The translations under genes were made by a program, and so were the position numbers. 64,000 bases of DNA from assembly GCA_003224055.1 (NCBI GenBank), contig QHYE01000020.1, positions 1-64,000 of the forward strand, in the 5' to 3' direction. This document shows positions 1 through 64,000 of this stretch, in pieces. A model generated the notes under the pieces. That model ran no database searches. It had not been told where the DNA came from and saw only the letters and a list, made by a program, of their open reading frames with translations. The stretch comes from Acidobacteriota bacterium. Its GTDB lineage: Bacteria; Acidobacteriota; Terriglobia; Acidiferrales; UBA7541. The stretch's first letter is position 1, and every line of letters starts with the position of its first letter.

Positions 1-230
1 ATAAAAGAGCCATTGGCGGAAACTAGGAGATTCTCGGTTCCGTTATTTTGCAGCGTCATGGAAGCGCCCGCCGCCAAGCCGCTGACAGTCCCACCAATCG
101 TGAAGGGGCCGGTGCCGCCTCCGCCGCCCCCTGTACCACCAGAATTGGCGGGAGGACCGCTGCAAGCGGCGAGTGCGAATGAAATCAGGATTATGGGGGC
201 GAAAAAGGAAAATTTTACAAGGGACTTCAT
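1..230 (-). CDS. Secreted lipoprotein, N-terminal part (3' end lies outside the window)
   Basis: Reading leftward from the ATG at 230 gives a basic start (MKSLVKF), a hydrophobic stretch and the lipobox LAAC, so the product should be lipidated at Cys and exported. It is followed by a Gly-rich linker and the segment IGGTVSGLAAGASMTLQNNG, which resembles the repeated beta-sandwich units found in large secreted lipoproteins of Acidobacteria and Burkholderia. The coding frame runs open off the left edge, so length and C-terminal domains are unknown. A kelch remnant lies just upstream in the opposite direction. The lipoprotein call is seen in sequence; any function is unknown. Confidence 0.75.
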   Translation of the reverse strand, partial: MKSLVKFSFFAPIILISFALAACSGPPANSGGTGGGGGGTGPFTIGGTVSGLAAGASMTLQNNGTENLLVSANGSF

Positions 231-519
231 AGCGATCGATTGCTCCTTTGATACCTTGCTCCGAAAAACGGCAGCGAATTTTTCACGCGCTTGCTGCGTT
301 CCCAGGGCTGCTTGAGAAGAATTCTTGTTCCTTCCGAGCCTGGGATTGAGCTTTAGTTGTTTAGTGAACGCCGCCCGGCAATATACCTTGCGACATCTAC
401 TTGTAGACTACTGGGGTCTTTCAGTAAAGGCAATTTGACATAGCAAGGTCTGTGCTTACATAGGCATTATTGTCTTTTTAATATTTATAGGATTTCAGCG
501 GGCGTGAGGAACCGGATGA
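231..519. other. Intergenic region upstream of the lipoprotein gene, with a small palindrome
   Basis: No gene is evident here. A perfect 12-bp palindrome-like element, TCTAC-TT-GTAGA, lies at 396-407 and could be an operator for the leftward lipoprotein gene. It is short, so chance is possible. The region is AT-richer than its surroundings, as expected for a promoter region. Confidence 0.3.
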
Positions 520-714
520 GTGGTTACCGCAATCATCTACCCATACGTGGGCAACGGCCCAGGGTCGCGCTTTGCTCCTGGGTATTGGTATGTGTTAAAT
601 CCTCCGAACAACTCGAGTGAGTTCTGGATCTTCGGCGGGCAAGGCCTCGATTCAGCAGGAACGAACGGCAACGGCTTGCTCAGCGACCTGTGGAGATACC
701 TGCCTTACTCCTAG
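520..714 (+). pseudogene. Kelch-repeat protein, C-terminal remnant
   Basis: About 64 codons remain. The segment PGSRFAPGYW followed by FWIFGGQGLDSAGTNGNGLL and SDLWRYLP is the typical last kelch blade (FGG...DLW) of acidobacterial kelch/galactose-oxidase-like secreted proteins. No signal peptide or further blades precede it in any frame, and the residues between PGYW and the FGG motif are scrambled relative to the family, so this is a decayed 3' fragment. A strong terminator hairpin follows 20 nt after the stop, which supports it having once been a gene end. Confidence 0.5.
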
Positions 715-733
715 ACCGAATGGATTACATCAG

Positions 734-774
734 AAAGGCCGCATGCTTTGACCGAGTCAAAGCATGCGGCCTTT
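734..774 (+). terminator. Strong hairpin terminator with 19-bp perfect stem
   Basis: AAAGGCCGCATGCTTTGAC (734-752) is perfectly complementary to 756-774, with a 3-nt loop CGA and a T-rich tail. It follows the kelch remnant and precedes the metallo-hydrolase gene. Confidence 0.8.
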
Positions 775-948
775 GTGTTTCCGTGGGCTGATTCGATGAC
801 GGGGACGGCTCTTTCGACCGAGAAAACTTGGTAGGGTGGCGACGTAAAGTTGCCTGTATGTGAGGAAAGAGCACGCGGCTTTGCGCTGTCCCTCGGTCGT
901 AGTACGCTGCTGGCAAATCTCAGCCTGGGAAGCCAGGAGGAACCCCTT

Positions 949-1971
949 ATGAAGCGTTTTCTTTTGCTGGCCTTATTTCTGTTGCTACCAGGGAGGTGGC
1001 TGGCGGCGGAGGACTTGTTCGAAATCAAACCAGTCGCCGAAGGGGTCTACGCCGCCATTGCCAAGCCCGCCTACCGAGTGAATTGCAACGCGGCAATCAT
1101 CCTGCTTGAGGACGGCGTACTCGTTGTTGATACACATTCAAAACCTTCGGCGGCGCGCGCCCTGATCGCGCAGATCAAGAAACTGACCGACAAGCCGGTG
1201 AAATACGTGGTGAACACGCATTTTCACTATGACCATTATCAGGGGAACGAGGCCTATCCGAGCGCCTGGCCGGCCGGCATCGAGATCATCTCGTCGGAGG
1301 CAACCCGTGCCAACATTCAGCGGCTCGGCATACCGCGCATCAAGAACGAAATCGTGAGCATGCCGCAAGAGATCGCAAGCTTGAAAAGTGAGTTGGAAAA
1401 GGCGGCAAACGCCGAGAAGAAAGAGGCGATCCGAAAGAATCTTATCCAAGCGGAGGCCTATCTGGCTGAGCTCAAGACCATGCGAGTGACGCTGCCGACC
1501 ATGACTTTCGACCGCAGCCTGATTCTCCACCGTAATGCAAGGACCGTGGAGATTCTATGGCTTGGCCGAGCGCACACAGACGGCGACGTGTGGGTCTTCC
1601 TTCCCAAAGAGAAAGTGTTGGTTACGGGGGATGCGCTTCACGGCTGGACTCCCTTCATGGGCGACAGCTATCCCTATGACTGGATCCAGACGCTGGACGC
1701 CGCCGAGAAACTGGATTTCGACTACGTGATCAGCGGGCATGGGGACGTCATGCAGGGCAAACAAAAGTTTGAACTGTGGAAGCAGTACTTCCGCGACCTG
1801 ATGGACCATACAGCGGCGGCGTACGGCGACGGTACAAGCCTGGAAGAGGCGAAGAAGCGAGTGTCGGAATTGCTCATCTCAAAATACGCTGATAAGTTTG
1901 ATCCCAACTTCCCACGGAGCGTCGGTTCCAATGTCGCAAAGGCATATCAGGTTATCGCTATCGCGCGTTAG
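949..1971 (+). CDS. Secreted metallo-beta-lactamase-fold hydrolase
   Basis: This 340-residue protein starts at the ATG with AGGAGGA 8 nt upstream; a longer frame from 850 has no such site. Residues 1-20 are a Sec signal peptide (MKRFLLLALFLLLPGRWLAA). The zinc motif THFHYDH (HxHxDH) lies near residue 90, with later VTGDAL and SGHGD segments supplying the remaining metal ligands of the fold. A charged helical insertion (about residues 135-170) sits between the first zinc motif and the second half. The family hydrolyses many substrates (beta-lactams, thioesters, sulfatides), so the substrate cannot be named. It stands alone, between a terminator and a poorly coding region. Confidence 0.9.
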   Translation: MKRFLLLALFLLLPGRWLAAEDLFEIKPVAEGVYAAIAKPAYRVNCNAAIILLEDGVLVVDTHSKPSAARALIAQIKKLTDKPVKYVVNTHFHYDHYQGNEAYPSAWPAGIEIISSEATRANIQRLGIPRIKNEIVSMPQEIASLKSELEKAANAEKKEAIRKNLIQAEAYLAELKTMRVTLPTMTFDRSLILHRNARTVEILWLGRAHTDGDVWVFLPKEKVLVTGDALHGWTPFMGDSYPYDWIQTLDAAEKLDFDYVISGHGDVMQGKQKFELWKQYFRDLMDHTAAAYGDGTSLEEAKKRVSELLISKYADKFDPNFPRSVGSNVAKAYQVIAIAR

Positions 1972-2107
1972 GCGGGGGACCAGGGTACAGAAGGGCACGA
2001 TGTAATGTGCCCCTACGCAGACAAAGGCGAAGAACACTGGCGGGTGGCCAGCCAGCAAACTTCTACGCCGACGGGGATAGTGGCTCTCTGAATCATCGGC
2101 AAGCCGG

Positions 2108-2368
2108 CTACTTGCTGATCAAACCGAGCGCGCGGGCGTGGTTCGAACAGAGAAAGAGATGCAGGTAGGGATTCTGGCCGGAATTCCATTCCGTCCAACG
2201 GTGCTCCCAATCCGGCCTTCGGTAATCGCAGGCATACTGGCCAAGGATTGCCACCGGAGGCGCCGCGCCCGAAGAGATTCGCGCATAGAAAATGAGCTCT
2301 GCGCGGCACTCCGCGCCAGCGGAAGTATCCTCCACGGCGACCTTCTTCTTTTGTTCCGGGGCGCTCAT
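2108..2368 (-). CDS. Small hypothetical protein, coupled to the preceding gene
   Basis: An 86-residue protein begins at an ATG that overlaps the TGA of the upstream small ORF (ATGA), which suggests translational coupling. It has a charged N-terminus (MSAPEQKKKVAVED) and ends with a Trp/His-rich part (RPDWEHRWTEWNSG). No family is recognised. Three cysteines are present but form no obvious metal site. Coding status rests on the coupling and on a plausible composition only, so confidence is low. Confidence 0.35.
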   Translation of the reverse strand: MSAPEQKKKVAVEDTSAGAECRAELIFYARISSGAAPPVAILGQYACDYRRPDWEHRWTEWNSGQNPYLHLFLCSNHARALGLISK

Positions 2369-2544
2369 TGGAGGGCCGGCCTGGAAACGAAATAAAGCAA
2401 AGCAAGAGCGAAGGGGCAGAGCACTGCGCCGGCGATGAGATTGTCCGCGGAGGCCGCCCGTCGCTGCGCGATGGAGTCGACGATAATGAAGGTGCCGAGT
2501 GAAATCGAGATTTGCGAAAGGCTCCAGATTCGGCGCAGCTTCAT
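2365..2544 (-). CDS. Small putative membrane protein
   Basis: A 59-residue frame starting MKLRRIWSLSQISISLG holds two hydrophobic stretches separated by a short polar, Arg-containing turn (QRRAASADN), which suggests a two-helix membrane hairpin. No clear ribosome binding site precedes the ATG, and the frame stays open further upstream, so the start is uncertain. Its stop overlaps the next small gene by four bases. No family is recognised. Confidence 0.3.
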   Translation of the reverse strand: MKLRRIWSLSQISISLGTFIIVDSIAQRRAASADNLIAGAVLCPFALALLYFVSRPALQ

Positions 2545-3089
2545 GGATGGAAGAGTATTTACCTGCTGAGGGGCCCACTCGCGGAAATTGCGGGCGTTCG
2601 GGATGGCAACCGCCGGAACACGACCGGAGAAGTCAAACTGGAAATTGCATGTTGATGGAAAAAGAGGCGGCCAGCGGCGGTGAGAGCCTCTGGTTTGCGA
2701 AACGGGGGTTGCGGGCGCACAACTTGGGAAGTCTGAGAGTGGCGGCGGCGACAAAAATCCGCAGATACTCAAGCTAAAACGCGCGGACCGTCCATCCAAG
2801 TGGGCCATTACCGGGGCCCCTCGGTGATTACGCGTTTACGCAATGGGGTAACTTGATCGGCACTGTAACGTTTGTTTCTGTTTGCTCGCGAAGCAGTTCG
2901 GTCTCTTTCGGTGAGCTCCGGGGATGAAAGCTCAGCCAAACGTGGCCTGCTGCAAGTTCTGGTTGGGATTCCAACCATATTTATTCCGGCAACACGCCTT
3001 TTTGATTCGCCATTTAGGCTAGTGCGCATCTCTGAGGGGGGCATCCCGATCCAAGTCTCCCTGCTTTTTTCTTCATGCTTGGAGGGCGC
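2545..3089. other. Intergenic stretch with no supported gene
   Basis: Open frames exist on both strands but lack ribosome binding sites, recognisable domains and convincing composition. I see no RNA gene or repeat. It separates the leftward small-ORF pair from the rightward secreted peptide gene and probably holds promoters for both. Confidence 0.4.
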
Positions 3090-3293
3090 ATGTCTAAACT
3101 GAAGGTGCTATTTATTCTGTGCATGGTTGTTTTGTTCGCTGCTATAGCGGTATTTCCGAATCTGGGCCACGCTGGAGCCTTCCAGGGTAGCCAGCTGAGT
3201 GGGGCGTCGCCGTCCGCCACCCCAATGGAGATTTTGACAGCCGATGGTGGCGATCCGCAGCCGCCACCAATGCCACTGCCCCGCCGTGGCTAG
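3090..3293 (+). CDS. Small secreted peptide with Pro-rich tail
   Basis: A 67-residue product starts at the ATG with GGAGGG 3 nt upstream. Residues 1-30 form a signal peptide or membrane anchor (KLKVLFILCMVVLFAAIAVF), and the mature part is short, Ser/Pro/Gly-rich and ends DPQPPPMPLPRRG. No cysteines occur after the signal. A 15-bp hairpin follows 15 nt after the stop. No family is recognised; a secreted peptide or a single-pass membrane microprotein are both possible. Confidence 0.55.
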   Translation: MSKLKVLFILCMVVLFAAIAVFPNLGHAGAFQGSQLSGASPSATPMEILTADGGDPQPPPMPLPRRG

Positions 3294-3308
3294 CCGCATA
3301 GGGCGAAA

Positions 3309-3347
3309 CTGAGGGGGGAAGGGTGCTCTGCGCCCTTCCCCCCTCAG
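3309..3347 (+). terminator. 15-bp perfect hairpin after the small secreted peptide gene
   Basis: CTGAGGGGGGAAGGG (3309-3323) pairs perfectly with 3333-3347 across a 9-nt loop. No T-tract follows, so it may act as an mRNA-stabilising 3' end or a factor-assisted terminator rather than a classical intrinsic terminator. Confidence 0.55.
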
Positions 3348-3398
3348 CCATGTTAGGATTCCACCGACGCGGCCCTCACAGATCTGCGCCGGAGGAAA

Positions 3399-4160
3399 AT
3401 GCTCGGCCAAACTATCTGGTGGAGCTGCATTGCCCTTGAGACCTTTTTGCTCGTGAGGGGCTTTGCAGGCAGGCTTTGGGCTCGCTATCCTGTTTTCTAC
3501 GCCTATATTTCCTTTGTGTGGCTGCAATCTCTTCTGCGCTTTTCCATCTTTCATTTACGCCCGCAACAGTACAAGCCGGTTTATTGGATCACGGAAGGGC
3601 TCGGCGTTCTGGCCGGCTGCGCGGTTGTCTTTGAGATTTATCGCGTGGGGCTCGCCGCGTATCCCGGCACCGCTCGAATGGCGCGAAATCTGCTCGGCTT
3701 CGTATCTGTCTTAGCGTTAACGAAAGCGCTTGTGGATACGTGGAACGATCCTCAATGGTGGCTGATCGCCACGACCATGGATTTGGAGAGGCTGCTAAGG
3801 ACGGTGCAGAGTTTCGCGATCCTCGCGCTAGTGGTTCTCTTCCTGTTTTATGCGATTCCGTTTGGGAGGAATTTGAGGGGTATCCTCCTGGGTTATGGTG
3901 TGTTCGTCGGACTCAGCGTAATTCAGTTGACGTTTGTTACCGATAGCAGTAGCCGGTTTCATAATTTTTGGTCGTACGCCAGTCCCGGATCGTACTTCAT
4001 CGTCCTCGGGGTATGGATGGTCCACCTTTGGTCGTATGTCCCGAACCCGGAGCCGAAGACAGCGGTGCGGCTCGAGGAGCAATACCAAAGAGTGGCGGCG
4101 GCGACGGCCCAGCGGCTGAGAGAAGCGCGCGGGTACCTCGCCAAGGCGGTGCGCTCGTGA
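3399..4160 (+). CDS. Polytopic integral membrane protein of unknown function
   Basis: A 253-residue protein with GGAGGAAA directly before the ATG. It is dominated by about six to seven hydrophobic helices (for example FAILALVVLFLFYAIPF and SYFIVLGVWMVHLW) with aromatic-rich turns, and ends in a charged cytoplasmic tail (EEQYQRVAAATAQRLREARG). No catalytic motif or transporter signature is visible. It is the first gene of a tight three-gene rightward operon, and its TGA overlaps the GTG of the next gene, so the products are likely made together. Function unknown. Confidence 0.8.
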   Translation: MLGQTIWWSCIALETFLLVRGFAGRLWARYPVFYAYISFVWLQSLLRFSIFHLRPQQYKPVYWITEGLGVLAGCAVVFEIYRVGLAAYPGTARMARNLLGFVSVLALTKALVDTWNDPQWWLIATTMDLERLLRTVQSFAILALVVLFLFYAIPFGRNLRGILLGYGVFVGLSVIQLTFVTDSSSRFHNFWSYASPGSYFIVLGVWMVHLWSYVPNPEPKTAVRLEEQYQRVAAATAQRLREARGYLAKAVRS

Positions 4161-4717
4161 TCGGCGTATGGGGTGCGCTTGCCGGCGCACTCGTATTGCT
4201 GCTCGTGTTGCTCGCGTGGGTGCGGGCGGAAGCATCGTCGAAAGATTCTCGTTCCGACTGGGGCGCGGCAGATCAAGAGCAGAGCGAGGGCGAGAGCGTG
4301 GAGGCCTGTTCACCGGAGATTGTTTCGCAGCTCTTTTCCGCAGCCGACTCAAAATTCATTTCGGGACTCGAATCGCCCGGCTTGGAGAATCTATTTCGAC
4401 GGGAGCGCACGGCCGTTGCGCTCCATTGGGTGCAAGAGACTTCCGCATTCATCAGCAAGGTTATGCGTCGGCATTTGGAAGCGAGCCGCCTGCGTGCCGA
4501 CCTTGAGATCGCCACTGAAGCCAGGATTTTCCTGCAATACGCCCGGCTCAAGCTGTATTGCGGAATTCTCTTTGTGCTCATTGGCTTGCTCGGTCCGCAA
4601 AGGCTGGCAGGCACGGCGCTGCACGCAGAAAGGTTCATTCAGCGCGTCGGCGAAGGGCTGGTGGAATTCCAATCAGCAGCTCAGCTGCGGGAACCGGAAG
4701 GGTCTGAATCGCTTTAA
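4157..4717 (+). CDS. Membrane-anchored hypothetical protein, translationally coupled
   Basis: A 186-residue protein starts at a GTG that overlaps the upstream stop (GTGA). An N-terminal helix (IGVWGALAGALVLLLVLLAW) anchors it. A charged region of about 110 residues follows, then a second hydrophobic segment (LYCGILFVLIGLLG) and a C-terminal tail. The central part (PEIVSQLFSAADSKFISGLE...ERTAVALHWV) looks helical and globular but matches no domain I know. It likely acts with the polytopic protein encoded just before it. Confidence 0.7.
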   Translation: MIGVWGALAGALVLLLVLLAWVRAEASSKDSRSDWGAADQEQSEGESVEACSPEIVSQLFSAADSKFISGLESPGLENLFRRERTAVALHWVQETSAFISKVMRRHLEASRLRADLEIATEARIFLQYARLKLYCGILFVLIGLLGPQRLAGTALHAERFIQRVGEGLVEFQSAAQLREPEGSESL

Positions 4718-4755
4718 GATCGCTCGTTGCCTGTGGAGGCTGGGATCACGAACGC

Positions 4756-5202
4756 ATGAGCGCCATGGTCAAGCCGTTGCCGGTGCAGGAGGCCTACGAG
4801 GATCTCTTGCAGCGCTCGCTTTCCAGGATTCCCTGCGACCTGGGGCGTTTGCTGTACCTTGCCTCCACCAGGGATTACAACACGGGAAACTATCACCACG
4901 ATGGGCTTGCCGATCGTTTCAGCGTGAAAGTGGCTCGCAGCGCGCTGGAGATCGCCCACCGCCAGGCTTTTTACAAGGTTGCCGCTCTTTCACTGGAAGA
5001 ACTGGTTCGCGACCTGGCGGCGTACCTGGAATCTTCCCGGGAAAATCCAGAAGAATTCCTGCGCACCTGGCAGCGGCTGGAGCCTTACCGCATCGCGATT
5101 CCGATGGAAGTGAATCCCACGGTCGCGCGTCTTTTTGCGTCAAACGTCAGACTCGCCTTGGCAGTTTTGCGCTTGCGTCAGTCGACTCGTGCAGATCGGT
5201 GA
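4756..5202 (+). CDS. Hypothetical cytoplasmic helical protein
   Basis: A 148-residue soluble, mostly helical protein rich in Leu, Arg and Glu, with no signal peptide or membrane segment. The ATG at 4756 is used; a second ATG three codons on is equally possible. It is the third gene of the operon starting at 3399. Its last 56 bases overlap, tail to tail, the 3' end of the oppositely oriented XRE regulator gene. No domain is recognised. Confidence 0.65.
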   Translation: MSAMVKPLPVQEAYEDLLQRSLSRIPCDLGRLLYLASTRDYNTGNYHHDGLADRFSVKVARSALEIAHRQAFYKVAALSLEELVRDLAAYLESSRENPEEFLRTWQRLEPYRIAIPMEVNPTVARLFASNVRLALAVLRLRQSTRADR

Positions 5203-5959
5203 GCCTCATTGCCACGGCCGCCACCTGCCCGACGATCTCGGCATCGGTCCCATACTTGAATTTCCTCACGCTGCATGGAGAAAGCGGGTGGGGGAGCAGA
5301 AGCAACTGGTCGTCCAAGAGGTCACACCAGGAACAAGCATAGCCGTCGCGCAGCTCCACAAAATAAATGGGGCGGTCGAATTCGGTGCGCCAGCGAAGCG
5401 GCTGCATCTTGCGGACGCGGGAATCGATCTGCACGAAGGAACCGGGGCGCAGCAGCGGGTAAAGCGTGAAATCCTGCAGCCCGACGTACCCATACTGGCT
5501 GTGGCGGATATCCAGGTGCTGAATGAGGGCGATGGGGACTTCTCCCCACAGTTCGACCATGCGCGAAAGAAGATTGGTGTTATCCAGATCGAAGGACCGG
5601 TCGAAACGTACGGGGAACGAAACCGTACGATCCGCGTCACAGACCTCCAATTCAGCCAAGTGCGTGTACGGGAGAGGGGACGCGAGCTGATGAAGGCCCA
5701 GCTTTTGCAGGTCGAGGCCGTAAAGAAGCAGGAGATCGGTGAACTTCGTCCGGTAGATGGCGCTCAGGCTGTAGAGCTTGAAGATGCTCGGGACGGAGTC
5801 CGAATTCTCGATTTGCGTGAGCCAGGCGTTGGAGATCTGGTATTCCGGATTATGCTCCGCGCTGGCAATCTTCTGGCTCAACTCCGCCACATCGCGCGTG
5901 GTTATGCCCAGCCGCAGCCGCAGCTCCTTCAGTTGTTCGTTGGGCAATCGCGTAGTCAC
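5147..5959 (-). CDS. XRE-family HTH transcriptional regulator with S24-like C-terminal region
   Basis: A 270-residue protein starting at GTG. Residues 5-65 form a helix-turn-helix of the Cro/C1 type (LKELRLRLGITTRDVAELSQ, then NAWLTQIENSDSVPS). The C-terminal half contains GSFVQIDSRVRKMQ and a final GQVAAVAMRL stretch reminiscent of the LexA/CI S24 peptidase fold, but I see no clear Ser/Lys catalytic pair. It converges on and overlaps the 3' end of the uncharacterised operon at 3399-5202, so antisense coupling or local control of that operon is possible but not shown. Confidence 0.8.
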   Translation of the reverse strand: MTTRLPNEQLKELRLRLGITTRDVAELSQKIASAEHNPEYQISNAWLTQIENSDSVPSIFKLYSLSAIYRTKFTDLLLLYGLDLQKLGLHQLASPLPYTHLAELEVCDADRTVSFPVRFDRSFDLDNTNLLSRMVELWGEVPIALIQHLDIRHSQYGYVGLQDFTLYPLLRPGSFVQIDSRVRKMQPLRWRTEFDRPIYFVELRDGYACSWCDLLDDQLLLLPHPLSPCSVRKFKYGTDAEIVGQVAAVAMRLTDLHESTDASAKLPRRV

Positions 5960-6043
5960 GGCTTCTTATCTTACCTCAAGCAGGACGGCATCGCGGTGGA
6001 GTGACTTGTAGCAGGGAAAAGCGCCCGGGAGCAAAATCTGCGG

Positions 6044-6484
6044 CTACTTGCTGATCACTCCGAGGTGACTGGCGATGCAGCGCCATTGGCCATTCTTTTT
6101 CATCCAGGTGTCCGTGAAACGCCCCTGATGCTGGTAGGACTTCCCTTTAAACGTGCCTTTCTCGTGGGTGGCGCCGATGATGACGACGGTATCGCCGTGG
6201 CGGTGAAGTTTCATGTTATCGGATGCTTCCACGGAGAGCTGGTAGGACTTGTCGCGGATGGATTCCAGGAATTGGGGCTTGGACATTACCGTTCCGTCGT
6301 AGTCGGTGAAGACGAAGTCATCGTCCAGCAATTTCCCCATGGCCTCCGCGTCATGATGGAGCTGCATCTGGTTCCAGAGATTCTCGAGAGCAATGATTTT
6401 TGTTTCGTCGCCCTGCGCTCTCGAAATACTCTGCGCAAAGGTAAGGCAAGTGAAGACGAGCAAGAGGGGAAGAGCGCGTCGCAT
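6044..6484 (-). CDS. Secreted NTF2-like (DUF4440/SnoaL-type) protein
   Basis: A 146-residue protein. AAGGAG lies 8 nt before the ATG at 6484, so the in-frame ATG seven codons upstream is rejected. Residues 1-23 are a signal peptide (RRALPLLLVFTCLTFAQSIS). The mature part shows the NTF2-like pattern: ALENLWNQMQLHHDAEAMGK, LLDDDFVFTDYDG, then a TDTWMKKNGQWRC strand near the end. These proteins form cone-shaped folds that bind small ligands or act as lyases or isomerases. No specific function can be assigned. Confidence 0.85.
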   Translation of the reverse strand: MRRALPLLLVFTCLTFAQSISRAQGDETKIIALENLWNQMQLHHDAEAMGKLLDDDFVFTDYDGTVMSKPQFLESIRDKSYQLSVEASDNMKLHRHGDTVVIIGATHEKGTFKGKSYQHQGRFTDTWMKKNGQWRCIASHLGVISK

Positions 6485-6795
6485 GGCATCAGCTCCTTGG
6501 GTCAATCATAAGTCCTGAGTCAGCGCTATGATTCCATCGAAGATGGTACGAAAGCAATTCCAGCATCGTAGAGAATCAGTTAAAGCGGCTCCGAATTAGC
6601 CGCCGCGCATTTCAAAGGTCCGGGCCTTGGATTTGGCGCGTCCCGCCCCTGCCAATTTGTCCGTTGCGCCGGTACGGTGATTGCGCGAAAATTGGAATTC
6701 CCGCCGTGGCCGGAAGCTCCCCCGAAATCGTTCCCGCGGGCGGCTCGCGGCCTGTAAACGCGGCTTATGTACTGGAAAAAGAAGGACAAAATCCC
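6485..6795. other. Divergent intergenic region
   Basis: About 310 bases lie between the leftward NTF2-like gene and the rightward aminotransferase. No gene, RNA or repeat is recognisable. The region probably carries both promoters. Confidence 0.4.
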
Positions 6796-8004
6796 ATGAC
6801 GCAGCCCATTGGCGAACTCAACCCTCCGGTTCGTTTGATGCTGACCCCGGGACCCTCCTCGATCGATCCGCGCGTGTACCGCGCCATGGCCACTCCACTC
6901 GTAGGGCACATGGATCCGTGGTTCAAGGGCTGCATGGAAGAGACGCAAATCCTGATGCGTCAGATTTTTCAAACGGAAAACCGGGTCACCATGCCACTTT
7001 CGGCTTCGGGCTCCGGCGGGATCGAAGCGTCGGTGCTGAACTCGCTGGAAGAAGGCGACGAGGGCATCGTGGCCGTGAACGGCGTATTTTCCGAGCGCAT
7101 GTATGAGATCGGCATTCGTGCTTCGTCGAAAGTCATCAAGGTCGAGGCCCCGTACGGCAAGCCGGTTGATCCGGAAGACGTGCGCCGCGCCGCCAAGGGC
7201 AAGAAGATCAAAATTATCGGTTTGGCGCATGGAGAAACTTCGACAGGCGTCTTCACTGGAATCGAAGCGTATCGAAAGCTCGCCGACGAAGTTGGCGCGC
7301 TCCTGGTGGTGGACACCGTGGCGTCGCTTGCTGCCGTGCCGTTGCACGTGGACCGCGAACGCATCGACATTTGTTTCAGCGGTTCGCAAAAAGCCATCAG
7401 TGCGCCCCCGGGAATGTCGCCGATCACCGTCAGTCCGGCCGCCGAAGAAGTCTTTCGCAAGCGCAAGACGAAAGTGCAGAGCTGGTATTTCGACCTGACG
7501 ACGGCGATGAATTATTGGGGCAAGGACCGCCTCTACCATCACACGCCGCCGATCTCGCTGATTTTCGCGTTGCGCGAAGCCATGCGGCTGGTGCTGGAAG
7601 AAGGCTTGGAAGCGCGGTGGGAGCGGCACCGCACGAATCAACTCGCTTTAATTGCGGGGCTCGAGGCCATGGGATTGGACCTGCTGGTGACGAATCCGGC
7701 GGATCGTCTGCCGACGGTCACTGCCGTAATGATTCCAGGGGGCGTTGACGATGCGAAAGTGCGCAATCAATTGCTCGACGAATTCAATATCGAAATCGCC
7801 GGCGGATTCGGAGCGGTGAAAGGCAAGATCTGGCGAGTCGGCTTGATGGGCTACTGCAGCCAGAAGGCGAACGTGCTGCTGTTCCTCGCTGCGTTTGAAA
7901 AAGTGTTGCTAGATCAGGGCTTCCGCGTGCCGAGCGGCGCAGGCGTCGGAGCGGCGATTCGGAGTTACAGCCAAGTGGAAACGGCCGCCGCAGTCAGCAG
8001 ATAG
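6796..8004 (+). CDS. PLP-dependent class V aminotransferase (alanine/serine-glyoxylate type)
   Basis: A 402-residue fold-type I aminotransferase. The ATG preceded by GAAGGA is preferred over the longer frame. Visible features are the LTPGPSSIDPRV N-terminus typical of the alanine-glyoxylate/serine-pyruvate group, the substrate-side GSGGIEA loop, VVDTVASLAAVPL with the PLP-binding Asp, and the Schiff-base lysine in FSGSQKAISAPPG. The C-terminal part ends GLMGYCSQKANVLLFLAAFE, as expected for this group. It probably moves amino groups between alanine, serine or glycine and glyoxylate or pyruvate in the cytoplasm. It is followed after 56 nt by a small co-directional gene. Confidence 0.9.
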   Translation: MTQPIGELNPPVRLMLTPGPSSIDPRVYRAMATPLVGHMDPWFKGCMEETQILMRQIFQTENRVTMPLSASGSGGIEASVLNSLEEGDEGIVAVNGVFSERMYEIGIRASSKVIKVEAPYGKPVDPEDVRRAAKGKKIKIIGLAHGETSTGVFTGIEAYRKLADEVGALLVVDTVASLAAVPLHVDRERIDICFSGSQKAISAPPGMSPITVSPAAEEVFRKRKTKVQSWYFDLTTAMNYWGKDRLYHHTPPISLIFALREAMRLVLEEGLEARWERHRTNQLALIAGLEAMGLDLLVTNPADRLPTVTAVMIPGGVDDAKVRNQLLDEFNIEIAGGFGAVKGKIWRVGLMGYCSQKANVLLFLAAFEKVLLDQGFRVPSGAGVGAAIRSYSQVETAAAVSR

Positions 8005-8060
8005 GGAATTAGAAATAGAAATTTGAAAACGGAAATTCGAGGAAAGAAAAGGGAGATTGC

Positions 8061-8435
8061 TTGACAACACGCCCCGTACTCGCGAATGCCGGCGCCATGA
8101 GCCAATTCATCGGAGCCTTTGAAGTGACCTCGAAGTTGAGCGGCCAAACTTATCAGTGCCGCTTCTCGCACATGTGGAACGGGATCGCCACGCGGCACGC
8201 GGACACCATCGACACCAAGTTTTTTGTGGACGGCGCCGCGCACGTCGTCGGACTGGCACATACCGCTTTCGTGAAGTTCCGTGAAAAGAGCAAGCGCGAC
8301 TTGACCGACCGCGAAGCCAGCTTTATCGCCGCGGAATATTTGCGCGAGCGTCTCGAAGAGGATGATCTGCGCCCGCTGTACGACGTGCCGGAGAGCGAAG
8401 TTCTGCGCTTGATCGCACAAATTGGCATAAAATAG
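8061..8435 (+). CDS. Small hypothetical protein with TTG start
   Basis: A 124-residue soluble protein. AAGGGAGA lies 5-6 nt before the TTG at 8061; the first ATG, twelve codons in, has no ribosome binding site. Its sequence (SKLSGQTYQCRFSHMWNGIA; VDGAAHVVGLAHTAFVKFRE) matches no family I recognise. It follows the aminotransferase by 56 nt and ends before a clear intrinsic terminator, so the two form a transcription unit. Confidence 0.65.
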   Translation: MTTRPVLANAGAMSQFIGAFEVTSKLSGQTYQCRFSHMWNGIATRHADTIDTKFFVDGAAHVVGLAHTAFVKFREKSKRDLTDREASFIAAEYLRERLEEDDLRPLYDVPESEVLRLIAQIGIK

Positions 8436-8460
8436 CAATTCTCAGCTAGGAAGTGGAAGC

Positions 8461-8484
8461 GGCGGGTTCCGGCCCGCCTTTTTT
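8461..8484 (+). terminator. Intrinsic terminator
   Basis: GGCGGG and CCCGCC pair across a 6-nt loop and are followed by six T residues. It ends the aminotransferase unit and lies directly before the 3' end of the leftward MFS gene. Confidence 0.85.
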
Positions 8485-8486
8485 GT

Positions 8487-9740
8487 TTACACCAAGCCGT
8501 CGCCGGATTCGGCGTGGAAAGTGTCGAGGGTTGGGTGACGGACGCCATCGCGCCGGATGAAGTGAATGACGAGAAGCATGAGCAACGCCCCGCAGACCAT
8601 GACCGCGACGGCGAGTTGCAGCCCCACCTGCAGGTCGCGGAGATCCGAGATTTTGCCGACGATGTGCGGTCCAAGCCCGCCAACCAATTGTGTCGCAAAC
8701 ATGTAGACACCGATGGACGTGGCATGCGCGCGGCGAGGCATCATGTCATGAAGCACGGCCGTGACGGGGCCGTGATACCAGGACATGAAAAAGAACGCAA
8801 TGGAAAGTCCAATAAGCACCGTTGATTTTTCTTCAGACTGGATGGCCAGCAAGAGGAACGGAGTCGCCAGCAAGAATGCTGCCGCGACAGCAAAAATGCG
8901 TCCATAGGTCAGGGACCGTTGCAGACGATCTGCCACAAACCCTCCTGTCAGGACGCCCATCAGCGCAGACAACAGGCCGATGACCGCGAGCGAGACGGAG
9001 GCTTCACGCAAGCTGAAATCCTTGTAGTTGACGGCGAAGTCCGTGCTCCAGGTGAGAAGCGAAACACTCGAAAAAGTGATGCAAATCCCCGCGCAGATCA
9101 AGGAGACAAACGCGGGAACCCGCAGAAGCCGCGAAATCGGCACGACCTCCGAGCGCGGGCCTCGTGGCGGCTCTTCAATTCCAAACAGCGCAATGCCTGG
9201 AAGAATTCCGGCGAAGGCGACGACGAAAAGGGCAATCTGCCAGCCGTACCGCGGCCCGAGGATGCCGCCGAGCACATGGCCGCAAGCGCCGCCGAGCAAC
9301 ATACCAGTTGCAAAAATGGCCTGGGCAATGGCGCGGCGCTCCTGGGGAAATGCGCCGGAAATCATGGACTGCGCCGCGGGAGCGTAAGCCGCTTCACCAA
9401 GGCCGACTACGGCACGCGCGATCAGAAAGAAAATGAAACTGGAAGCCAGACCGCCCGCAAAAGTCGCAACGCTCCAGAACAAAATGCCCACAGCGATGAT
9501 GGCCTTGCGGCTGAAACGATCGGCGAGAAATCCAAACGGGATGCTGGCCACGGCGAGAACAATCAGCAAAAAAGTCTGTAGTGAGCCGAGCTGCGCGTCC
9601 GTCACCTGCAGGTGGCCGCGCAACAGAGGAATCAGCGGCACAAAGACCTGGCGCGCCGCGAAGTTGACAAAATTGATCAAAGCAAGTACAGCAAGAAGGC
9701 GAATTTGGTACGACGAGAGCGGAATGGACTTCGTAGACAT
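8487..9740 (-). CDS. MFS transporter, spinster-like
   Basis: A 417-residue protein with twelve predicted membrane helices. The ATG at 9740 (MSTKSIPLSSYQIRLLAV) gives a normal MFS N-terminus; the longer frame adds 26 hydrophilic residues with no support. The MFS motif A is seen as GFLADRFSRK between helices 2 and 3, and its repeat as GGFVADRLQR in the second half. GLGEAAYAPAAQSMISGAFP is typical of the spinster/major facilitator group that moves organic acids or lipids. Substrate unknown. It converges on the small gene ending at 8435. Confidence 0.88.
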   Translation of the reverse strand: MSTKSIPLSSYQIRLLAVLALINFVNFAARQVFVPLIPLLRGHLQVTDAQLGSLQTFLLIVLAVASIPFGFLADRFSRKAIIAVGILFWSVATFAGGLASSFIFFLIARAVVGLGEAAYAPAAQSMISGAFPQERRAIAQAIFATGMLLGGACGHVLGGILGPRYGWQIALFVVAFAGILPGIALFGIEEPPRGPRSEVVPISRLLRVPAFVSLICAGICITFSSVSLLTWSTDFAVNYKDFSLREASVSLAVIGLLSALMGVLTGGFVADRLQRSLTYGRIFAVAAAFLLATPFLLLAIQSEEKSTVLIGLSIAFFFMSWYHGPVTAVLHDMMPRRAHATSIGVYMFATQLVGGLGPHIVGKISDLRDLQVGLQLAVAVMVCGALLMLLVIHFIRRDGVRHPTLDTFHAESGDGLV

Positions 9741-9833
9741 TCGGAATTCGCCTGCTGACCCGCGTGCAACCTGGTGGAGCGTGAAGGTGAAGCTACCAAT
9801 CTCTGCTGCGCCTATCAATACTATATTACGTCC

Positions 9834-10907
9834 ATGAACAGCGCCCCTTCCCCTAATACGACGACGAGTGACCGGCTAACTACCCTTCTTTCCTACGGCT
9901 TTTTGCTGCTGCTCATCTACCTGGTGTTTCGCATCTACGAGCCGTTCCTGCCCGCATTGGGTTGGGCCGCCATTCTGGTGATTTTCTTCTACCCCATGCA
10001 CCACTGGATGTCGCAACGATTCCAGGCTACCCGGGCCGCCGTTTTCAGTACGCTGGCCGTGACGCTTCTGCTGATTGTGCCCGCGATTCTGCTGACCACT
10101 CTGTTTGTGAGCGAAGCCGTTTCGATTTCACGCGGCGTTCATACGTCCCTCATGCAAGACAATGCGCCGGCGATTGCGAAAACCTGGGCGTGGATCGCGC
10201 AACGCATCCCGGGCCTCGATCCCAACGCCGACCTCGTGGATTTGCTCCAGCAAGCCGTGCAGAAGCAGGCTGCCTATCTCGCGCAGCGCCTCGGCACCGT
10301 CCTTCGGAACATCGCCACGTTCATTTTCGATCTGTTTGTGATGATTTTTGCGCTCTTCTATTTCTTTCGCGATGCCGACGATATTATCCGCGGAATCCGC
10401 AGCATCCTTCCGTTCGACGCGGAACATCGGGATGTGATGATTGTGCAAGCCCGCGACCTCATCTCTGCCAGCGTCACCACCAGCCTGGTCATTGCCGCGA
10501 TTCAGGGCGTGCTCGGCGGGCTGGGCTTTGTGCTGGTGGGCCTGCCGACGCCGCTGTTCTGGGGCGTTGCGATGGCGTTTTTCTCCCTCGTGCCAGTGGT
10601 TGGCTCCGGTTTGATCTTCGTTCCTGCGGCGCTGTGGCTGGGATTCACCGGACATTGGGGGCGCGCCCTTCTTCTGCTCGTGATTTGCGCGGGTGTTACC
10701 ACCATCGTGGACAATGTCTTGCGCCCCATCTTGCTCGGCGGCCGGACCGAATTGAGCGGGCTGGTCATTTTCATCAGCGTAGTGGGTGGCGTCGCGGTCT
10801 TCGGAATGCTCGGTTTGGTGCTGGGTCCGATTCTGGTGGCCACGGCCGCAAGCGTCCTGGCGGTCTACATGAAGCGGCCGGAAAGTCCGCCGATGACGGC
10901 TGGGTAA
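9834..10907 (+). CDS. AI-2E family transporter (PerM/YdiK-like)
   Basis: A 357-residue membrane protein with about eight helices. The N-terminal pair LLLIYLVFRIYEPFLPALGW and AAILVIFFYPMHHW, and the C-terminal block (GLPTPLFWGVAMAFFSLVPV, GSGLIFVPAALWL, VDNVLRPILLGG), are diagnostic of the family. Members include the putative AI-2 exporter TqsA and Na+/H+ antiporter-like proteins, so substrate is open. It starts 93 bases from the divergent MFS gene, so they share a promoter region. Confidence 0.9.
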   Translation: MNSAPSPNTTTSDRLTTLLSYGFLLLLIYLVFRIYEPFLPALGWAAILVIFFYPMHHWMSQRFQATRAAVFSTLAVTLLLIVPAILLTTLFVSEAVSISRGVHTSLMQDNAPAIAKTWAWIAQRIPGLDPNADLVDLLQQAVQKQAAYLAQRLGTVLRNIATFIFDLFVMIFALFYFFRDADDIIRGIRSILPFDAEHRDVMIVQARDLISASVTTSLVIAAIQGVLGGLGFVLVGLPTPLFWGVAMAFFSLVPVVGSGLIFVPAALWLGFTGHWGRALLLLVICAGVTTIVDNVLRPILLGGRTELSGLVIFISVVGGVAVFGMLGLVLGPILVATAASVLAVYMKRPESPPMTAG

Positions 10908-10974
10908 CAGGCGGCTCGTCTTATGGTGGGAGCGCTGCCCGGGTGTGCTAGAGTAGCGCGCTCGAAGGGTTCTC

Positions 10975-13425
10975 ATGACCACCAAGCCCGCACCAAAGCA
11001 CACGGAACTTCCGGCGGCCAAACTGCGCTGGAGGTGCGAGCTTTCTCGCATCCCGTTCGAAACCACCGCGCAAGCGGAGCTCCGGGAAGGCTTCATCGGC
11101 CAGGAACGCGCACTGCGCGCGTTGAAGATGGGCGCCGAGCTTTCCGCTCCCGGCTACAACGTATTCGTTTGCGGTTTGGCCGGAACCAGCCGCGGCGGAA
11201 CCATCGCGCGCATGATCGAGGAGCTGCACCCGCCGACGAAAGAATCCCTCGACCGCTGTTACGCCAACAATTTCAAGCTGCCGGACCGCCCGCGCTTGCT
11301 GGCGCTGCCGCGCGGCCAGGCCAACGGCTTCAAGAAGGACATGCAAGCGGGAATCGATTTTCTGCGGCGGCGGATTCCGCAGGTGTTCGAAGGCGAACCG
11401 TTCCAGCGCCAAAAGGGCCGCATCGTGGAACGCTTCACCGTTCGCGAAAAAGACTTGATGGACGATTTCACGCGCCGGATCGCGCGGGAACAGTTTGCTC
11501 TGGGCCACATGCAAGTCGGCGCCGTGGCGTTGCCGGAGATTTTTCCCGTCCTCGAAGGCCAGATGGTGCCGATCGAAGACATTTCCAAGATGGTGCACGA
11601 GGGGAAACTCGAGTCGCCCGTGGCCGAAGATATCGAGCGCAAGTACGAACAGTTCCGGCAGGAATTTACCGTCGTCTACCGGAAAACGCTCACGCTCTCG
11701 CGGGAACTTGCCAGCGAACTGAGTTATCTCGAGCAGGAAGCCGCATCCGTGCTCGTGGACGGCGTGATCGAGGAACTCAAGGAAAAATATCCCGGCGCGG
11801 ACGTTTCCGAATATCTCGAGGAAGTACGCCACCATCTTCTCGACAATCTCGATCCTTTCAAGGAGCGCGAGGGCGAAGGCGAACACGACGAAGAACCCCC
11901 GGACGGTCTGCCGAAAATGACCGCAGGCCCGGAGCGCGATCCTTTCCGCGTGTACGGCGTAAACGTAATCCTCGCGCACAGCGACGAAGAAATTTCCCCG
12001 GTGATTTTCGAGACGACGCCGACGTACGCAAACTTGTTCGGCACGATCCAGCGCGCCTACGACGCGCGCGGCGGATGGACCAGCGATTTCATGGATCTCC
12101 GCGGCGGCTCGCTGCTGCGCGCCGATGGCGGCTTCCTGATCATGTATTCGCTCGAAGCGCTTTCCGAGGTCGGCGTATGGCGCGCTCTGAAGCGTACGCT
12201 GAACCACAACCGGCTCGAGATTCAGCCGCTGGAGATGTTCTATCCCTTCGGCGGAAGCGCGCTGAAACCGGAAGCCATCGCCATCAATGTGAAGGTCATT
12301 CTGATCGGCGACCGCGAGCTGTACGAGATGCTGTACGAGTACGAAGAAGATTTCCGCAAGATTTTCAAAGTCCGCGTCGAGTTCGATGAAGAAATGGCCA
12401 TGAGCGACGGCGTGATCGCCGAATATGCTGGACGTCTGCGCGCGCTTTCGGAAAAAGAAAATCTCTACCCGTTTGACCGCGGCGCGTTTGCCGCCATGCT
12501 GGAGTATGGCGTTCGAAAGGCAGGCCGCAGAAACAAAGTGACCGCCCGCTTCATTGATATCGCGGATCTGGCTCGCGAAGCGCATTACGACGCGGCCGCC
12601 AGAGGCGAAGCCGTCGTTCGCGCGGCGCACGTCCGCGGTGCATTGTCTTCGAAAATGGAGCGGCACAACCTGATCGAGACGCGCATCCGCGAAATGATCG
12701 AGGAAGGTACGCTGCTCGTCGACGTCAGCGGCACGCGAGTCGGCCAGGTCAACGGGCTGAGCGTGCTCGAGATCGGCGGTTACTCCTTCGGCAAGCCCGT
12801 GCGCATCACCGCCACGGCCGCTTTGGGCAAGGCCGGCTTGATCAACATCGAACGCGAAGCGAATTTAAGCGGGCGCTTCCACGATAAGGGCGTGCACATC
12901 ATTGCCGGCTATTTGCGCAGCCAGTTTGCGCAAGACAAGCCGCTCTCGCTCGCCGCTAGCATTTGCTTCGAACAATCGTATTCCGGGGTAGACGGCGACA
13001 GTGCCAGTTCTACGGAAATTTATGCGTTGGCGTCCGCGCTGTCTGGCTTGCCGCTGCGGCAGGATATTGCCGTGACCGGTTCCATCAATCAGCAGGGAGA
13101 TATTCAAGCCATCGGCGGCGTCAACGAAAAGATCGAAGGATTTTTTGACGTCTGCCGGATCAAGGGACTCACCGGCACGCAGGGCGTCATGATGCCGGAA
13201 TCCAACGTCGAAGACCTGATGCTCCGCGAAGATGTTCTGGAAGCCGTCGCCGCCGGAAAATTTCACATTTGGCCGGTCGCAAAAGTCGAACAAGGCATCG
13301 AGATCCTCACGGGAAGCACGGCCGGCCAAAAAAAGGGCGACGGCAAGTTCGAGCCGGGAACCGTCTTCGCGCTCATGGGCGAGCGCATGAGCCAAATGGC
13401 CCGCAAGTTGAAAGAATTCGAGTAG
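10975..13425 (+). CDS. Lon-like ATP-dependent protease of the AAA_32/S16 (LonB/YcbZ-like) group
   Basis: An 816-residue protein. The C-terminal S16 protease domain carries the Ser-Lys dyad: Ser676 in VDGDSASSTE and Lys719 in GGVNEKIEG. The N-terminal ATPase-like part has a degenerate Walker A, GLAGTSRGGT (67-76), where the usual GK(S/T) is replaced by SRGG, and a long helical insertion with an acidic patch (EREGEGEHDEEPPD). The segment FSGRFHDKGVHIIAGYLRSQ-like at about 640-660 is characteristic of this group. It likely degrades damaged proteins in the cytoplasm. The missing P-loop lysine makes ATP dependence uncertain, although degenerate loops also occur in other members. Confidence 0.9.
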   Translation: MTTKPAPKHTELPAAKLRWRCELSRIPFETTAQAELREGFIGQERALRALKMGAELSAPGYNVFVCGLAGTSRGGTIARMIEELHPPTKESLDRCYANNFKLPDRPRLLALPRGQANGFKKDMQAGIDFLRRRIPQVFEGEPFQRQKGRIVERFTVREKDLMDDFTRRIAREQFALGHMQVGAVALPEIFPVLEGQMVPIEDISKMVHEGKLESPVAEDIERKYEQFRQEFTVVYRKTLTLSRELASELSYLEQEAASVLVDGVIEELKEKYPGADVSEYLEEVRHHLLDNLDPFKEREGEGEHDEEPPDGLPKMTAGPERDPFRVYGVNVILAHSDEEISPVIFETTPTYANLFGTIQRAYDARGGWTSDFMDLRGGSLLRADGGFLIMYSLEALSEVGVWRALKRTLNHNRLEIQPLEMFYPFGGSALKPEAIAINVKVILIGDRELYEMLYEYEEDFRKIFKVRVEFDEEMAMSDGVIAEYAGRLRALSEKENLYPFDRGAFAAMLEYGVRKAGRRNKVTARFIDIADLAREAHYDAAARGEAVVRAAHVRGALSSKMERHNLIETRIREMIEEGTLLVDVSGTRVGQVNGLSVLEIGGYSFGKPVRITATAALGKAGLINIEREANLSGRFHDKGVHIIAGYLRSQFAQDKPLSLAASICFEQSYSGVDGDSASSTEIYALASALSGLPLRQDIAVTGSINQQGDIQAIGGVNEKIEGFFDVCRIKGLTGTQGVMMPESNVEDLMLREDVLEAVAAGKFHIWPVAKVEQGIEILTGSTAGQKKGDGKFEPGTVFALMGERMSQMARKLKEFE

Positions 13426-13441
13426 CCCGCAGCGCAGCTGC

Positions 13442-15934
13442 CTATTCGTAACGCAGAGCTTCGAGAGGATCGAGTTTCGAAGCGCGATAGGCGGGCAAGA
13501 AGCTCGCCAGCGCCGCCACCGCACTCAATGTGACAATCGCTGTCACCAAGGTGAGCGGGTCGCGCGGCTTCAATCCGTAGAGCAACGATTTAGCCGCCTG
13601 CGCTGCGCCTAGCGCCAGCCCGGTGCCAATCACCAGCCCGGCGACCGTCAACATGCCTGCCTCCCGCAAAATCATCCTTACGACCGCTACCCGATCCGCC
13701 CCAATGGCCATGCGGATTCCAATCTCTCTCGTCCGCTGCACCACCATGTAGGAAATCACGCCGTACAACCCAATCGCCGCGAGCAGCGCCGCCAGGAATC
13801 CGAAAAAGCCGGAGAGTGTGGCCATCAATTCATCTTGCAGCAACGAATTGTGTATCTGCGTTTTGAATACCTTGAACTCCAGGTCGATTCCGGGATTCAT
13901 TTCGCCCATCGTCTGCTTCACTGAAGCCATCAAGCTGGTCAGCGGCAACGAAGATCGAATCAGAACTTGATCGTCCGGGCTCGGCTTCTCTTGCTGGGTC
14001 GTAGGATAATAGGCAAAAGGCAAGAATTCCTCGTGCATGTCCTGGAATTTGTTATCCCCTACGACCCCGACAATCTCATACAGCGGCCGCGGCTTTCCCG
14101 GCGCTTCGTGTATTCGAAACCGCTTGCCCAGCGGCTCTGCGCCCTTGAGTATCTTGCGCACAAATGCCTGGTTGACGATCGCCACTTTCACCGACGTGGC
14201 CGTATCCCGTTCATTAAAGTCCCGTCCTGCCAGCAGCGGCGTCCCCACCGTTTGAAAATAACCCGCTCCCAGGTAATTGGTCCATGCCACTCCTGCATCA
14301 GCATCCGAGCCTTCATTTATCACGTTGTTATTCCATGTGCTTCCGCCAAACGGCACAAGCATCGCCTGCGCAGCGGACTCCACACCAGGCATCGCCTGCA
14401 TCCGCTTCGCAATCTCGCGCTTGTACTCCGCGAAGCGCTCCTCAGGCATCTGCAACCTTCGGAATTCGACGTTCGTGATCAGAATCCCGTTCTGCTGGAA
14501 ACCTGCGTTCAGCGTCGTGAGGTTGCGCAAGCTGCGCGCAAACAGCAGTGCGCCCATCAACAGCACGATGGAAAGCGCCACTTGCGAGACGACCAGTATC
14601 CGCCGCAGGCTGAACCGCTCGCGCCCTCCCGATGTGCCCCGGCTTCCGGACTGCAGCAACGTGGCGGGTTCCGCTCGCGTCGCGCGCACCGCCGGCGCCA
14701 GCCCAAAGAAAACCGTCGTCAGAACGGCGAGCCCCGTCGTGAACGCCATCACCCGCCAATCCATTCCCAGATCGATGAAAATTTGGCTGTCCGGCGTGCT
14801 GATGAACGCGACAAGCATGCGGCTCACCGCAAATGCCAGAAAAAGGCCGCATATCGCCCCCACAACCGAGAGCAGCAGGCTTTCCGACAAGAGCTCACGA
14901 ATCATTCGCGCGCGTGTCGCTCCCAGCGCCAGCCGAATCGTGATCTGCCGTTCGCGCGCGCCCGCGCGCGCCAACATCAAGTTCGCCAGATTGGCGCAAG
15001 CAATCAGCAAGACCAACCCGGAGATTCCCAGCAGCAGCCATAGTGACGTCTCTGAGTCTGCCCGCAATTGAGAAAATCCAGTGCTCGCGGGAAAAGCTCC
15101 CAGCTTGTACTCGAGAAACTTCTTCACTCCTTCCGCGTCGTAAAACGGCGGAATTGTCTCTTGCAAAATCGCCGGCGTAACCGCTTTTATTTGCGCGCTT
15201 GCGCGTGCAATCGTCCAACCTGGTTTCAACCGGCCGATGGAAGCCAGCCACCATGCATGGCGGATCGTTAGTCTGTTGTTCCGCAGGCTCAGGATCGGCT
15301 CCACGCAAATCGGCACCGCCACGTCGAACGTATCCCCCACGGACACGCCATTGAACCCCGGCGGCGTAATTCCCACGACCTCAAACGAATTGCCGTCCAG
15401 CGTGAGTCTTTTCCCCACCGCAGACGGATCGCCGCTAAAATTGCGCTGCCAGAATGCGTAACTGATGTTCGCCGCTGTAGTTCCACACCCCGGCTGATCA
15501 TCCGCTGGCCCGACCAACCGCCCCAGGATGGGCTCCACGCCAATCACGTGGAAAAAGTCACCGCTGACGCGAATGCCTCTCGCGTATCGTACCTCTCCGC
15601 CCGTCGCCAAATTGAATCGCTGGTCGCTCCAGACGGCGATCTCGGAGAATCCTTCCTGCCGCTTGCGGATCTGCTCCCACATTGCGAATGTCAGCTGGGA
15701 GTATTGGCTCGAAAACTGGCCCGAACCCCAGTGGCGGCCGGCAATCCGCACCGTGCCGAGCTCTTGAGGGTTCTTCACGGGAATTGTCCTCAGACGGATC
15801 GAGTCAATGAGTTGGAAAATCGCGGTGTTGGCCCCGATTCCAAGGGCAAGCGTCAAAATTGCGACCAGGGTAAAACCGGGGCTCAGACGGAGCAGCCGGA
15901 GGGCGTAACGGAACTCTTGCCAGAATGAGGACAC
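13442..15934 (-). CDS. ADOP-type ABC transporter permease (MacB/FtsX fold)
   Basis: An 830-residue permease. GGAGG lies 5 nt before a GTG at 15934, which is preferred to the GTG four codons upstream. The layout is helix 1 (FTLVAILTLALGIGANTAIF), a MacB-like periplasmic core, an FtsX domain with three helices near the middle, a second periplasmic domain, and a second FtsX domain ending DPLEALRYE. This duplicated, ATPase-less architecture is the 'acidobacterial duplicated orphan permease'. No ATPase gene is adjacent. It lies 13 bases beyond, and converges on, the Lon-like gene. Confidence 0.9.
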   Translation of the reverse strand: MSSFWQEFRYALRLLRLSPGFTLVAILTLALGIGANTAIFQLIDSIRLRTIPVKNPQELGTVRIAGRHWGSGQFSSQYSQLTFAMWEQIRKRQEGFSEIAVWSDQRFNLATGGEVRYARGIRVSGDFFHVIGVEPILGRLVGPADDQPGCGTTAANISYAFWQRNFSGDPSAVGKRLTLDGNSFEVVGITPPGFNGVSVGDTFDVAVPICVEPILSLRNNRLTIRHAWWLASIGRLKPGWTIARASAQIKAVTPAILQETIPPFYDAEGVKKFLEYKLGAFPASTGFSQLRADSETSLWLLLGISGLVLLIACANLANLMLARAGARERQITIRLALGATRARMIRELLSESLLLSVVGAICGLFLAFAVSRMLVAFISTPDSQIFIDLGMDWRVMAFTTGLAVLTTVFFGLAPAVRATRAEPATLLQSGSRGTSGGRERFSLRRILVVSQVALSIVLLMGALLFARSLRNLTTLNAGFQQNGILITNVEFRRLQMPEERFAEYKREIAKRMQAMPGVESAAQAMLVPFGGSTWNNNVINEGSDADAGVAWTNYLGAGYFQTVGTPLLAGRDFNERDTATSVKVAIVNQAFVRKILKGAEPLGKRFRIHEAPGKPRPLYEIVGVVGDNKFQDMHEEFLPFAYYPTTQQEKPSPDDQVLIRSSLPLTSLMASVKQTMGEMNPGIDLEFKVFKTQIHNSLLQDELMATLSGFFGFLAALLAAIGLYGVISYMVVQRTREIGIRMAIGADRVAVVRMILREAGMLTVAGLVIGTGLALGAAQAAKSLLYGLKPRDPLTLVTAIVTLSAVAALASFLPAYRASKLDPLEALRYE

Positions 15935-16067
15935 AGGCACCTCCACGCTATCAGACGACGGGACTGTGAAAATGTCACTTCACTAATGTGGTCGAAACAC
16001 GCCGCCCCTGTTTTGCGGGTCTCTGTTGTCTACCGCATTTTCCTATGCTAAATTTCCCGCACTGGCA

Positions 16068-16799
16068 ATGGCGGAGTCCGCATACCTCCCAGCAGTCGCA
16101 ATCCAAAACTCAAAAGTTCTGGATTCTCCGCGGCATTCCGCTCTGGTGCGCGTCACTCACTGGATTCACACCCTGAGCTTCATCGCCCTCGTCCTGAGCG
16201 GAATCGCCATACTCCTCGCGCACCCGCGTCTCTATTGGGGCGAAACCGGTGCCGTGGGAACTCCTTCTCTGATCGATTTACCGTTTCCCTTCGTCTTGGA
16301 GCTTCAAATCCGCGGCCCGGGTCGGTATCTCCATTTTCTCTCCGCCTGGGTTTTTGTGTTAACCGGTTTGCTTTACGTCCTCTCCGGGCTTTTCACCCGC
16401 CACTTTTGGAAGAACCTGGTGCCAAGCAGGGTGGATCTCGGCTGGAAATCGATCCGGCGAGTGGTCTCGAATCATATGCATTTGAAGCGGCCGGCGGCGG
16501 AAGAGTCCCGGAGCTATAACGTTCTCCAGCGGCTTACCTATCTCGCCGTGGTCTTCTTGCTGTCCCCCTTGATTATCATCACGGGTCTCGCTATGTCCCC
16601 GGCCGTCACGTCCGTCTTTCCCGTCATCGTGACGGTCTTTGGCGGTCAACAATCGGCCCGCACCATTCACTTCTTCGTGGCCGTTGCCCTTGTTCTATTT
16701 CTTTTTGTTCACATCGCGATGGTGTGCCTGGCAGGATTCAAGAATCGCATGCGGGCCATGATCACAGGCCACAACGCCGCCGGGAAGGAGCCATCATGA
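16068..16799 (+). CDS. Membrane cytochrome b (b561/DUF4405-like) partner of the molybdo-oxidoreductase
   Basis: A 243-residue protein with four or five helices. Haem-ligand candidates are His in RVTHWIHTLSF, His in GRYLHFLSAW and His in ARTIHFFVAV plus LFVHIAMV, the four-helix di-haem pattern of this family. The start is uncertain: an in-frame TTG at 16026 is also possible, and neither has a clear ribosome binding site. Its TGA overlaps the ATG of the YedY-like gene (ATGA), so the two are co-translated. By analogy with YedYZ it should pass electrons between the membrane quinone pool and the molybdenum subunit. Confidence 0.82.
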   Translation: MAESAYLPAVAIQNSKVLDSPRHSALVRVTHWIHTLSFIALVLSGIAILLAHPRLYWGETGAVGTPSLIDLPFPFVLELQIRGPGRYLHFLSAWVFVLTGLLYVLSGLFTRHFWKNLVPSRVDLGWKSIRRVVSNHMHLKRPAAEESRSYNVLQRLTYLAVVFLLSPLIIITGLAMSPAVTSVFPVIVTVFGGQQSARTIHFFVAVALVLFLFVHIAMVCLAGFKNRMRAMITGHNAAGKEPS

Positions 16800-17560
16800 G
16801 TAGTCCGCTCTCGCGCCGAAAGTTAATCACCACTGGCTTGGCAACGGCGGCAGGCGTATCGGGCTTGGGAGTCGCAGCGGTCCTCGCCCAACGCTATGGT
16901 CTCATCCCGCCCGATCACGGCGGCATCTTCGGCGCGGGCGAAACCCTGACTTATGCGGGGCAGCGGCTCTTGACGTCTCATCATTCGCTCGCGCGCGAAT
17001 TCAACCGCAGCGAAATCTCAAAGGTTGCGTTCGTCAATGGCAAGCCTCCCCAAAACGAGGCGTACCAACGCCATGTTGCCGGAGGGTTCGCGGACTGGCG
17101 CCTAACCGTGGACGGATTGGTCGCTCGTCCATCCTCGTTCTCCCTCGCCGACCTGAAACGGTTTCCTGCCCGCAGTCAGATCACCCATCAAGCCTGCGAA
17201 GAAGGCTGGTCCTTCATTGCCGAATGGATCGGTGTTCCGCTTTCCACTGTCCTGAATTTCGTGGGCGTCAGCGCGCAGGCGAAGTATGTTGTCTACTATT
17301 CGTTGGACGGATTTTGGTGGGACAGCATTGACATGCCCGACGCTTGGCATCCGCAAACCTTTCTCGCCTACGGCATGAACGGCGGGGAGCTGCCCGTCGA
17401 TCACGGCGCTCCCGTTCGCATGAAGGTCGCCCGCCAGCTCGGTTACAAGAGCGTTAAATACATCTCTCACATCACCTTTACCGACTCGATGAAGCACATC
17501 GGCGACGGCCTGGGCTCCCCGGCCCCGGCAGCAGGCTACTCCTGGTACGCCGGCATCTGA
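16796..17560 (+). CDS. Tat-exported molybdopterin oxidoreductase, YedY/MsrP-like
   Basis: A 254-residue protein. The N-terminus SRRKLITTGLATAAGVSGLG is a twin-arginine signal. The sulfite-oxidase-fold core contains THQACEEGWSFIAEWIGVPL, in which Cys is the expected molybdenum ligand, followed by YYSLDGFWWDSIDM and the C-terminal MKVARQLGYKSVKYI segment. It overlaps the cytochrome b gene by four bases. Known relatives (MsrP) repair methionine sulfoxide in periplasmic proteins, but other sulfoxide or sulfite substrates are possible. The protein should act outside the cytoplasmic membrane with the cytochrome b as electron donor. Confidence 0.88.
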   Translation: MSSPLSRRKLITTGLATAAGVSGLGVAAVLAQRYGLIPPDHGGIFGAGETLTYAGQRLLTSHHSLAREFNRSEISKVAFVNGKPPQNEAYQRHVAGGFADWRLTVDGLVARPSSFSLADLKRFPARSQITHQACEEGWSFIAEWIGVPLSTVLNFVGVSAQAKYVVYYSLDGFWWDSIDMPDAWHPQTFLAYGMNGGELPVDHGAPVRMKVARQLGYKSVKYISHITFTDSMKHIGDGLGSPAPAAGYSWYAGI

Positions 17561-17612
17561 GGCAAAGCCGAGTCAATTCTTCGTTTCAAGAGCTATTCGG
17601 ACAAGTTTGAAG

Positions 17613-17665
17613 CTCCTGTTGACGGCCAACAGGAATGTGTTAGGCTCCCATTTTCTCCTGTTGAC
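17613..17665 (+). promoter_or_regulatory. Direct repeat and palindrome upstream of the second ADOP gene (putative operator)
   Basis: CTCCTGTTGAC occurs at 17613-17623 and 17655-17665, 42 bp apart (about four helical turns). The first copy is also part of the perfect inverted repeat CCTGTTG-acggc-CAACAGG (17615-17633). The pair lies 50-100 bp before the permease start, as expected for a dimeric repressor such as a PadR-type regulator, which often accompanies these permeases. No regulator gene is adjacent. Confidence 0.5.
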
Positions 17666-17714
17666 CGTCTAAAGGAGCACATGCCTTCTCCCGTGTGCTG
17701 AGGGCGAGCTAGCC

Positions 17715-20384
17715 ATGCGCGAATTTTGCCGCATTTTCATCCACCGCCTCGCTGCGATCTTCCGTCGCCGTCGCCTCGAAGACGACATGAACGAGGAACT
17801 GCGCTCGCACCTGGAGATGGCCGCGGAAGTGAACCTGCGCAAGGGCATGAGCGCCGAAGAAGCCCGCCGCGAAGCGCTCCGCGGCTTCGGCGGCGTCGAA
17901 CAAACCAAGGAACTCTACCGCGACCAGAGAGGACTACCGATGATCGAGACGACGCTGCAAGACCTCCGCTTCGGATTCCGGATGCTGCGGCGCAGTCCTG
18001 GCTTTTCCATCCTCGCAATCCTTTGCCTCATCTTGGGAATCGGTGCGAACGCCGCCGTGTTCAGCTGGATCGAAGGGATCTTATTCCGTCCCTACCCAGC
18101 CGTAACACACCAGGAGCGGCTGCTCGCCCTCGGCGGAACGGCGCGCGGGGAGGCTCGCGGAACGCTGATTTCGTGGCCAGATTTCCTCGGCTTGCAAAGG
18201 AGTTGCACGCTGTTTGACGCATTTTTTGTAACGAAAATTATGGGAACGACGCTCAGCGTCGGTGACCGGGCCGAGGTCACGACAGGAAGCATCGTATCGG
18301 CGAATTATTTTGATGCCATCGGAGTCCATCCCATTCTTGGCCGCGGGTTCGAGCCTGGCGAAGACACAGGACGGAACGCTCATCCTGTGACGGTGATCAG
18401 TTACCAGCTATGGAAAGGGCGGTTCAAGGGTGATCCGCAAATCATCGGGAAAACGCAGCGGCTCAATGGTGTGCTGCACACCATTGTTGGCGTCATGCCC
18501 GAGGGTTTTTATGGGACGTTCGTGGGCTGGGCAATGCAGTTCTGGGTCCCCGCCTCGATGGAGGAAACTTTTGAAGCAGGAGGATACAAACTGGAGGATC
18601 GCGGCGCGCGGTGGATTGAAGCTTATGTTCGACTCAAGCCCGGCGTGACTCCCGAACAGGCGCAGCAGGAGATTTCGGCCGCAGCGAAACGATTGGAAGC
18701 CGATTATCCGGACACGAACCGCGGCCGCGGCATCAAGCTCTGGCCGTTATGGCAAACGCCATTCAACAATGCGGGCACTCTGCTCCCCACTCTCGAAATC
18801 ATGCTCGTCGTGGTCGTTTTTGTCTTGCTGATCACCTGCGCCAACGTCGGCAATCTCTTGCTGGTCAGGTCGTTCGCTCGAAGGCATGAGATGACCGTCC
18901 GGCTCGCCATCGGTGCGGGTCGAGGCCGGTTGTTGAAGCAACTTCTGACCGAAGGCCTGATCTTGTCGGCTTTTGGCGCAGCCGGTGGACTCCTCGTTGC
19001 ACACTGGTGCCGTCACGCGCTTGTGCTGCTCTTCCCGGCGCGGGCCGGGGTGGCCATGCATCTGCCGGGGGAAATCGATTGGCGCGTGTTAGTGCTTAGC
19101 GCCGGGGTTTGCTTGCTCGCGACGCTTGTGATGGGGCTGGTTCCCGCGACGCAGTCCGGCAAGGTCGATCTTGCCGCAGCCTTGAAATCGGAATCGGGGG
19201 GTGTCGTGGGGGGGCGGGGAACAGCGTGGGTCCGCTCCGGCTTGGTGCTGGTCCAGGTGTCGCTGAGTTTCGTTTTGCTGGTCGGAGCAGGGCTGCTGCT
19301 GCAGAGCCTGCAGAAAATCCGGACGGCCAGCCCGGGTTTTTCGACGCACGGAGTGTTGTTTACTGCTGTCGATTTGGTGTCGGCCGGATATGATGCGAAG
19401 CGCGCCAGGAACTTTCAAGACGAGCTGATGGATCGCGTGCAGGCCCTGCCCGGCGTCGAGTCGGCAGCCTTCGCGCGAGTCACGCCATTGGGATATGGAA
19501 GCTATTCTTCGTCGCCGATTGCCATGGATGGATATCAACCTCTGCCGGAGGAACAGCCCGCCGCGGAGTACAACGAAGTCGGACCGGGCTATTTTGGGAC
19601 CATGGGCATCCCGTTGGTGTCCGGCCGCGAATTCACACGCGCCGATGACGAACAGGCCGTTCTGGTAGCCGTTGTGAATGAAACAATGGCCGCGATGTAT
19701 TGGCGTGGCAGGAATCCGCTTGGCGAGCGCGTTCAGGTTAAAGGCCGATGGATGCTGGTAGTCGGTGTGGCAAAGGATTCCAAATACGAGAGCGTTCGGG
19801 AAACACCCAAACCTTTTTTCTATGTGCCGCGACACCAGAATTTCTCTGTTGGGGCGGGCTTGTATATTCGGACGCCCCTGAGCGCCCAAACGATGGCGGC
19901 GGCGCTGGCCCGCCAGGTGCGCGCACTGGACGCGAATCTTGCGCCGTACGAAATGATCACTCTGCAGGAACAGCTCGATCGCTCGACATCGCCGCAGCAG
20001 GTGGCGGTAACTTTAGTTGGGATCTTGGGTGCGTTGGCGCTGCTGCTCGCAGTCATCGGACTGTATGGCGTGATGTCGTATGCGGTGTCGCAGAGTACCC
20101 GCGAGTTGGGGCTGCGCATGGCGCTTGGTGCGGGCGCATCCAATCTATTGCGGCTGGTAATGTCGCGTGGCCTGGCATTGACCGCAGGCGGCGTGTTGCT
20201 GGGCGCCGCAGTGTCACTCGCATTAACGCGATTGCTTGGAAACCTCTTGTACAAGGTGAGTCCGCGCGATCCGATGGCCTTCGGGTCCGCATTCGTGGTG
20301 ATGACCATCGCTTCCCTGGCAGCGTGTTTCTTACCCGCCTGGCGTGCCACGCGGATCGATCCAGTCCGCGCGTTGCGGGATTGA
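17715..20384 (+). CDS. ADOP-type ABC transporter permease with N-terminal prefix domain
   Basis: An 889-residue permease. Residues 1-75 form the soluble 'permease prefix' (RRRRLEDDMNEELRSHLEMA, then MSAEEARREALRGFGG). The first transmembrane segment (FSILAILCLILGIGANAAVF) follows, then a MacB-like periplasmic core, an FtsX domain near residue 370 (LLITCANVGNLLLVRS), a second periplasmic domain and a final FtsX domain ending ATRIDPVRALRD. No ATPase gene is adjacent. It is the second such protein in the window, separated from the first by the YedY/cytochrome b pair. Confidence 0.92.
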   Translation: MREFCRIFIHRLAAIFRRRRLEDDMNEELRSHLEMAAEVNLRKGMSAEEARREALRGFGGVEQTKELYRDQRGLPMIETTLQDLRFGFRMLRRSPGFSILAILCLILGIGANAAVFSWIEGILFRPYPAVTHQERLLALGGTARGEARGTLISWPDFLGLQRSCTLFDAFFVTKIMGTTLSVGDRAEVTTGSIVSANYFDAIGVHPILGRGFEPGEDTGRNAHPVTVISYQLWKGRFKGDPQIIGKTQRLNGVLHTIVGVMPEGFYGTFVGWAMQFWVPASMEETFEAGGYKLEDRGARWIEAYVRLKPGVTPEQAQQEISAAAKRLEADYPDTNRGRGIKLWPLWQTPFNNAGTLLPTLEIMLVVVVFVLLITCANVGNLLLVRSFARRHEMTVRLAIGAGRGRLLKQLLTEGLILSAFGAAGGLLVAHWCRHALVLLFPARAGVAMHLPGEIDWRVLVLSAGVCLLATLVMGLVPATQSGKVDLAAALKSESGGVVGGRGTAWVRSGLVLVQVSLSFVLLVGAGLLLQSLQKIRTASPGFSTHGVLFTAVDLVSAGYDAKRARNFQDELMDRVQALPGVESAAFARVTPLGYGSYSSSPIAMDGYQPLPEEQPAAEYNEVGPGYFGTMGIPLVSGREFTRADDEQAVLVAVVNETMAAMYWRGRNPLGERVQVKGRWMLVVGVAKDSKYESVRETPKPFFYVPRHQNFSVGAGLYIRTPLSAQTMAAALARQVRALDANLAPYEMITLQEQLDRSTSPQQVAVTLVGILGALALLLAVIGLYGVMSYAVSQSTRELGLRMALGAGASNLLRLVMSRGLALTAGGVLLGAAVSLALTRLLGNLLYKVSPRDPMAFGSAFVVMTIASLAACFLPAWRATRIDPVRALRD

Positions 20385-20398
20385 CTATCTGCAACCCA

Positions 20399-20473
20399 CT
20401 ACTTGGGCGCAGGCGCAAGATACGCCTGGCGATGATCGATGCGATAGGAAGCCGCAAGCGGCCGCTGGCCTGG
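20399..20473 (-). pseudogene. 3' end fragment of a VWFA-related gene (paralogue of 21079-22077)
   Basis: The leftward frame reads PGQRPLAASYRIDHRQAYLA then PAPK-stop, closely matching the C-terminus of the intact VWFA gene nearby (APLAAPYRLDHRQVYLAPSPR without its last residues). Upstream of this the frame is closed by a stop, so only about 24 codons remain. The IS110 remnant begins 128 bases further right. Confidence 0.55.
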
Positions 20474-20601
20474 CTACACAGCCTGCACCCCGACGATACT
20501 TTCCAAGTAGCCGACCAGACGTCCAGAACCCCGTCTTTCACTTTACACAACGCGCTTTCTGGATAACTTCCGTGTAGCCGACACAATATAAAAGGGTGCC
20601 C

Positions 20602-20925
20602 CACGAAGCGCATCGTGGGTCGTGCGACAGCCTCGGCGATCGCTTCAGTATCGATGTAGTCGCTCTTGTTCGTCTTCACGTAGGGCTTCACATACTGCGC
20701 CGGAATCAGTCGCACCTCGTGTCCCTGCTCCCGCAGTGCTCGGCCAAGAAAATGCGCACCTCCGCAGGCTTCCATGCCCATCAACTCGACGTGTACGTTG
20801 GCGGTGAAGCGCAGCAGCTGTATACGTGAGAACTTCTTGCGCACCACGACGTCGCCGTGCCGGTTAAGCCCTACCAGATGAAAAACTGTCTTACCAAGAT
20901 CAATACCGATGGTGTGTAGTTCCAT
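20602..20925 (-). pseudogene. IS110-family transposase, N-terminal remnant
   Basis: About 108 codons from a good start (GGCGGAGG before the ATG) encode the first half of the IS110 DEDD catalytic domain: ELHTIGIDLGKTVFHLVGL, then ELMGMEACGGAHFLGRAL and the NKSDYIDTEAIAEAVARPTM block. The match stops abruptly at MRFV. The rest of the catalytic domain and the transposase_20 domain are missing. The open frame beyond, antisense to the ADOP gene, is unrelated. The element is dead. Confidence 0.85.
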
Positions 20926-21078
20926 GGGACGCCTCCGCCCGCAAGCCTCTCATACACAGGCTACTGACTCGGTAAAGGCGGCGGACCATCCCATTAGTTA
21001 TTCCGGGCCAGAAGTCCCGTTCTGCGAAGTTACGGCCGTAGGCTCACCAACCAAGCTGACAATCTGCACGCTGATTTA
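20926..21078 (-). mobile_element. Probable left end of the IS110 remnant
   Basis: The 150 bases upstream of the truncated transposase have no coding content and end at the stop codon of the VWFA gene. IS110 elements carry a long untranslated segment upstream of the transposase that encodes the bridge RNA, so this is the expected place for it. I could not identify terminal motifs. Confidence 0.35.
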
Positions 21079-22077
21079 TTACCTGGGGGAGGGGGCTAGA
21101 TAAACTTGGCGATGATCGAGGCGGTAGGGCGCTGCGAGTGGGGCTGGCGCTTGCGGAGCGCCAATGCGCACTTCGATGGAGTGGACGCGGCCATCTCGCG
21201 CTGGCGGCGCGAACGCCAGACTGTATTCGTGACGGACGAGCTGTGCGATCTCAGCGTACGCGGAATGGAATTCCTTTTCGGTCGCGGGGAAATAGGCGCG
21301 GCCACCTGTGGATTCAGCCATGCTCTTTAGCAGTTGATTCGCTCTTTCGAACTCCACTGCCGATTGGCTGGGATTTACAGCAGGCGATTTCTTTTTGCCG
21401 CTAGGCTGCGGATTTTGCAAGCCGCCCATGAGCGAAACGGCCAGGAGGCGAACGTCGCTGATCTTGAGCCGCTGAATCACCAGCGCGGACTCATTCATGG
21501 GAGACGTATCAACGCCCGTGGACAGCAAAACAATGGTCTTCTTGCCCTGAGTGTTAGCGAGCCATTCCAGCACTTTCGAAATGCTTGCCGATAAATTCAG
21601 CGAGCCAAAACCAAGATTGAAGCGCAATTGCCCAAGCGCCGCAAATGTAGACTGCTTATCCGTGGTGAAATCGAGGAGGGCAGTGGGCGACTCCGCGTAT
21701 TTCACGACTGCGACGCGGTCGCCGCTCGAGAGCCCGTTGAGCAGAGAATGTGCGGCCTGCAAGTGACCGCCTTCGAGCAGGTAGACGGCCGGACCGGCTT
21801 CGATGAGCAACAACACCTGCGCTGGTTCTTCGATCGCGGTGAAATCGCTGACGGGCTGCTCAACGGTATTATCAAACAGATGAAAATCCTCGCGGCGCAG
21901 GCCTTCCACGAAGTTTCCGCGCGAATCGGTGACGATCACGCCCACATTGACGCGATCCACGCTGACGTGAATGGTTTGGTCTGGTGTTGGCGGCGTTTCC
22001 TGCGCGCGCGCCGCCGGGATTACGCAAAGCAGCGCAGGGAATAGCAGCACTGCCGGAAAAAAGCGAACCGTTCGCAT
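21079..22077 (-). CDS. VWFA-related acidobacterial domain protein, secreted
   Basis: A 332-residue protein; the ATG at 22077 begins a signal peptide (MRTVRFFPAVLLFPALLCVI). The mature part opens with IHVSVDRVNVGVIVTDSRGN, then GLRREDFHLFDNTVEQ, the hallmark of the VWFA-related acidobacterial family (TIGR03436). A VWA-like Rossmann core follows (VLLLIEAGPAVYLLEGG; IVLLSTGVDTSP). The usual MIDAS DxSxS is not visible; the corresponding strand reads LIEAGPAVY, so metal binding may be lost. It starts 7 nt after the end of the preceding gene, so both are in one operon. Confidence 0.85.
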   Translation of the reverse strand: MRTVRFFPAVLLFPALLCVIPAARAQETPPTPDQTIHVSVDRVNVGVIVTDSRGNFVEGLRREDFHLFDNTVEQPVSDFTAIEEPAQVLLLIEAGPAVYLLEGGHLQAAHSLLNGLSSGDRVAVVKYAESPTALLDFTTDKQSTFAALGQLRFNLGFGSLNLSASISKVLEWLANTQGKKTIVLLSTGVDTSPMNESALVIQRLKISDVRLLAVSLMGGLQNPQPSGKKKSPAVNPSQSAVEFERANQLLKSMAESTGGRAYFPATEKEFHSAYAEIAQLVRHEYSLAFAPPARDGRVHSIEVRIGAPQAPAPLAAPYRLDHRQVYLAPSPR

Positions 22078-22084
22078 CAACTGG

Positions 22085-23851
22085 CTACTCGAGCCACTGA
22101 TCCCAATGAATGCCCTTCGAATCCTTCCACGAAACGCCCGTGGAGTAATGCAAATGACGCGAGAAAACTTGCGCATTCACTTGTGTGAGCCAGTCCAGAT
22201 TCATACCAGCGGACGCGGCCGGCTTCTTCGCCGGCCTCAGGGATTTCGCCGCGGAATCCTTCTTCGATTCTGCCACCAGGCGATCTCGCAATCCTTGCCA
22301 ATCCACTTTTTGAAAATCGAAGTAACTCGTGCTGTTCAAATTTTCCGGAAATTGTGCGCGGCTGGCCTGAAATTGTGGAACCGTGGTGAGGCCAGCCGCA
22401 GCCGGTCCTTTTGCACGATTCGCCAGAACTTCCCGAAGCGTTTCCGCGCGGCTCGCGCCGATCATCATGTCCGGCGTTACAGCCACATTGAAAAAATTCC
22501 ATTGCGCGACGCCCGCGCTGCCTTGTTTCCCTCCGAGGGATATTTTGAGGAAAGTTACGTCGCCCTCGTTGCGTTCCGAAGTCAATTGATCGCTGAAGAG
22601 CGCCCGCATCAGTTTGAGCGTTTCCGGCTTCTTCCGAATCCCAAGAAAGTAGACTTGTTTCGCCGTGTCCAGCGAAGGACTCGTTTGCATCGATGCGAAT
22701 TCTCCCGTGGGCAGGCTGAGTGCATCCGCCAAAGGCATACCGAGCCGTGCGGCCGCGAGCGTGTCGAGCATGTCCGCGTTACCTTGCTGTCCCTGTGGAA
22801 ATGCGGCTTGTGCTATCCGTTTTATGATGCTGTAAACCCCCATGAAATTAATTTGTCCCGCGCTGTAGGAAACCGCATCCGCGGGCGCAAACGCGATGGA
22901 GGCGGGAGAGCCCGGGCTTGCCGGCCAAATGTCGAAGGGCGTTCCGGGAGCGGTATTGCCGAAAATCGCGGCCTGCATGTGTGTCTTCGAACCTTCCAGC
23001 GCGAGATGGCCGCCGATGGAGTGGATCGCGTCAATCCGCGCTGCTTCAAGCAATGGACGCGCTTGAAATCCGCCCGCGTTCGAATCCGAAGCGAGATCTT
23101 TCAAATCGGGTACGCCGGCAAAAAATTCAAGCACGCCCCTGCCAAGAATCGGTTGCGCCTCTTGATATGCGAAGGATTGCGCGAGTGACGCAGCCGCGGA
23201 AGACTTGCCATTGATGCGGCCGAGAATTTGTTCCATCACGGAACGCTCGCCTGCGCTCACCGCAAATTTGCCTTGATCCGCCCAATACGTAGCGCCATTC
23301 TTGCTCTCCACCTTCAGGACGGGAACGCCGCCGAGCACGAGCGGTGTAAGCACCGGCGCCTCTTTTTGTTGCGCGCGCATTCGGAGAATTGCTTTTGCGA
23401 TCAAAGATTCTTTGCCGGTGCGGTCGTACACAAAAAACATTCCGTTCCATGCGGGTGGTTTGGCATCTTTCGAAACCGGTGCGCTCGCCACGGAACGCTT
23501 CGGGGCTTCGCCGATGTAGCCGAGCGTGAACCCATTTTCAAGGAGTGACGCGTACTCTTGCAGTTCTTCCGGCGTCAGTTTTTGGCCGGGCGATTTTTCC
23601 TGCGAGGAACTGAGAATGCTCGAAGCGAGCGCGGAACGCACCGGCGCAAAATCCGGATCATCCCACAGGGCCATCAGCGCATTGGCCTTTCGAACGTCGG
23701 GAGCGGGAGCGCCGCGCCAAATCAGATAGAAAACCGTGCGCGAAGGCAACTGCGCCGGTTCCACCGGCGCTTGCGCGAATGCAGGAATAGTTCCCAGCGC
23801 GAAGAATGCAGCCGCAGCGAAAAAAAGAATGCGAAGGCGGAGAGGTTTCAT
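22085..23851 (-). CDS. Large secreted hypothetical protein
   Basis: A 588-residue protein with a clear signal peptide (LRILFFAAAAFFALG...AFAQ) and GGGAG upstream of the ATG. The mature protein has repeated beta-strand/helix segments, such as TVFYLIWRGAPAPDVRKANA, GLGYIGEAPKR-like and AVTPDMMIGASRAETLREVL, resembling DUF3352-like secreted proteins, but I cannot place it firmly. It heads an operon whose second gene is the VWFA protein 7 nt downstream, which suggests an envelope or secreted role for both. Confidence 0.75.
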   Translation of the reverse strand: MKPLRLRILFFAAAAFFALGTIPAFAQAPVEPAQLPSRTVFYLIWRGAPAPDVRKANALMALWDDPDFAPVRSALASSILSSSQEKSPGQKLTPEELQEYASLLENGFTLGYIGEAPKRSVASAPVSKDAKPPAWNGMFFVYDRTGKESLIAKAILRMRAQQKEAPVLTPLVLGGVPVLKVESKNGATYWADQGKFAVSAGERSVMEQILGRINGKSSAAASLAQSFAYQEAQPILGRGVLEFFAGVPDLKDLASDSNAGGFQARPLLEAARIDAIHSIGGHLALEGSKTHMQAAIFGNTAPGTPFDIWPASPGSPASIAFAPADAVSYSAGQINFMGVYSIIKRIAQAAFPQGQQGNADMLDTLAAARLGMPLADALSLPTGEFASMQTSPSLDTAKQVYFLGIRKKPETLKLMRALFSDQLTSERNEGDVTFLKISLGGKQGSAGVAQWNFFNVAVTPDMMIGASRAETLREVLANRAKGPAAAGLTTVPQFQASRAQFPENLNSTSYFDFQKVDWQGLRDRLVAESKKDSAAKSLRPAKKPAASAGMNLDWLTQVNAQVFSRHLHYSTGVSWKDSKGIHWDQWLE

Positions 23852-24000
23852 GGGAGAACTCCCGGAATACTGGATGAGATTGTCGCACTTCGATGCTAGC
23901 GCGGCGGTGCGAAAGCGAAAAGCCCTGTCGCGCGGCGTGTTTCCAGAACGCGGAACAGGGTTTTCAATGAAAAATGAAAAATAGTTAGCGGTGCTAACTA

Positions 24001-24894
24001 TCAGGGCTTGCTGGGCGTCGCGGCGGCGGGAGCTGCGGCCGCGGGGGCGCCGCCGCCGGCTTCTTTCGGCGTGGAGAGATAGCCGGTGATCTGGTTTTTG
24101 CCGACGTCGAATACCACGAATTCGTACGGCGTGCCGCGCGAGTGCGCGACGTAGAATTGAACGGGCTCGCCGGAAGTTTTGTCCTTCTTTTCGATGGTTT
24201 TGTCGTCGACGACGACCGTCACGGTGTACTTGGATTTTCTGGGTTCGGTTCTGTTGAGCGTGACCTGCACGGGGCCGACGCGCTGCGGCGCTTTGGATTT
24301 CTGGATTGAGAATTCGTAGTAGTTGCGATCACCGCGGCGCTTGAGTTCTTCGAGGTCGTCGCGATTGCGGGCGATGAGGCCGCTCATCACATTCATGTCG
24401 CCCATGGCGCTGGCCATTTTGGTTTTCGTGGCTTCCAGATCGCTCTTGGTGGCTTCGATATCTTTTTTGGCGCCGCCAACTTCGGTGGCCACGGCTCCCA
24501 GTTTTTCCTCGTTTTCCTTCTGCGCTTGCGTGAGTTGCGCGGTGAGTTTCTGGTCGGCGGTCTGCTGCTCCTTGCGAATGGATTCGGCGCGGCTCTGGGC
24601 CTTGGAAATTTCCGCCTGGGTCATGCCGACTTTCTGCTCGGTGACCTCGAGGTGGCCTTTCAGGTCGGCGAGGCGCGAGTTGGCCTGATCGAGCTGCGCG
24701 GTGAGAATTTTGTTCTGGTCCTGCTGCTTGGCAAGATCCTGGCTCAGCCGGGTTTGCGTGGAATAGCCGACGTAGCCAAGAACGGCCAGAGCGGCGATCA
24801 CCACGCCAAATAGAAGCGCGATCCAGCGCGGTGTGCCCGCAGATTCGTAGTGATAGGACTCCTGCGGACTCGGTACGTTTGGAGAAATGCTCAT
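24001..24894 (-). CDS. Single-pass membrane protein with coiled coil
   Basis: A 297-residue protein with GGAGGGGG before the ATG. A short cytoplasmic tail precedes one helix (WIALLFGVVIAALAVLGYVG, about 25-45), then a coiled coil of about 130 residues (QDQNKILTAQLDQANSRLAD onward) with regular heptads. A beta-rich domain follows (VGPVQVTLNRTEPRKSKYTV; VQFYVAHSRGTPYEFVVFDV), and an Ala/Pro-rich tail ends it. Topology suggests the coiled coil and beta domain lie outside the membrane. Function unknown; a structural or tethering role is plausible. Confidence 0.75.
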   Translation of the reverse strand: MSISPNVPSPQESYHYESAGTPRWIALLFGVVIAALAVLGYVGYSTQTRLSQDLAKQQDQNKILTAQLDQANSRLADLKGHLEVTEQKVGMTQAEISKAQSRAESIRKEQQTADQKLTAQLTQAQKENEEKLGAVATEVGGAKKDIEATKSDLEATKTKMASAMGDMNVMSGLIARNRDDLEELKRRGDRNYYEFSIQKSKAPQRVGPVQVTLNRTEPRKSKYTVTVVVDDKTIEKKDKTSGEPVQFYVAHSRGTPYEFVVFDVGKNQITGYLSTPKEAGGGAPAAAAPAAATPSKP

Positions 24895-24986
24895 TCCCCC
24901 TCCTCGGTGATGGGTGCCACAGTCGGTGATGGCGCCGAAGGGAAATTATGGCCTGCCAAGGGCTGGATGTCCACCGGGGGAGGGGA

Positions 24987-25024
24987 AGAACGTTGGAACG
25001 TTGGAACGTTTGTACGACGGAACG
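24987..25024 (+). repeat. Short tandem GGAACGTT-type repeat
   Basis: The octamer (G/T)GAACGTT occurs four times within 38 bases (GAACGTTGGAACGTTGGAAC, then GTACGACGGAACGTTAAAG). AACGTT is itself palindromic, so the units can pair with each other. It lies in a gene-poor stretch beside a RAYT pseudogene. Confidence 0.6.
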
Positions 25025-25054
25025 TTAAAGGCAGGAGGGATCTGGTTAACCATA

Positions 25055-25166
25055 ACACCCTCCACCCCCCCCATGTTTTATATAAGAATGTGATTCGATG
25101 GGAGTTAAAGTTGTTTGTTTTGATAAACTTTTGCAAGTGTTGATTTTAGATAGCTTAGGAGGATGG
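25055..25166 (+). repeat. C-run / AAGTGTTG intergenic repeat element, copy 1
   Basis: The element begins with a C-rich run (CCCTCCACCCCCCCCATG), then TGTTTTATATAAG, and ends with GCAAGTGTTGATTTTAGATA followed by GCTTAGGAGG. The same order (C-run, TGTTTT, AAGTGTTG, ...TTAG) recurs on the opposite strand near 57273-57392. The two share a layout rather than strict identity. Confidence 0.45.
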
Positions 25167-25479
25167 TGAGCAGCGCACTGTGGACAGTGGCTAGCGGAGG
25201 GCACAACGGGAGAGGCAAATTGGAAAGAGACGAGCCCTTCGAGGCGCATGGTCAGCGGGCGAGGATGGGATTCGGAATACACCGGGGAAGAATAGCACAA
25301 AAGTATAGGGCGTGTCAATTACTTTTTGGGTATCATTCGAACGAGACGGTAAGGCATTGAGCAGTCGAGGGTTGGACAAGCTAGGATTGCGCGTCGGGAA
25401 ACAGAGATCGGAAATTGGAAGCTAGGGGAATGCCGAAATGGCCGGAGCGAGATGATCGAGGAAAAGTCAAAAGCCCCGC

Positions 25480-25910
25480 CCTCCAAAACCGAGGGCAGGG
25501 CACCCAGCCGACTGCTCCACAGCAGCCTCTCCACGATTACCAGACTCAGCAGTCCGCCTGGCGCAAGCAAGGCCAATGGTGGCTGTCCAACGGACAAGAA
25601 TAAAACCGGCCTTGCCAAACATGTCCGCTGGACCTGTGGGCGGCGTTCCAATACGACGCGTACCGTCCGTGCGTGTGCTTCAAAGACAAAGCCAGGGCTT
25701 CGGGCTTCCGCGGGACGGCCAGTAAATGGACATGGTTGGACATCAGGCAGTAGCCTAGCAGCGACAACTCGTGGGTTGCACGTACTTCCGAAGTAGATTC
25801 AAATAAACTAGGCGCTCGTCATCGCCAGCGAGGATGAACTGCCGAGCATTGCCACGCTGCGTCACATGGTGCGGAACATTTACGACTACGATACGGCAAA
25901 GGCACGCCAT
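25480..25910 (-). pseudogene. REP-associated tyrosine transposase (RAYT, Y1_Tnp), frameshifted
   Basis: From the ATG at 25910 the frame reads MACLCRIVVVNVPHHVTQRG then NARQFILAGDDERLVYLNLL, the usual N-terminus. A frameshift near 25770 moves the match to LLGYCLMSNHVHLLAVPRKP and THGRYASYWNAAHRSSGHVW, which contain the HUH-like motif (HVHLL) and the nucleophile-region Tyr. Another frameshift near 25560 disrupts the C-terminus. RAYTs move or amplify REP palindromes. At least two lesions mean this copy is inactive; REP-like palindromes near 55748 could be relics of a relative. Confidence 0.75.
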
Positions 25911-26145
25911 CTAAGAACAAAGTATCAGAAAACGTCCCGTCTGTCCCCCGTTGAAGCGGGCGAAGATGGAGGTGGAGTTGAGCCGCGATTAATGGCGGTG
26001 TCAGATTACTTCGAGGAAGTCGCCGGGGGAGCTCTTCTCAGGGAGCAAGGCGAGGACGGTACGATCCATCGTCGCGAGAATGCCCCGCTTATGTTACTTG
26101 ACGAAAATAAGCATGGGGACGGTTCGCGTGAGGTCGGCCAGCGAC
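25911..26145. other. Intergenic region with a partial duplicate of the queF 3' end
   Basis: No gene is supported. The 23-mer at 25955-25977 is an exact copy of 26202-26224 inside queF. In the same reading direction it would encode STSIFAR, as in the end of QueF, but the surrounding frames are closed by stops, so this is a small duplicated scrap. Confidence 0.45.
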
Positions 26146-26571
26146 TTACTTGTGCTTCCGGGTTTTGGGGTTGCGTTTGAGGTGGGGGCGGGTGGAGGGC
26201 CAGCGGGCGAAGATGGAGGTGGAGAGGCCGCCGCGGGGGGTGAATTCGCCGCGGACGACGCACCATTCGGGGCGGACAGCGGCGACGATGTCGTGAAGGA
26301 TTTTGTTGACGGCGTTTTCGTAGAAGATGCCGAGGCCGCGATAGGCGAGGAGATACATTTTGAGGGCCTTGAGCTCGATGCAATCTTTTTTGGGCATGTA
26401 CTGGATGGTGATGGTGCCGAAGTCGGGGAGACCGGTCTTGGGGCAGACGGAGGAGTATTCGGGGAAGCGCGTGGTGATGACGTAGCCGGGGAATTGATTG
26501 GGCCAGGTTTCGAGCGCGGGCAATTTGGTCTGGATGCCGGCGCGGGCGTGCTCTGCGGTGTAGTCGGGCAT
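26146..26571 (-). CDS. queF: NADPH-dependent 7-cyano-7-deazaguanine (preQ0) reductase, unimodular
   Basis: A 141-residue protein of the short, YkvM-like class. The active-site block SSVCPKTGLPDFGTITIQYM contains the Cys that forms the thioimide with preQ0, and CIELKALKMYLLAYRGLGIF carries the substrate-recognition ELKS/ELKA motif. It reduces preQ0 to preQ1 for queuosine modification of tRNA in the cytoplasm. No other queuosine gene is adjacent. The C-terminus (HLKRNPKTRKHK) is basic. Its start codon overlaps, head to head, the possible start of the zinc-ribbon gene on the other strand. Confidence 0.92.
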   Translation of the reverse strand: MPDYTAEHARAGIQTKLPALETWPNQFPGYVITTRFPEYSSVCPKTGLPDFGTITIQYMPKKDCIELKALKMYLLAYRGLGIFYENAVNKILHDIVAAVRPEWCVVRGEFTPRGGLSTSIFARWPSTRPHLKRNPKTRKHK

Positions 26572-27031
26572 GTGCGGTCCTCGGGAGTATTGTATCGTGC
26601 CCGGAGAGAGAGTGCCTCTTGCGGCGGGTTGCGTTTCTCGCCTATGCTTGCCCGGGAGAACGCCGATCGGAAAAGCCCCATTAGCCTGCCCTTATTGTCA
26701 CGGGTCGAAGACGCGGCGGTCGAAGCGCCGGAGGGCGGTGGATTATTTATTTGGAGTTGCTGGCGTCTTGCCGTGGCGCTGCGGAGCGTGTGAAGCGAGG
26801 TTTTACGCGCGCGCCGTGCCGGTGCGCCATCACTTTTATGCGCATTGCGGGATTTGCGGGAATTTGGAATTGCAACGAATCGCTGCGGAGCACGTGCCGG
26901 GGATGATGAGGATGTTTTGGCGAGTGCTGCGGATTCCGGCGCTGCGATGTGAACCGTGCCGGCATAAGTTTTTTTCCGTGAAGCCGCTGATGAGAGAAGA
27001 ACGAAGAGCGGAAGCTGCGCCGGTCAAGTGA
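26570..27031 (+). CDS. Four-CxxC zinc-ribbon protein of unknown function
   Basis: Up to 153 residues; the start is uncertain because the ATG at 26570 has no ribosome binding site, and GTG codons at 26597 or 26612 are alternatives. The supported part begins at CPYCHGSKTRRSKRR and contains four CxxC pairs (CPYC, CGAC, CGIC, CEPC), enough for two zinc ribbons. A hydrophobic stretch (DYLFGVAGVLPW) follows the first pair. The order ACEARFYARAVPVRHHFYAH, then CGNLELQRIA, looks like a conserved acidobacterial family. A nucleic-acid or protein-binding role is a guess. Confidence 0.65.
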   Translation: MCGPREYCIVPGERVPLAAGCVSRLCLPGRTPIGKAPLACPYCHGSKTRRSKRRRAVDYLFGVAGVLPWRCGACEARFYARAVPVRHHFYAHCGICGNLELQRIAAEHVPGMMRMFWRVLRIPALRCEPCRHKFFSVKPLMREERRAEAAPVK

Positions 27032-27174
27032 GACTCCGGTACCAACACCGTACTAACTAGGTCCCAGATTTCCTGAGTACTGAACCGCGTTTCCACAGGA
27101 CTACTACCCCCGTACCGTTTCCAGCCTGTTCCCCTTTCTCATTTCCCTCTAATGTCGTGGGCCCGGAGGGATGC

Positions 27175-27639
27175 ATGGAATCAAGTGTTCGCGTGGTGGT
27201 CGCCAATCGTCCCCGGCTGTTGCGCGAGCTGGTGCTGGCCACACTTTCCGGGCAGGCGGGAATTGAAGTGGTGGGAGAAGCGGAAAACGAGCAGGACGTG
27301 CCTTTGCTGGTGGCGGCGACGAAGCCGGATTTTTTGCTGATCGCGCTGGAAGAATCGCGACGGCGTCCGCCGTTGTGCGATTTGCTTTTGCGAAAGTTTC
27401 CGCGCCTGAAAAAGAAGTGGATGTCTCCGCCGTCTATTACAGTTCCAGTTGTGTCTGCTCCGCCAACACCGTGCAAGGACTTCATGAACCTGAAAGAAGC
27501 CGCCGTGTATTTTGGCGTTTCTGTCTGGTCGGTTCGTGGATTGATTGCAAAAGGCTTCATCACAGCAAAACGAATTGGGAAGTATGATGTTGTGCGCCGA
27601 GCGGACCTTGCTGCTTATTGGGAGAAAGCTGCGGCGTGA
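27175..27639 (+). CDS. Chimeric ORF: truncated receiver-like domain joined to an excisionase-type HTH
   Basis: The ATG at 27175 has GGAGGG 4-6 nt upstream. Residues 1-80 (SSVRVVVANRPRLLRELVLA; GIEVVGEAENEQDVPLLVAA) look like a response-regulator receiver fold that stops short after FPRLK. From Met83 the sequence changes: a Pro/Ser-rich linker leads to NLKEAAVYFGVSVWSVRGLI and YDVVRRADLAAYW, an excisionase/MerR-like winged helix (about 105-150). An internal ATG at 27421 could start the HTH part alone. The stop codon abuts the encoded CCA end of tRNA-Glu, and an integrase lies beyond. An insertion junction at about 27410 is the simplest reading. Confidence 0.6.
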   Translation: MESSVRVVVANRPRLLRELVLATLSGQAGIEVVGEAENEQDVPLLVAATKPDFLLIALEESRRRPPLCDLLLRKFPRLKKKWMSPPSITVPVVSAPPTPCKDFMNLKEAAVYFGVSVWSVRGLIAKGFITAKRIGKYDVVRRADLAAYWEKAAA

Positions 27640-27717
27640 TGGTAGCCCGGACGGGAATCGAACCCGTAGTCTCCGCCTTGAGAGGGCGGCGTGTTAAACC
27701 GATTACACTACCGGGCC
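27640..27717 (-). tRNA. tRNA-Glu (anticodon CTC)
   Basis: The leftward 78-nt sequence folds as a cloverleaf: acceptor GGCCCGG with CCGGGCT, anticodon stem CCGCC/GGCGG with loop CTCTCAA (anticodon CTC, read at loop positions 3-5), T-arm ACGGG-TTCGATT-CCCGT, discriminator A and encoded CCA. Its 3' end directly touches the stop of the chimeric HTH ORF. Its 5' end is 15 bases from the integrase gene end. Confidence 0.93.
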
Positions 27718-27732
27718 ACGCTGAGAATTGTA

Positions 27733-28902
27733 TCACTTACCAGCAAGAACTCCGAACGCATCTTGCACTGCTGATTTGTCGAGGATGGCATAGCGGCGGA
27801 ACATGCTGTCAGTTTTATGCCCTGAGATCGCCATCGCGACCGCTTGCGGAATTCCCGATTTAATCATGTTGCGGCATGCCGTACGACGGAAATCATGCGG
27901 TCGCAATCCGCGATAGACCTGAGTTTCAGGATTGTAAATCCCCAGGGCCAATTTCGCGCAAGCTTGACGCCACTGGCTTCGAAAGTCGGTCGTATTGAAG
28001 ATAGGCTCGTGCGGCTGGCGAGCAGATTTTTTCAGGTCGGTAACGAAGTCGAACATCGGCGTGCCGTCGCGATACACGAGTGGAAGAGTGAAGTCTTCGC
28101 CGTTCTTGGTGAGTTCACCAGGGACGTGCAGTTCCATGACCTTTGAATCAACCATGTCCCAGGTTAATTGTGAAGCCTGGCCGGAGCGCATCCCTGTTGC
28201 GTACAGAAAGCGCACGAACGGGTGGAGGTATCCAGGGAGGATTTTGAGCAGCTTGTCCATGTCCTCTTTGTCGAGGTAGCCCCGGCGCTTGTTATCGACG
28301 TTGTTCGCGATGGGAAACGAAGGAACATCTGTCTTCTGAATCGTGCCGCGCTTTACCAGGAAGTTGAACATGGCGCGGAGAACAGTAAGGCGGCGATTGG
28401 TTGTGGCCTTCACGCCGTTGTCAACCCATGTCGTTGCCTCTTCTTCGATCTTTTCCTTTTGGCCCGGCGACAGTTTCTTCCGCCCGTTGCTGGTCGCTTT
28501 CTGAATGCGTAGAGCTATTTCCTTTGCCAGAGTTCCATTCCGGTATTCGACAACCTGCGGCAGGCTCTCCCGCCAGGCGCGAAATTCATCAAGCTTCTTG
28601 ACTGTAATGGCGCTGACCCGGATGTTCTTGAAGAACATATTCAGATCGCGCAGGATGCTCTCCTGGACCTGCTTCCCGCCCTTTTGAGTGTACTCGTCAC
28701 GCATTGCTTCGTACCGCAGCCGGGCTTCCTCCACTACACCAGCCTTGGCTTGGGCCTTCCAGTCTTCTAACATTTCGACGGCCTTATCCAGATTGTTCGT
28801 GCCTGTCTTGCGCTGTTGGCGCTGGCCGTCAATGGTCAGAATCATGAAATAATTCCGGCCTACCTTCCTTACGAAGCCCTCGCTAATCTCGTGTTGCAGC
28901 AT
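27733..28902 (-). CDS. Tyrosine-type site-specific recombinase (phage/island integrase)
   Basis: A 389-residue protein with GAGGAAA before the ATG. An N-terminal arm-binding-like region and a SAM-like core-binding domain precede the catalytic domain. Catalytic residues are visible: Arg in LYATGMRSGQASQLTW, the HxxR box RPHDFRRTACRNM, the late His in ISGHKTDSM and the nucleophile Tyr in FRRYAILD. It probably integrates and excises a genomic island at a tRNA gene. An orphan tRNA 3' end lies 100 bases upstream of its start and tRNA-Glu is at its 3' side, but no cargo genes are obvious, so the element seems reduced. Confidence 0.9.
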   Translation of the reverse strand: MLQHEISEGFVRKVGRNYFMILTIDGQRQQRKTGTNNLDKAVEMLEDWKAQAKAGVVEEARLRYEAMRDEYTQKGGKQVQESILRDLNMFFKNIRVSAITVKKLDEFRAWRESLPQVVEYRNGTLAKEIALRIQKATSNGRKKLSPGQKEKIEEEATTWVDNGVKATTNRRLTVLRAMFNFLVKRGTIQKTDVPSFPIANNVDNKRRGYLDKEDMDKLLKILPGYLHPFVRFLYATGMRSGQASQLTWDMVDSKVMELHVPGELTKNGEDFTLPLVYRDGTPMFDFVTDLKKSARQPHEPIFNTTDFRSQWRQACAKLALGIYNPETQVYRGLRPHDFRRTACRNMIKSGIPQAVAMAISGHKTDSMFRRYAILDKSAVQDAFGVLAGK

Positions 28903-29000
28903 CAGGTTTCCTCGATTTCCGCCTGTTTCCGCCCTGGGTGCAATTACAGTGCAAGTATGGCAGAAAACTGCTTTTTGTCAAGTATTTTTATATGTTTTTC

Positions 29001-29048
29001 CGCCCTATCAAGGCTAAAATCCGGGTTCGAATCCCGGTATCGCTACCA
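29001..29048 (+). other. Orphan tRNA 3' end (probable att-site remnant)
   Basis: The sequence has a perfect T-arm CCGGG-TTCGAAT-CCCGG (29021-29037), an acceptor 3' strand TATCGCT, discriminator A and encoded CCA (29046-29048). The matching 5' acceptor strand and D-arm are absent upstream. Such 3' tRNA fragments are what tyrosine integrases leave at the far end of an island. The corresponding intact tRNA is not in the window. Confidence 0.7.
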
Positions 29049-29110
29049 AGTCTGACAAATTGGAGATTTTCTTCGGACTTGCCCGTCTCGTCTGGGTTCT
29101 CTTTCAATTT

Positions 29111-29808
29111 TCATTCCTTTATTGGGACTTCAGTGGCGCTCTTCTTCTCGCGCACTTCGTTGGAGCGCTGTGAATTCTGCCGCTGCAAGGACTTCAGCCT
29201 CTTTTCCTCCTCCTTGCGTTCCTTTTTGAGGTCGCGGGGTTCGAGACCTGTTTGTTTCTTGATTTCCACGAGAAGCGCCCGCCCTTCCGAGCGCCCCAAG
29301 TAAAAATCGGCGTCGTGCCGTCCCTGTGCATCCGTCCAACTCAACCGGACAATTTCCTTATGCGAGGGGAAGAGCGACGCAATCGTGCTGAGAAGAGCCA
29401 GTCCTAAACTTGCCTCAAGGTCCTCCCGGTGTGCCCTGCTGCCGAAGCGGTGGTGCTCGCTGGACCGCTGCGTTGCCGCATTCATCAGCCACCGGGAAAC
29501 CGCGTAATCCTTATGGTCGTCCCGGCTGATTTCCGTCACTGTCTTCAATGGGATTTCGAGGAGGGGACATCGGAAGACCGGCAGACAAACGTGTCGCCCT
29601 CGATCCTGGCTGTGAGCTTTGTTCCGATCTTTCCCGGTAGAACTTCCGATACAGCGCTCAGCTTCCAGCTGTGTTCTTTCCTCTGAACCTTGCGCTTGGA
29701 TTCCTCCTGAGCTTCCGCGGCGGCACCCAACCATGACGACGCGGCCATCACCGCCACGCCAACACTCGCGTGTACCCGGATCCCTGAGGCCCAGTTTCTT
29801 ATCCTCAT
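29111..29808 (-). pseudogene. Secreted hypothetical protein, frameshifted
   Basis: GGAGGAAG precedes the ATG at 29808. The first frame gives a signal peptide (ASVGVAVMAASSWLGAAAEA) and a beta-rich part (SWKLSAVSEVLPGKIGTKLT; EGDTFVCRSSDVP), then stops. The frame one base over continues smoothly with LLEIPLKTVTEISRDD and a second domain ending in a Lys/Glu-rich tail (KKERKEEEKRLKSLQ). Adding one base to the C-run at 29563-29566 would join them. A decayed gene or a sequencing error in a homopolymer are both possible. No family is recognised. Confidence 0.6.
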
Positions 29809-30199
29809 GACTTCCTCCGTCTTGCCCTGGGATTCCGCAACCGGAGACTCCGTCGGAGGAAGCAATTTTATTGCCGCTTTCTGGTGATCCAAGTTTTATT
29901 GAAATACATATACTTAGTATCTTGTCTTCACGCAATCTGTTTGCTGCACCGCCTGTTACTTCTGGCACTGCCACCTTTTCCTTGCTCTCCGATGGTCCAT
30001 CCGTCGAAGAAAGCCTCACGGCCTTTGTCACCAAAAACTGCGCCAGGAAGCAACTACTGCAATTTCTTGAGTCTTTTGCATCAGGTCTTTGGATTGACGG
30101 TCGGAATACCCGCGCGATACCCTAATGCCGGGTTGGCGGGTCCAAGTCAGCCAAGAGTTTACCCCTGAGTTTGTGTCTTATCCCAACTTGAGGAGATTC
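29809..30199. other. Divergent intergenic region before glutamine synthetase
   Basis: About 390 bases with no supported gene. An AT-rich patch contains the palindrome ATACT-T-AGTAT at 29910-29920, which could be an operator or part of a promoter. No riboswitch or RNA gene was recognised. Confidence 0.4.
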
Positions 30200-31630
30200 A
30201 TGTCGAACGAACTGCGTAATTTTCTAGCCCTTTCCTATGACGAGCTGGAGCAACTGAATCTGAAGGCCAAGGAGCAGCGCCAGAAACACGTTGCGGTGCA
30301 CAAGATTCAAGAAGAACGCATCAAGTATTTGACGGACGAGAAGCGGATCAAGGCGGTAACGGTGCTGTTTAGCGACCTGGAAGGCCGCCTGCACATGCTC
30401 GACTACGACAAGAAGTTTCTCATCAAGAGCTGGGATAACTTGACGTTCGACGGCTCTTCGATCCGCGGCTTCACGGCGCAGCGGGAGAGCGACCTGCGGC
30501 TGGCGATGGATTGGGGCTCGTTTTATTGGGCGCCCGCCGATGTGTTTGGTTCCGGCAAAGTCCTGGTCTTCGGTCACGTGATTGACAAAGACGGTTCGCC
30601 GTACTCCGCCGACATTCGCGGGGTCCTGAAGGGCTACGCCGACACTCTTCACGAGAAAAAAGGCTACACGCTCAACGCCGCCAACGAAATCGAGGGGTTT
30701 CTCTTTGCCGGGACCAACGCCGAGCGCCGTTACCACGAAACGGGAAAATTTGAGTATGTCAACACGGGCGGCTACTATCACTCGCTGCCTGGCGATCCGC
30801 TGCGAACGTTCATCGACACTACCGCCGAAGTGCAGCGCGCCATGGGCTTTCAGAATGAAAAGGACCATCCCGAGGTCGCTCCTTCACAATTCGAAATCAA
30901 CTATAGCTATGGCGAAGTCGTTTCCGCTGCTGATCAGATCCAGCTTTACAAATTGATTTGCCGCCAGGTCGCCACCAATATGGGATTCACGGCATGCTTC
31001 CTTCCCAAGCCGGTCGTCGGCGTTAACGGTAACGGCATGCACACCAACGTTTCGATCAGCAAGGCCGGGAAGAACCTTTTCTGGGACCCCAAGGGCGAAG
31101 AAAAGCTGAGCAAGACAGGATGGGAATTTGTAGACCGCATCCTAACGCACGGCAACGATATGTGCCTGGTTCTGAATGCTAGCGTCAACGCCTACCGCCG
31201 GCTTGACCCGCACTACGAAGCGCCCAATCAGCTCAATGCTTCGCCCGTCAACCGCGGCGCGATGGTACGCATCCCCATCGGCAACGAAAAGAGCATGCGC
31301 ACGGAAGTGCGAGCCGTCGCTCCCGACGCCAATCCTTATATGGTGATGTATGCGATCTTCAAAACCGGGCTGGACGGGGAGATTGCGAATATCAAGGGAC
31401 TGCGCTCTGCCCAACGCTACTTGCCGGACAACATTTACACGGCGCTCGAAAACTTCGAGAAAGCCGATTGGACCACCAAGCTTTTCGGCGCCGACGTCAA
31501 GTCCCGCTACGTTGACTTGAAGCGCGCTTCCGCCGACCGCTGCCCGAGAACTCTCGGCACGGTGGTGAAGGCTCCCGAGGTGCAGTTCCACCATGAGGTC
31601 TACAACCAGTTCCTCTGGAATCTTTTCTAG
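30200..31630 (+). CDS. glnA: Glutamine synthetase, type I-like
   Basis: A 476-residue enzyme that makes glutamine from glutamate, ammonia and ATP in the cytoplasm. AGGAGA lies 5 nt before the ATG at 30200. Seen are the N-terminal signature NLTFDGSSIRGF, the metal-binding EIEGFLF and APSQFEINYSYGE segments, the ATP-site block KPVVGVNGNGMHTNVSISK, and NRGAMVRIPIGNEKSMRTEV. The adenylylation-loop Tyr motif (NLYDLPPE) of GSI-beta is absent, so this is more like GSI-alpha or a divergent GlnA paralogue. It is monocistronic with a strong terminator. Confidence 0.88.
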   Translation: MSNELRNFLALSYDELEQLNLKAKEQRQKHVAVHKIQEERIKYLTDEKRIKAVTVLFSDLEGRLHMLDYDKKFLIKSWDNLTFDGSSIRGFTAQRESDLRLAMDWGSFYWAPADVFGSGKVLVFGHVIDKDGSPYSADIRGVLKGYADTLHEKKGYTLNAANEIEGFLFAGTNAERRYHETGKFEYVNTGGYYHSLPGDPLRTFIDTTAEVQRAMGFQNEKDHPEVAPSQFEINYSYGEVVSAADQIQLYKLICRQVATNMGFTACFLPKPVVGVNGNGMHTNVSISKAGKNLFWDPKGEEKLSKTGWEFVDRILTHGNDMCLVLNASVNAYRRLDPHYEAPNQLNASPVNRGAMVRIPIGNEKSMRTEVRAVAPDANPYMVMYAIFKTGLDGEIANIKGLRSAQRYLPDNIYTALENFEKADWTTKLFGADVKSRYVDLKRASADRCPRTLGTVVKAPEVQFHHEVYNQFLWNLF

Positions 31631-31656
31631 AAATATTGCACCAAGGAGGTGGAAAA

Positions 31657-31690
31657 GCGCCCCCGACTTAATCGGGGGCGCTTGATTTTT
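31657..31690 (+). terminator. Intrinsic terminator after glutamine synthetase
   Basis: GCGCCCCCGA (31657-31666) and TCGGGGGCGC (31672-31681) pair across a 5-nt loop and are followed by a T-rich tail. The leading AAAA also makes it usable from the other side for the leftward CRTAC1 operon ending at 31721. Confidence 0.85.
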
Positions 31691-31720
31691 CGGCAAAGAT
31701 TGTTGCCGATGAAGTGCGGC

Positions 31721-33436
31721 TCACTTCTTCTTTTCGTAGGTGCGGGAGGAAGTAATCCCCTTTCCTTCGGTCACGGTGACGGTTTGACCTGCGGCGATAT
31801 TGGAGAGCCGATCTACCAGGCCGCTGGGCCAGCGAATTTCAACGGTGTCGGCCTTTTCGCGCTGAGCGAGACCAAAGGTCAAAACAAGCTCGCTGGCGGA
31901 AAGATAACTGGAGCCGCTGCGGAGCATCTGTGTTTGTGTTTCCCCGCCGAAAGTAACACGCACCGTCGCTCCCAAGCCATCGCGGTTGGATTTCGTGCCA
32001 ATCAGCTTGATGCGCAGGCTCTTGTTTGACGCTGCAGAGCCTTGTGCATCGTTCCGGAACAGGTATACCGAGCCGCCATTTGTGGAGAGGAGTAGATCCA
32101 GGCGACCGTCATTATTGAAGTCGGCGTATGCGGCACCGCGCCCAACGCGTGCGGTTGCAAATGCGGGGCCGAGCGATTTGGTGACTTCCTCGAATTTTCC
32201 TTTGCCGGTATTCCGGAAGAGATGCGGCGGCATGGCGTATTTCACGTTGGACTGCACGCGCTGAATGTCCGCATCAATATGGCCGTTCGCGACCAAAACA
32301 TCCGGCCAGCCGTCGAGGTCATAGTCAAAGAAAAAGCACCCGAATCCCAGCGTGAGGAGCGACGCGCGGCCGATATCTGAGCGCGGAGCTTCATCGACGA
32401 ACAATCCTTTTCCCTCATTGTGATAGAGAGAAATCATCTGGTTTGAGAAATTGGTGATCAGGAGGCTCGGAAAGCCCGAATGATCGTAGTCGGATGCGTC
32501 CACGCCCATGCCGGCGCGGGCGACTCCGTCTTCGCTGAATGCGATGCCCGCGACGACGGCTTTCTCCGTGAAGGTGCCATTTCCGTTGTTGCGGTAAAGC
32601 TTGTTCGGCTGCGTATCATTCGAGAACAGCAGATCGGGCCAGCCGTCATTGTCGTAATCGAGCACGGCGATGCCCAGCGTTTTCGAGGTCGGCTCGCCGA
32701 GGCCGGCTTTTTGCGCTGCGTCTTCAAAAGTTCCATCGCCGCGATTGTGCCAGAGGCGCACGGAAGAGCCCTTGTAGGATTCCGGCGTGCAGTACGATTT
32801 GCTCTTTCCATCAAGGGTGCAGTAGAGATCCGTCTCCGGCGTCCACTGCACATAATTTCCGACGACGAGGTCGAGGCGGCCATCCCTGTCGTAGTCAACC
32901 CATGCCGCGCTGCTGCTGAATTCCTTCGGACCGAGCAGACCTGCCTTTTGCGTAGCGTCTGTGAAAGTGCCGTTGCCGTTGTTGTGGAACAGATCGTTTT
33001 GACCGTATGCGGTGACGAAGAGATCGTCGTAGCCATCATTGTCGTAGTCGCCCACGGCCACGCCCATCCCGAACAGTTCAACGTCCAGTCCGGCTTTATG
33101 CGTGACGTCCGTGAACGTGCCGTCATGATTGTTGTGGTACAGCTTCGGCGTGGAATGTTTCTGAACTTGGCCCGGCCAGTCCATTCCGTTGACAAGAAAA
33201 ATGTCCGGCCAGCCGTCATTGTCATAATCGATAAAAGCGACGCCCGGCCCCATGGTTTCCGGCAGAAATTTCTTTCCAAACGCTCCATTGTTGTGGACGA
33301 AACGAATCCCAGCCTGCTGCGTAACGTCGCGAAATTGAATCGACGCCGTTTCCGCGGCTGCTCCGATTCCTGTTTGAGTAATGAGAAGCGCTTCCAGCAA
33401 GAAAATAAGAGCAATCGCAAGCGGACGTTTCACCAT
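31721..33436 (-). CDS. CRTAC1-family secreted protein (FG-GAP repeats, ASPIC/UnbV)
   Basis: A 571-residue protein with GGGGGA before the ATG and a signal peptide (LAIALIFLLEALLITQTGIG). The body is a beta-propeller of FG-GAP/VCBS repeats with Ca2+-binding loops of the form DYDNDGWPDIFL, DYDNDGYDDLFV, DYDRDGRLDLVV and FNNDGRLDLLLS. The C-terminal ASPIC/UnbV domain is seen in FGLAQREKADTVEIRWPSGL. It is the last gene of the operon, 11 bases after the AhpD-like gene. A role in binding carbohydrate or protein at the cell surface is typical of propellers, but the function is unproven. Confidence 0.88.
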   Translation of the reverse strand: MVKRPLAIALIFLLEALLITQTGIGAAAETASIQFRDVTQQAGIRFVHNNGAFGKKFLPETMGPGVAFIDYDNDGWPDIFLVNGMDWPGQVQKHSTPKLYHNNHDGTFTDVTHKAGLDVELFGMGVAVGDYDNDGYDDLFVTAYGQNDLFHNNGNGTFTDATQKAGLLGPKEFSSSAAWVDYDRDGRLDLVVGNYVQWTPETDLYCTLDGKSKSYCTPESYKGSSVRLWHNRGDGTFEDAAQKAGLGEPTSKTLGIAVLDYDNDGWPDLLFSNDTQPNKLYRNNGNGTFTEKAVVAGIAFSEDGVARAGMGVDASDYDHSGFPSLLITNFSNQMISLYHNEGKGLFVDEAPRSDIGRASLLTLGFGCFFFDYDLDGWPDVLVANGHIDADIQRVQSNVKYAMPPHLFRNTGKGKFEEVTKSLGPAFATARVGRGAAYADFNNDGRLDLLLSTNGGSVYLFRNDAQGSAASNKSLRIKLIGTKSNRDGLGATVRVTFGGETQTQMLRSGSSYLSASELVLTFGLAQREKADTVEIRWPSGLVDRLSNIAAGQTVTVTEGKGITSSRTYEKKK

Positions 33437-33447
33437 TCCCCCATGAT

Positions 33448-34014
33448 TCAGTCGCGGCCCACGCCGAGCGCGTCTGCCACTTTATTAATGTAGTTGAACC
33501 ACGCGGCGATCAGCGTGATCTGAAGAATCCCTTTGTCGTCGAAGCCGGCGGCTCGCAGCTTCGTGTGGTCTTCCGGGCGGCACATCGTCGCGTCCTTCGT
33601 GAGTTTCACGACGTAGTCCAGCATCGTGCGATCTTGTTCGCTGATCGGCGCGGTCCGATAGTCCTTGCGAAGCGCGTCCACCATCTTTTCATCCAGCGTG
33701 ACCCTACGCAGAAACTCTGCGTGCGATTCGATTCAATAGTGGCACCGGTTGGTTATCGAAACGAGTGTGGCGATCATCTCGTGCTGGCGCCGCTTCAGCG
33801 GAAGGTCGGGAGACAGCATGGCGCCGAACGCCGAAAACGAATGAAAGAGAGCATCGGGAATCAGCGAGTGCGACGCCGTAATACTTTCCGCCTCGCCGCG
33901 ATCGACCGCGGGCGCAGGCGTGCGATACTCCGCCGGATAGAGCTTTCGTTCGTCCTCGATGGCTTTCTTCACGCGCTCGTCTTCGTCCATGCGAAGAGTC
34001 TTGATCCAGGTCAT
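33448..34014 (-). CDS. AhpD-like (CMD-fold) peroxidase-related protein, candidate selenoprotein with CxxU
   Basis: A 188-codon frame with GGAG 8 nt before the ATG at 34014 is interrupted only by TGA at codon 94 (33733-33735). The first part ends [11 protein letters not shown] and the part after the TGA begins [16 protein letters not shown]. In AhpD-like proteins the redox motif here is CxxC (RCxxC-IESHAE), so the TGA sits exactly at the second Cys, giving C91-H-Y-U94. The C-terminal segment [20 protein letters not shown] completes the CMD helical fold. A hairpin consistent with a SECIS element follows the TGA. If recoded, the protein is a thiol/selenol peroxidase-type enzyme. A nonsense mutation is the alternative. 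Confidence 0.7.
33706..33735 (-). promoter_or_regulatory. In-frame UGA plus putative bacterial SECIS hairpin
   Basis: Reading leftward, UGA (33735-33733) is followed after 10 nt by ACGCAGA (33722-33716), loop GUU (33715-33713) and UCUGCGU (33712-33706), a perfect 7-bp stem. The loop begins with G followed by U and lies 17 nt from the UGA; established bacterial SECIS elements have a small apical loop with G among the first two bases, about 16-37 nt after the UGA. Confidence 0.6.
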
Positions 34015-34050
34015 GCGAAGTGCTCCTTGTTTTGGAGTGACGAGGAGGAT

Positions 34051-36936
34051 TTATCGGTAGCCACTGGGCCGAAGTCCTTCCGGAACTGCGGTGCGAGATG
34101 CGGCTTGCCGTGCGGGAACTTTCTTTCGTTGCGCCGGAGCAAGTGCAACGCTGACGTGTTCATGAATCGGCTGCCGTTCGTTGTTATCTTCCGGGTGCGT
34201 CTGGCGGTAGGGTCCAGTAATCGCCTGTGCTGATTCGTCGGCCTTAAAGCGAAGGTAGCGCGTCTTATGCTCGTTCGCTTTGGCATCGTCACCCAGTCCG
34301 TTGTAACAGAGCATCAGGTTGTAATGCGCCTGCAAATCCTCGGGATCGATGGAAAGCGTTTGTTCAAATTCCTTCACGGCGTCTGCGTAGCGCTTCTGAA
34401 GAAACAGAACGCGGCCCAGCTCGTTGCGCACCACACGGTCGCGCGGGAATTGCTCCAGCACCGTCCGCAAGTGAACCATCGCGCCGTCATAGTCGCCATC
34501 TTCTTTGAGGGCTCGGGCGTAGAAGAAGTTTGTCCGCGCCAGCCGCGGGTCGATCGCCAGGGATTTCTCGAGCACTCTTCGCGCACCGGCGGTATCGCCC
34601 TCCTGCACCAAAACGCGCCCGATGTTGGTCCAGCCGTCGGGATTTTGCGGATCGGCTTGCGTGATTTTTTCGAACGCCGCAGCGGCCGCCTTCAAATCAC
34701 CCTGCAAAAAAAGGCCGATCCCGTAGTCGTTCCACCGCGTCCACTCTTCTTTCGTGGAAACGGTCTTCGATTGGGGCGGCGGAGCATTTCGCGGGAGCAC
34801 CAGCAATGTCTTGGTGTCCTCGGCAATGGTGATGATGGGCAGGTCAGGAATCACTTTAAGGTTGCCTGAGACATTCGAGGTGTCGCCGTTGAAATACCAT
34901 TGGCGATCGTCGTAATCCGGCGTGGTGCGAACGCGGCCGCTCAGCTCGGTAACATCTTCCTCCACCCCCGCAAAGGAAAAATGCGTATTGAACCAGCTGA
35001 ACTTCCGATAGTTGAGCTTGGCATGAAGAGTGATCTTGTCGCCCGCATTTTCCGGAATGTGCAGGCGATAGTGCGCCGTATCCGCCGCGCCCGGAGGAAC
35101 GAGGCGGACGTAGACAACGGACCGCGTCGCCCAAGCGTTTCGTTTATTGATGGGATTGCCGTGCCCATCAATCTGAAGCGAGCGATAGAAGTGCGCCCCA
35201 GCCTCAACGGGGCCTTTGCCATTGTCCGCAACCTTGCCACTCCAGAAAATCGTCTGGCCCTTTTCATCGGTGGCTTGCAATTCCAGCCAGGCGTCGAACG
35301 CGTCCACCGTCCCGCCGGGGAAGAAGTGCCCGACCTTGCGCGTACGCACAACGACGTCCACGCGAATGTCATTGCCCCGGCGAACCGCCGCATCCGTGCG
35401 ATCGATGGGCGCGGTGACAGGGCGGACTTCGCCGGCCGGTCCTTTCGGCAATGAGACATCAGATTCTTCGCCGACGGCGAAGGTCGTCGAAAGTTCAGGC
35501 TTCCCCATCTCGGTCCGGACGGGCGCGCCGGCTTCGTTCCCCGCCGGGGAAATCGCGAAGATATCGACGGTCAGTTGCTTATCCTGCAAGAATTTCTTGG
35601 CGAATTCAAATTGCTCCTGGTCCTGATTGGCAGTGGGCACAGCGGTGTTGGCGCCGGGGAAGCGATGCGAATGCACCAATCCTTTGATGTTGCCAGCGTC
35701 GTTCGACGGCACCTGGGGCATGTGGCAGTCCGCGCAATTCATTGGCGCCTTTGGATAATAGAATGCGCGAGCGCCCTGTCCGGAAACCCCGCTGGCCTGC
35801 CAGTTATCGTATTCATTGAAGCCGCGAATCCAGCGATAGCGATTCACCGCGACATCCAGGTGCACCTTGTGACAGGAAGAACAGAACTCCGCCGTGTCCG
35901 CGCGCATGAACGGCTTGAGAAACGTACGGCGGTGCGGCTCGGGGTTCAGGCGAACCAGGAAGTCGTGGAGCGAACGGACCACCGGATTTTCGCTAGCCGC
36001 CAGTTCATGAAGCTTCGGGTACTCCAGGAAAAAATCACCCTGGCCCATAGTGCTTTTCACTTGCACGATGCTGTGGCACATCAGGCATCCGAGACCCGCG
36101 CGGGCTTCCGGACGGCCCACAATCTGTTTGATCGGCGTATCGAACAAGCCGCTGTAGAGCAGCGCCGGATCGTGGCAACCGGCGCACCATTTCGACGACT
36201 TCACGCCCGCGACTTCCTGCATGTACTCGATGCTCTTGCGGTACCACTGGTTGTTGAAAGAAGAAAAATGGTGGACGGAACTATCCCACTGTTTGTAGAT
36301 GTCGGCGTGGCAGCGCTGGCAAGCATCGGACTGCATGAAATATTTTGACGGGATGTTGCCGCCATGTTTGGTCTGCGCGGAGCTGGGGAAAAATTTGCCT
36401 TGCGGCCCGTCGCCCTCGCCATTCATCGTCTCCGGCGGCATCAGCGGGTTTGAAATGCGGTTCGCTTTTTGCCATGCGATCTCGCGAGTCCACCAGGCGC
36501 CTGCTGCTATTCCCGCAGTCAAGAGCAGTAGCGCAACGGATCCCAAGCCGCGTTGGGCCGCGCCACTGCCCAGCCATCCGCGTGACGCCAGCCACGACGC
36601 AAACAAGCACAATGCCCCGGACATGCATATCGCGATGTGAGCGTACAGCCAGGACTTCAAATGACTCGGTGTACCAATCTTGATCAGCACGACGCCGAGA
36701 ATCGCCCCCACAGCCAGGAAGATCCAGCCAAAGCGCGCCAGTAACCCCTCGCTTCGGAGCAGACGAAAAAGAGCGAGACCCAGCAGAACGGAAAAAACGA
36801 TTCCGGCCGCAACATGAAACAAAACCACAATTCCAAAGGAAATCGTCGCCGAGGGATACGCGTACAAATAGACAGCGCTCGCCGCAAGCGCAATCAAGCT
36901 TCGCGATAACCAACGCTTCTGAGTTTCAATCGCCAT
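34051..36936 (-). CDS. Pentahaem cytochrome c membrane protein with C-terminal TPR repeats
   Basis: A 961-residue protein from the ATG at 36936. About four N-terminal helices are followed by an extracytoplasmic domain with five CxxCH haem sites: CQRCH (206-210), CAGCH (251-255), CLMCH (284-288), CSSCH (352-356) and CADCH (401-405). A beta-rich domain follows, then TPR units (NPDGWTNIGRVLVQEGDTAG; AIDPRLARTNFFYARALKED; DRVVRNELGRVLFLQKRYAD). The haem part resembles multihaem cytochromes of the NrfA/c554 type. It probably carries electrons across or along the outer face of the membrane; the TPR part would recruit partners. It is 36 bases upstream of the AhpD-like gene. Confidence 0.9.
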   Translation of the reverse strand: MAIETQKRWLSRSLIALAASAVYLYAYPSATISFGIVVLFHVAAGIVFSVLLGLALFRLLRSEGLLARFGWIFLAVGAILGVVLIKIGTPSHLKSWLYAHIAICMSGALCLFASWLASRGWLGSGAAQRGLGSVALLLLTAGIAAGAWWTREIAWQKANRISNPLMPPETMNGEGDGPQGKFFPSSAQTKHGGNIPSKYFMQSDACQRCHADIYKQWDSSVHHFSSFNNQWYRKSIEYMQEVAGVKSSKWCAGCHDPALLYSGLFDTPIKQIVGRPEARAGLGCLMCHSIVQVKSTMGQGDFFLEYPKLHELAASENPVVRSLHDFLVRLNPEPHRRTFLKPFMRADTAEFCSSCHKVHLDVAVNRYRWIRGFNEYDNWQASGVSGQGARAFYYPKAPMNCADCHMPQVPSNDAGNIKGLVHSHRFPGANTAVPTANQDQEQFEFAKKFLQDKQLTVDIFAISPAGNEAGAPVRTEMGKPELSTTFAVGEESDVSLPKGPAGEVRPVTAPIDRTDAAVRRGNDIRVDVVVRTRKVGHFFPGGTVDAFDAWLELQATDEKGQTIFWSGKVADNGKGPVEAGAHFYRSLQIDGHGNPINKRNAWATRSVVYVRLVPPGAADTAHYRLHIPENAGDKITLHAKLNYRKFSWFNTHFSFAGVEEDVTELSGRVRTTPDYDDRQWYFNGDTSNVSGNLKVIPDLPIITIAEDTKTLLVLPRNAPPPQSKTVSTKEEWTRWNDYGIGLFLQGDLKAAAAAFEKITQADPQNPDGWTNIGRVLVQEGDTAGARRVLEKSLAIDPRLARTNFFYARALKEDGDYDGAMVHLRTVLEQFPRDRVVRNELGRVLFLQKRYADAVKEFEQTLSIDPEDLQAHYNLMLCYNGLGDDAKANEHKTRYLRFKADESAQAITGPYRQTHPEDNNERQPIHEHVSVALAPAQRKKVPARQAASRTAVPEGLRPSGYR

Positions 36937-37116
36937 TAAGTCCGCCCGCGGGCGGTTTCCGCATAATACGACAGCGGCCGGATGTCTGAGTAACATCCGG
37001 CCGCAATTCAGTTTGGGGTGCCTCGAAGCAAGCCGTGCAAAGCTCGATGGGAGGCGGAGCTACTATTGCGGTCATTTATATGGTTCGAGATTCGAGCTGG
37101 CAATACTGTAAAACCA

Positions 37117-38814
37117 CTAGAAGCCCGATTGCACCTCTATCCCTTTTGTTTCCAAGCATTTATAGGAACTTCCAGTGCGAAGCTCTTTGTATTCTTCGGT
37201 ACGGCCGCTGGGCCAGTCAATTACCATGCGATCGATCTTGTCGCGTGTGCCGAGTCCAAATGTGATCGGCAACTCCGACTGGGAAAGATAGCTGGAACCA
37301 CCTCGAACCATTCTCGATTGTGTTTGCCCCTCATAGAAAATGCGAGCGGAAGCGCCGATGGCGTCGCGGTTGGACTTCAACCCTCGCAAGTAAAATCGAA
37401 TGCTGCGATGGCGCTCTACCTGATCGTTCCGGTACAGATACGCTGGACCATTGTTCGTTGTCATCAGGATGTCCAGATCGCCGTCGCGGTCGAAATCTCC
37501 GTACGCAAGTCCTCGCCCCACTTTCGGCGTTTCGAATCCGCCGCCAGCGCCCTCCGCTACATCTCGAAACTTTCCGCCGCCTCGGTTCAGGAAGAGTTGC
37601 GGAGGTTCCGCGTATCCGGTGTTCCCCCGAATGTTTCGAACGGTCTCATCAATGTGGCCATTGGCGACCGCCAGGTCCAGAAAACCGTCGAGGTCCACGT
37701 CAAGAAACATGCAGCCAAACCCGAGGCTATTTCGCGACGCAGCTCCGACTCCGGAGAGGATGGAGACATCGTCGAAAAGTTCCGGAGCATTCAAGCGATA
37801 TAGCCCGATCATCTCGTTGTCAAAGTTGGTGATGGCTACTCCGGGTTTGCCGGAGTTTTCGAAATCTCCGATGTCCACACCCATTCCCGCGCGCGCTTTT
37901 CCTTCCGTGCTGAAAGCCAGGCCAGCTTCCACGGCGACATCCTTGAACTTGCCGTTGCGCAAGTTGCGATACAGTTTGTTGGGTTGCGTGTCGTTTGCGA
38001 CGAGCACGTCCGGCCAGCCGTCCTGATCGTAGTCGAACATCGCCACGCCCAGCGATTTTGAACTACTGTCAAAAATTCCGCTCGTCGCCGTTACGTCTTC
38101 AAAGGTTCCGTTGCCCCGGTTGTGGAAGAGCCAGCAGGTGTCGCCGCGGTAGGCTTCCGGCGTGCAATACGACTTGTGCGTGCCGTCAAGGCTGCAGAAC
38201 ACATCTTGTTCCGGCGACCAGCGCACGTAGTTGCACACGAAGAGGTCCAGTAGGCCATCGCGATCGTAGTCAAGCCAGAGCGCCGAAGTGCTGAAGCCCC
38301 GGTGCCCGAAGAGGCCGCTCACGCGCGTCGCATCCACAAAAGTTCCTTTGCCGGTATTGCGAAAAAGGCGGCTCTGCCCCACGCAGGTGATGAAAATGTC
38401 AGGAAATCCGTCGTTGTTGTAGTCGCCGACAGCCACACCCATGCCGTACATCTCGATATCCAGGCCCGCGCTTCGCGTCACATCGGTAAACGTGCCGTTG
38501 CGATTGTTCCGGTAAAGCCGGAGAGAGGATCGCTGGCGTTTGTGTCCGGGCCAGTCCGATCCGTTGACGAGAAGAATGTCTTGCCAGCCATCGCCATCGT
38601 AATCGAGGAATGCACAACCAGAGCCCAGGGTCTCGGGGAGGAGCTTGCCACCGTAACCGCCACTGTTGTGCCGGAACTGAATGCCCGCCACGGCAGTCAC
38701 GTCCGAAAAGCGAAACGTGAGTCCGGGGATCGATTGTTTTTGCGAACGCGCTGGAGTTAACGCAGCTGCAAGACCGGTCGCGCAGGCGCCCAACAGGAAA
38801 TCCCGTCGAATCAC
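37117..38814 (-). CDS. CRTAC1-family secreted protein with Tat-like signal
   Basis: A 565-residue paralogue of the protein at 31721-33436. The GTG start overlaps the stop of the response-regulator gene (GTGA), so translation is coupled. The N-terminus MIRRDFLLGACATGLAAALT has a twin-arginine-like signal. FG-GAP repeats with Ca2+ loops recur (LDYDGDGWQDILLV, DYNNDGFPDIFI, DYDRDGLLDLFV, FDRDGDLDILMT). The ASPIC/UnbV domain lies at the C-terminus (FGLGTRDKIDRMVIDWPSGR). It is followed after 180 bases by the pentahaem gene. Confidence 0.88.
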   Translation of the reverse strand: MIRRDFLLGACATGLAAALTPARSQKQSIPGLTFRFSDVTAVAGIQFRHNSGGYGGKLLPETLGSGCAFLDYDGDGWQDILLVNGSDWPGHKRQRSSLRLYRNNRNGTFTDVTRSAGLDIEMYGMGVAVGDYNNDGFPDIFITCVGQSRLFRNTGKGTFVDATRVSGLFGHRGFSTSALWLDYDRDGLLDLFVCNYVRWSPEQDVFCSLDGTHKSYCTPEAYRGDTCWLFHNRGNGTFEDVTATSGIFDSSSKSLGVAMFDYDQDGWPDVLVANDTQPNKLYRNLRNGKFKDVAVEAGLAFSTEGKARAGMGVDIGDFENSGKPGVAITNFDNEMIGLYRLNAPELFDDVSILSGVGAASRNSLGFGCMFLDVDLDGFLDLAVANGHIDETVRNIRGNTGYAEPPQLFLNRGGGKFRDVAEGAGGGFETPKVGRGLAYGDFDRDGDLDILMTTNNGPAYLYRNDQVERHRSIRFYLRGLKSNRDAIGASARIFYEGQTQSRMVRGGSSYLSQSELPITFGLGTRDKIDRMVIDWPSGRTEEYKELRTGSSYKCLETKGIEVQSGF

Positions 38815-39440
38815 GGCAGCGTGACCAGGCCGTTGCGAATGGCGTAGACCACGAGTTCCGCAGTCTTGTGAATTCCAAGCGTATCCATGATGTTGGCGCG
38901 ATGAACGGCTACGGTATTCGCGCTGAGGTTCAGTTCCGCAGCAATTTCCTTGTTGGATTTGCCGGCGACGATATGCTGCAGGATTTCCAGTTCGCGCGGC
39001 GTCAATCCGCCCACACGCTCCCCCCGCAAATTCTCCGGGCGGGACACTTGCGGATCGAGCACGGTCATGCCCCCCGCCACGCTCTTCACCGCATTCACGA
39101 GATCGAGATCCATGGCATTTTTCAGAACATAGCCGCGCGCACCGGCATCGAGTGCCTGGCCCACGAGGGTTTCCTCGGAATGCATGCTCAACATCAGGAT
39201 TTCCGCTTCCGGAAATTTCTCCAGGATTTTGCGCGTGGCTTCGATGCCGCTCAGCTCCGGCATCGCGCAGTCCATAACGATCACCTTCGGCCGCAATTCG
39301 AGGGCGAGACGCACGGCCTCCTTGCCGGTGCTGGCTTCTCCGACGACGGAGATTTCCGCGTCGTCCTCCAGCATGCGGCGGAATCCGCGCCGGACGAGCG
39401 CGTGATCGTCGACAAGCAACACTGTGATTTTATGCGCCAT
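38811..39440 (-). CDS. NarL/FixJ-type response regulator
   Basis: A 209-residue protein from the ATG at 39440. The receiver domain has the acidic pocket (VLLVDDHALVRRG), the phospho-acceptor Asp in VIVMDCAMPELSG, and a later Lys in YVLKNAMD. The LuxR-type HTH is at the C-terminus (LTPRELEILQHIVAGKSNKE, NTVAVHRANIMDTLG). It overlaps the histidine kinase gene by 11 bases and the CRTAC1 gene by 4, so the three are one translation-coupled unit. It probably controls this operon or related extracytoplasmic redox genes; its targets are unknown. Confidence 0.92.
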   Translation of the reverse strand: MAHKITVLLVDDHALVRRGFRRMLEDDAEISVVGEASTGKEAVRLALELRPKVIVMDCAMPELSGIEATRKILEKFPEAEILMLSMHSEETLVGQALDAGARGYVLKNAMDLDLVNAVKSVAGGMTVLDPQVSRPENLRGERVGGLTPRELEILQHIVAGKSNKEIAAELNLSANTVAVHRANIMDTLGIHKTAELVVYAIRNGLVTLP

Positions 39441-40773
39441 GGACTTCCGCTTTATCCCGAGGGACCTCAAGCCGCACGAGCGTGCCGCCTGGTCCGCGGG
39501 GCGATACCGCCAGCACGCCGCCTATCAGTTCGGCGCGTTCGCGCATGGCTACGAGCCCAATCCCTCGTTGCATTTTTTCCGCCACAAAGCCTGTGCCATG
39601 ATCCTCCACCTCGAGCTCCAGAGAATTCGCGGAAAACTTCAGCCGGATCCACGCTTCGCGCGCTCCGGAATGCCGGCTCACATTATTCAGCGCTTCCTGC
39701 AGCACCCGATAGACGTGCACGCCTGCGCCTGTTTCCACGGGGAAGGGCTTCCCGGTCTTCTCATAGTGCAGCGTAAGGCCCGCCTGGTGCTCCACAGTGG
39801 GAATATACCAGTCCAGAGTGCTCTCCAGCCCCGCCTCTTCGAGAAGAACTGGATGCAGGGCTTGGGAAAGCGTTCGAATTTTGTTCAATGTCGATTGCGC
39901 GATTCCTTGTACTTCTTTCAACTCCTCGCGGGGAGGCGATCCTTCCGGCAAGTGATTTCCAGCGCGGCGCAATATGGACCCGATCGCGGTCAAGACCTGG
40001 CCAAACTCGTCGTGCAGTTCACGGGAGATATGCCGCAGAGTCGATTCTTGTGTCGAGATCAGTTTTTGCGCCAAATCGCTCCGCTGTTCGGAGAGTTCTG
40101 CAAGTCGCGCAAAAATCTGCTTGTTGCTGCGGATGAGATAAAGGCTGGTCGCAGCAATCGCAATCAGCGTTGCCGCCAAAAAAATGTAGAGCTGGCGCTG
40201 CACCCCATCGTAAATCTGAGCGATGCGTGCCGCGGCTTGTTCTTCGCCTTCGTTATTCTCCACCAGGAGCCGCGAAACAGCCGTGCTGAGAGCTTGCTGG
40301 CGCGCCTGAAGCGACAGTCGGATCTGCTCCCGCGCTTCGGCCTCTTTGCCGCTTTGTGCCAGCGCGAACATCCGCTTCACCGCGTCCCAGAACTGCGACA
40401 GCGATTGTGCCAGGTACTGCCGCTGCTCCGGTGTACGGTTTACCACCGCGAGGCCCTCTTCGAGTTTGAGGCCGGCATCCAGATCCTGATGAATGCGGTC
40501 GAACTGGGCCGACCAGGCTGTTAGAGGATATGGCTCTGTGGTGTCCAGCATGTCGCGCATCGCGAGCGCGATCGAATTCAAATCGTTTTGAATTCGCAAG
40601 AGCTGCAGAGAGTCTCTCCGGTTCCGGTCGACCATTTCACTTTGCAGCTTTCGTAGGCCGGTGAGCTGCGCCGTGATGTAATACGCATAAGCCAGCACGG
40701 CCGCGAGCGTGATCACCAGCCCCAGCAATAGTCCAGTCGTTGGCGAGCGTTGCGAGGAAGCGGCATTGTGCAC
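39430..40773 (-). CDS. Membrane sensor histidine kinase (NarX/HisKA_3 type)
   Basis: A 447-residue protein. Helix 1 (LLLGLVITLAAVLAYAYYIT) and helix 2 (LYIFLAATLIAIAATSLYLI) flank an extracytoplasmic helical sensor region of about 170 residues with no known ligand site. The HisKA_3 dimerisation box is TLRHISRELHDEFGQVLTAI, where the second His is the likely phosphate acceptor. ATP-binding boxes are visible as ALNNVSRHSGA, VEDHGTGF and GIGLVAMRERAELIGG. It pairs with the response regulator encoded 11 bases overlapping downstream. Confidence 0.92.
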   Translation of the reverse strand: MHNAASSQRSPTTGLLLGLVITLAAVLAYAYYITAQLTGLRKLQSEMVDRNRRDSLQLLRIQNDLNSIALAMRDMLDTTEPYPLTAWSAQFDRIHQDLDAGLKLEEGLAVVNRTPEQRQYLAQSLSQFWDAVKRMFALAQSGKEAEAREQIRLSLQARQQALSTAVSRLLVENNEGEEQAAARIAQIYDGVQRQLYIFLAATLIAIAATSLYLIRSNKQIFARLAELSEQRSDLAQKLISTQESTLRHISRELHDEFGQVLTAIGSILRRAGNHLPEGSPPREELKEVQGIAQSTLNKIRTLSQALHPVLLEEAGLESTLDWYIPTVEHQAGLTLHYEKTGKPFPVETGAGVHVYRVLQEALNNVSRHSGAREAWIRLKFSANSLELEVEDHGTGFVAEKMQRGIGLVAMRERAELIGGVLAVSPRGPGGTLVRLEVPRDKAEVHGA

Positions 40774-40787
40774 GGACTAAGAATACC

Positions 40788-41981
40788 TCACGCCGTCGTT
40801 TGCCGCCGCAGGAGCAGCACCAGGCAAATCATCGTGATCGCGCCCGCAAGAGGCACGAGCAATCCCATGCCCAAGCTGCCGGCATGTTTCGAAACAAATC
40901 CGACAAGCCACGGCCCAGCCGATCCACCGAGGGACGCCAGAGCGAACAAAATGCCTCCGACACTCTTCGCGCGCGCGCCATACCACCGCGACAGCCACGC
41001 GATGTAGATGGGATAAAGACTCGCGCAGCCCAATCCCGCAAGAAAGACGGCAATCAAGGCGATTTTCAGCGATGTGGAGGCGATGAGCAGAGTCGTTCCC
41101 CCTGCCGCCAAGCTCAGTGCGCCGAGCACAATTTTTCTTTCAGGGAGCCGCGCCAGGAACAGCGGCGCGGAAGCTCGCCCGGACGTGAGGCCCGCATAGA
41201 AAAACATCGGCGCCAGCGTGGTCATTCCCGTGATTCCGTTCGCCAGCCTCTTGGCGTACTCGGCGGCCCAGATTCCGATACTCGTTTCCGTCCCCACGTA
41301 GATGAAAAACAAGGCAGCCAGCGCGATCGTGACCGCCAAGCCAACTCGCGGGGACCCTGCGTTAGTTGCCTTCGCATCCTGCTGGTGATGTTCCGGGCCA
41401 AATGATGCAAAGAGCAGGCCCAGCACGATGAATCCGCCAAAAATCGCAAAGCCCACTAACAAGCTCCCCACTGCATCGCGTCTCAGCGCCAGGGCAATCA
41501 GCGGGGAGCAGGCCATCGCTCCCGCGCCCCATGTGAAGTTGAGCAGATTCAAGAGCGAGGCGCTCTTTGCGCCTCCCAATTCCGCCACGAATAAATTCGT
41601 TCCCGGAGTGATCAACCCGTAACCCAAGCCGAATGCCGCAGTGGCGGCCAGTGCGAGTGAATGCGTGTCCGCATTGAGGCATGCAAGACCGCCTCCCATC
41701 AACGCATATCCCAGGACCAATGCCGGCCGGTAGCCGTACCAAGAGGCAATGAAGCTGGAAGCCAGAGTGCCTGCGAGAGCCGCGAGAAATTGGATCGAGG
41801 AGAAAAGCCCGGCTTGCCCGTCGTCGAGACTCCACCGGCGGATAAAGACAGGCAGCATGGGGCCGACGATCGTCGTGGCTATCCCGCTTAGTACGAAGCC
41901 GGCGAACAGCAGGAAAAGCAACTTACGATGCCTCTGGCCATTCGTCGCGATGGATCCTGCAGCGGAAGTTTGTTCGCTCAT
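40788..41981 (-). CDS. MFS transporter, sugar/FucP-like
   Basis: A 397-residue, twelve-helix protein. The first pair of helices includes GFVLSGIATTIVGPMLPVFI and the charged loop after SFIASWYGYR, as in the FucP and related sugar:H+ symporter branch. The second half contains GLGCASLYPIYIAWLSRWYG. Its stop is 14 bases before the histidine kinase start, so it may lead the same leftward transcription unit. The substrate is unknown. Confidence 0.85.
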   Translation of the reverse strand: MSEQTSAAGSIATNGQRHRKLLFLLFAGFVLSGIATTIVGPMLPVFIRRWSLDDGQAGLFSSIQFLAALAGTLASSFIASWYGYRPALVLGYALMGGGLACLNADTHSLALAATAAFGLGYGLITPGTNLFVAELGGAKSASLLNLLNFTWGAGAMACSPLIALALRRDAVGSLLVGFAIFGGFIVLGLLFASFGPEHHQQDAKATNAGSPRVGLAVTIALAALFFIYVGTETSIGIWAAEYAKRLANGITGMTTLAPMFFYAGLTSGRASAPLFLARLPERKIVLGALSLAAGGTTLLIASTSLKIALIAVFLAGLGCASLYPIYIAWLSRWYGARAKSVGGILFALASLGGSAGPWLVGFVSKHAGSLGMGLLVPLAGAITMICLVLLLRRQTTA

Positions 41982-42105
41982 GAGTGATTGGACATTCTGA
42001 ACGACGACGCCCTTTCAAGCAACTTCGCATTCTCAAAAATCCCTGCTCTCCATTCGAAAGTTCGATACTCTTTAGCGTTCGCTTTGGAGGAGCAACGGTG
42101 TCCCT

Positions 42106-43146
42106 ATGATTGAAGTCGGTCTTATCGGGTTCGGACTTGCCGGCCGCGCGTTTCACGCACCTGTAATTAGCGCCGCGCCGGGCCTGCATCTTGCTGCCAT
42201 CCTGCAACGATCCGGCAACGAGGCGGCAGAAAAATATCCGGACGTTCGAATCGTGCGCAGCCTGGACGAACTGCTGGCGATAAAGGAAATTCGGCTCATC
42301 GTTATCGCTACTCCCAACGACACGCATTACCCGCTCGCACGCCAATGCCTCGCGGCAGGTCGCGACGTAGTTGTTGACAAGCCCTTCGCAACCACTCTCG
42401 AGGAGGCTATCTCGCTGGTAGAGTTTGCAAGAAGTGCGGGCCGCTTGCTCACTGTGTATCAAAACCGCAGATTCGACGGCGATTTTCAAGCGATCCGGCA
42501 GCTTGTGGCCGCTGGCACGCTGGGTCGCATCGTTCGCTTCGAAACAAGTTACGACAGATATCGTCCGCAGCTAAAACCGGGCGCCTGGCGGGAAACACAA
42601 CGACCTGGCAGCGGCATTCTCTTCGATATTGCACCGCATCTCATCGATCACGCGCTGGTACTCTTCGGTCTTCCGGAAGCAGTGACGGCCGACGTTCGAA
42701 TCGAGCGTGAAAACGCCGTCGCCGACGATGCGTTCGATATCACTCTCTACTATCCCAATGGCCTGCGCGCAGTCCTTCGTTCAAGCATTCTCGCTGCCGC
42801 GCCACGTCCGCGCTTCGTCGTGCTGGGAACGCAGAGCAGCTTCGTCAAGCAATCCTTCGATCCTCAAGAAAACAATCTCCGGCACGGAAACATTCCCGCG
42901 AATACGTCATGGGGATACGAACCGGAAGAAAATTGGGGCGTCTTAACGATTCCCGCAGGAGACGCGTTCGAACACCGGCGCATACCGTCGGCATCTTGTG
43001 ACTATCGTGATTACTATGCGAATGTGCGCGACACGATTCTCGGTCTCGCAAAGCTGGCCGTCACCCCGGAATGGTCGCTCAACGTCATGCGCTTGCTGGA
43101 ACTCGCTCGTGCCAGCAGTCAGAAACGCTGCACGATTCCGTGGTGA
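42106..43146 (+). CDS. Gfo/Idh/MocA-family oxidoreductase
   Basis: A 346-residue NAD(P)-dependent dehydrogenase. The N-terminal Rossmann fold shows GLIGFGLAGRAFHAPVISAA, and the conserved dinucleotide/catalytic segment is VVVDKPFATTLEEA, where the usual EKP reads DKP. The C-terminal alpha/beta sheet domain is complete (FDIAPHLIDHALVLFGLPEA, with the conserved His). Family members oxidise or reduce sugars and cyclitols; the specific substrate is unknown. It is 99 bases before rpe on the same strand and may be cotranscribed. Confidence 0.88.
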   Translation: MIEVGLIGFGLAGRAFHAPVISAAPGLHLAAILQRSGNEAAEKYPDVRIVRSLDELLAIKEIRLIVIATPNDTHYPLARQCLAAGRDVVVDKPFATTLEEAISLVEFARSAGRLLTVYQNRRFDGDFQAIRQLVAAGTLGRIVRFETSYDRYRPQLKPGAWRETQRPGSGILFDIAPHLIDHALVLFGLPEAVTADVRIERENAVADDAFDITLYYPNGLRAVLRSSILAAAPRPRFVVLGTQSSFVKQSFDPQENNLRHGNIPANTSWGYEPEENWGVLTIPAGDAFEHRRIPSASCDYRDYYANVRDTILGLAKLAVTPEWSLNVMRLLELARASSQKRCTIPW

Positions 43147-43245
43147 CAGGCGAGCAGGTGTCCGGCCTTCACTTTTCGGTAAGCTCCAGTGAACTTCCGC
43201 GTATAATCTCTTTCTTCTGGCAAGGGAAGGAGCGCCGCTCCGGAT

Positions 43246-43926
43246 ATGCCTATTGAAATTGCACCTTCGATCTTGTCCGCGAACTTTTCGCGGCTCGCCG
43301 CTGATGCCAAGGCGGCGCTCGATGGCGGCGGCACCCTGCTTCACGTCGACGTAATGGACGGCCATTTCGTGCCAAACATCACGATCGGGCCGCTCGTCGT
43401 TTCTTCCCTGAGAAAAGCGTTTCCCGGCGTCATTCTCGACTGCCACCTGATGATCGAGAATCCCGACAACTTCATTCCCGCGTTCGCCGAAGCCGGCGCC
43501 AGTTGGATTTCCGTTCACCAGGAAACTTGCCTGCACCTTCATCGCACGCTGCAGCTCGTCGAATCCTATGGCTGCAAGCCCGGTGTAGTCATTAATCCTG
43601 CGACTCCCGTTCACATGCTGGATGAAGTGCTGGACATCGTTCATCACGTTCTGGTGATGTCCGTGAACCCCGGATTTGGCGGCCAGAAATTCATTCCTGC
43701 CGCGCTGCAAAAAGTCAAGACGCTCGTGGAAGTCCGCGAATCGCTCGGTCAATTGTTTCGCATTGAAGTGGATGGCGGCGTCGCTATGGATACCGTTGGT
43801 GACGTTGTGCGCGCCGGTGCGGAATTATTGGTTGCCGGCAACGCCATCTTCGGCAAGGGCGACATATCCGAAAACACACGCAAGCTCTTGCAAGCGGCCC
43901 GTTCCGCAACCCTCACGCATGCTTGA
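43246..43926 (+). CDS. rpe: Ribulose-phosphate 3-epimerase
   Basis: A 226-residue TIM-barrel enzyme that interconverts ribulose-5-phosphate and xylulose-5-phosphate. Signature blocks are all present: APSILSANFSRL, HVDVMDGHFVPNITIGP with the metal/catalytic Asp and His, LDCHLMIENPD, VMSVNPGFGGQKFIP and the C-terminal catalytic VDGGV. It completes the pentose phosphate pathway encoded by the leftward operon at 45.4-55.5 kb. Confidence 0.96.
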   Translation: MPIEIAPSILSANFSRLAADAKAALDGGGTLLHVDVMDGHFVPNITIGPLVVSSLRKAFPGVILDCHLMIENPDNFIPAFAEAGASWISVHQETCLHLHRTLQLVESYGCKPGVVINPATPVHMLDEVLDIVHHVLVMSVNPGFGGQKFIPAALQKVKTLVEVRESLGQLFRIEVDGGVAMDTVGDVVRAGAELLVAGNAIFGKGDISENTRKLLQAARSATLTHA

Positions 43927-43932
43927 GAAGCG

Positions 43933-44034
43933 CTAGCCCTTCCAAACGTACTTCCCGCAGGTGCAGGAGACTGTCTCGGTGGGAAGTTTCTTTTCCATCT
44001 GTTGCCGACAAACTGGACATTTTTTCTGCCACAT
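43933..44034 (-). CDS. Tiny zinc-ribbon protein
   Basis: A 33-residue ORF, MWQKKCPVCRQQMEKKLPTE followed by a short tail with CTCGKYVWKG, holds CxxC and CxC pairs, the size and pattern of a single zinc ribbon. It lacks a convincing ribosome binding site and the frame stays open upstream, so the true start may be earlier. It converges on the rpe gene. Confidence 0.45.
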   Translation of the reverse strand: MWQKKCPVCRQQMEKKLPTETVSCTCGKYVWKG

Positions 44035-44344
44035 ATCGATACCAAATCTTTTCTTCAAACTGGTGACTGGGCCTACCAGCAAAAAAAGTGTACCGAGCCG
44101 AGATTCGGCTGTCTGTCTCAATAGGCACAAGAGCAAATCTGTTCCCAATTGCACAGAAGCCACACTCTCGACGCGCTACTCTGCAGAGGCACACAGGTTC
44201 GCCGGCATCTCTCCATTCAAGTGCGCTCGAGTCCAGAAACAGAAATCGCGAGTAACTCGATGGATGGAACCAACCCGGATACTGTTCGCGGTTTCGAAAT
44301 CATTCTTCGCTCAAATGCGACGGACTCCGAGGAAGCCATTCACC

Positions 44345-45382
44345 ATGAAGAGTCGTGGCACAGAAAAGTCGGTTTGTATTGCTATGGAAAAGCCTAAAAC
44401 ATTTGTTCTCTTGTCTGTGTTGGCCGCAGGCAGCCTCTTGTTTGGTGTGGCGAGCTGCGCGCTCTCCGAAGATGCGGCGGAAGAATCCCGCGCGCGAGGC
44501 AGTTTTCGCGATGCGCGCCGAGGCGAATCTCCCATTATAGAACGTACCGCCGGTGTGCGCTCGGCACGGGCAGTTTCTATTGCCGGCCACGATCCAGAAC
44601 AAGCCTACACGCCGACTGCGGGAGAACTCGTGCGCGCGGTCGTCGCAAATGAGCTGGCGGACCGTGAGAAGCTGCGAAAGTGGATCTGCATGGTCGAGAA
44701 ACGGGCGGGGAAGCAAACGCTCACCGAAGTGCAAGTAGAGACCAAGGAAGGCCCACTGTTCCGTTTGCTTGCTATCGACGGCACAGCGCTTAACTCCGAC
44801 CAGCGGCAAAAGGACGATGCGCGCATTGGCAAGCTGATGAAAGATCCCAGGCCTTTGCTGAAGTTAAAACAAGCGGAGGACGAAGATGAGCTCAAGCTCC
44901 AGAAACTCTTGAGCCTGATGCCGCAAGCTTTTGTTTTCGACGATGATGGAATGGACGGGAATCTTCTCCGCGTCAAGTTTCGCCCCAATCTCGATTACAG
45001 TCCGCCAACTTACGAAGCTCGGGTAATCCATAGCCTGGCCGGAACCATTCTGATTAACTCGAAGCAGACGCGCCTGGCAAGAGTCTCGGGTCAGCTTATA
45101 AATCAGGTGACCTTTGGTTTTGGTCTGTTGGGTCGAATTGACAGCGGCACACTGGAGTTTGAGCGAGTTGAGGTCGGACCTCAGCAGTGGAAGACGGCCT
45201 TCATCAACATTCACTTTTCTGGGCGAGCAGTGATATTCAAGACCGTCAACAAAGACCAATATGAGCGGCGATCCGATTTCCGCGCAGTCTCCAGCGATCT
45301 CAGCCTCTCCGATGCCAGGGATCTTCTGATCACTCGCACTCTTCCACTTCCTCAAACCGCGCAGACCAGCAATCAATTTTAA
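44345..45382 (+). CDS. Putative lipoprotein of unknown function
   Basis: A 345-residue protein. GAGGAAG lies 9 nt before the ATG at 44345; an ATG at 44384 would give a more standard signal (MEKPKTFVLLSVLAAGSLLF), so the start is a choice between the two. The signal ends in the lipobox VASC, so lipidation is likely. The mature part is mixed: charged helical segments (LKLKQAEDEDELKLQKLLSL) and beta-rich parts (RVKFRPNLDYSPPTYEARVI; GQLINQVTFGFGLLGRIDSG). No family is recognised. Confidence 0.75.
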   Translation: MKSRGTEKSVCIAMEKPKTFVLLSVLAAGSLLFGVASCALSEDAAEESRARGSFRDARRGESPIIERTAGVRSARAVSIAGHDPEQAYTPTAGELVRAVVANELADREKLRKWICMVEKRAGKQTLTEVQVETKEGPLFRLLAIDGTALNSDQRQKDDARIGKLMKDPRPLLKLKQAEDEDELKLQKLLSLMPQAFVFDDDGMDGNLLRVKFRPNLDYSPPTYEARVIHSLAGTILINSKQTRLARVSGQLINQVTFGFGLLGRIDSGTLEFERVEVGPQQWKTAFINIHFSGRAVIFKTVNKDQYERRSDFRAVSSDLSLSDARDLLITRTLPLPQTAQTSNQF

Positions 45383-45423
45383 CCACTATGCAGCCCTTGG
45401 CACCCGGCGCATTTTGCCGCGCG

Positions 45424-46503
45424 CTAGGCTACGGTGATTTCGGTGCTGAGGTAGACGTCTTGGATGGCGTTGAGAAGCTGGACGCCTTCCTTCATCGGGC
45501 GCTGGAAAGCTTTACGGCCAGAGATGAGGCCGGTGCCGCCGGCGCGCTTGTTGATCACCGCCGTGGCCACCGCTTCTTCGAAATCGTTCGCGCCGGAAGC
45601 CCCACCACTGTTGATCAGGCCCGCGCGGCCCATGTAGCAATTCGCGACCTGGTAGCGGCACAGGTCGATGGGATGATCGCTGCTGAGCTCGGTGTAAATG
45701 CGTTTGTCGAATTTGCCATAGCTGGAATCGCCCATATTGAGCGCCTGGTAGCCGCCGTTATTCTCCGGTAGTTTCTGCTTGATGATGTCCGCTTGGATCG
45801 TTACGCCGAGGTGATTGGCCTGTCCGGTGAGGTCGGCGGAGAGATGATAGTCCTTGTCTTTCTTGAAGGCGTTGTTGCGCAGATAGCACCATAGGACGGT
45901 GGCCATGCCGAGTTCGTGGGCGTGCGCGAAGGCCTGGGAAATCTCGACGATCTGGCGGCCGCCCTGATCGGAGCCGAAATAAATCGTGGCGCCAACGGCG
46001 GCTGCGCCCATGTCAAAGGCTTGCTGCACGGTGCCGAACAGAATCTGATCGGCCTTGTTTGGAAATGTAAGCAGTTCATTGTGATTCATCTTCACGATGA
46101 ACGGAATCTTGTGCGCGTATTTTCGAGCGACCGAACCGAGCACGCCGAATGTGGAGGCCACAGCGTTGCAGCCGCCTTCGATCGCCAGCTTCACGATGTT
46201 CCCGCCATCGAAATAGTCGGGATTCTTGGCGAAGCTCGCGCCGCCGGAGTGCTCGATGCCCTGGTCCACGGGCAGAATCGAAAGATAACCGGTCCCGTTC
46301 AAGCGCCCGTGGCCAAATAGGCGCTGCAGATTCGTGAGCACCCGGAGATTGCGGTCCGTCGCGGCGTAGATGCGGTCGACAAAATCCGGGCCGGGAAGAT
46401 GCAGCCGCTCCTTCGCGATTTTCGGCGACTTGAATCCCAGCAGGGATTCCGCTTTTGCGCCGAGATAGGTTTCAATTTGTCCCAGGCTTGCTGTCGTTGC
46501 CAT
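45424..46503 (-). CDS. fbaB: Class I fructose-bisphosphate aldolase (FbaB/DhnA type)
   Basis: A 359-residue aldolase with AGGAGA before the ATG. It cleaves fructose-1,6-bisphosphate to triose phosphates through a Schiff base. Supporting blocks are [19 protein letters not shown], the substrate and active-site strands [15 protein letters not shown] and [11 protein letters not shown], and a C-terminal phosphate-binding [11 protein letters not shown]. It is the last gene of the pentose phosphate operon, 9 bases after the 6-phosphogluconolactonase gene. Confidence 0.92.
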
Positions 46504-46512
46504 TTCTTTCTC

Positions 46513-47289
46513 CTAGTCTATTCTCGAAATTCCTTTTGAAAGCATTCCGCCGGCAGCTGCATCCACGAGCCACAACAACCTCCCGTGCTTTGGATCAATC
46601 AATTGCGCCGGCAATTGCTCCGGTTCATACGGTCCTTCCAATACGCCTTTCAACGCCAGCGCCTTATCCGCGCCAGCGACCATGAAAATCACCTGCGCCG
46701 CGTTGTTCACGGCTGGCGCGGTTAGCGTAACGCGCTCAGCGTAAAGTTTGCCGATCCAGTTGCGCATCACCAGCCGGCCATTATCCCGCAAAGCCTTCGT
46801 TCCCGGAAAGAGGGAAAGCGTGTGGCCTTCGTTTCCCATGCCGAGAAGCACAAGGTCGAAGGGTGGAGCTTGGCCATCGGCCAGGTGAAAGTGCGAACGC
46901 AACTCTTGTTCGTACTCGCGAGCGGCCTGCTCGGTGTCCGGACTCTCCGCTTTGATCCTGTGCACCTGTTCCGGTTTCAGCGGGGCCTTGGAGATCATCG
47001 CCTCGTTCGCCATCCGGAAATTACTGTCGGGATGCGTGGGCTCTACGTGGCGCTCATCGCCGAAGAACAACTGCATCTTGTCCCAGGGCAGTTGCCCCCG
47101 CAGCGCATCGCTGGCCAGCAGGGCATACAGCGCTTTCGGCGTGGAACCGCCGGAGAGAGAAACGCTGAAAGAGCCTTTGGTCTTCGCAGCGGTATTCGCG
47201 GATTTTATGAACTCTTCCGCGGCCCGCTTGGCGATGGCCGCTGCGTCCTGCAGGATTCGCACTTCGGCGTTTGCGCAATTGTCGCTCAT
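46513..47289 (-). CDS. pgl: 6-phosphogluconolactonase
   Basis: A 258-residue DevB-type lactonase; the ATG at 47289 begins the conserved NCANAEVRILQDAAAIAKRA, and the longer frame is not supported. Signature segments are FSVSLSGGSTPKALYALLAS, LFFGDERHVEPTHPDSNFRM and the active-site GMGNEGHTLSLFPG, in which the family's Asp of GxGxDGH reads Glu. It hydrolyses the lactone made by glucose-6-phosphate dehydrogenase, whose gene is 55 bases upstream. Confidence 0.93.
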   Translation of the reverse strand: MSDNCANAEVRILQDAAAIAKRAAEEFIKSANTAAKTKGSFSVSLSGGSTPKALYALLASDALRGQLPWDKMQLFFGDERHVEPTHPDSNFRMANEAMISKAPLKPEQVHRIKAESPDTEQAAREYEQELRSHFHLADGQAPPFDLVLLGMGNEGHTLSLFPGTKALRDNGRLVMRNWIGKLYAERVTLTAPAVNNAAQVIFMVAGADKALALKGVLEGPYEPEQLPAQLIDPKHGRLLWLVDAAAGGMLSKGISRID

Positions 47290-47344
47290 GCGATGCCGGC
47301 CACAGACGGATCCACGCGAATGTTCAAGTCTACAAGCATGTCTA

Positions 47345-48922
47345 TTACGTGATGATCCCGGCGCGATCCGGCGCGGCGACACGGCCACGTTTGTCGAGTT
47401 CCTCTTCCCCGATGCGTCGCCAGGAACGTCCGTCACCCTCCAGCAGGTCTTCCGCTTCTATGGGGCCCCACGAGCCTGCCGCATAGTTCGGGAATCCTCG
47501 CGCGGGCAAAGCATGCCAGACATCCAGAATGGGTTGAATCACCGTCCAGCCCGCTTCGACCATGTCCGCGCGCTGAAAGAGCGTCGCGTCGCCCGCCATG
47601 CAATCGCGCAGCAGTCGCTCGTAGCCAGTGCTGTGTTCCATTCCGAAATAGGTGCAGTAATCGAAATCCATGTTCACGAGACCGAGCTTCATCACGGAGC
47701 CGGGAACCTTTGCGCCGAAGCTCAGCGAAATGCCTTCCTCGGGCTGAATATGGATGACCAGGCGGTTGGTTTCAAGATTCTTTACCGCCGTGTTGCGGAA
47801 CAGGACGAAAGGAGTCCGGCGAAATTGGATCACGATCTCCGTTGTGCGCTGCGCGAGCCGCTTACCAGTGCGAAGGTAGAACGGCACACCGGCCCACCGC
47901 CAGTTGTCGATCAGCAATTTCATCGCGACAAACGTCTCCGTGTTCGAATCCGGCGCCACATCCGGTTCGCTGCGGTACCCCATGACGCGCTGGCCGTCCA
48001 CCATGCCCGGCCCGTACTGTCCGCGCACCGTGTTTTTCAGCACATCTTCGGGGCTGAACGGCTGAATGGCGTGGAGCACTTCAGCTTGCTTATTGCGCAC
48101 TTGATCGGCATCGAAGGAAATCGGTGGCTCCATGGCCGTCATGGTCAGCAATTGGAATAGATGATTCGGCACCATGTCCCGCAAAGCGCCTGCCGTCTCA
48201 TAGAAGCCGCCGCGATGCTCCACCCCCACGGTCTCTGCGGCGGTGATCTGCACGTGGTCCACGTAATTGCGGTTCCACAGCGGTTCGATGATGTTGTTCG
48301 AAAAGCGGAAGACCATTACGTTCTGCACGGTCTCTTTGCCGAGATAGTGATCGATGCGATAGATCTGCTGTTCCGTCAGAACTTGCTTCAATTCTTGGTT
48401 GAGCTGCTTCGCCGATTCCAGGTCGTGGCCGAACGGCTTTTCGACGATCACCCGCGCCCAGTGGCCGTTTTCTTCTTTCGTCAGTTCGCATCCGCCGAGC
48501 ATTTTTGCGATCGGAGAGAAAAATCGCGGCGCTACCGCCAGATAGAAGAATCGGTTTCCGAGCGTGTTATGAATCTTGTCCGCTTGTTCAACCTGTTCCT
48601 TCAGCCGCTTGTAGGCCTCGGCGTCCTGAAAATCGCCGCGGACGTAATACACGCGCTCAGCCATCCAGTCCCAGCACTTGAGCTCGACTGGCGCTGCAGC
48701 GTACTTGGGTATCTCTTCGCCCAGCATCTTCCGAAAACTTTCGGTGGTGTAATCGTTCGTGGCGAAGCCCACAATGGCGAACTGCTTTGGAAGAAGATCG
48801 TCCGCGGCGAGATTGCACAGCGCGGGAATCAGTTTGCGTTTTGTCAGATCGCCAGTTGCGCCAAAAATGACCATGACGCAGGGCGCCGCGGTGGGATTCG
48901 CATCCGGAGAATTCAGATTCAT
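47345..48922 (-). CDS. zwf: Glucose-6-phosphate 1-dehydrogenase
   Basis: A 525-residue NADP-dependent enzyme; the ATG at 48922 is chosen over a GTG seven codons upstream. The coenzyme motif is [12 protein letters not shown], and the substrate site is the diagnostic [18 protein letters not shown] with the catalytic His downstream. It feeds the oxidative pentose phosphate pathway and lies between pgl and gnd. Confidence 0.96.
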
Positions 48923-48966
48923 GAATGGACTTTCTGCCCGCACGCGTGCGATGGCTTCCGTAATTT

Positions 48967-49986
48967 CTAGTGACCGGATTTTTTCTCGATGTGCCCGCCA
49001 AACTGAAAGCGCATCGCGGACAAAACCTTTGCCGCGAACTCATCTTCGCCGCGTGATGTGAATCGCTGGAACAGCGATGCGGTCAGAACCGGCGCGGGCG
49101 CGGTGGATTCTATGGCCGCCAGAATCGTCCAGCGGCCTTCCCCGGAATCTGAGACGCGGCCTGAGAAGCGCTCGAGCGTCGGCTGCTCCAGCAAGGAAAT
49201 GGCAGTCAGATCGAGCAGCCACGAAGCCACCACGCTTCCGCGGCGCCAGACTTCCGTGACGTCCGCCAGATTGAAATCGTACTGATAGTGTTCCGGATTT
49301 CGTAACGGTGTGGTTTCCGCATCCGCTTCACGATGGGATCTGCCCGCGTTGGCGTGCTTCAAAATGTTCAAACCTTCGGCGTACGCCGCCATCAAGCCGT
49401 ATTCGATCCCGTTGTGCACCATCTTGACGAAGTGGCCTGCTCCCGAAGGCCCGCAATGCAAATAGCCTTCTTCGGCAGTTCCACCGACCTTGTCGCGTCC
49501 CGGCGTGCGCTCCACGTTGCCTCGCCCGGGCGCAAGCGTTTTGAAGATCGGATCGAGACGCTTCACGACTTCGTTCTCGCCGCCGATCATCTGGCAATAG
49601 CCGCGTTCCAGGCCCCAGACTCCGCCGCTTGTACCCACGTCGCAATAGTGAATGCCCTTCGCGGAAAGCTCCTTGGCGCGGCGAATGTCATCAATGTAGT
49701 AGGAGTTTCCGCCGTCGATGACCACGTCATCTTTCTCCAGCTTGCCCGCCAGATCGTGCAAAGTCGAATCCACCACGGCCGCGGGCACCATCAGCCAGAT
49801 CGCGCGGGGCCTTTGAAGTTTCTTGACGAAATCATCTAGCGAGGTCGAGCCGGTCGCCCCTTCGCCCTCCAATTGCTTCACGGAATCCGCGCTTCGGTCG
49901 TACACGACGCACTTGTGTCCGTTCCTTTGCAACCGCCGCACCATGTTGGCGCCCATCCTGCCCAGTCCAATCATGCCAAGCTGCAT
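48967..49986 (-). CDS. gnd: 6-phosphogluconate dehydrogenase, decarboxylating (short, GndA-like)
   Basis: A 339-residue enzyme with GAGGAGCGG before the ATG. The coenzyme loop is [16 protein letters not shown], and catalytic blocks include [36 protein letters not shown] and [20 protein letters not shown]. The length and these blocks fit the shorter, tetramer-forming class rather than the 470-residue E. coli type. It is 44 bases upstream of zwf in the operon. Confidence 0.93.
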
Positions 49987-50034
49987 CGTGTCCGCTCCTC
50001 TGCGTCTTGTGTAAGAGAAACTTTGTTCACTGCT

Positions 50035-51750
50035 TCAGGCGAGCGCCTTCTGCACGGCTTTCGCTAGCGCAGCCAGCCCGGACTTCAAGTTTTTCCCCAG
50101 GTGAACGCGCAGCGCGCGGCGGCCACGTTCGGCAAGAACGGCGAAATCCCCGCGAGCCTGCGCTGCCTTCACAATTCCAAACGTGTACTTTTGTCCCGGA
50201 ACCGGCAGATCCTTGGCGTCGTCACAGGTTATTTGCAAGAAAACACCGCTGTTCGGGCCGCCTTTATAGGCTTGTCCCGTGGAGTGCAGGAAGCGCGGCC
50301 CAAAGCCGAGGACCGTGGCCACTTTTTTCTTGTCGCGCACGGCATGCCGTATGCCCTGCAAAGTTGTTTCATTTACAGAATTCATGGTGATGTAGCCGAG
50401 CACGGCAAAATAATCGCCCGCCCCGGCGCGTGCGAGGTGTGTTTTCAAAACGTCGGCAAGTTTCGCGCCGCCATTTAGCGCCGCCGTGTTCTTCTCGTCG
50501 GCGAAGAGCTTGATTCCTAGGTCCTCGAAGAATGGCGATTCCGGTGGAAGGCTTCCCGTCGCTTCGTATTGGCTCGTCAGTTTCTTGGTTTCGATCTTGC
50601 TCGCTTCCACGTCCGGCTGGTTGAACGCATTGATGCCGATGATGGAGCCGGCGACGGCGGTTGCGATCTCCCAGCGGAAAAATTCCTGACCCAAGTTGTA
50701 GATATTCGGGAGAGTAATTCGCACGACGGGATGCCCAGCTTTTTCGAGCGAGGCGACAGCCGCATCCTGCGCCTTGCTGGGCTTCGACGCCAGCCGCAAA
50801 TAAGCGAACACGCGATCGTTGCCGTAGGCAGCGGGCTTCGCCAGGCGTTCGCGATCCACGGGAATGATGCCCTTGCCGATTTTCCCCGTGGATTCCGCGA
50901 TCAGTTGCTCGAGCCACGCTCCAAGGTCGAAGATCCCCGGCGAAGCGATAATCGTGAGCTTGTCGCGTCCGTGATTCGCAGCAACGCCGAGAATATTCCC
51001 CAGGATGACGCCGGGATTCGAATCGGCAGCAGCAGAAGCGCCGCACGCCTTCACCATCTCCTCGGTGTTCTTCAAAAACTTCGCAACATCGAGGCCCATA
51101 ATCGTCGCGGGCACCATGCCGAAATTCGAAAGCGCGGAATACCGGCCTCCAATGCTGGGCACGCCAAAGAAGATTTTCCGAAATTTGTCAGCTTCTGCGA
51201 CCTGCTGCATTTTCGAACCCGGATCGGTGATCGCAATAAAACGATTGCCGGCTTCCTTCTCGCCCACCTTGACTTTCACGCGCTCAAAAAAGTATTGCTT
51301 GTAAATATTTGGCTCGAGCGTGCTCCCGGACTTGCTCGACACGATGCAAATCGTGCTCTTAAGGTCCACCTTGGCCTCAATAGCTCTAATTTGCGCAGGA
51401 TCCGTGGAATCCAGAACGTGCAGCTCGGGAAAGCCTTTGATTTTCCCAAACGTCATGCGCAGAACTTCCGGGCACAGGCTCGAACCTCCCATCCCCAGCA
51501 AGAGGGCATGTTTGAACTTCGCCTTTTTCACGTCTGCGGCAATTTGCTTCAGAGCATCAATATGCGCGAGCTGCTCCTGCGTGATGTTGAGCCAGCCCAG
51601 CCAATTGCTTTCATCCGTGCCTGTCCAGAGCGAAGCATCCTTTTGCCACAGCCTCGCAACTTTGTTGTTTCTTTTCCAGTCTTCTATGGACGCAGCAACC
51701 GCACCTGCAAGCGGGCCGGCCAACTTGTAGGTCTGGCGGTTCAGGCTCAC
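50035..51750 (-). CDS. pgi: Glucose-6-phosphate isomerase
   Basis: A 571-residue isomerase. Its GTG start overlaps the transaldolase stop (GTGA). The SIS fold is seen in HALLLGMGGSSLCPEVLRMT, ICIVSSKSGSTLEPN and the PGI box GVPSIGGRYSALSNFGMVPA. The sequence resembles the isomerase half of the fused TAL-PGI proteins found in some bacteria; here the two are separate but translationally linked. It lies between tal and gnd. Confidence 0.94.
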   Translation of the reverse strand: MSLNRQTYKLAGPLAGAVAASIEDWKRNNKVARLWQKDASLWTGTDESNWLGWLNITQEQLAHIDALKQIAADVKKAKFKHALLLGMGGSSLCPEVLRMTFGKIKGFPELHVLDSTDPAQIRAIEAKVDLKSTICIVSSKSGSTLEPNIYKQYFFERVKVKVGEKEAGNRFIAITDPGSKMQQVAEADKFRKIFFGVPSIGGRYSALSNFGMVPATIMGLDVAKFLKNTEEMVKACGASAAADSNPGVILGNILGVAANHGRDKLTIIASPGIFDLGAWLEQLIAESTGKIGKGIIPVDRERLAKPAAYGNDRVFAYLRLASKPSKAQDAAVASLEKAGHPVVRITLPNIYNLGQEFFRWEIATAVAGSIIGINAFNQPDVEASKIETKKLTSQYEATGSLPPESPFFEDLGIKLFADEKNTAALNGGAKLADVLKTHLARAGAGDYFAVLGYITMNSVNETTLQGIRHAVRDKKKVATVLGFGPRFLHSTGQAYKGGPNSGVFLQITCDDAKDLPVPGQKYTFGIVKAAQARGDFAVLAERGRRALRVHLGKNLKSGLAALAKAVQKALA

Positions 51751-52916
51751 GCGCGCACACCTGCCGTTTTGCTCACCGCATCCAATAGGGTTTTGAAAGC
51801 GTCTGCAAACAACTTGACGCCGTCGACCATCAGTTTGTCCGTCACTTCTCTCATGGAGATCCCGGCCTTGGCTAGATCGGCCATGGTTTTAGCGGCACCC
51901 TCAACGTTTTCCGTCAAGCTGGGACGCAGTCTGCCGTGATCGCGGAACGCATCAATCGTCGCCGGCGGAATCGTGTCCACTGTGTCCGCGCCGATCAGCT
52001 CTTCGACATACATAACGTCACGATATTTGGGATTCTTGGTGCTGGTGCTTGCCCAAAGCAGCCGTTGAGTCTGAGCGCCTTTGGCCGCAAGGGCCTTCCA
52101 GCGCGGGCCGCCGAACAGCTCCTGATACTTTTTGTAGGTGAGCTTGGCGTTGGCAATAGCCACCTTGCCGCGGAGGCTTTCGAGCAGCTCCTTCTGACCG
52201 GCGTCCGTCGTGGTCTTGAGTTTTTCGTCGATCTTGCTATCCACAAGAGTGTCTATGCGGCTGACAAAAAAACTCGCCACGCTGGCAATGTGGCTGATGT
52301 CCTGGCCCTTTGCAGCGCGAGCTTCGAGAGCGGATAGGAACGCTTCGGCAACTTGTTCGTATGCGGACTGCGCAAAGAGCAGCGTGATATTGATATTAAT
52401 GCCGTCTTCGAGGGCCTGGCGTATGGCGGAGAGGCCTTCGGGCGTGCCAGGGATCTTGATCATGACGTTCGGGCGATCCACGGCCTTCCACAGGCGTCGA
52501 GCTTCGGCGAGCGAGGCTTTGGTATCGAAGCCAAGGAACGGCGAAACCTCCAGGCTGACGTAACCGTCGCGCCGCTTCGTCTCCGCATATACCGGCTTGA
52601 ATATGTCGCACGCATCCTGCACGTCGCGAATCGCGATTTTTTCGAAGATGCCGTTGGCGTCGAGCTTCTTCGCTTCCGCCGACAGGAGAATATCGTTGTA
52701 GAGGTTGCTTCCCGTGATGGCCTTCTCGAAAATCGCCGGGTTGGACGTCATCCCCCGCAGTCCGTCGTTATCAATGTATTTCTGCAATTGACCGCTCGTG
52801 AGCAGGTCCCTGCGAACGTAATCCATCCAGGGCGACTGCCCAAAGGCCAGCAGGCCCTTCAGCGGATTCGTCGCCCCGCCGGTCGAAATGCTTGGAACTG
52901 TCGTTGTCGTCGTCAT
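51747..52916 (-). CDS. tal: Transaldolase
   Basis: A 389-residue enzyme of the long, TalB/TAL-PGI-type class with GGAG before the ATG. The Schiff-base lysine is in NVMIKIPGTPEGLSAI, and other blocks are GLRGMTSNPAIFEKAITGSN and FVSRIDTLVDSKIDEKL. Its last bases overlap the GTG of pgi, which suggests stoichiometric production of the two activities. Confidence 0.95.
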   Translation of the reverse strand: MTTTTTVPSISTGGATNPLKGLLAFGQSPWMDYVRRDLLTSGQLQKYIDNDGLRGMTSNPAIFEKAITGSNLYNDILLSAEAKKLDANGIFEKIAIRDVQDACDIFKPVYAETKRRDGYVSLEVSPFLGFDTKASLAEARRLWKAVDRPNVMIKIPGTPEGLSAIRQALEDGININITLLFAQSAYEQVAEAFLSALEARAAKGQDISHIASVASFFVSRIDTLVDSKIDEKLKTTTDAGQKELLESLRGKVAIANAKLTYKKYQELFGGPRWKALAAKGAQTQRLLWASTSTKNPKYRDVMYVEELIGADTVDTIPPATIDAFRDHGRLRPSLTENVEGAAKTMADLAKAGISMREVTDKLMVDGVKLFADAFKTLLDAVSKTAGVRA

Positions 52917-53009
52917 CAGGGTTCTCCTTCGCTTGCCGAAATTCTCGAAACTCTATTGTACGCCCAGGCAGGCCGGCGCGCTTCTCGCCGCGAACACAAA
53001 TCGTTTTTC

Positions 53010-53474
53010 TTATCGTTTCGAATTCGCCGCAAACTTCGCTTCCAGCGCTTTCACTTTTCCCAGCCGCCGCACATGCCTCTCTTCGTTCGTAAACTTCGCG
53101 CCCAGGAAAGCCTTCACGAGTTCTTCCGCGAGCTTTACGCCAATCACGCGCGAGCCCAGCACCAGCACGTTGATATCGTCGTGCTCCACGCCCTGATGCG
53201 CCGAATACGTGTCATGGCACATCCCGCCGCGAATCCCCGGCAGCTTGTTCACCGCCACGCTGGCGCCTACCCCGCTCCCGCAAATCAGAACGCCGCGTTC
53301 CGCTTTCCCATCCAGCACTGCCCGGCCTACTGCTTCCGCAAAGTCCGGATAATCAGACGGATTTTCATTGAACGCGCCGACATCCAGCACATCATGCCCT
53401 AGCGAACGCAGCAAGTCGCCGATCGCCACTTTCAGTTGAAATCCCGCGTGGTCCGCGCCGAGTGCCAGTTTCAT
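53010..53474 (-). CDS. rpiB: Ribose-5-phosphate isomerase B
   Basis: A 154-residue RpiB/LacAB-fold enzyme. The N-terminus [15 protein letters not shown], the catalytic block [20 protein letters not shown] with the active-site Cys, and [18 protein letters not shown] are diagnostic. It interconverts ribulose- and ribose-5-phosphate. It starts 7 bases after transketolase and ends 93 bases before tal. Confidence 0.95.
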
Positions 53475-53481
53475 TGTCGGC

Positions 53482-55548
53482 TCACTTTCCGAGGACTTCC
53501 CTGGCTGCTGTCACAACCTTGTCCGATTCGAAGCCGAATTTCTTCAGCAGGTCTTTCAGCGGAGCCGACGCGCCGAAGCTGCGCATGCCGATAATCTTAC
53601 CTTTCGTTCCCGTGTAGCGTTCCCACCCAAACACGGAAGCCATCTCCACTGCCACACGCGCTGTCACGCTCGTAGGAAAAACGCTCTCCTTGTAAGCCGC
53701 ATCCTGCCGTTCGAAGAGTTCCCACGAAGGCATGCTGACGACTCTCGCCTTGATTCCTGCAGCGCTTAGCTTTTCGAACGCCTCCACGCAAAGCGAAACT
53801 TCGCTCCCGCTTCCCATCAGGATCACTTCCGGCTTTCCGCCGGCAGCATCGGCAAGAACGTAGGCGCCCTTGGCAACGCCTGACGCCGCGCCATATTTCG
53901 TGCGATCGAACGTCGGCATCGCCTGCCGCGTCAGCACCAGTGTCGAAGGCCCATGCGTGTGCCGCAGGATGATCTTGTACGCTTCCACGACTTCATTTGC
54001 GTCGCCCGGCCGCAATACCAGCATGTTCGGCATCGCCCGAAACGCAGCCAGTTGCTCCACGGGCTGGTGCGTCGGCCCGTCCTCTCCCACGCCAATCGAG
54101 TCGTGCGTAAAAATATAAATCGCCGGAATTTCCATCAAAGCGCCCAGCCGCATGCTCGGCCGCATATAGTCGCTGAAATTGAAAAACGTCGCGCTGAATG
54201 CCCGCAGCTTGGAGAGCGTCATGCCGTTCACGATCGCCCCCATCGCGTGTTCCCGCACTCCAAAATGCACGTTGCGCCCGCGATACTGCAGCGGATAAAA
54301 CTCCCCCGCGCCCTCAAACGTCAAGTTCGTCTTGTTGGATTTGGCCAGGTCCGCCGATCCGCCCAGCAGCCACGGAATATTCTTCGCCAGCGCGTTTAAA
54401 GTTTTTCCCGAGGATTCGCGCGTGGCCATCCCCTTCGGATCGGCAGGGAAGCTCGGCAAATCCTTATCCCAGCCTTCCGGCAATTGTCCTGTTTGCATCC
54501 GGTTCAGTTGATCGGCTTCCTGCGGAAATTGCTTCTTGTACTCTTCATATTTCGCCTTCCACGCCGCGCGCGATTCGGCCCCGCGCTTCCCCACGCCGTT
54601 CTTAAACTGATCGTAAACGCCATCGGGCACGAAAAATTTCGCATCCTCCGGCCACCCGTAGAACTGCTTCACCAGCTTGACTTCTGCTTCGCCCAGCGGC
54701 TCGCCGTGCGCTTCGTAGGAATCCTGCTTGTGTGGTGATCCATATCCAATGTGGCTGTCCACCACGATGAGCGTCGGCCGGTCCTTCGTTTTCAGGAATA
54801 CATCGTACGCCCGCCCAAGCATGGTCAAGTCATTGGCGTCCGCAACGCGCGTCACGTTCCACCCGTAGCCTGTGAATCGCGTCATCACGTCTTCGCTGAA
54901 GGACCATTCGGCCGGCCCGTCCAGCGTCACCCGGTTGTTGTCGTAAATCCAGCAAAGATTCGAAAGCTTCAGATGTCCCGCCAGGGAAGCCGCTTCCGAA
55001 GCCACCCCCTCCATCAGATCGCCATCTCCGCAAACCGCATAAACATTGAAATCAAAAATTTCAAAACCGGCGCGATTGAAATTTTCTCCCAGCCACTTGC
55101 TCGCGATCGCCATCCCTACGCTGTTTCCCGCGCCTTGTCCCAGCGGGCCTGTGGTGGTTTCCACTCCGGTGGTCAAGTGCGACTCGGGGTGTCCCGGAGT
55201 TCTGCTGCCAATCTGCCGAAACCGCTTGATCTCCTCCATGGGCACGGCGAGTTCGTTCGAAATCTCGCCCTTCGCATTCACCGCGCGAACTCCCGTTAGG
55301 TGCAGCGTTGCATAGAGCAGCATCGAAGCGTGCCCGGCGGAAAGAACGAAGCGGTCGCGGTTCGGCCAGGTCGGATCAAGAGGGTCATATCTCAAATAGC
55401 GTTGCCACAGCGCATAAACCACCGGCGCCAGCCCCATCGGCGCGCCCGGATGTCCTGAATTGGCCTGCTGAACCGCATCGATCGCCAGTGTCCGGATGGT
55501 GTTGATGCTCAGTTGATCGAGGTCCAGTTGTGTTTTCGGCTGGCTCAC
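53482..55548 (-). CDS. tkt: Transketolase
   Basis: A 688-residue thiamine-diphosphate enzyme starting at GTG with AGGAGCGA upstream. Conserved blocks are [20 protein letters not shown], the TPP/Mg motif [38 protein letters not shown] and the C-terminal [15 protein letters not shown]. It is the first gene of the eight-gene operon, after a 319-base REP-bearing gap with tRNA-Leu beyond. Confidence 0.96.
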
Positions 55549-55867
55549 ATTCGCTCCTGTAGCGGGCAGAAGGGCACCCGCTGCTTTCGGACAGATTTTA
55601 GATGCGCCACGCTACCAATCGGGTGAAGGGATTTTACGCCAAAACCAAAAAACCCGCTCGTCTGAACATATTTGTAGGTCTCGCCTGGCGTCTACCCCGA
55701 CTCTTGTCGGGGAGGCGGGCCGCTCTTCGTGCCCGCCTTACCGTCAGGGCACGGCTTCAGCCGTGCCGAATAGAAGCCAAAAATTAAGGGCTTTAGCCCC
55801 TGAGGCGCCGATCTGTGATTTAAATTGAGCGCTTCCCCCGCCCATGCTACTTTTTCTTATCTGCCCT
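55549..55867. other. Intergenic region upstream of tkt with REP-like palindromes
   Basis: No gene is supported. The region must carry the promoter of the leftward carbon operon. Its right half holds two palindromes (55748-55799), described separately. Confidence 0.5.
55748..55799 (+). repeat. Pair of REP-like palindromes
   Basis: GGCACGGCT-TC-AGCCGTGCC (55748-55767) is a perfect 9-bp hairpin. Twenty bases on, GGGCT-TT-AGCCC (55788-55799) forms a second one, in the context AAATTAAGGGCTTTAGCCCC. Paired short palindromes of this size between genes are characteristic of REP/BIME elements mobilised by RAYT transposases. Confidence 0.7.
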
Positions 55868-55955
55868 GCCCGGGTGGCGGAATGGCAGACGCTGAGGACT
55901 TAAAATCCTCCGGGGATTTTTCCTCATGTGGGTTCGACTCCCACCCCGGGCACCA
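55868..55955 (+). tRNA. tRNA-Leu (anticodon TAA)
   Basis: The 88-nt sequence has acceptor GCCCGGG paired with CCCGGGC, an anticodon stem GAGGA/TCCTC with loop CTTAAAA (anticodon TAA), the long variable arm expected of class II tRNA-Leu, T-arm GTGGG-TTCGACT-CCCAC, discriminator A and encoded CCA. A degenerate copy of its 3' two-thirds lies at 56995-57053. Confidence 0.95.
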
Positions 55956-56124
55956 TTCTGTTCAACTACTTAATTGATTGTTTGCGAGACCGGCGGGATC
56001 GTTTCCATCTGGGGCGGTCACTAGAGTGGCTACCTCGTTGGACGAGCCGGTCGACCGTTCCGGTATTTGAATCGTGCAACTACGTCGAGCGGGAAGAGCA
56101 GCCGGTCTGACGGCTAGTAACGTT

Positions 56125-56930
56125 TTATGGCAAAGAATCGTAGAGGGCCATCACAGCCTCTGCCTTCCAGCCCCCTCCCAGCTCTGCAGCCTGGATTTGC
56201 TCAGAATAAACCCCGAGGAATTTTTTGATAGAGCCGCCAATGGCGGTGTGCAACGACCCATCGGAGCTGCGAAAGGCGCCAGAGCGTACAGCATAAACAG
56301 GGGACCCGGACATGCCGGGCCTAGAGGTAGTGTCAACGAGAAAGATCGGTTTTCCTCCAATGTTGATATCGAGATCGCTGGCCACAGTGCCAGTCTTCCA
56401 AACTGGAAGCCCGCCCTGCTGGGCTAAACCGTAGGGGAACCCAACGATGCTCACGGGGTCCGCCGGTCCGACTACGACGTCAGCCTTGCTGAGATCCACG
56501 TCCAAGGGATAGAACTTCACGTCCTCCATGTGTTTCAGGGGCAGCGCCACAAGATCCGCCGCGGCCCTAATGTCGGATGTTCTAACCAACGCTTATTATT
56601 GTGCTCGTCAACCAAGTCTTCCGTGACTCAGACCCACTCACCGAGGTGGTTGAGTCTGTTGTGGAGAATCCCAAGTTTATTTGCGCAAATCCAGCCACCA
56701 ACGTTCGTGGAATTCTTGTCTTGCGCGCAGGCCAGCACGACGTGGCGGTTCGTCACAAGATAACGCTTGTTGTTTTTCTCCATCACAAAGCCAGTGGCAC
56801 CACCAATTTCCACGTCATTGTGAAAGATTTTGAGCTGCAGCGACGTAACCGAAGACGGGTCTATTGTGATTTGCTTCTGATCTGGAACCTGCTGGGGAGG
56901 AGGAGATTGATGAACGCACCCCCGTGCGAC
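56125..56930 (-). pseudogene. Trypsin-like serine protease, decayed
   Basis: The fragments together hold the complete catalytic triad context: His in KRYLVTNRHVVLACAQD, Asp in DLVALPLKH and Ser in SRPGMSGSPVYAV. They are not in one frame. A TGA follows LNHLGEWV in the first part, and a frameshift lies near 56565 where LEHPTLGP should run into DLVALPL. The gene sits between tRNA-Leu and its degenerate copy, as cargo of a tRNA-targeted insertion would. The original start is uncertain; an upstream extension overlaps the tRNA-like copy. Confidence 0.7.
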
Positions 56931-56994
56931 GACCTGCAATGAATCCAACAACTTGCGGCCCTCGGTGCAACGATCTGTAACCCCGGTGCACCCG

Positions 56995-57053
56995 TCGAGG
57001 AGACTTAAAATCCTCCTGGCATTTTTCCTTATCTGGGTACGACTCCCACCCCT
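56995..57053 (+). repeat. Degenerate copy of tRNA-Leu 3' part (probable attachment-site duplication)
   Basis: The block GACTTAAAATCCTCCTGGCA, then TTTTTCCTTATCTGGGTACG and ACTCCCACCCC aligns with tRNA-Leu 55904-55950 with only a few substitutions and one small insertion, then diverges before the acceptor 3' strand. It lacks an acceptor 5' end and cannot be a functional tRNA. Confidence 0.75.
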
Positions 57054-57119
57054 TCTAATGATTGAGGCGACCACCACCTATACCAACTCAATGCAAACAA
57101 GGCACTTACAAGTAATCAT

Positions 57120-57147
57120 TTGACAAACAGTACGTATATGCTATAAT
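57120..57147 (+). promoter_or_regulatory. Consensus sigma-70 promoter with extended -10
   Basis: TTGACA (57120-57125) and TATAAT (57142-57147) are separated by 16 bases, with TG one base before the -10 hexamer (TGCTATAAT). Both hexamers are perfect. Transcription would begin near 57154 and run rightward into a 680-base stretch with no clear gene before the transhydrogenase. Confidence 0.7.
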
Positions 57148-57272
57148 CCCTGAAGTTGAAATGGGCACGGTTCCTTCGTGCCACCCTTCCAATGCGCGCC
57201 CGCCCGGTAGTTCTTCTAACTCCTCCAAGATCTCCCATCCCAGGCCGTTACCTTCTCACCAACACTTCATCC

Positions 57273-57392
57273 CCGTAGGCCCTTTAGCGGCAACACTTAT
57301 GGATTCCCCCGCAAGTGTTGCAAACAAAAGACTTACGGCAAGGCTAAATCCTTTAGCTGCAACACTTACAAAAAACAGGGGGGGTGGGGGGT
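57273..57392 (-). repeat. G-run / AAGTGTTG intergenic repeat element, copy 2
   Basis: Three related units alternate in orientation: leftward near 57273-57299 (TAAGTGTTGCCGCTAAAGGG), rightward 57311-57338 (GCAAGTGTTGCAAACAAAAG, then ACTTACGG) and leftward near 57343-57368 (GTAAGTGTTGCAGCTAAAGG). A G7-T-G6 run (57378-57391) follows. Read leftward, the C-run, TGTTTT and AAGTGTTG order matches the element at 25055-25166. Confidence 0.55.
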
Positions 57393-57400
57393 CCCGTCTT

Positions 57401-57421
57401 GCGCATCCGACAAGGATGCGC
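57401..57421 (+). repeat. Perfect 8-bp hairpin
   Basis: GCGCATCC-gacaa-GGATGCGC is a perfect inverted repeat with a 5-nt loop. A further purine-rich hairpin-like unit (GAGTCCGCCAACGGCGGA) follows within 20 bases. No T-tract is present. Confidence 0.6.
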
Positions 57422-57837
57422 ATCCTGAGTCCGCCAACGGCGGAGGAGGCGAAGGATTCTTCTCCGGCCTCACTCTTTTGTACTCCAGTGCACCGAGAGC
57501 GTTCCACAATTCCTTGGCAACCAAGCGGTTCCCTACTCTTTCTCAAAATCGCCGGGGTGTCACCTTACAATTTCCATTCTGGGAATTGTTCGCAGGACAC
57601 AACGCCGAAAGGCCACTTTTTTCGTCCTTTCCTTTCAGCAGCTTACACACTCTTCCAAGCTCCGTATCCTGTAAGCCCTGTATTTGCCACTGTTACGAAA
57701 ACTGCCGGGTGTATACCAACAATTCCCATTCTGGCGCTCTTCCAACTCTCCGGATCACTGATCACTTTTCAATCCAGCACACTCCAACGAGAAACTTCCG
57801 CACCCTCATATCCTCTTCTCCTACAATCCTCGGGGAT

Positions 57838-59292
57838 ATGGATAACTGGCCCGGTCCTGGGGATTCTGCGGAGGAATTCGTGACTTCGAGCGAGACGTTC
57901 GACCTCATCGTGATTGGCTGCGGGCCTGCCGGTGAGAAGGGCGGCGCACAGGCCGCGTACTTCGGCAAGCGCGTCGCCGTCATCGAGCGCGCCGAGCACA
58001 TGGGCGGTAGCTGCATCAACACCGGCACCGTCCCCAGCAAGACCCTGCGCGAATCCGCCCTCTATTTTTCCGGACTCAAGCAGCGCGGCCTCTATGGCAT
58101 CGACTATTCTCTGAAGGAAAATCTCACCGTCCACGATTTCATGCACCACGAGCGCGAAGTGGTGGACATGGAACGCCAGCGCATCCTGAAGAATCTCGTG
58201 CTCCACAAAATCGAACTCATCCGCGGCCAGGCTTCCTTCGAAGACGCACACACCGTCATCGTCGCCAGTCTAATCGGCACGCGCCGGCTAAAAGGCGAAG
58301 TCCTCCTCATCTCCACTGGCTCCAAGCCCCATCGCCCCTCGGAGATCGCCTTCGACGACATTCACACGTTCGACTCGGACACTTTCTTGCAGATGGACCG
58401 CATCCCCAAAAGCCTCGCGGTCATTGGCGGCGGTGTCATCGGCTGCGAATACGCTTCCATCTTCAAGGCGCTTGGAGTTGACGTAACTCTCGTGGACGGC
58501 CGCGACCGTCTGCTTCCATTTCTTGACAACGAGATTTCTGATCGTCTGCGCGATCGCCTTGCAGACATTGGCATGCATTTCTTGTTTAACGAGCGACCCG
58601 TCAAAACCGAAAACTCCGCAAACGGAGTGCGCCTCACGATGAAGAGCGGCAAAGTCCTCGAAACGGACGCCGCGCTCTTCGCCGCCGGGCGGCGCGCCGC
58701 CGTCGATGGCCTTGCTCTCGAAAAAGCGGGCCTCTTCATTAACGATCGCGGCTACATCCCCGTGGACGAACACTACCGCACCACGGTTCCGCATATTTAC
58801 GCCGCGGGCGACGTGATTGGTTTCCCTGCGCTCGCTTCCACTTCTATGGAGCAGGGACGTGTCGCCGTCTGCCACGCCTTTCACCTGAAGTACAAAGAGC
58901 GCGTCGCGTCGCTTTTGCCCATGGGCATCTACACCATTCCGGAAATCTCCGCCGCCGGAGAAACCGAAGAGTCCTGCAAAGAAAAGAAACTCGACTACGT
59001 TGTCGGCCGCGCTCTTTACGAGAACAACGCGCGTGGCCACATCACTGGCGACACCGCGGGCATGCTGAAACTCATTTTTTCTCGCGCCGACCGCAAACTT
59101 CTCGGCGTCAGCATCATTGGCGAAAACGCCACCGAACTCATCCACATCGGCATGATGGTCCTCGATAACGGCCTCACCATCGACGAATTCATCGAACAGG
59201 TCTTCAACTACCCCACGCTCAGCGAAACCTATAAGTACGCCGCCTACGACGGCCTCGGCAATCTCGCCGGCCACAAACTCCGCGAAGGCTGA
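57838..59292 (+). CDS. sthA: Si-specific NAD(P)+ transhydrogenase-like flavoprotein (SthA family)
   Basis: A 484-residue pyridine-nucleotide oxidoreductase. FAD binding is seen in LIVIGCGPAGEKGGAQAAYF and YAAGDVIGFPALASTS, and NAD(P) binding in AVIGGGVIGCEYASIF. The active-site region reads GSCINTGTVPSKTLRESA, where dihydrolipoamide dehydrogenases have CxxxxC; only one Cys remains, as expected in soluble transhydrogenases. The ATG at 57838 is used because the long upstream extension is not protein-like. It would balance NADPH and NADH, which fits the neighbouring pentose phosphate genes. Confidence 0.88.
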   Translation: MDNWPGPGDSAEEFVTSSETFDLIVIGCGPAGEKGGAQAAYFGKRVAVIERAEHMGGSCINTGTVPSKTLRESALYFSGLKQRGLYGIDYSLKENLTVHDFMHHEREVVDMERQRILKNLVLHKIELIRGQASFEDAHTVIVASLIGTRRLKGEVLLISTGSKPHRPSEIAFDDIHTFDSDTFLQMDRIPKSLAVIGGGVIGCEYASIFKALGVDVTLVDGRDRLLPFLDNEISDRLRDRLADIGMHFLFNERPVKTENSANGVRLTMKSGKVLETDAALFAAGRRAAVDGLALEKAGLFINDRGYIPVDEHYRTTVPHIYAAGDVIGFPALASTSMEQGRVAVCHAFHLKYKERVASLLPMGIYTIPEISAAGETEESCKEKKLDYVVGRALYENNARGHITGDTAGMLKLIFSRADRKLLGVSIIGENATELIHIGMMVLDNGLTIDEFIEQVFNYPTLSETYKYAAYDGLGNLAGHKLREG

Positions 59293-59296
59293 CTCC

Positions 59297-60124
59297 ATGC
59301 GCCTAACAGCACTCTTTTTCTTCGGTCTTTTGTTCGCGGTTCCCGCTCCGCGCCCGCGAACTTCCGCACCGCGGGCCTATCTCGGCTTCGACCGCAACAT
59401 CTACCCCGGCGATACCGCGCTGCCGATTCTGCGTAAATCCTTTTCTTTCACCGGCTACTGGCTCAGCCCTCCTCCCGGTGGAAAATCCAATTCCTGGTCT
59501 GGCAAACGTGAACTTCTTCGCTCCCGTGGTTTTGGCTTTGCATTGCTCTTTGCAGGACCTACTTCCGGCGAGTTGCGTGATGCTCCGTATACCCTAAAGC
59601 GAGTCGCTGAAGACACGCAGGCCGCGGCGGCTGCAGCACACGGCGAAGGTTTTCCTCGCGGTTCCATCATCTTTCTGGACATAGAGGAGGGTGGCCGTCT
59701 TCCCAGCACCTACTTCACCTACCTAAAACTCTGGGCCTCCGAGCTCTCTCGCCTCGGCTTGCGTGCCGGCATCTATTGTTCCTCCATCCCGATTGATGAA
59801 GGCGAAGGCCTGACGCTCATCACCTCTGACTTCATTCGTGAGAAAGTCGGTCCAACGGAACTCGTCTACTGGGTTTACAACGATGCTTGCGCTCCATCGC
59901 CCGGATGCGTTGCTCCGCAAAATCCTCCGCACCCATCGAGAAGTGGCATCCCTTACGCGCAGATCTGGCAATTCGTTCGCTCCCCGCGGGATAAGGAAAC
60001 CGCCGTTCACTGTACCGGTTACTCAAAAAACGGACACTGCTACGCTCCTGGCGACACCGCCCACTCCTGGTTCCTGGATATGAACACCGCAACTTCTCCC
60101 GATCCCTCCGGCGGTGCGAAATGA
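59297..60124 (+). CDS. Secreted DUF1906 glycoside-hydrolase-like protein
   Basis: A 275-residue protein starting 4 bases after the transhydrogenase. Residues 1-20 are a signal peptide (RLTALFFFGLLFAVPA). The barrel resembles DUF1906 (Rv2525c-like): YLGFDRNIYPGDTALPILRK at the N-terminal strand, FPRGSIIFLDIEEGGRLPS with two acidic residues at the end of a barrel strand, and the final AHSWFLDMN. A peptidoglycan or glycan hydrolase activity is inferred only from the fold. Four Cys residues may form disulfides. Confidence 0.8.
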   Translation: MRLTALFFFGLLFAVPAPRPRTSAPRAYLGFDRNIYPGDTALPILRKSFSFTGYWLSPPPGGKSNSWSGKRELLRSRGFGFALLFAGPTSGELRDAPYTLKRVAEDTQAAAAAAHGEGFPRGSIIFLDIEEGGRLPSTYFTYLKLWASELSRLGLRAGIYCSSIPIDEGEGLTLITSDFIREKVGPTELVYWVYNDACAPSPGCVAPQNPPHPSRSGIPYAQIWQFVRSPRDKETAVHCTGYSKNGHCYAPGDTAHSWFLDMNTATSPDPSGGAK

Positions 60125-60142
60125 CGGGTTTTCAAAAAACAA

Positions 60143-60170
60143 AAAGAGGCGGACTTGCGTCCGCCTCTTT
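60143..60170 (+). terminator. Bidirectional terminator hairpin
   Basis: AAAGAGGCGGAC (60143-60154) and GTCCGCCTCTTT (60159-60170) form a perfect 12-bp stem with loop TTGC, flanked by A-rich sequence on the left and T on the right. It separates the convergent DUF1906 and SDR genes. Confidence 0.85.
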
Positions 60171-60192
60171 GCCTGCACTCCGGAGCCTGCGT

Positions 60193-60945
60193 TTAGATTT
60201 GCGCCAGCCCGCCGTCCACGGTCACTTCGGAGCCGGTCATAAACGAAGCATCCGCCGATGCCAGGAACGCAACCGCGCCGGCGATCTCCGACGGCTGGCC
60301 GATTCGCTTCATCGGCACTTTGGCTACGACGTCCCGGACGAATTGGTCGATCTGTTCCTTCGGCAATCCAGTGCGCGCAAACCCCTCCGGTGTCTCAATC
60401 GGGCCCGGACTCACAGCATTTACGCGAATTCCGCGTTCAGCCAATTCCGCCGCCAGCGACCGCGTGAACGAACGCAGAGCCGACTTTGTCGCAGCGTACA
60501 CGGAGCCATTCACCATGCCGAGTTCGCTCGCCACCGACGTGTTGATGATGATCGAAGCGCCGTCATTCAGCAGCGGCAGCGCTTTCTGGATCGTGAAATA
60601 CACGCCTTTCGCATTGATGTCGAAAAGTTCGTCGTACAAGCCCTCCGTCGTCGCCGTCATCGGCGCGAACTTGTAAATTCCCGCGTTCGCGAACAACACG
60701 TCGATTTTTCCGAGTTTCTGCAGGACCGTGGCGTAGAGCTTGTCCAGCTCCTCGGCCTTCGAGACGTCCGCTCGCACGGCAACCACGTCCTTGCCGATCT
60801 GCTTTACCGCCTCGTCCAGCGTTTTCTGATTCCGGCCGGAAATCACCACGCGTGCGCCTTCCTCGTAAAATCGCTTCGCCGTTGCCAGTCCGATGCCGCT
60901 GTTTCCCCCGGTTATAACTGCTACTTTCCCTTCGAGTCTCTTCAT
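60193..60945 (-). CDS. Short-chain dehydrogenase/reductase (glucose-dehydrogenase-like)
   Basis: A 250-residue classical SDR with GGGAGG before the ATG. The coenzyme motif is VITGGNSGIGLATAKRFYEE, the catalytic Tyr-Lys pair is in VYAATKSALRSFTR, and the active-site Ser precedes it in IINTSVASE. The C-terminal PIETPEGFARTGLPKEQIDQ and SDASFMTGSEVTVDGGLA fit the 3-oxoacyl/glucose-dehydrogenase type. It is divergent from an ArsR-like regulator 188 bases away, which probably represses it. Confidence 0.92.
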   Translation of the reverse strand: MKRLEGKVAVITGGNSGIGLATAKRFYEEGARVVISGRNQKTLDEAVKQIGKDVVAVRADVSKAEELDKLYATVLQKLGKIDVLFANAGIYKFAPMTATTEGLYDELFDINAKGVYFTIQKALPLLNDGASIIINTSVASELGMVNGSVYAATKSALRSFTRSLAAELAERGIRVNAVSPGPIETPEGFARTGLPKEQIDQFVRDVVAKVPMKRIGQPSEIAGAVAFLASADASFMTGSEVTVDGGLAQI

Positions 60946-61026
60946 GACAGCCTCCCAATCGAATTCTCAAAATCCAGAGCCTCAAGGCCTTGCCGTTTCG
61001 CCGCTCTCTTGAGGTTTCGATACTTA

Positions 61027-61074
61027 GATGAGCGTCTAACTATTCGGTTGCACGTTATTTCGATGAGTGTCAAA
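61027..61074 (+). promoter_or_regulatory. Direct repeat in the SDR/ArsR divergent region (putative operator)
   Basis: GATGAGCGTCTAA (61027-61039) and GATGAGTGTCAAA (61062-61074) share 10 of 13 bases and lie 35 bases apart, between the divergent SDR and ArsR-type genes. Their position fits an operator that controls both. Confidence 0.4.
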
Positions 61075-61133
61075 ATGACTTAAAAGTAGCACTGTCAAGC
61101 GGATCCTGGATCAGCTAAAGTGAATACTCGCCT

Positions 61134-61430
61134 ATGGATAGAGCCCAAATCGAAAAGATATCGAAGGCCCTGGCCGACGCGACCCGGTTGAGAATCTTCG
61201 AGGCCATTTCAGGAACGCGCCACATGAATTGCGGGGACATCGTCTCGCTGCGCGGGGTCACTCCGGCGACGGTCTCTCACCACCTGAGAATCCTGAGCGA
61301 AGCTGGATTGATCACCTGCCGCCGCGAAGGGCAGTTCGTTTACAGCGAAGCTGTGCCTGAAACCATCAAAGCCTACACGCGGGCTCTGACGAAAATCACG
61401 AACCGAAGAAGACTCCGGCACGACGCGTGA
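61134..61430 (+). CDS. ArsR-family winged-helix regulator
   Basis: A 98-residue protein made of one winged helix: EKISKALADATRLRIFEAIS (helices 1-2), the recognition part MNCGDIVSLRGVTPATVSHH then LRILSEAGLITCRREGQFVY (helix and wing). Cys near the start of the recognition region (MNCGD) and another in TCRRE could sense metals or oxidants, but the classical ArsR CVC motif is absent. It is divergent from the SDR gene and probably regulates it and itself. Confidence 0.88.
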   Translation: MDRAQIEKISKALADATRLRIFEAISGTRHMNCGDIVSLRGVTPATVSHHLRILSEAGLITCRREGQFVYSEAVPETIKAYTRALTKITNRRRLRHDA

Positions 61431-61437
61431 AAAGAAA

Positions 61438-63066
61438 TTAATTGGTTGGATTTCGCGGAAATTTGAAGTAGGGAAGCCGCGCGCCCTGATCCATAATTTG
61501 ATCCGCGCGGATACTCGCGGGAGCTTCGAAGCCCGCGGTCCCGCCGTTGGTCACGTAATCGTCCTGGTCCACGCCGTCGCCGCTGACTCCCAATCCGCCG
61601 ACGAGCACACCATTGCGGAAAAGTCCGGCGCTCCCCGGAAAAAAAACAATCCCGCTTTTGTTCGCATTTGCAGCGCCGCTCTGAAATCCCTGCGTGCAGG
61701 GATTTGCCAAATCCATCGTATACAGATTGAAAAAAGGCCCAGCGTTCGAACTATCGATTCCCGGCGGATAGAGCGGTTGCGCGCCAAAACTGATGGTCCG
61801 GTTCGTCACCGCCGTGCCCATCGGCACGCCGTTCAGGTCCGCGGCTGTTCGAACGGCACTGTTGAAGTACACCATGTTTCGAGCTTTGGTCGCGGCTACA
61901 TCAATGCTGAAGACAGTTGAATCTTGCATGCGCCGCAATCCGATGATGGTTCCATCAAGATCCGCAACGGCGATCACCATTCGCGTTTTCGAACCGAGCG
62001 GCAATCGAATCGCCGCGCGAGCGGTGTTGGCCGTGGCCTCCGCATTGTTCAGAATTTGCGCCACGTCCGCCGCGCTCAAACCTCCCAGAGGCCCCGCCGC
62101 CGGCGGGATCAGGTCGCCTTCCGGCGGCTGCCCCTGGCTGTTCGCGGGCGCCACCAAAAAACTCCCCGCGCCGGCAACCGGTCCGGCGGAAAAGCCGGCA
62201 GGGAGCGAAGTTTGATCCACAAATGGAAGTGCGATTCCTGCGATAAAAACCACTCCGGGCGCTGCGGGCGTCGGACCAAAATTGTCGCCCGCTGCGCCGC
62301 GTTGAGTGGTGGCGCCGGCGAGTGCTGCGAATTCCGCGACGTTCGAATTGGTCGAGGAAGTCACCACACCGATTCCCCCGACGACGACATTTTTGTAAAA
62401 AATCGGCACGCCCCCGGGATTTACCGCGGTCGCGTTCGAATCGGCGGTGTCGGCTTTGCCGGTGAGAATGCCGAGGCCGAATCCGCCGCTCAATGCCAGC
62501 GAGGGGGGGATTTTGGTTAGAAAGTTCGGGTCATTCACCAGCGTGCAACCGCGATTTGTGTTTTCGATTCCGTAAAGATCCGCGGGCGGCTGATTCATCA
62601 CGCCGGGCGGAAAATGAATCCCGCTGATGAAGCGCACCGTGCGGGAAGAGAGCGGCGCCTGATTGTTGCTAAAAAAAGCGCCGGTGCGCGCGAGCGCCAC
62701 AGCGACGTCGTTTGCATTTTGTGTTTGTCCAAAATTTCCAATCGAAGCGGCGGGGGCATTTTGCGTTCGAAAGACTCCGAGCACGAATCCCGCGCGATCC
62801 ACCACGGCGACCACCATATCGGTGTTCACGGAATTTACCGCTGCCGTTACGATATTTTGCACGTCAGCCACCTGCAGCGCCTGCACCGCCAGAACTGGCG
62901 GCGGCACAGCAGGAGCGCTGCTCCCGCCCCCGCAGCCGAACAGCAGTAGTGCCTGCGTTCCGGCAATGCCCACGGCCAGGGCCACGCCAAGCGCCAGAGT
63001 CTTCTGGCGGCGTCGAAGAGCCTGCCGCGATTCCAGCGGCTTTCGCAATTTGTGAGTTGTTTCCAT
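61438..63066 (-). CDS. Lipoprotein with two GlcG/HbpS-type domains
   Basis: A 542-residue protein. After a basic N-terminus, the hydrophobic part ends in the lipobox LLFGCGGG. Two GlcG-like modules follow: the first with LQVADVQNIVTAAVNSVNTD, MVVAVVDRAGFVLGVFRTQN, and the second with LSAADVAQILNNAEATANTA, MVIAVADLDGTIIGLRRMQD. The GlcG/HbpS fold binds haem or other small ligands. It lies 7 bases after the convergent ArsR gene. The role is probably extracytoplasmic ligand binding. Confidence 0.85.
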   Translation of the reverse strand: METTHKLRKPLESRQALRRRQKTLALGVALAVGIAGTQALLLFGCGGGSSAPAVPPPVLAVQALQVADVQNIVTAAVNSVNTDMVVAVVDRAGFVLGVFRTQNAPAASIGNFGQTQNANDVAVALARTGAFFSNNQAPLSSRTVRFISGIHFPPGVMNQPPADLYGIENTNRGCTLVNDPNFLTKIPPSLALSGGFGLGILTGKADTADSNATAVNPGGVPIFYKNVVVGGIGVVTSSTNSNVAEFAALAGATTQRGAAGDNFGPTPAAPGVVFIAGIALPFVDQTSLPAGFSAGPVAGAGSFLVAPANSQGQPPEGDLIPPAAGPLGGLSAADVAQILNNAEATANTARAAIRLPLGSKTRMVIAVADLDGTIIGLRRMQDSTVFSIDVAATKARNMVYFNSAVRTAADLNGVPMGTAVTNRTISFGAQPLYPPGIDSSNAGPFFNLYTMDLANPCTQGFQSGAANANKSGIVFFPGSAGLFRNGVLVGGLGVSGDGVDQDDYVTNGGTAGFEAPASIRADQIMDQGARLPYFKFPRNPTN

Positions 63067-63272
63067 CTCGAGAGTACCTTCGTACGTATCACACTCGTTT
63101 GCGGCCCCTCAACGCATTTGCCCCGCGGTTGGCGCGTACTGGTGAACGTGTGAAGCGTGGTGCTGCGTTATCGAATGTCTCCATGCATCCGGGAAAACTG
63201 TTGCTCACCGCTTCTCGATATTGTTAGCTAGTACGCGATTCCTTTCTTCATCCATTCGTGCAGGCTGAGCGC

Positions 63273-64000
63273 ATGATTTTTTCCATTTCGCAGCAAGTGC
63301 CACGCGCATTTTGCGCGGCTTGCTGCTTCCTGTTTCTTTGCTCCGCGCTCCCAGGGGCACATTTTCGGAATCAAGCTCCGGCACCAACGCAGGAGGGGGC
63401 AAAACAGTCCAGCGTGCAAGGTCCGCCGCTGCGCATTCCACGCCAGCAGGCGCAGACTACGGCCGCACTCGATGGCCGTGTGCGGGATGCCGGGTCACCC
63501 GAGAGTGCGAGGCCGGTGTCCGCAGTGATGCTCACTTTGCGCAATCTGCAGTCCGGTCAGGTTTTCAGCGGTGTCTCGTCCGGTGAAGGCGTGTTTCGTC
63601 TTTTCCCCCTGCCGCCGGGACGGTATGAACTCCGGGTGGAAGCCAAAGACTATACTCCATTCGTCCTTGCTGACCTCACACTTCAACCGGATGAAGTCGT
63701 GACGCTTGAAATTTCTCTCGTGTCTGCGGCAACCATCGAGGGGCGCTCCCGCCTGCCGCGTTTACCGGAACTCGGGCCTGCGCTTTCCGCCGAAGCGCAA
63801 CCGTCCTTCGGCAGCTATCGCGAGTTTCACCATCGCCTGGACTCCGATCCCAACTACATCGAAAACATTTCGCCGGACACGCTGCCGCCCGTCGCCGATG
63901 TCTACAACAAGGTTCCGAATCGCTGGGCTTTGGAGCAGCCTGACTATCGCCGCTATTCTCAGAAGGGCGAGTACATCTACACCAAGACGCGCTGGTACGA
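63273..64000 (+). CDS. Secreted protein with carboxypeptidase-regulatory-like domain (3' end outside the window)
   Basis: Open to the right edge, 242 codons are visible. The N-terminus includes a signal peptide (FCAACCFLFLCSALPGA). A linker rich in Gln and Pro leads to a CarboxypepD_reg-like beta-sandwich (ALDGRVRDAGSPESARPVSA; VFRLFPLPPGRYELRVEAKD), then a Pro- and Tyr-rich region (WALEQPDYRRYSQKGEYIYT). Large acidobacterial proteins with this start often continue as TonB-dependent-like beta-barrels, but that part is not visible here. Confidence 0.8.
   Translation, partial: MIFSISQQVPRAFCAACCFLFLCSALPGAHFRNQAPAPTQEGAKQSSVQGPPLRIPRQQAQTTAALDGRVRDAGSPESARPVSAVMLTLRNLQSGQVFSGVSSGEGVFRLFPLPPGRYELRVEAKDYTPFVLADLTLQPDEVVTLEISLVSAATIEGRSRLPRLPELGPALSAEAQPSFGSYREFHHRLDSDPNYIENISPDTLPPVADVYNKVPNRWALEQPDYRRYSQKGEYIYTKTRWY

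Follow-up and report, generated by a model that had tools for sequence, protein, structure and literature searches.

The locus and its neighbours

The window, by which we mean the whole 64,000-nucleotide stretch of acidobacterial DNA that was analysed, carries on its minus strand a frame that runs from ATG to a terminal TGA and contains exactly one internal stop, also a TGA, at codon 94 (Table 1). Standard ORF calling breaks this one predicted selenoprotein gene into two pieces of 93 and 78 residues. The sequence-only reading had described a single frame of 188 codons with one internal TGA, and its coordinates and numbers hold; the strand, absent from that account, is minus. Its placement of the TGA at the second Cys of an AhpD-type CxxC also stands, as codon 94 completes a CxxU motif of the AhpD/CMD type and solved relatives have Cys at this position. 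The codon for His98 overlaps the base of a hairpin that follows the TGA.

Table 1. Features of the predicted selenoprotein locus in window coordinates
Feature	Positions	Strand	Basis
Sec-AhpD-like gene, ATG to terminal TGA, 188 codons/residues, predicted Sec94	34014..33448	minus	frame reading, PF02627 and TIGR01926
In-frame TGA, codon 94, taken as selenocysteine	33735..33733	minus	conservation among orthologues
SECIS-like hairpin, 7-bp stem, loop GUU	33706..33722	minus	synonymous-site conservation, covariation
Shine-Dalgarno-like AAGGAG, 8 nt 5' of the ATG	34023..34028	minus	read directly
Cys91, opening Cys of CxxU (Cys130 in M. tuberculosis AhpD)	33742..33744	minus	invariant; spacing compared with PMC3141380
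Glu79, proton-relay residue (Glu118 in M. tuberculosis AhpD)	33778..33780	minus	invariant; spacing matches AhpD and PA0269
His98, proton-relay residue (His137 in M. tuberculosis AhpD)	33721..33723	minus	invariant; codon CAC in 79/80
Upstream gene, cytochrome c554-like / TPR protein	34051..36996	minus	Pfam
Downstream gene, FG-GAP / UnbV_ASPIC protein, 11-nt gap	31721..33436	minus	Pfam

Most gp2 acidobacterial loci, that of the window among them, have the Sec gene between a cytochrome c554-like/TPR gene and an FG-GAP/UnbV_ASPIC gene on the same strand, and the loci with this arrangement form one group on the tree (support 86/97). An APC-type amino-acid permease gene lies directly upstream in approximately 21 of the 80 GTDB loci and downstream in two (L052 and L055); the permease-adjacent loci include many from Pyrinomonadaceae and Blastocatellia, as well as records titled Planctomycetota, Gemmatimonadaceae and Latescibacterota. 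Both kinds of partner are positional associations.

Several further features of these neighbourhoods were recorded. The cytochrome/TPR and selenoprotein genes of the window are flanked by two FG-GAP/UnbV_ASPIC paralogues that are approximately 57% identical (31721-33436 and 37117-38814, minus strand); a gene for a response regulator of the LuxR type sits beside this cluster at 38811-39470. Outside gp2, the APC permease (AA_permease_2) recurs in L117-L166 (for example, L121:2607-3938 on the plus strand) and at L052:2756-3991, L055:598-1905 and L174:7-771. In the tree, one GTDB record titled Betaproteobacteria (L098) is placed among the gp2 orthologues from acidobacteria, and its title is probably wrong.

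Decoding of the internal TGA codon

The host genome (4.5 Mb, 95.6% complete) encodes all four components of selenocysteine decoding that had been named for checking: tRNA-Sec (58 bits; called by ARAGORN as SeC(tca), anticodon TCA), selB (356 bits), selA (560 bits) and selD (353 bits). Among the 36 genomes with close orthologues, 32 have a tRNA-Sec over the cut-off, and three of the remaining four have selA. In G025 the TGA is present, yet neither selA nor tRNA-Sec was detected in an assembly that is 85% complete and spread over approximately 800 contigs.

The codon itself is conserved across the phylum. In a set of 101 genomes made up of the host plus relatives, each of the 36 close homologues (64-91% identical to the window copy, which is itself among the 36) has a single internal stop, and in every case this is TGA. 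A phylum-wide draw of 247 genomes yielded 21 further TGA copies, two of them in one genome, along with one stop-less orthologue, giving TGA in 57 of the 58 whole-genome orthologues of the two sets together. The GTDB collection was scanned with a close alignment (A3), a broad one (A2) being too diverse for the purpose, and TGA is present in 80/80 loci, these being the best 80 of 285 related loci; the whole-genome and GTDB sets share organisms and are overlapping rather than additive. The alignment of homologues that the sequence-only reading had proposed thus returns TGA in the orthologues, or Cys where Sec decoding is missing, and the selenium form is nearly universal among orthologues in Acidobacteriota. 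A decaying or nonsense-mutated AhpD-like gene, in which the TGA is a true stop and the 3' part a relic, is an extremely improbable account of such a pattern. TGA does act as an ordinary stop elsewhere, including at the end of this very gene, but the same internal TGA recurs in all orthologues but one, even at 58% identity, the frame before and after it being intact and free of TAA and TAG, in a host whose Sec machinery is complete, and its phylum-wide conservation weighs decisively against a pseudogene.

The hairpin, ACGCAGA-GUU-UCUGCGU, starts 10 nt and its loop 17 nt 3' of the UGA, and on re-reading the positions given earlier for a perfect 7-bp stem with a GUU loop proved exact. It has the small apical loop containing G that is a common feature of bacterial SECIS elements (PMC1088965). 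An Rfam search of the hairpin region gave no SECIS match, and a single-sequence fold of the region is no better than shuffles (z = -1.0). When this protein stretch was recoded synonymously 20,000 times, a perfect stem of at least 7 pairs at the same distance, with a G among the first two bases of its loop, arose in 56 of the recodings; 65 of 20,000 random coding sequences had such a stem. The 17-mer has no second exact copy in the host genome; a near-copy with 2 mismatches at C52:8510 is not preceded by an in-frame TGA at a suitable spacing and appears to be a chance occurrence.

Comparison among orthologues is more telling about this element. Across the 80 GTDB orthologues, codons +4 to +9 have a synonymous diversity of 0.04, and none of the 135 codon windows lies lower (median 0.55), while the codons flanking the hairpin, +3 (Ser) and +10 (Arg), vary freely at approximately 0.75. 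Seventy of the 80 share an identical 18-nt core, CACGCAGAGTTTCTGCGT, and among the ten variants six stay paired through G-U wobble and four lose only the basal pair. When paralogues are included, giving 55 Sec genes, pairing holds in 95.8% of stem cells, compared with 20-63% in slid controls, and ten paralogue sequences carry a compensatory swap from C-G to G-C at one pair. Two-sided change is confined to this 1 of the 7 pairs, the remaining pairs varying one-sidedly or merely by unpaired cells, and two shuffle measures, pair count and pair types, were not exceeded (477/500). By these comparative data, conservation of the stem is far in excess of protein-coding demand; the hairpin that the sequence-only reading had pointed out is kept at synonymous sites among orthologues.

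Loss of selenocysteine offers a further view of the codon. The stop-less orthologue, from genome G112 (L174, G112:C125; 58-59% identity), is the sole Sec-to-Cys orthologue found, with TGC (Cys) at the Sec position. Its motif is TRYC, the first Cys being also gone (TxxC for CxxU), and its hairpin region, CACACGGAGTTCCTGACG, no longer forms the stem. Neither selA nor tRNA-Sec was found in this genome, which is 99% complete and in which a tRNA-Ser scores highest against the tRNA-Sec model; the codon for Sec, the hairpin and the machinery of decoding are thus all missing together. A distant paralogue (L070, G088:C29:44891-45334) has TGG (Trp) for TGA and an altered stem, and here Sec has probably been lost although the G088 genome retains tRNA-Sec. 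More distant Cys paralogues with SSYC or DSYC motifs have no such hairpin at the corresponding place. Readthrough of the TGA as Trp or a near-cognate amino acid, with no selenium involved, would agree with the TGG of L070, which suggests that Trp has been tolerated here on at least one occasion. Such readthrough is nonetheless very improbable, as the orthologue in the genome that lacks the Sec machinery has Cys and not Trp, Cys also occupies the position in solved relatives, and the SECIS-like hairpin is conserved in the TGA genes and missing from Cys paralogues.

Taken together, three independent lines, namely machinery, codon conservation and the hairpin, indicate that the TGA is very probably decoded as selenocysteine. 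SelB and tRNA-Sec would decode the UGA at codon 94 under the guidance of the hairpin, which lies within the frame 10 nt downstream.

Other CMD genes with an in-frame TGA were seen along the way. Three loci (L060, L063 and L068) hold two different CMD selenoprotein genes in convergent orientation, one of the HAEFLR type and one of the HGEDLR type, and both genes of a pair carry a TGA and a hairpin of their own. In Acidobacteriota, L081, L082 and L087-L091 are CMD paralogues with a CPFU motif, a TGA and GC-rich hairpins (HAAVAAE and HSAGAAE types).

Protein family, active site and probable chemistry

The readthrough protein matches the Pfam CMD family PF02627 (3.4e-8) and the NCBIfam model TIGR01926, 'peroxidase-related enzyme', at 104.3 bits (cut-off 81.8). 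The score against AhpD sensu stricto (TIGR00777) is 21.5 bits, under the cut-off of 191.95, and the score against NF041238 (AhpD_rel_CFYUT), 52.3 bits under a cut-off of 175, places the protein outside that family. A confident AlphaFold model (pLDDT 93.9) finds its best PDB match in the AhpD of D. radiodurans (6k40, E 1.6e-8). Together with the peroxidase-related structures 2pfx, 3c1l, 2prr and 2oyo, this AhpD makes up the top structural and sequence matches, which share the same helical fold; in the alignments with 2pfx and 3c1l, Cys stands where the acidobacterial protein is predicted to have Sec.

Within this fold, Glu79, Cys91, Sec94 and His98 are invariant across 41 Sec proteins and conform to the catalytic frame Glu-x11-Cys-x-x-Cys/Sec-x3-His with spacings of 12, 3 and 4, together with Tyr93. 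The proton relay consists of Glu36, Cys48, Tyr50, Cys51 and His55 in PA0269 and of Glu118, Cys130, His132, Cys133 and His137 in M. tuberculosis AhpD (PMC3141380). Relay spacing in the Sec protein matches both exactly, with Sec94 at the position of Cys133. The M. tuberculosis enzyme is a weak match overall (E about 0.05) and differs in having His132 for Tyr93 and Cys133 for Sec94.

The gene is thus very probably that of a TIGR01926/COG2128 AhpD-like selenoprotein, in which UGA94 would be decoded as Sec by SelB, tRNA-Sec and the in-frame hairpin to complete an AhpD-type redox centre. The candidate AhpD-like CxxU selenoprotein with a SECIS-like hairpin that had been put forward from the letters of the DNA is accordingly supported by machinery, orthologue codons and hairpin conservation alike. 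Its product would adopt an AhpD-like fold with a redox centre formed by Sec94, Cys91, Glu79, Tyr93 and His98. By homology, the selenolate would most likely attack and reduce a hydroperoxide or another small electrophile, Cys91 would resolve the intermediate by forming an Se-S bond, and the enzyme would be reset by a thiol donor of the cell. We found no measured activity in the literature for a Sec member of the AhpD-like family.

A Sec enzyme that is not mainly a peroxidase, acting instead as a thiol-disulfide adaptor or a Bmp8-like dehalogenase, would be compatible with Sec decoding, and we regard it as a possibility of somewhat less than even standing. Classic AhpD is an adaptor for AhpC, and the peroxidase activity of the relative PA0269 is only weak (PMC3141380); the fold search weakly matched the Bmp8 debrominase; the neighbours vary by lineage, with cytochrome/UnbV genes in gp2 and an amino-acid permease elsewhere; and no ahpC occurs among the immediate neighbours scanned in the window. 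On the other side, the closest solved relatives are annotated as peroxidase-related. A more specific proposal, which we consider unlikely, is that the nearly obligate selenoprotein and the adjacent permease form a module that reduces or detoxifies an imported amino-acid-like substrate, rather than serving general peroxide defence, and that this module has been re-wired to the cytochrome/UnbV cluster in gp2.

Relation to known selenoproteins

AhpD-like selenoproteins do have the marine-metagenome precedent that the sequence-only reading had named. A 2005 survey of the Sargasso Sea contained 27 AhpD-like COG2128 CxxU sequences (PMC1088965), Global Ocean Sampling gave 299 Sec and 902 Cys forms for the whole COG (PMC2398784), and a 2026 review enters such proteins under TIGR01926 (PMC13188914). 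As this type has been known since 2005, the acidobacterial gene would be a well-supported member of an already described one; our literature search, of partial coverage, found no paper on an AhpD-like Sec family in Acidobacteriota.

The resemblance to the marine 'AhpD-like 1' selenoproteins of the Sargasso and Global Ocean Sampling data lies in the TIGR01926 model, the CxxU motif and a downstream stem-loop with G in its small apical loop. The acidobacterial group, compared with them by family model and description, differs in coming from soil Acidobacteriota and a few records of other phyla, in being almost exclusively Sec whereas the whole marine COG holds both forms, and in having a hairpin whose sequence is nearly frozen. 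With the CMD-like PF02627 CxxU selenoprotein and NF041238 (PMC1088965, PMC13188914) it has the superfamily and CxxU in common, the NF041238 family not being matched.

Since ORF calling splits the gene in two, a selenoenzyme widespread in soil Acidobacteriota is likely to have been missed in annotation. Furthermore, with its hairpin almost frozen and just one natural switch from Sec to Cys, in G112, this group offers a clean case for studying the strictness with which SelB reads its signal and the changes that accompany the loss of selenocysteine.
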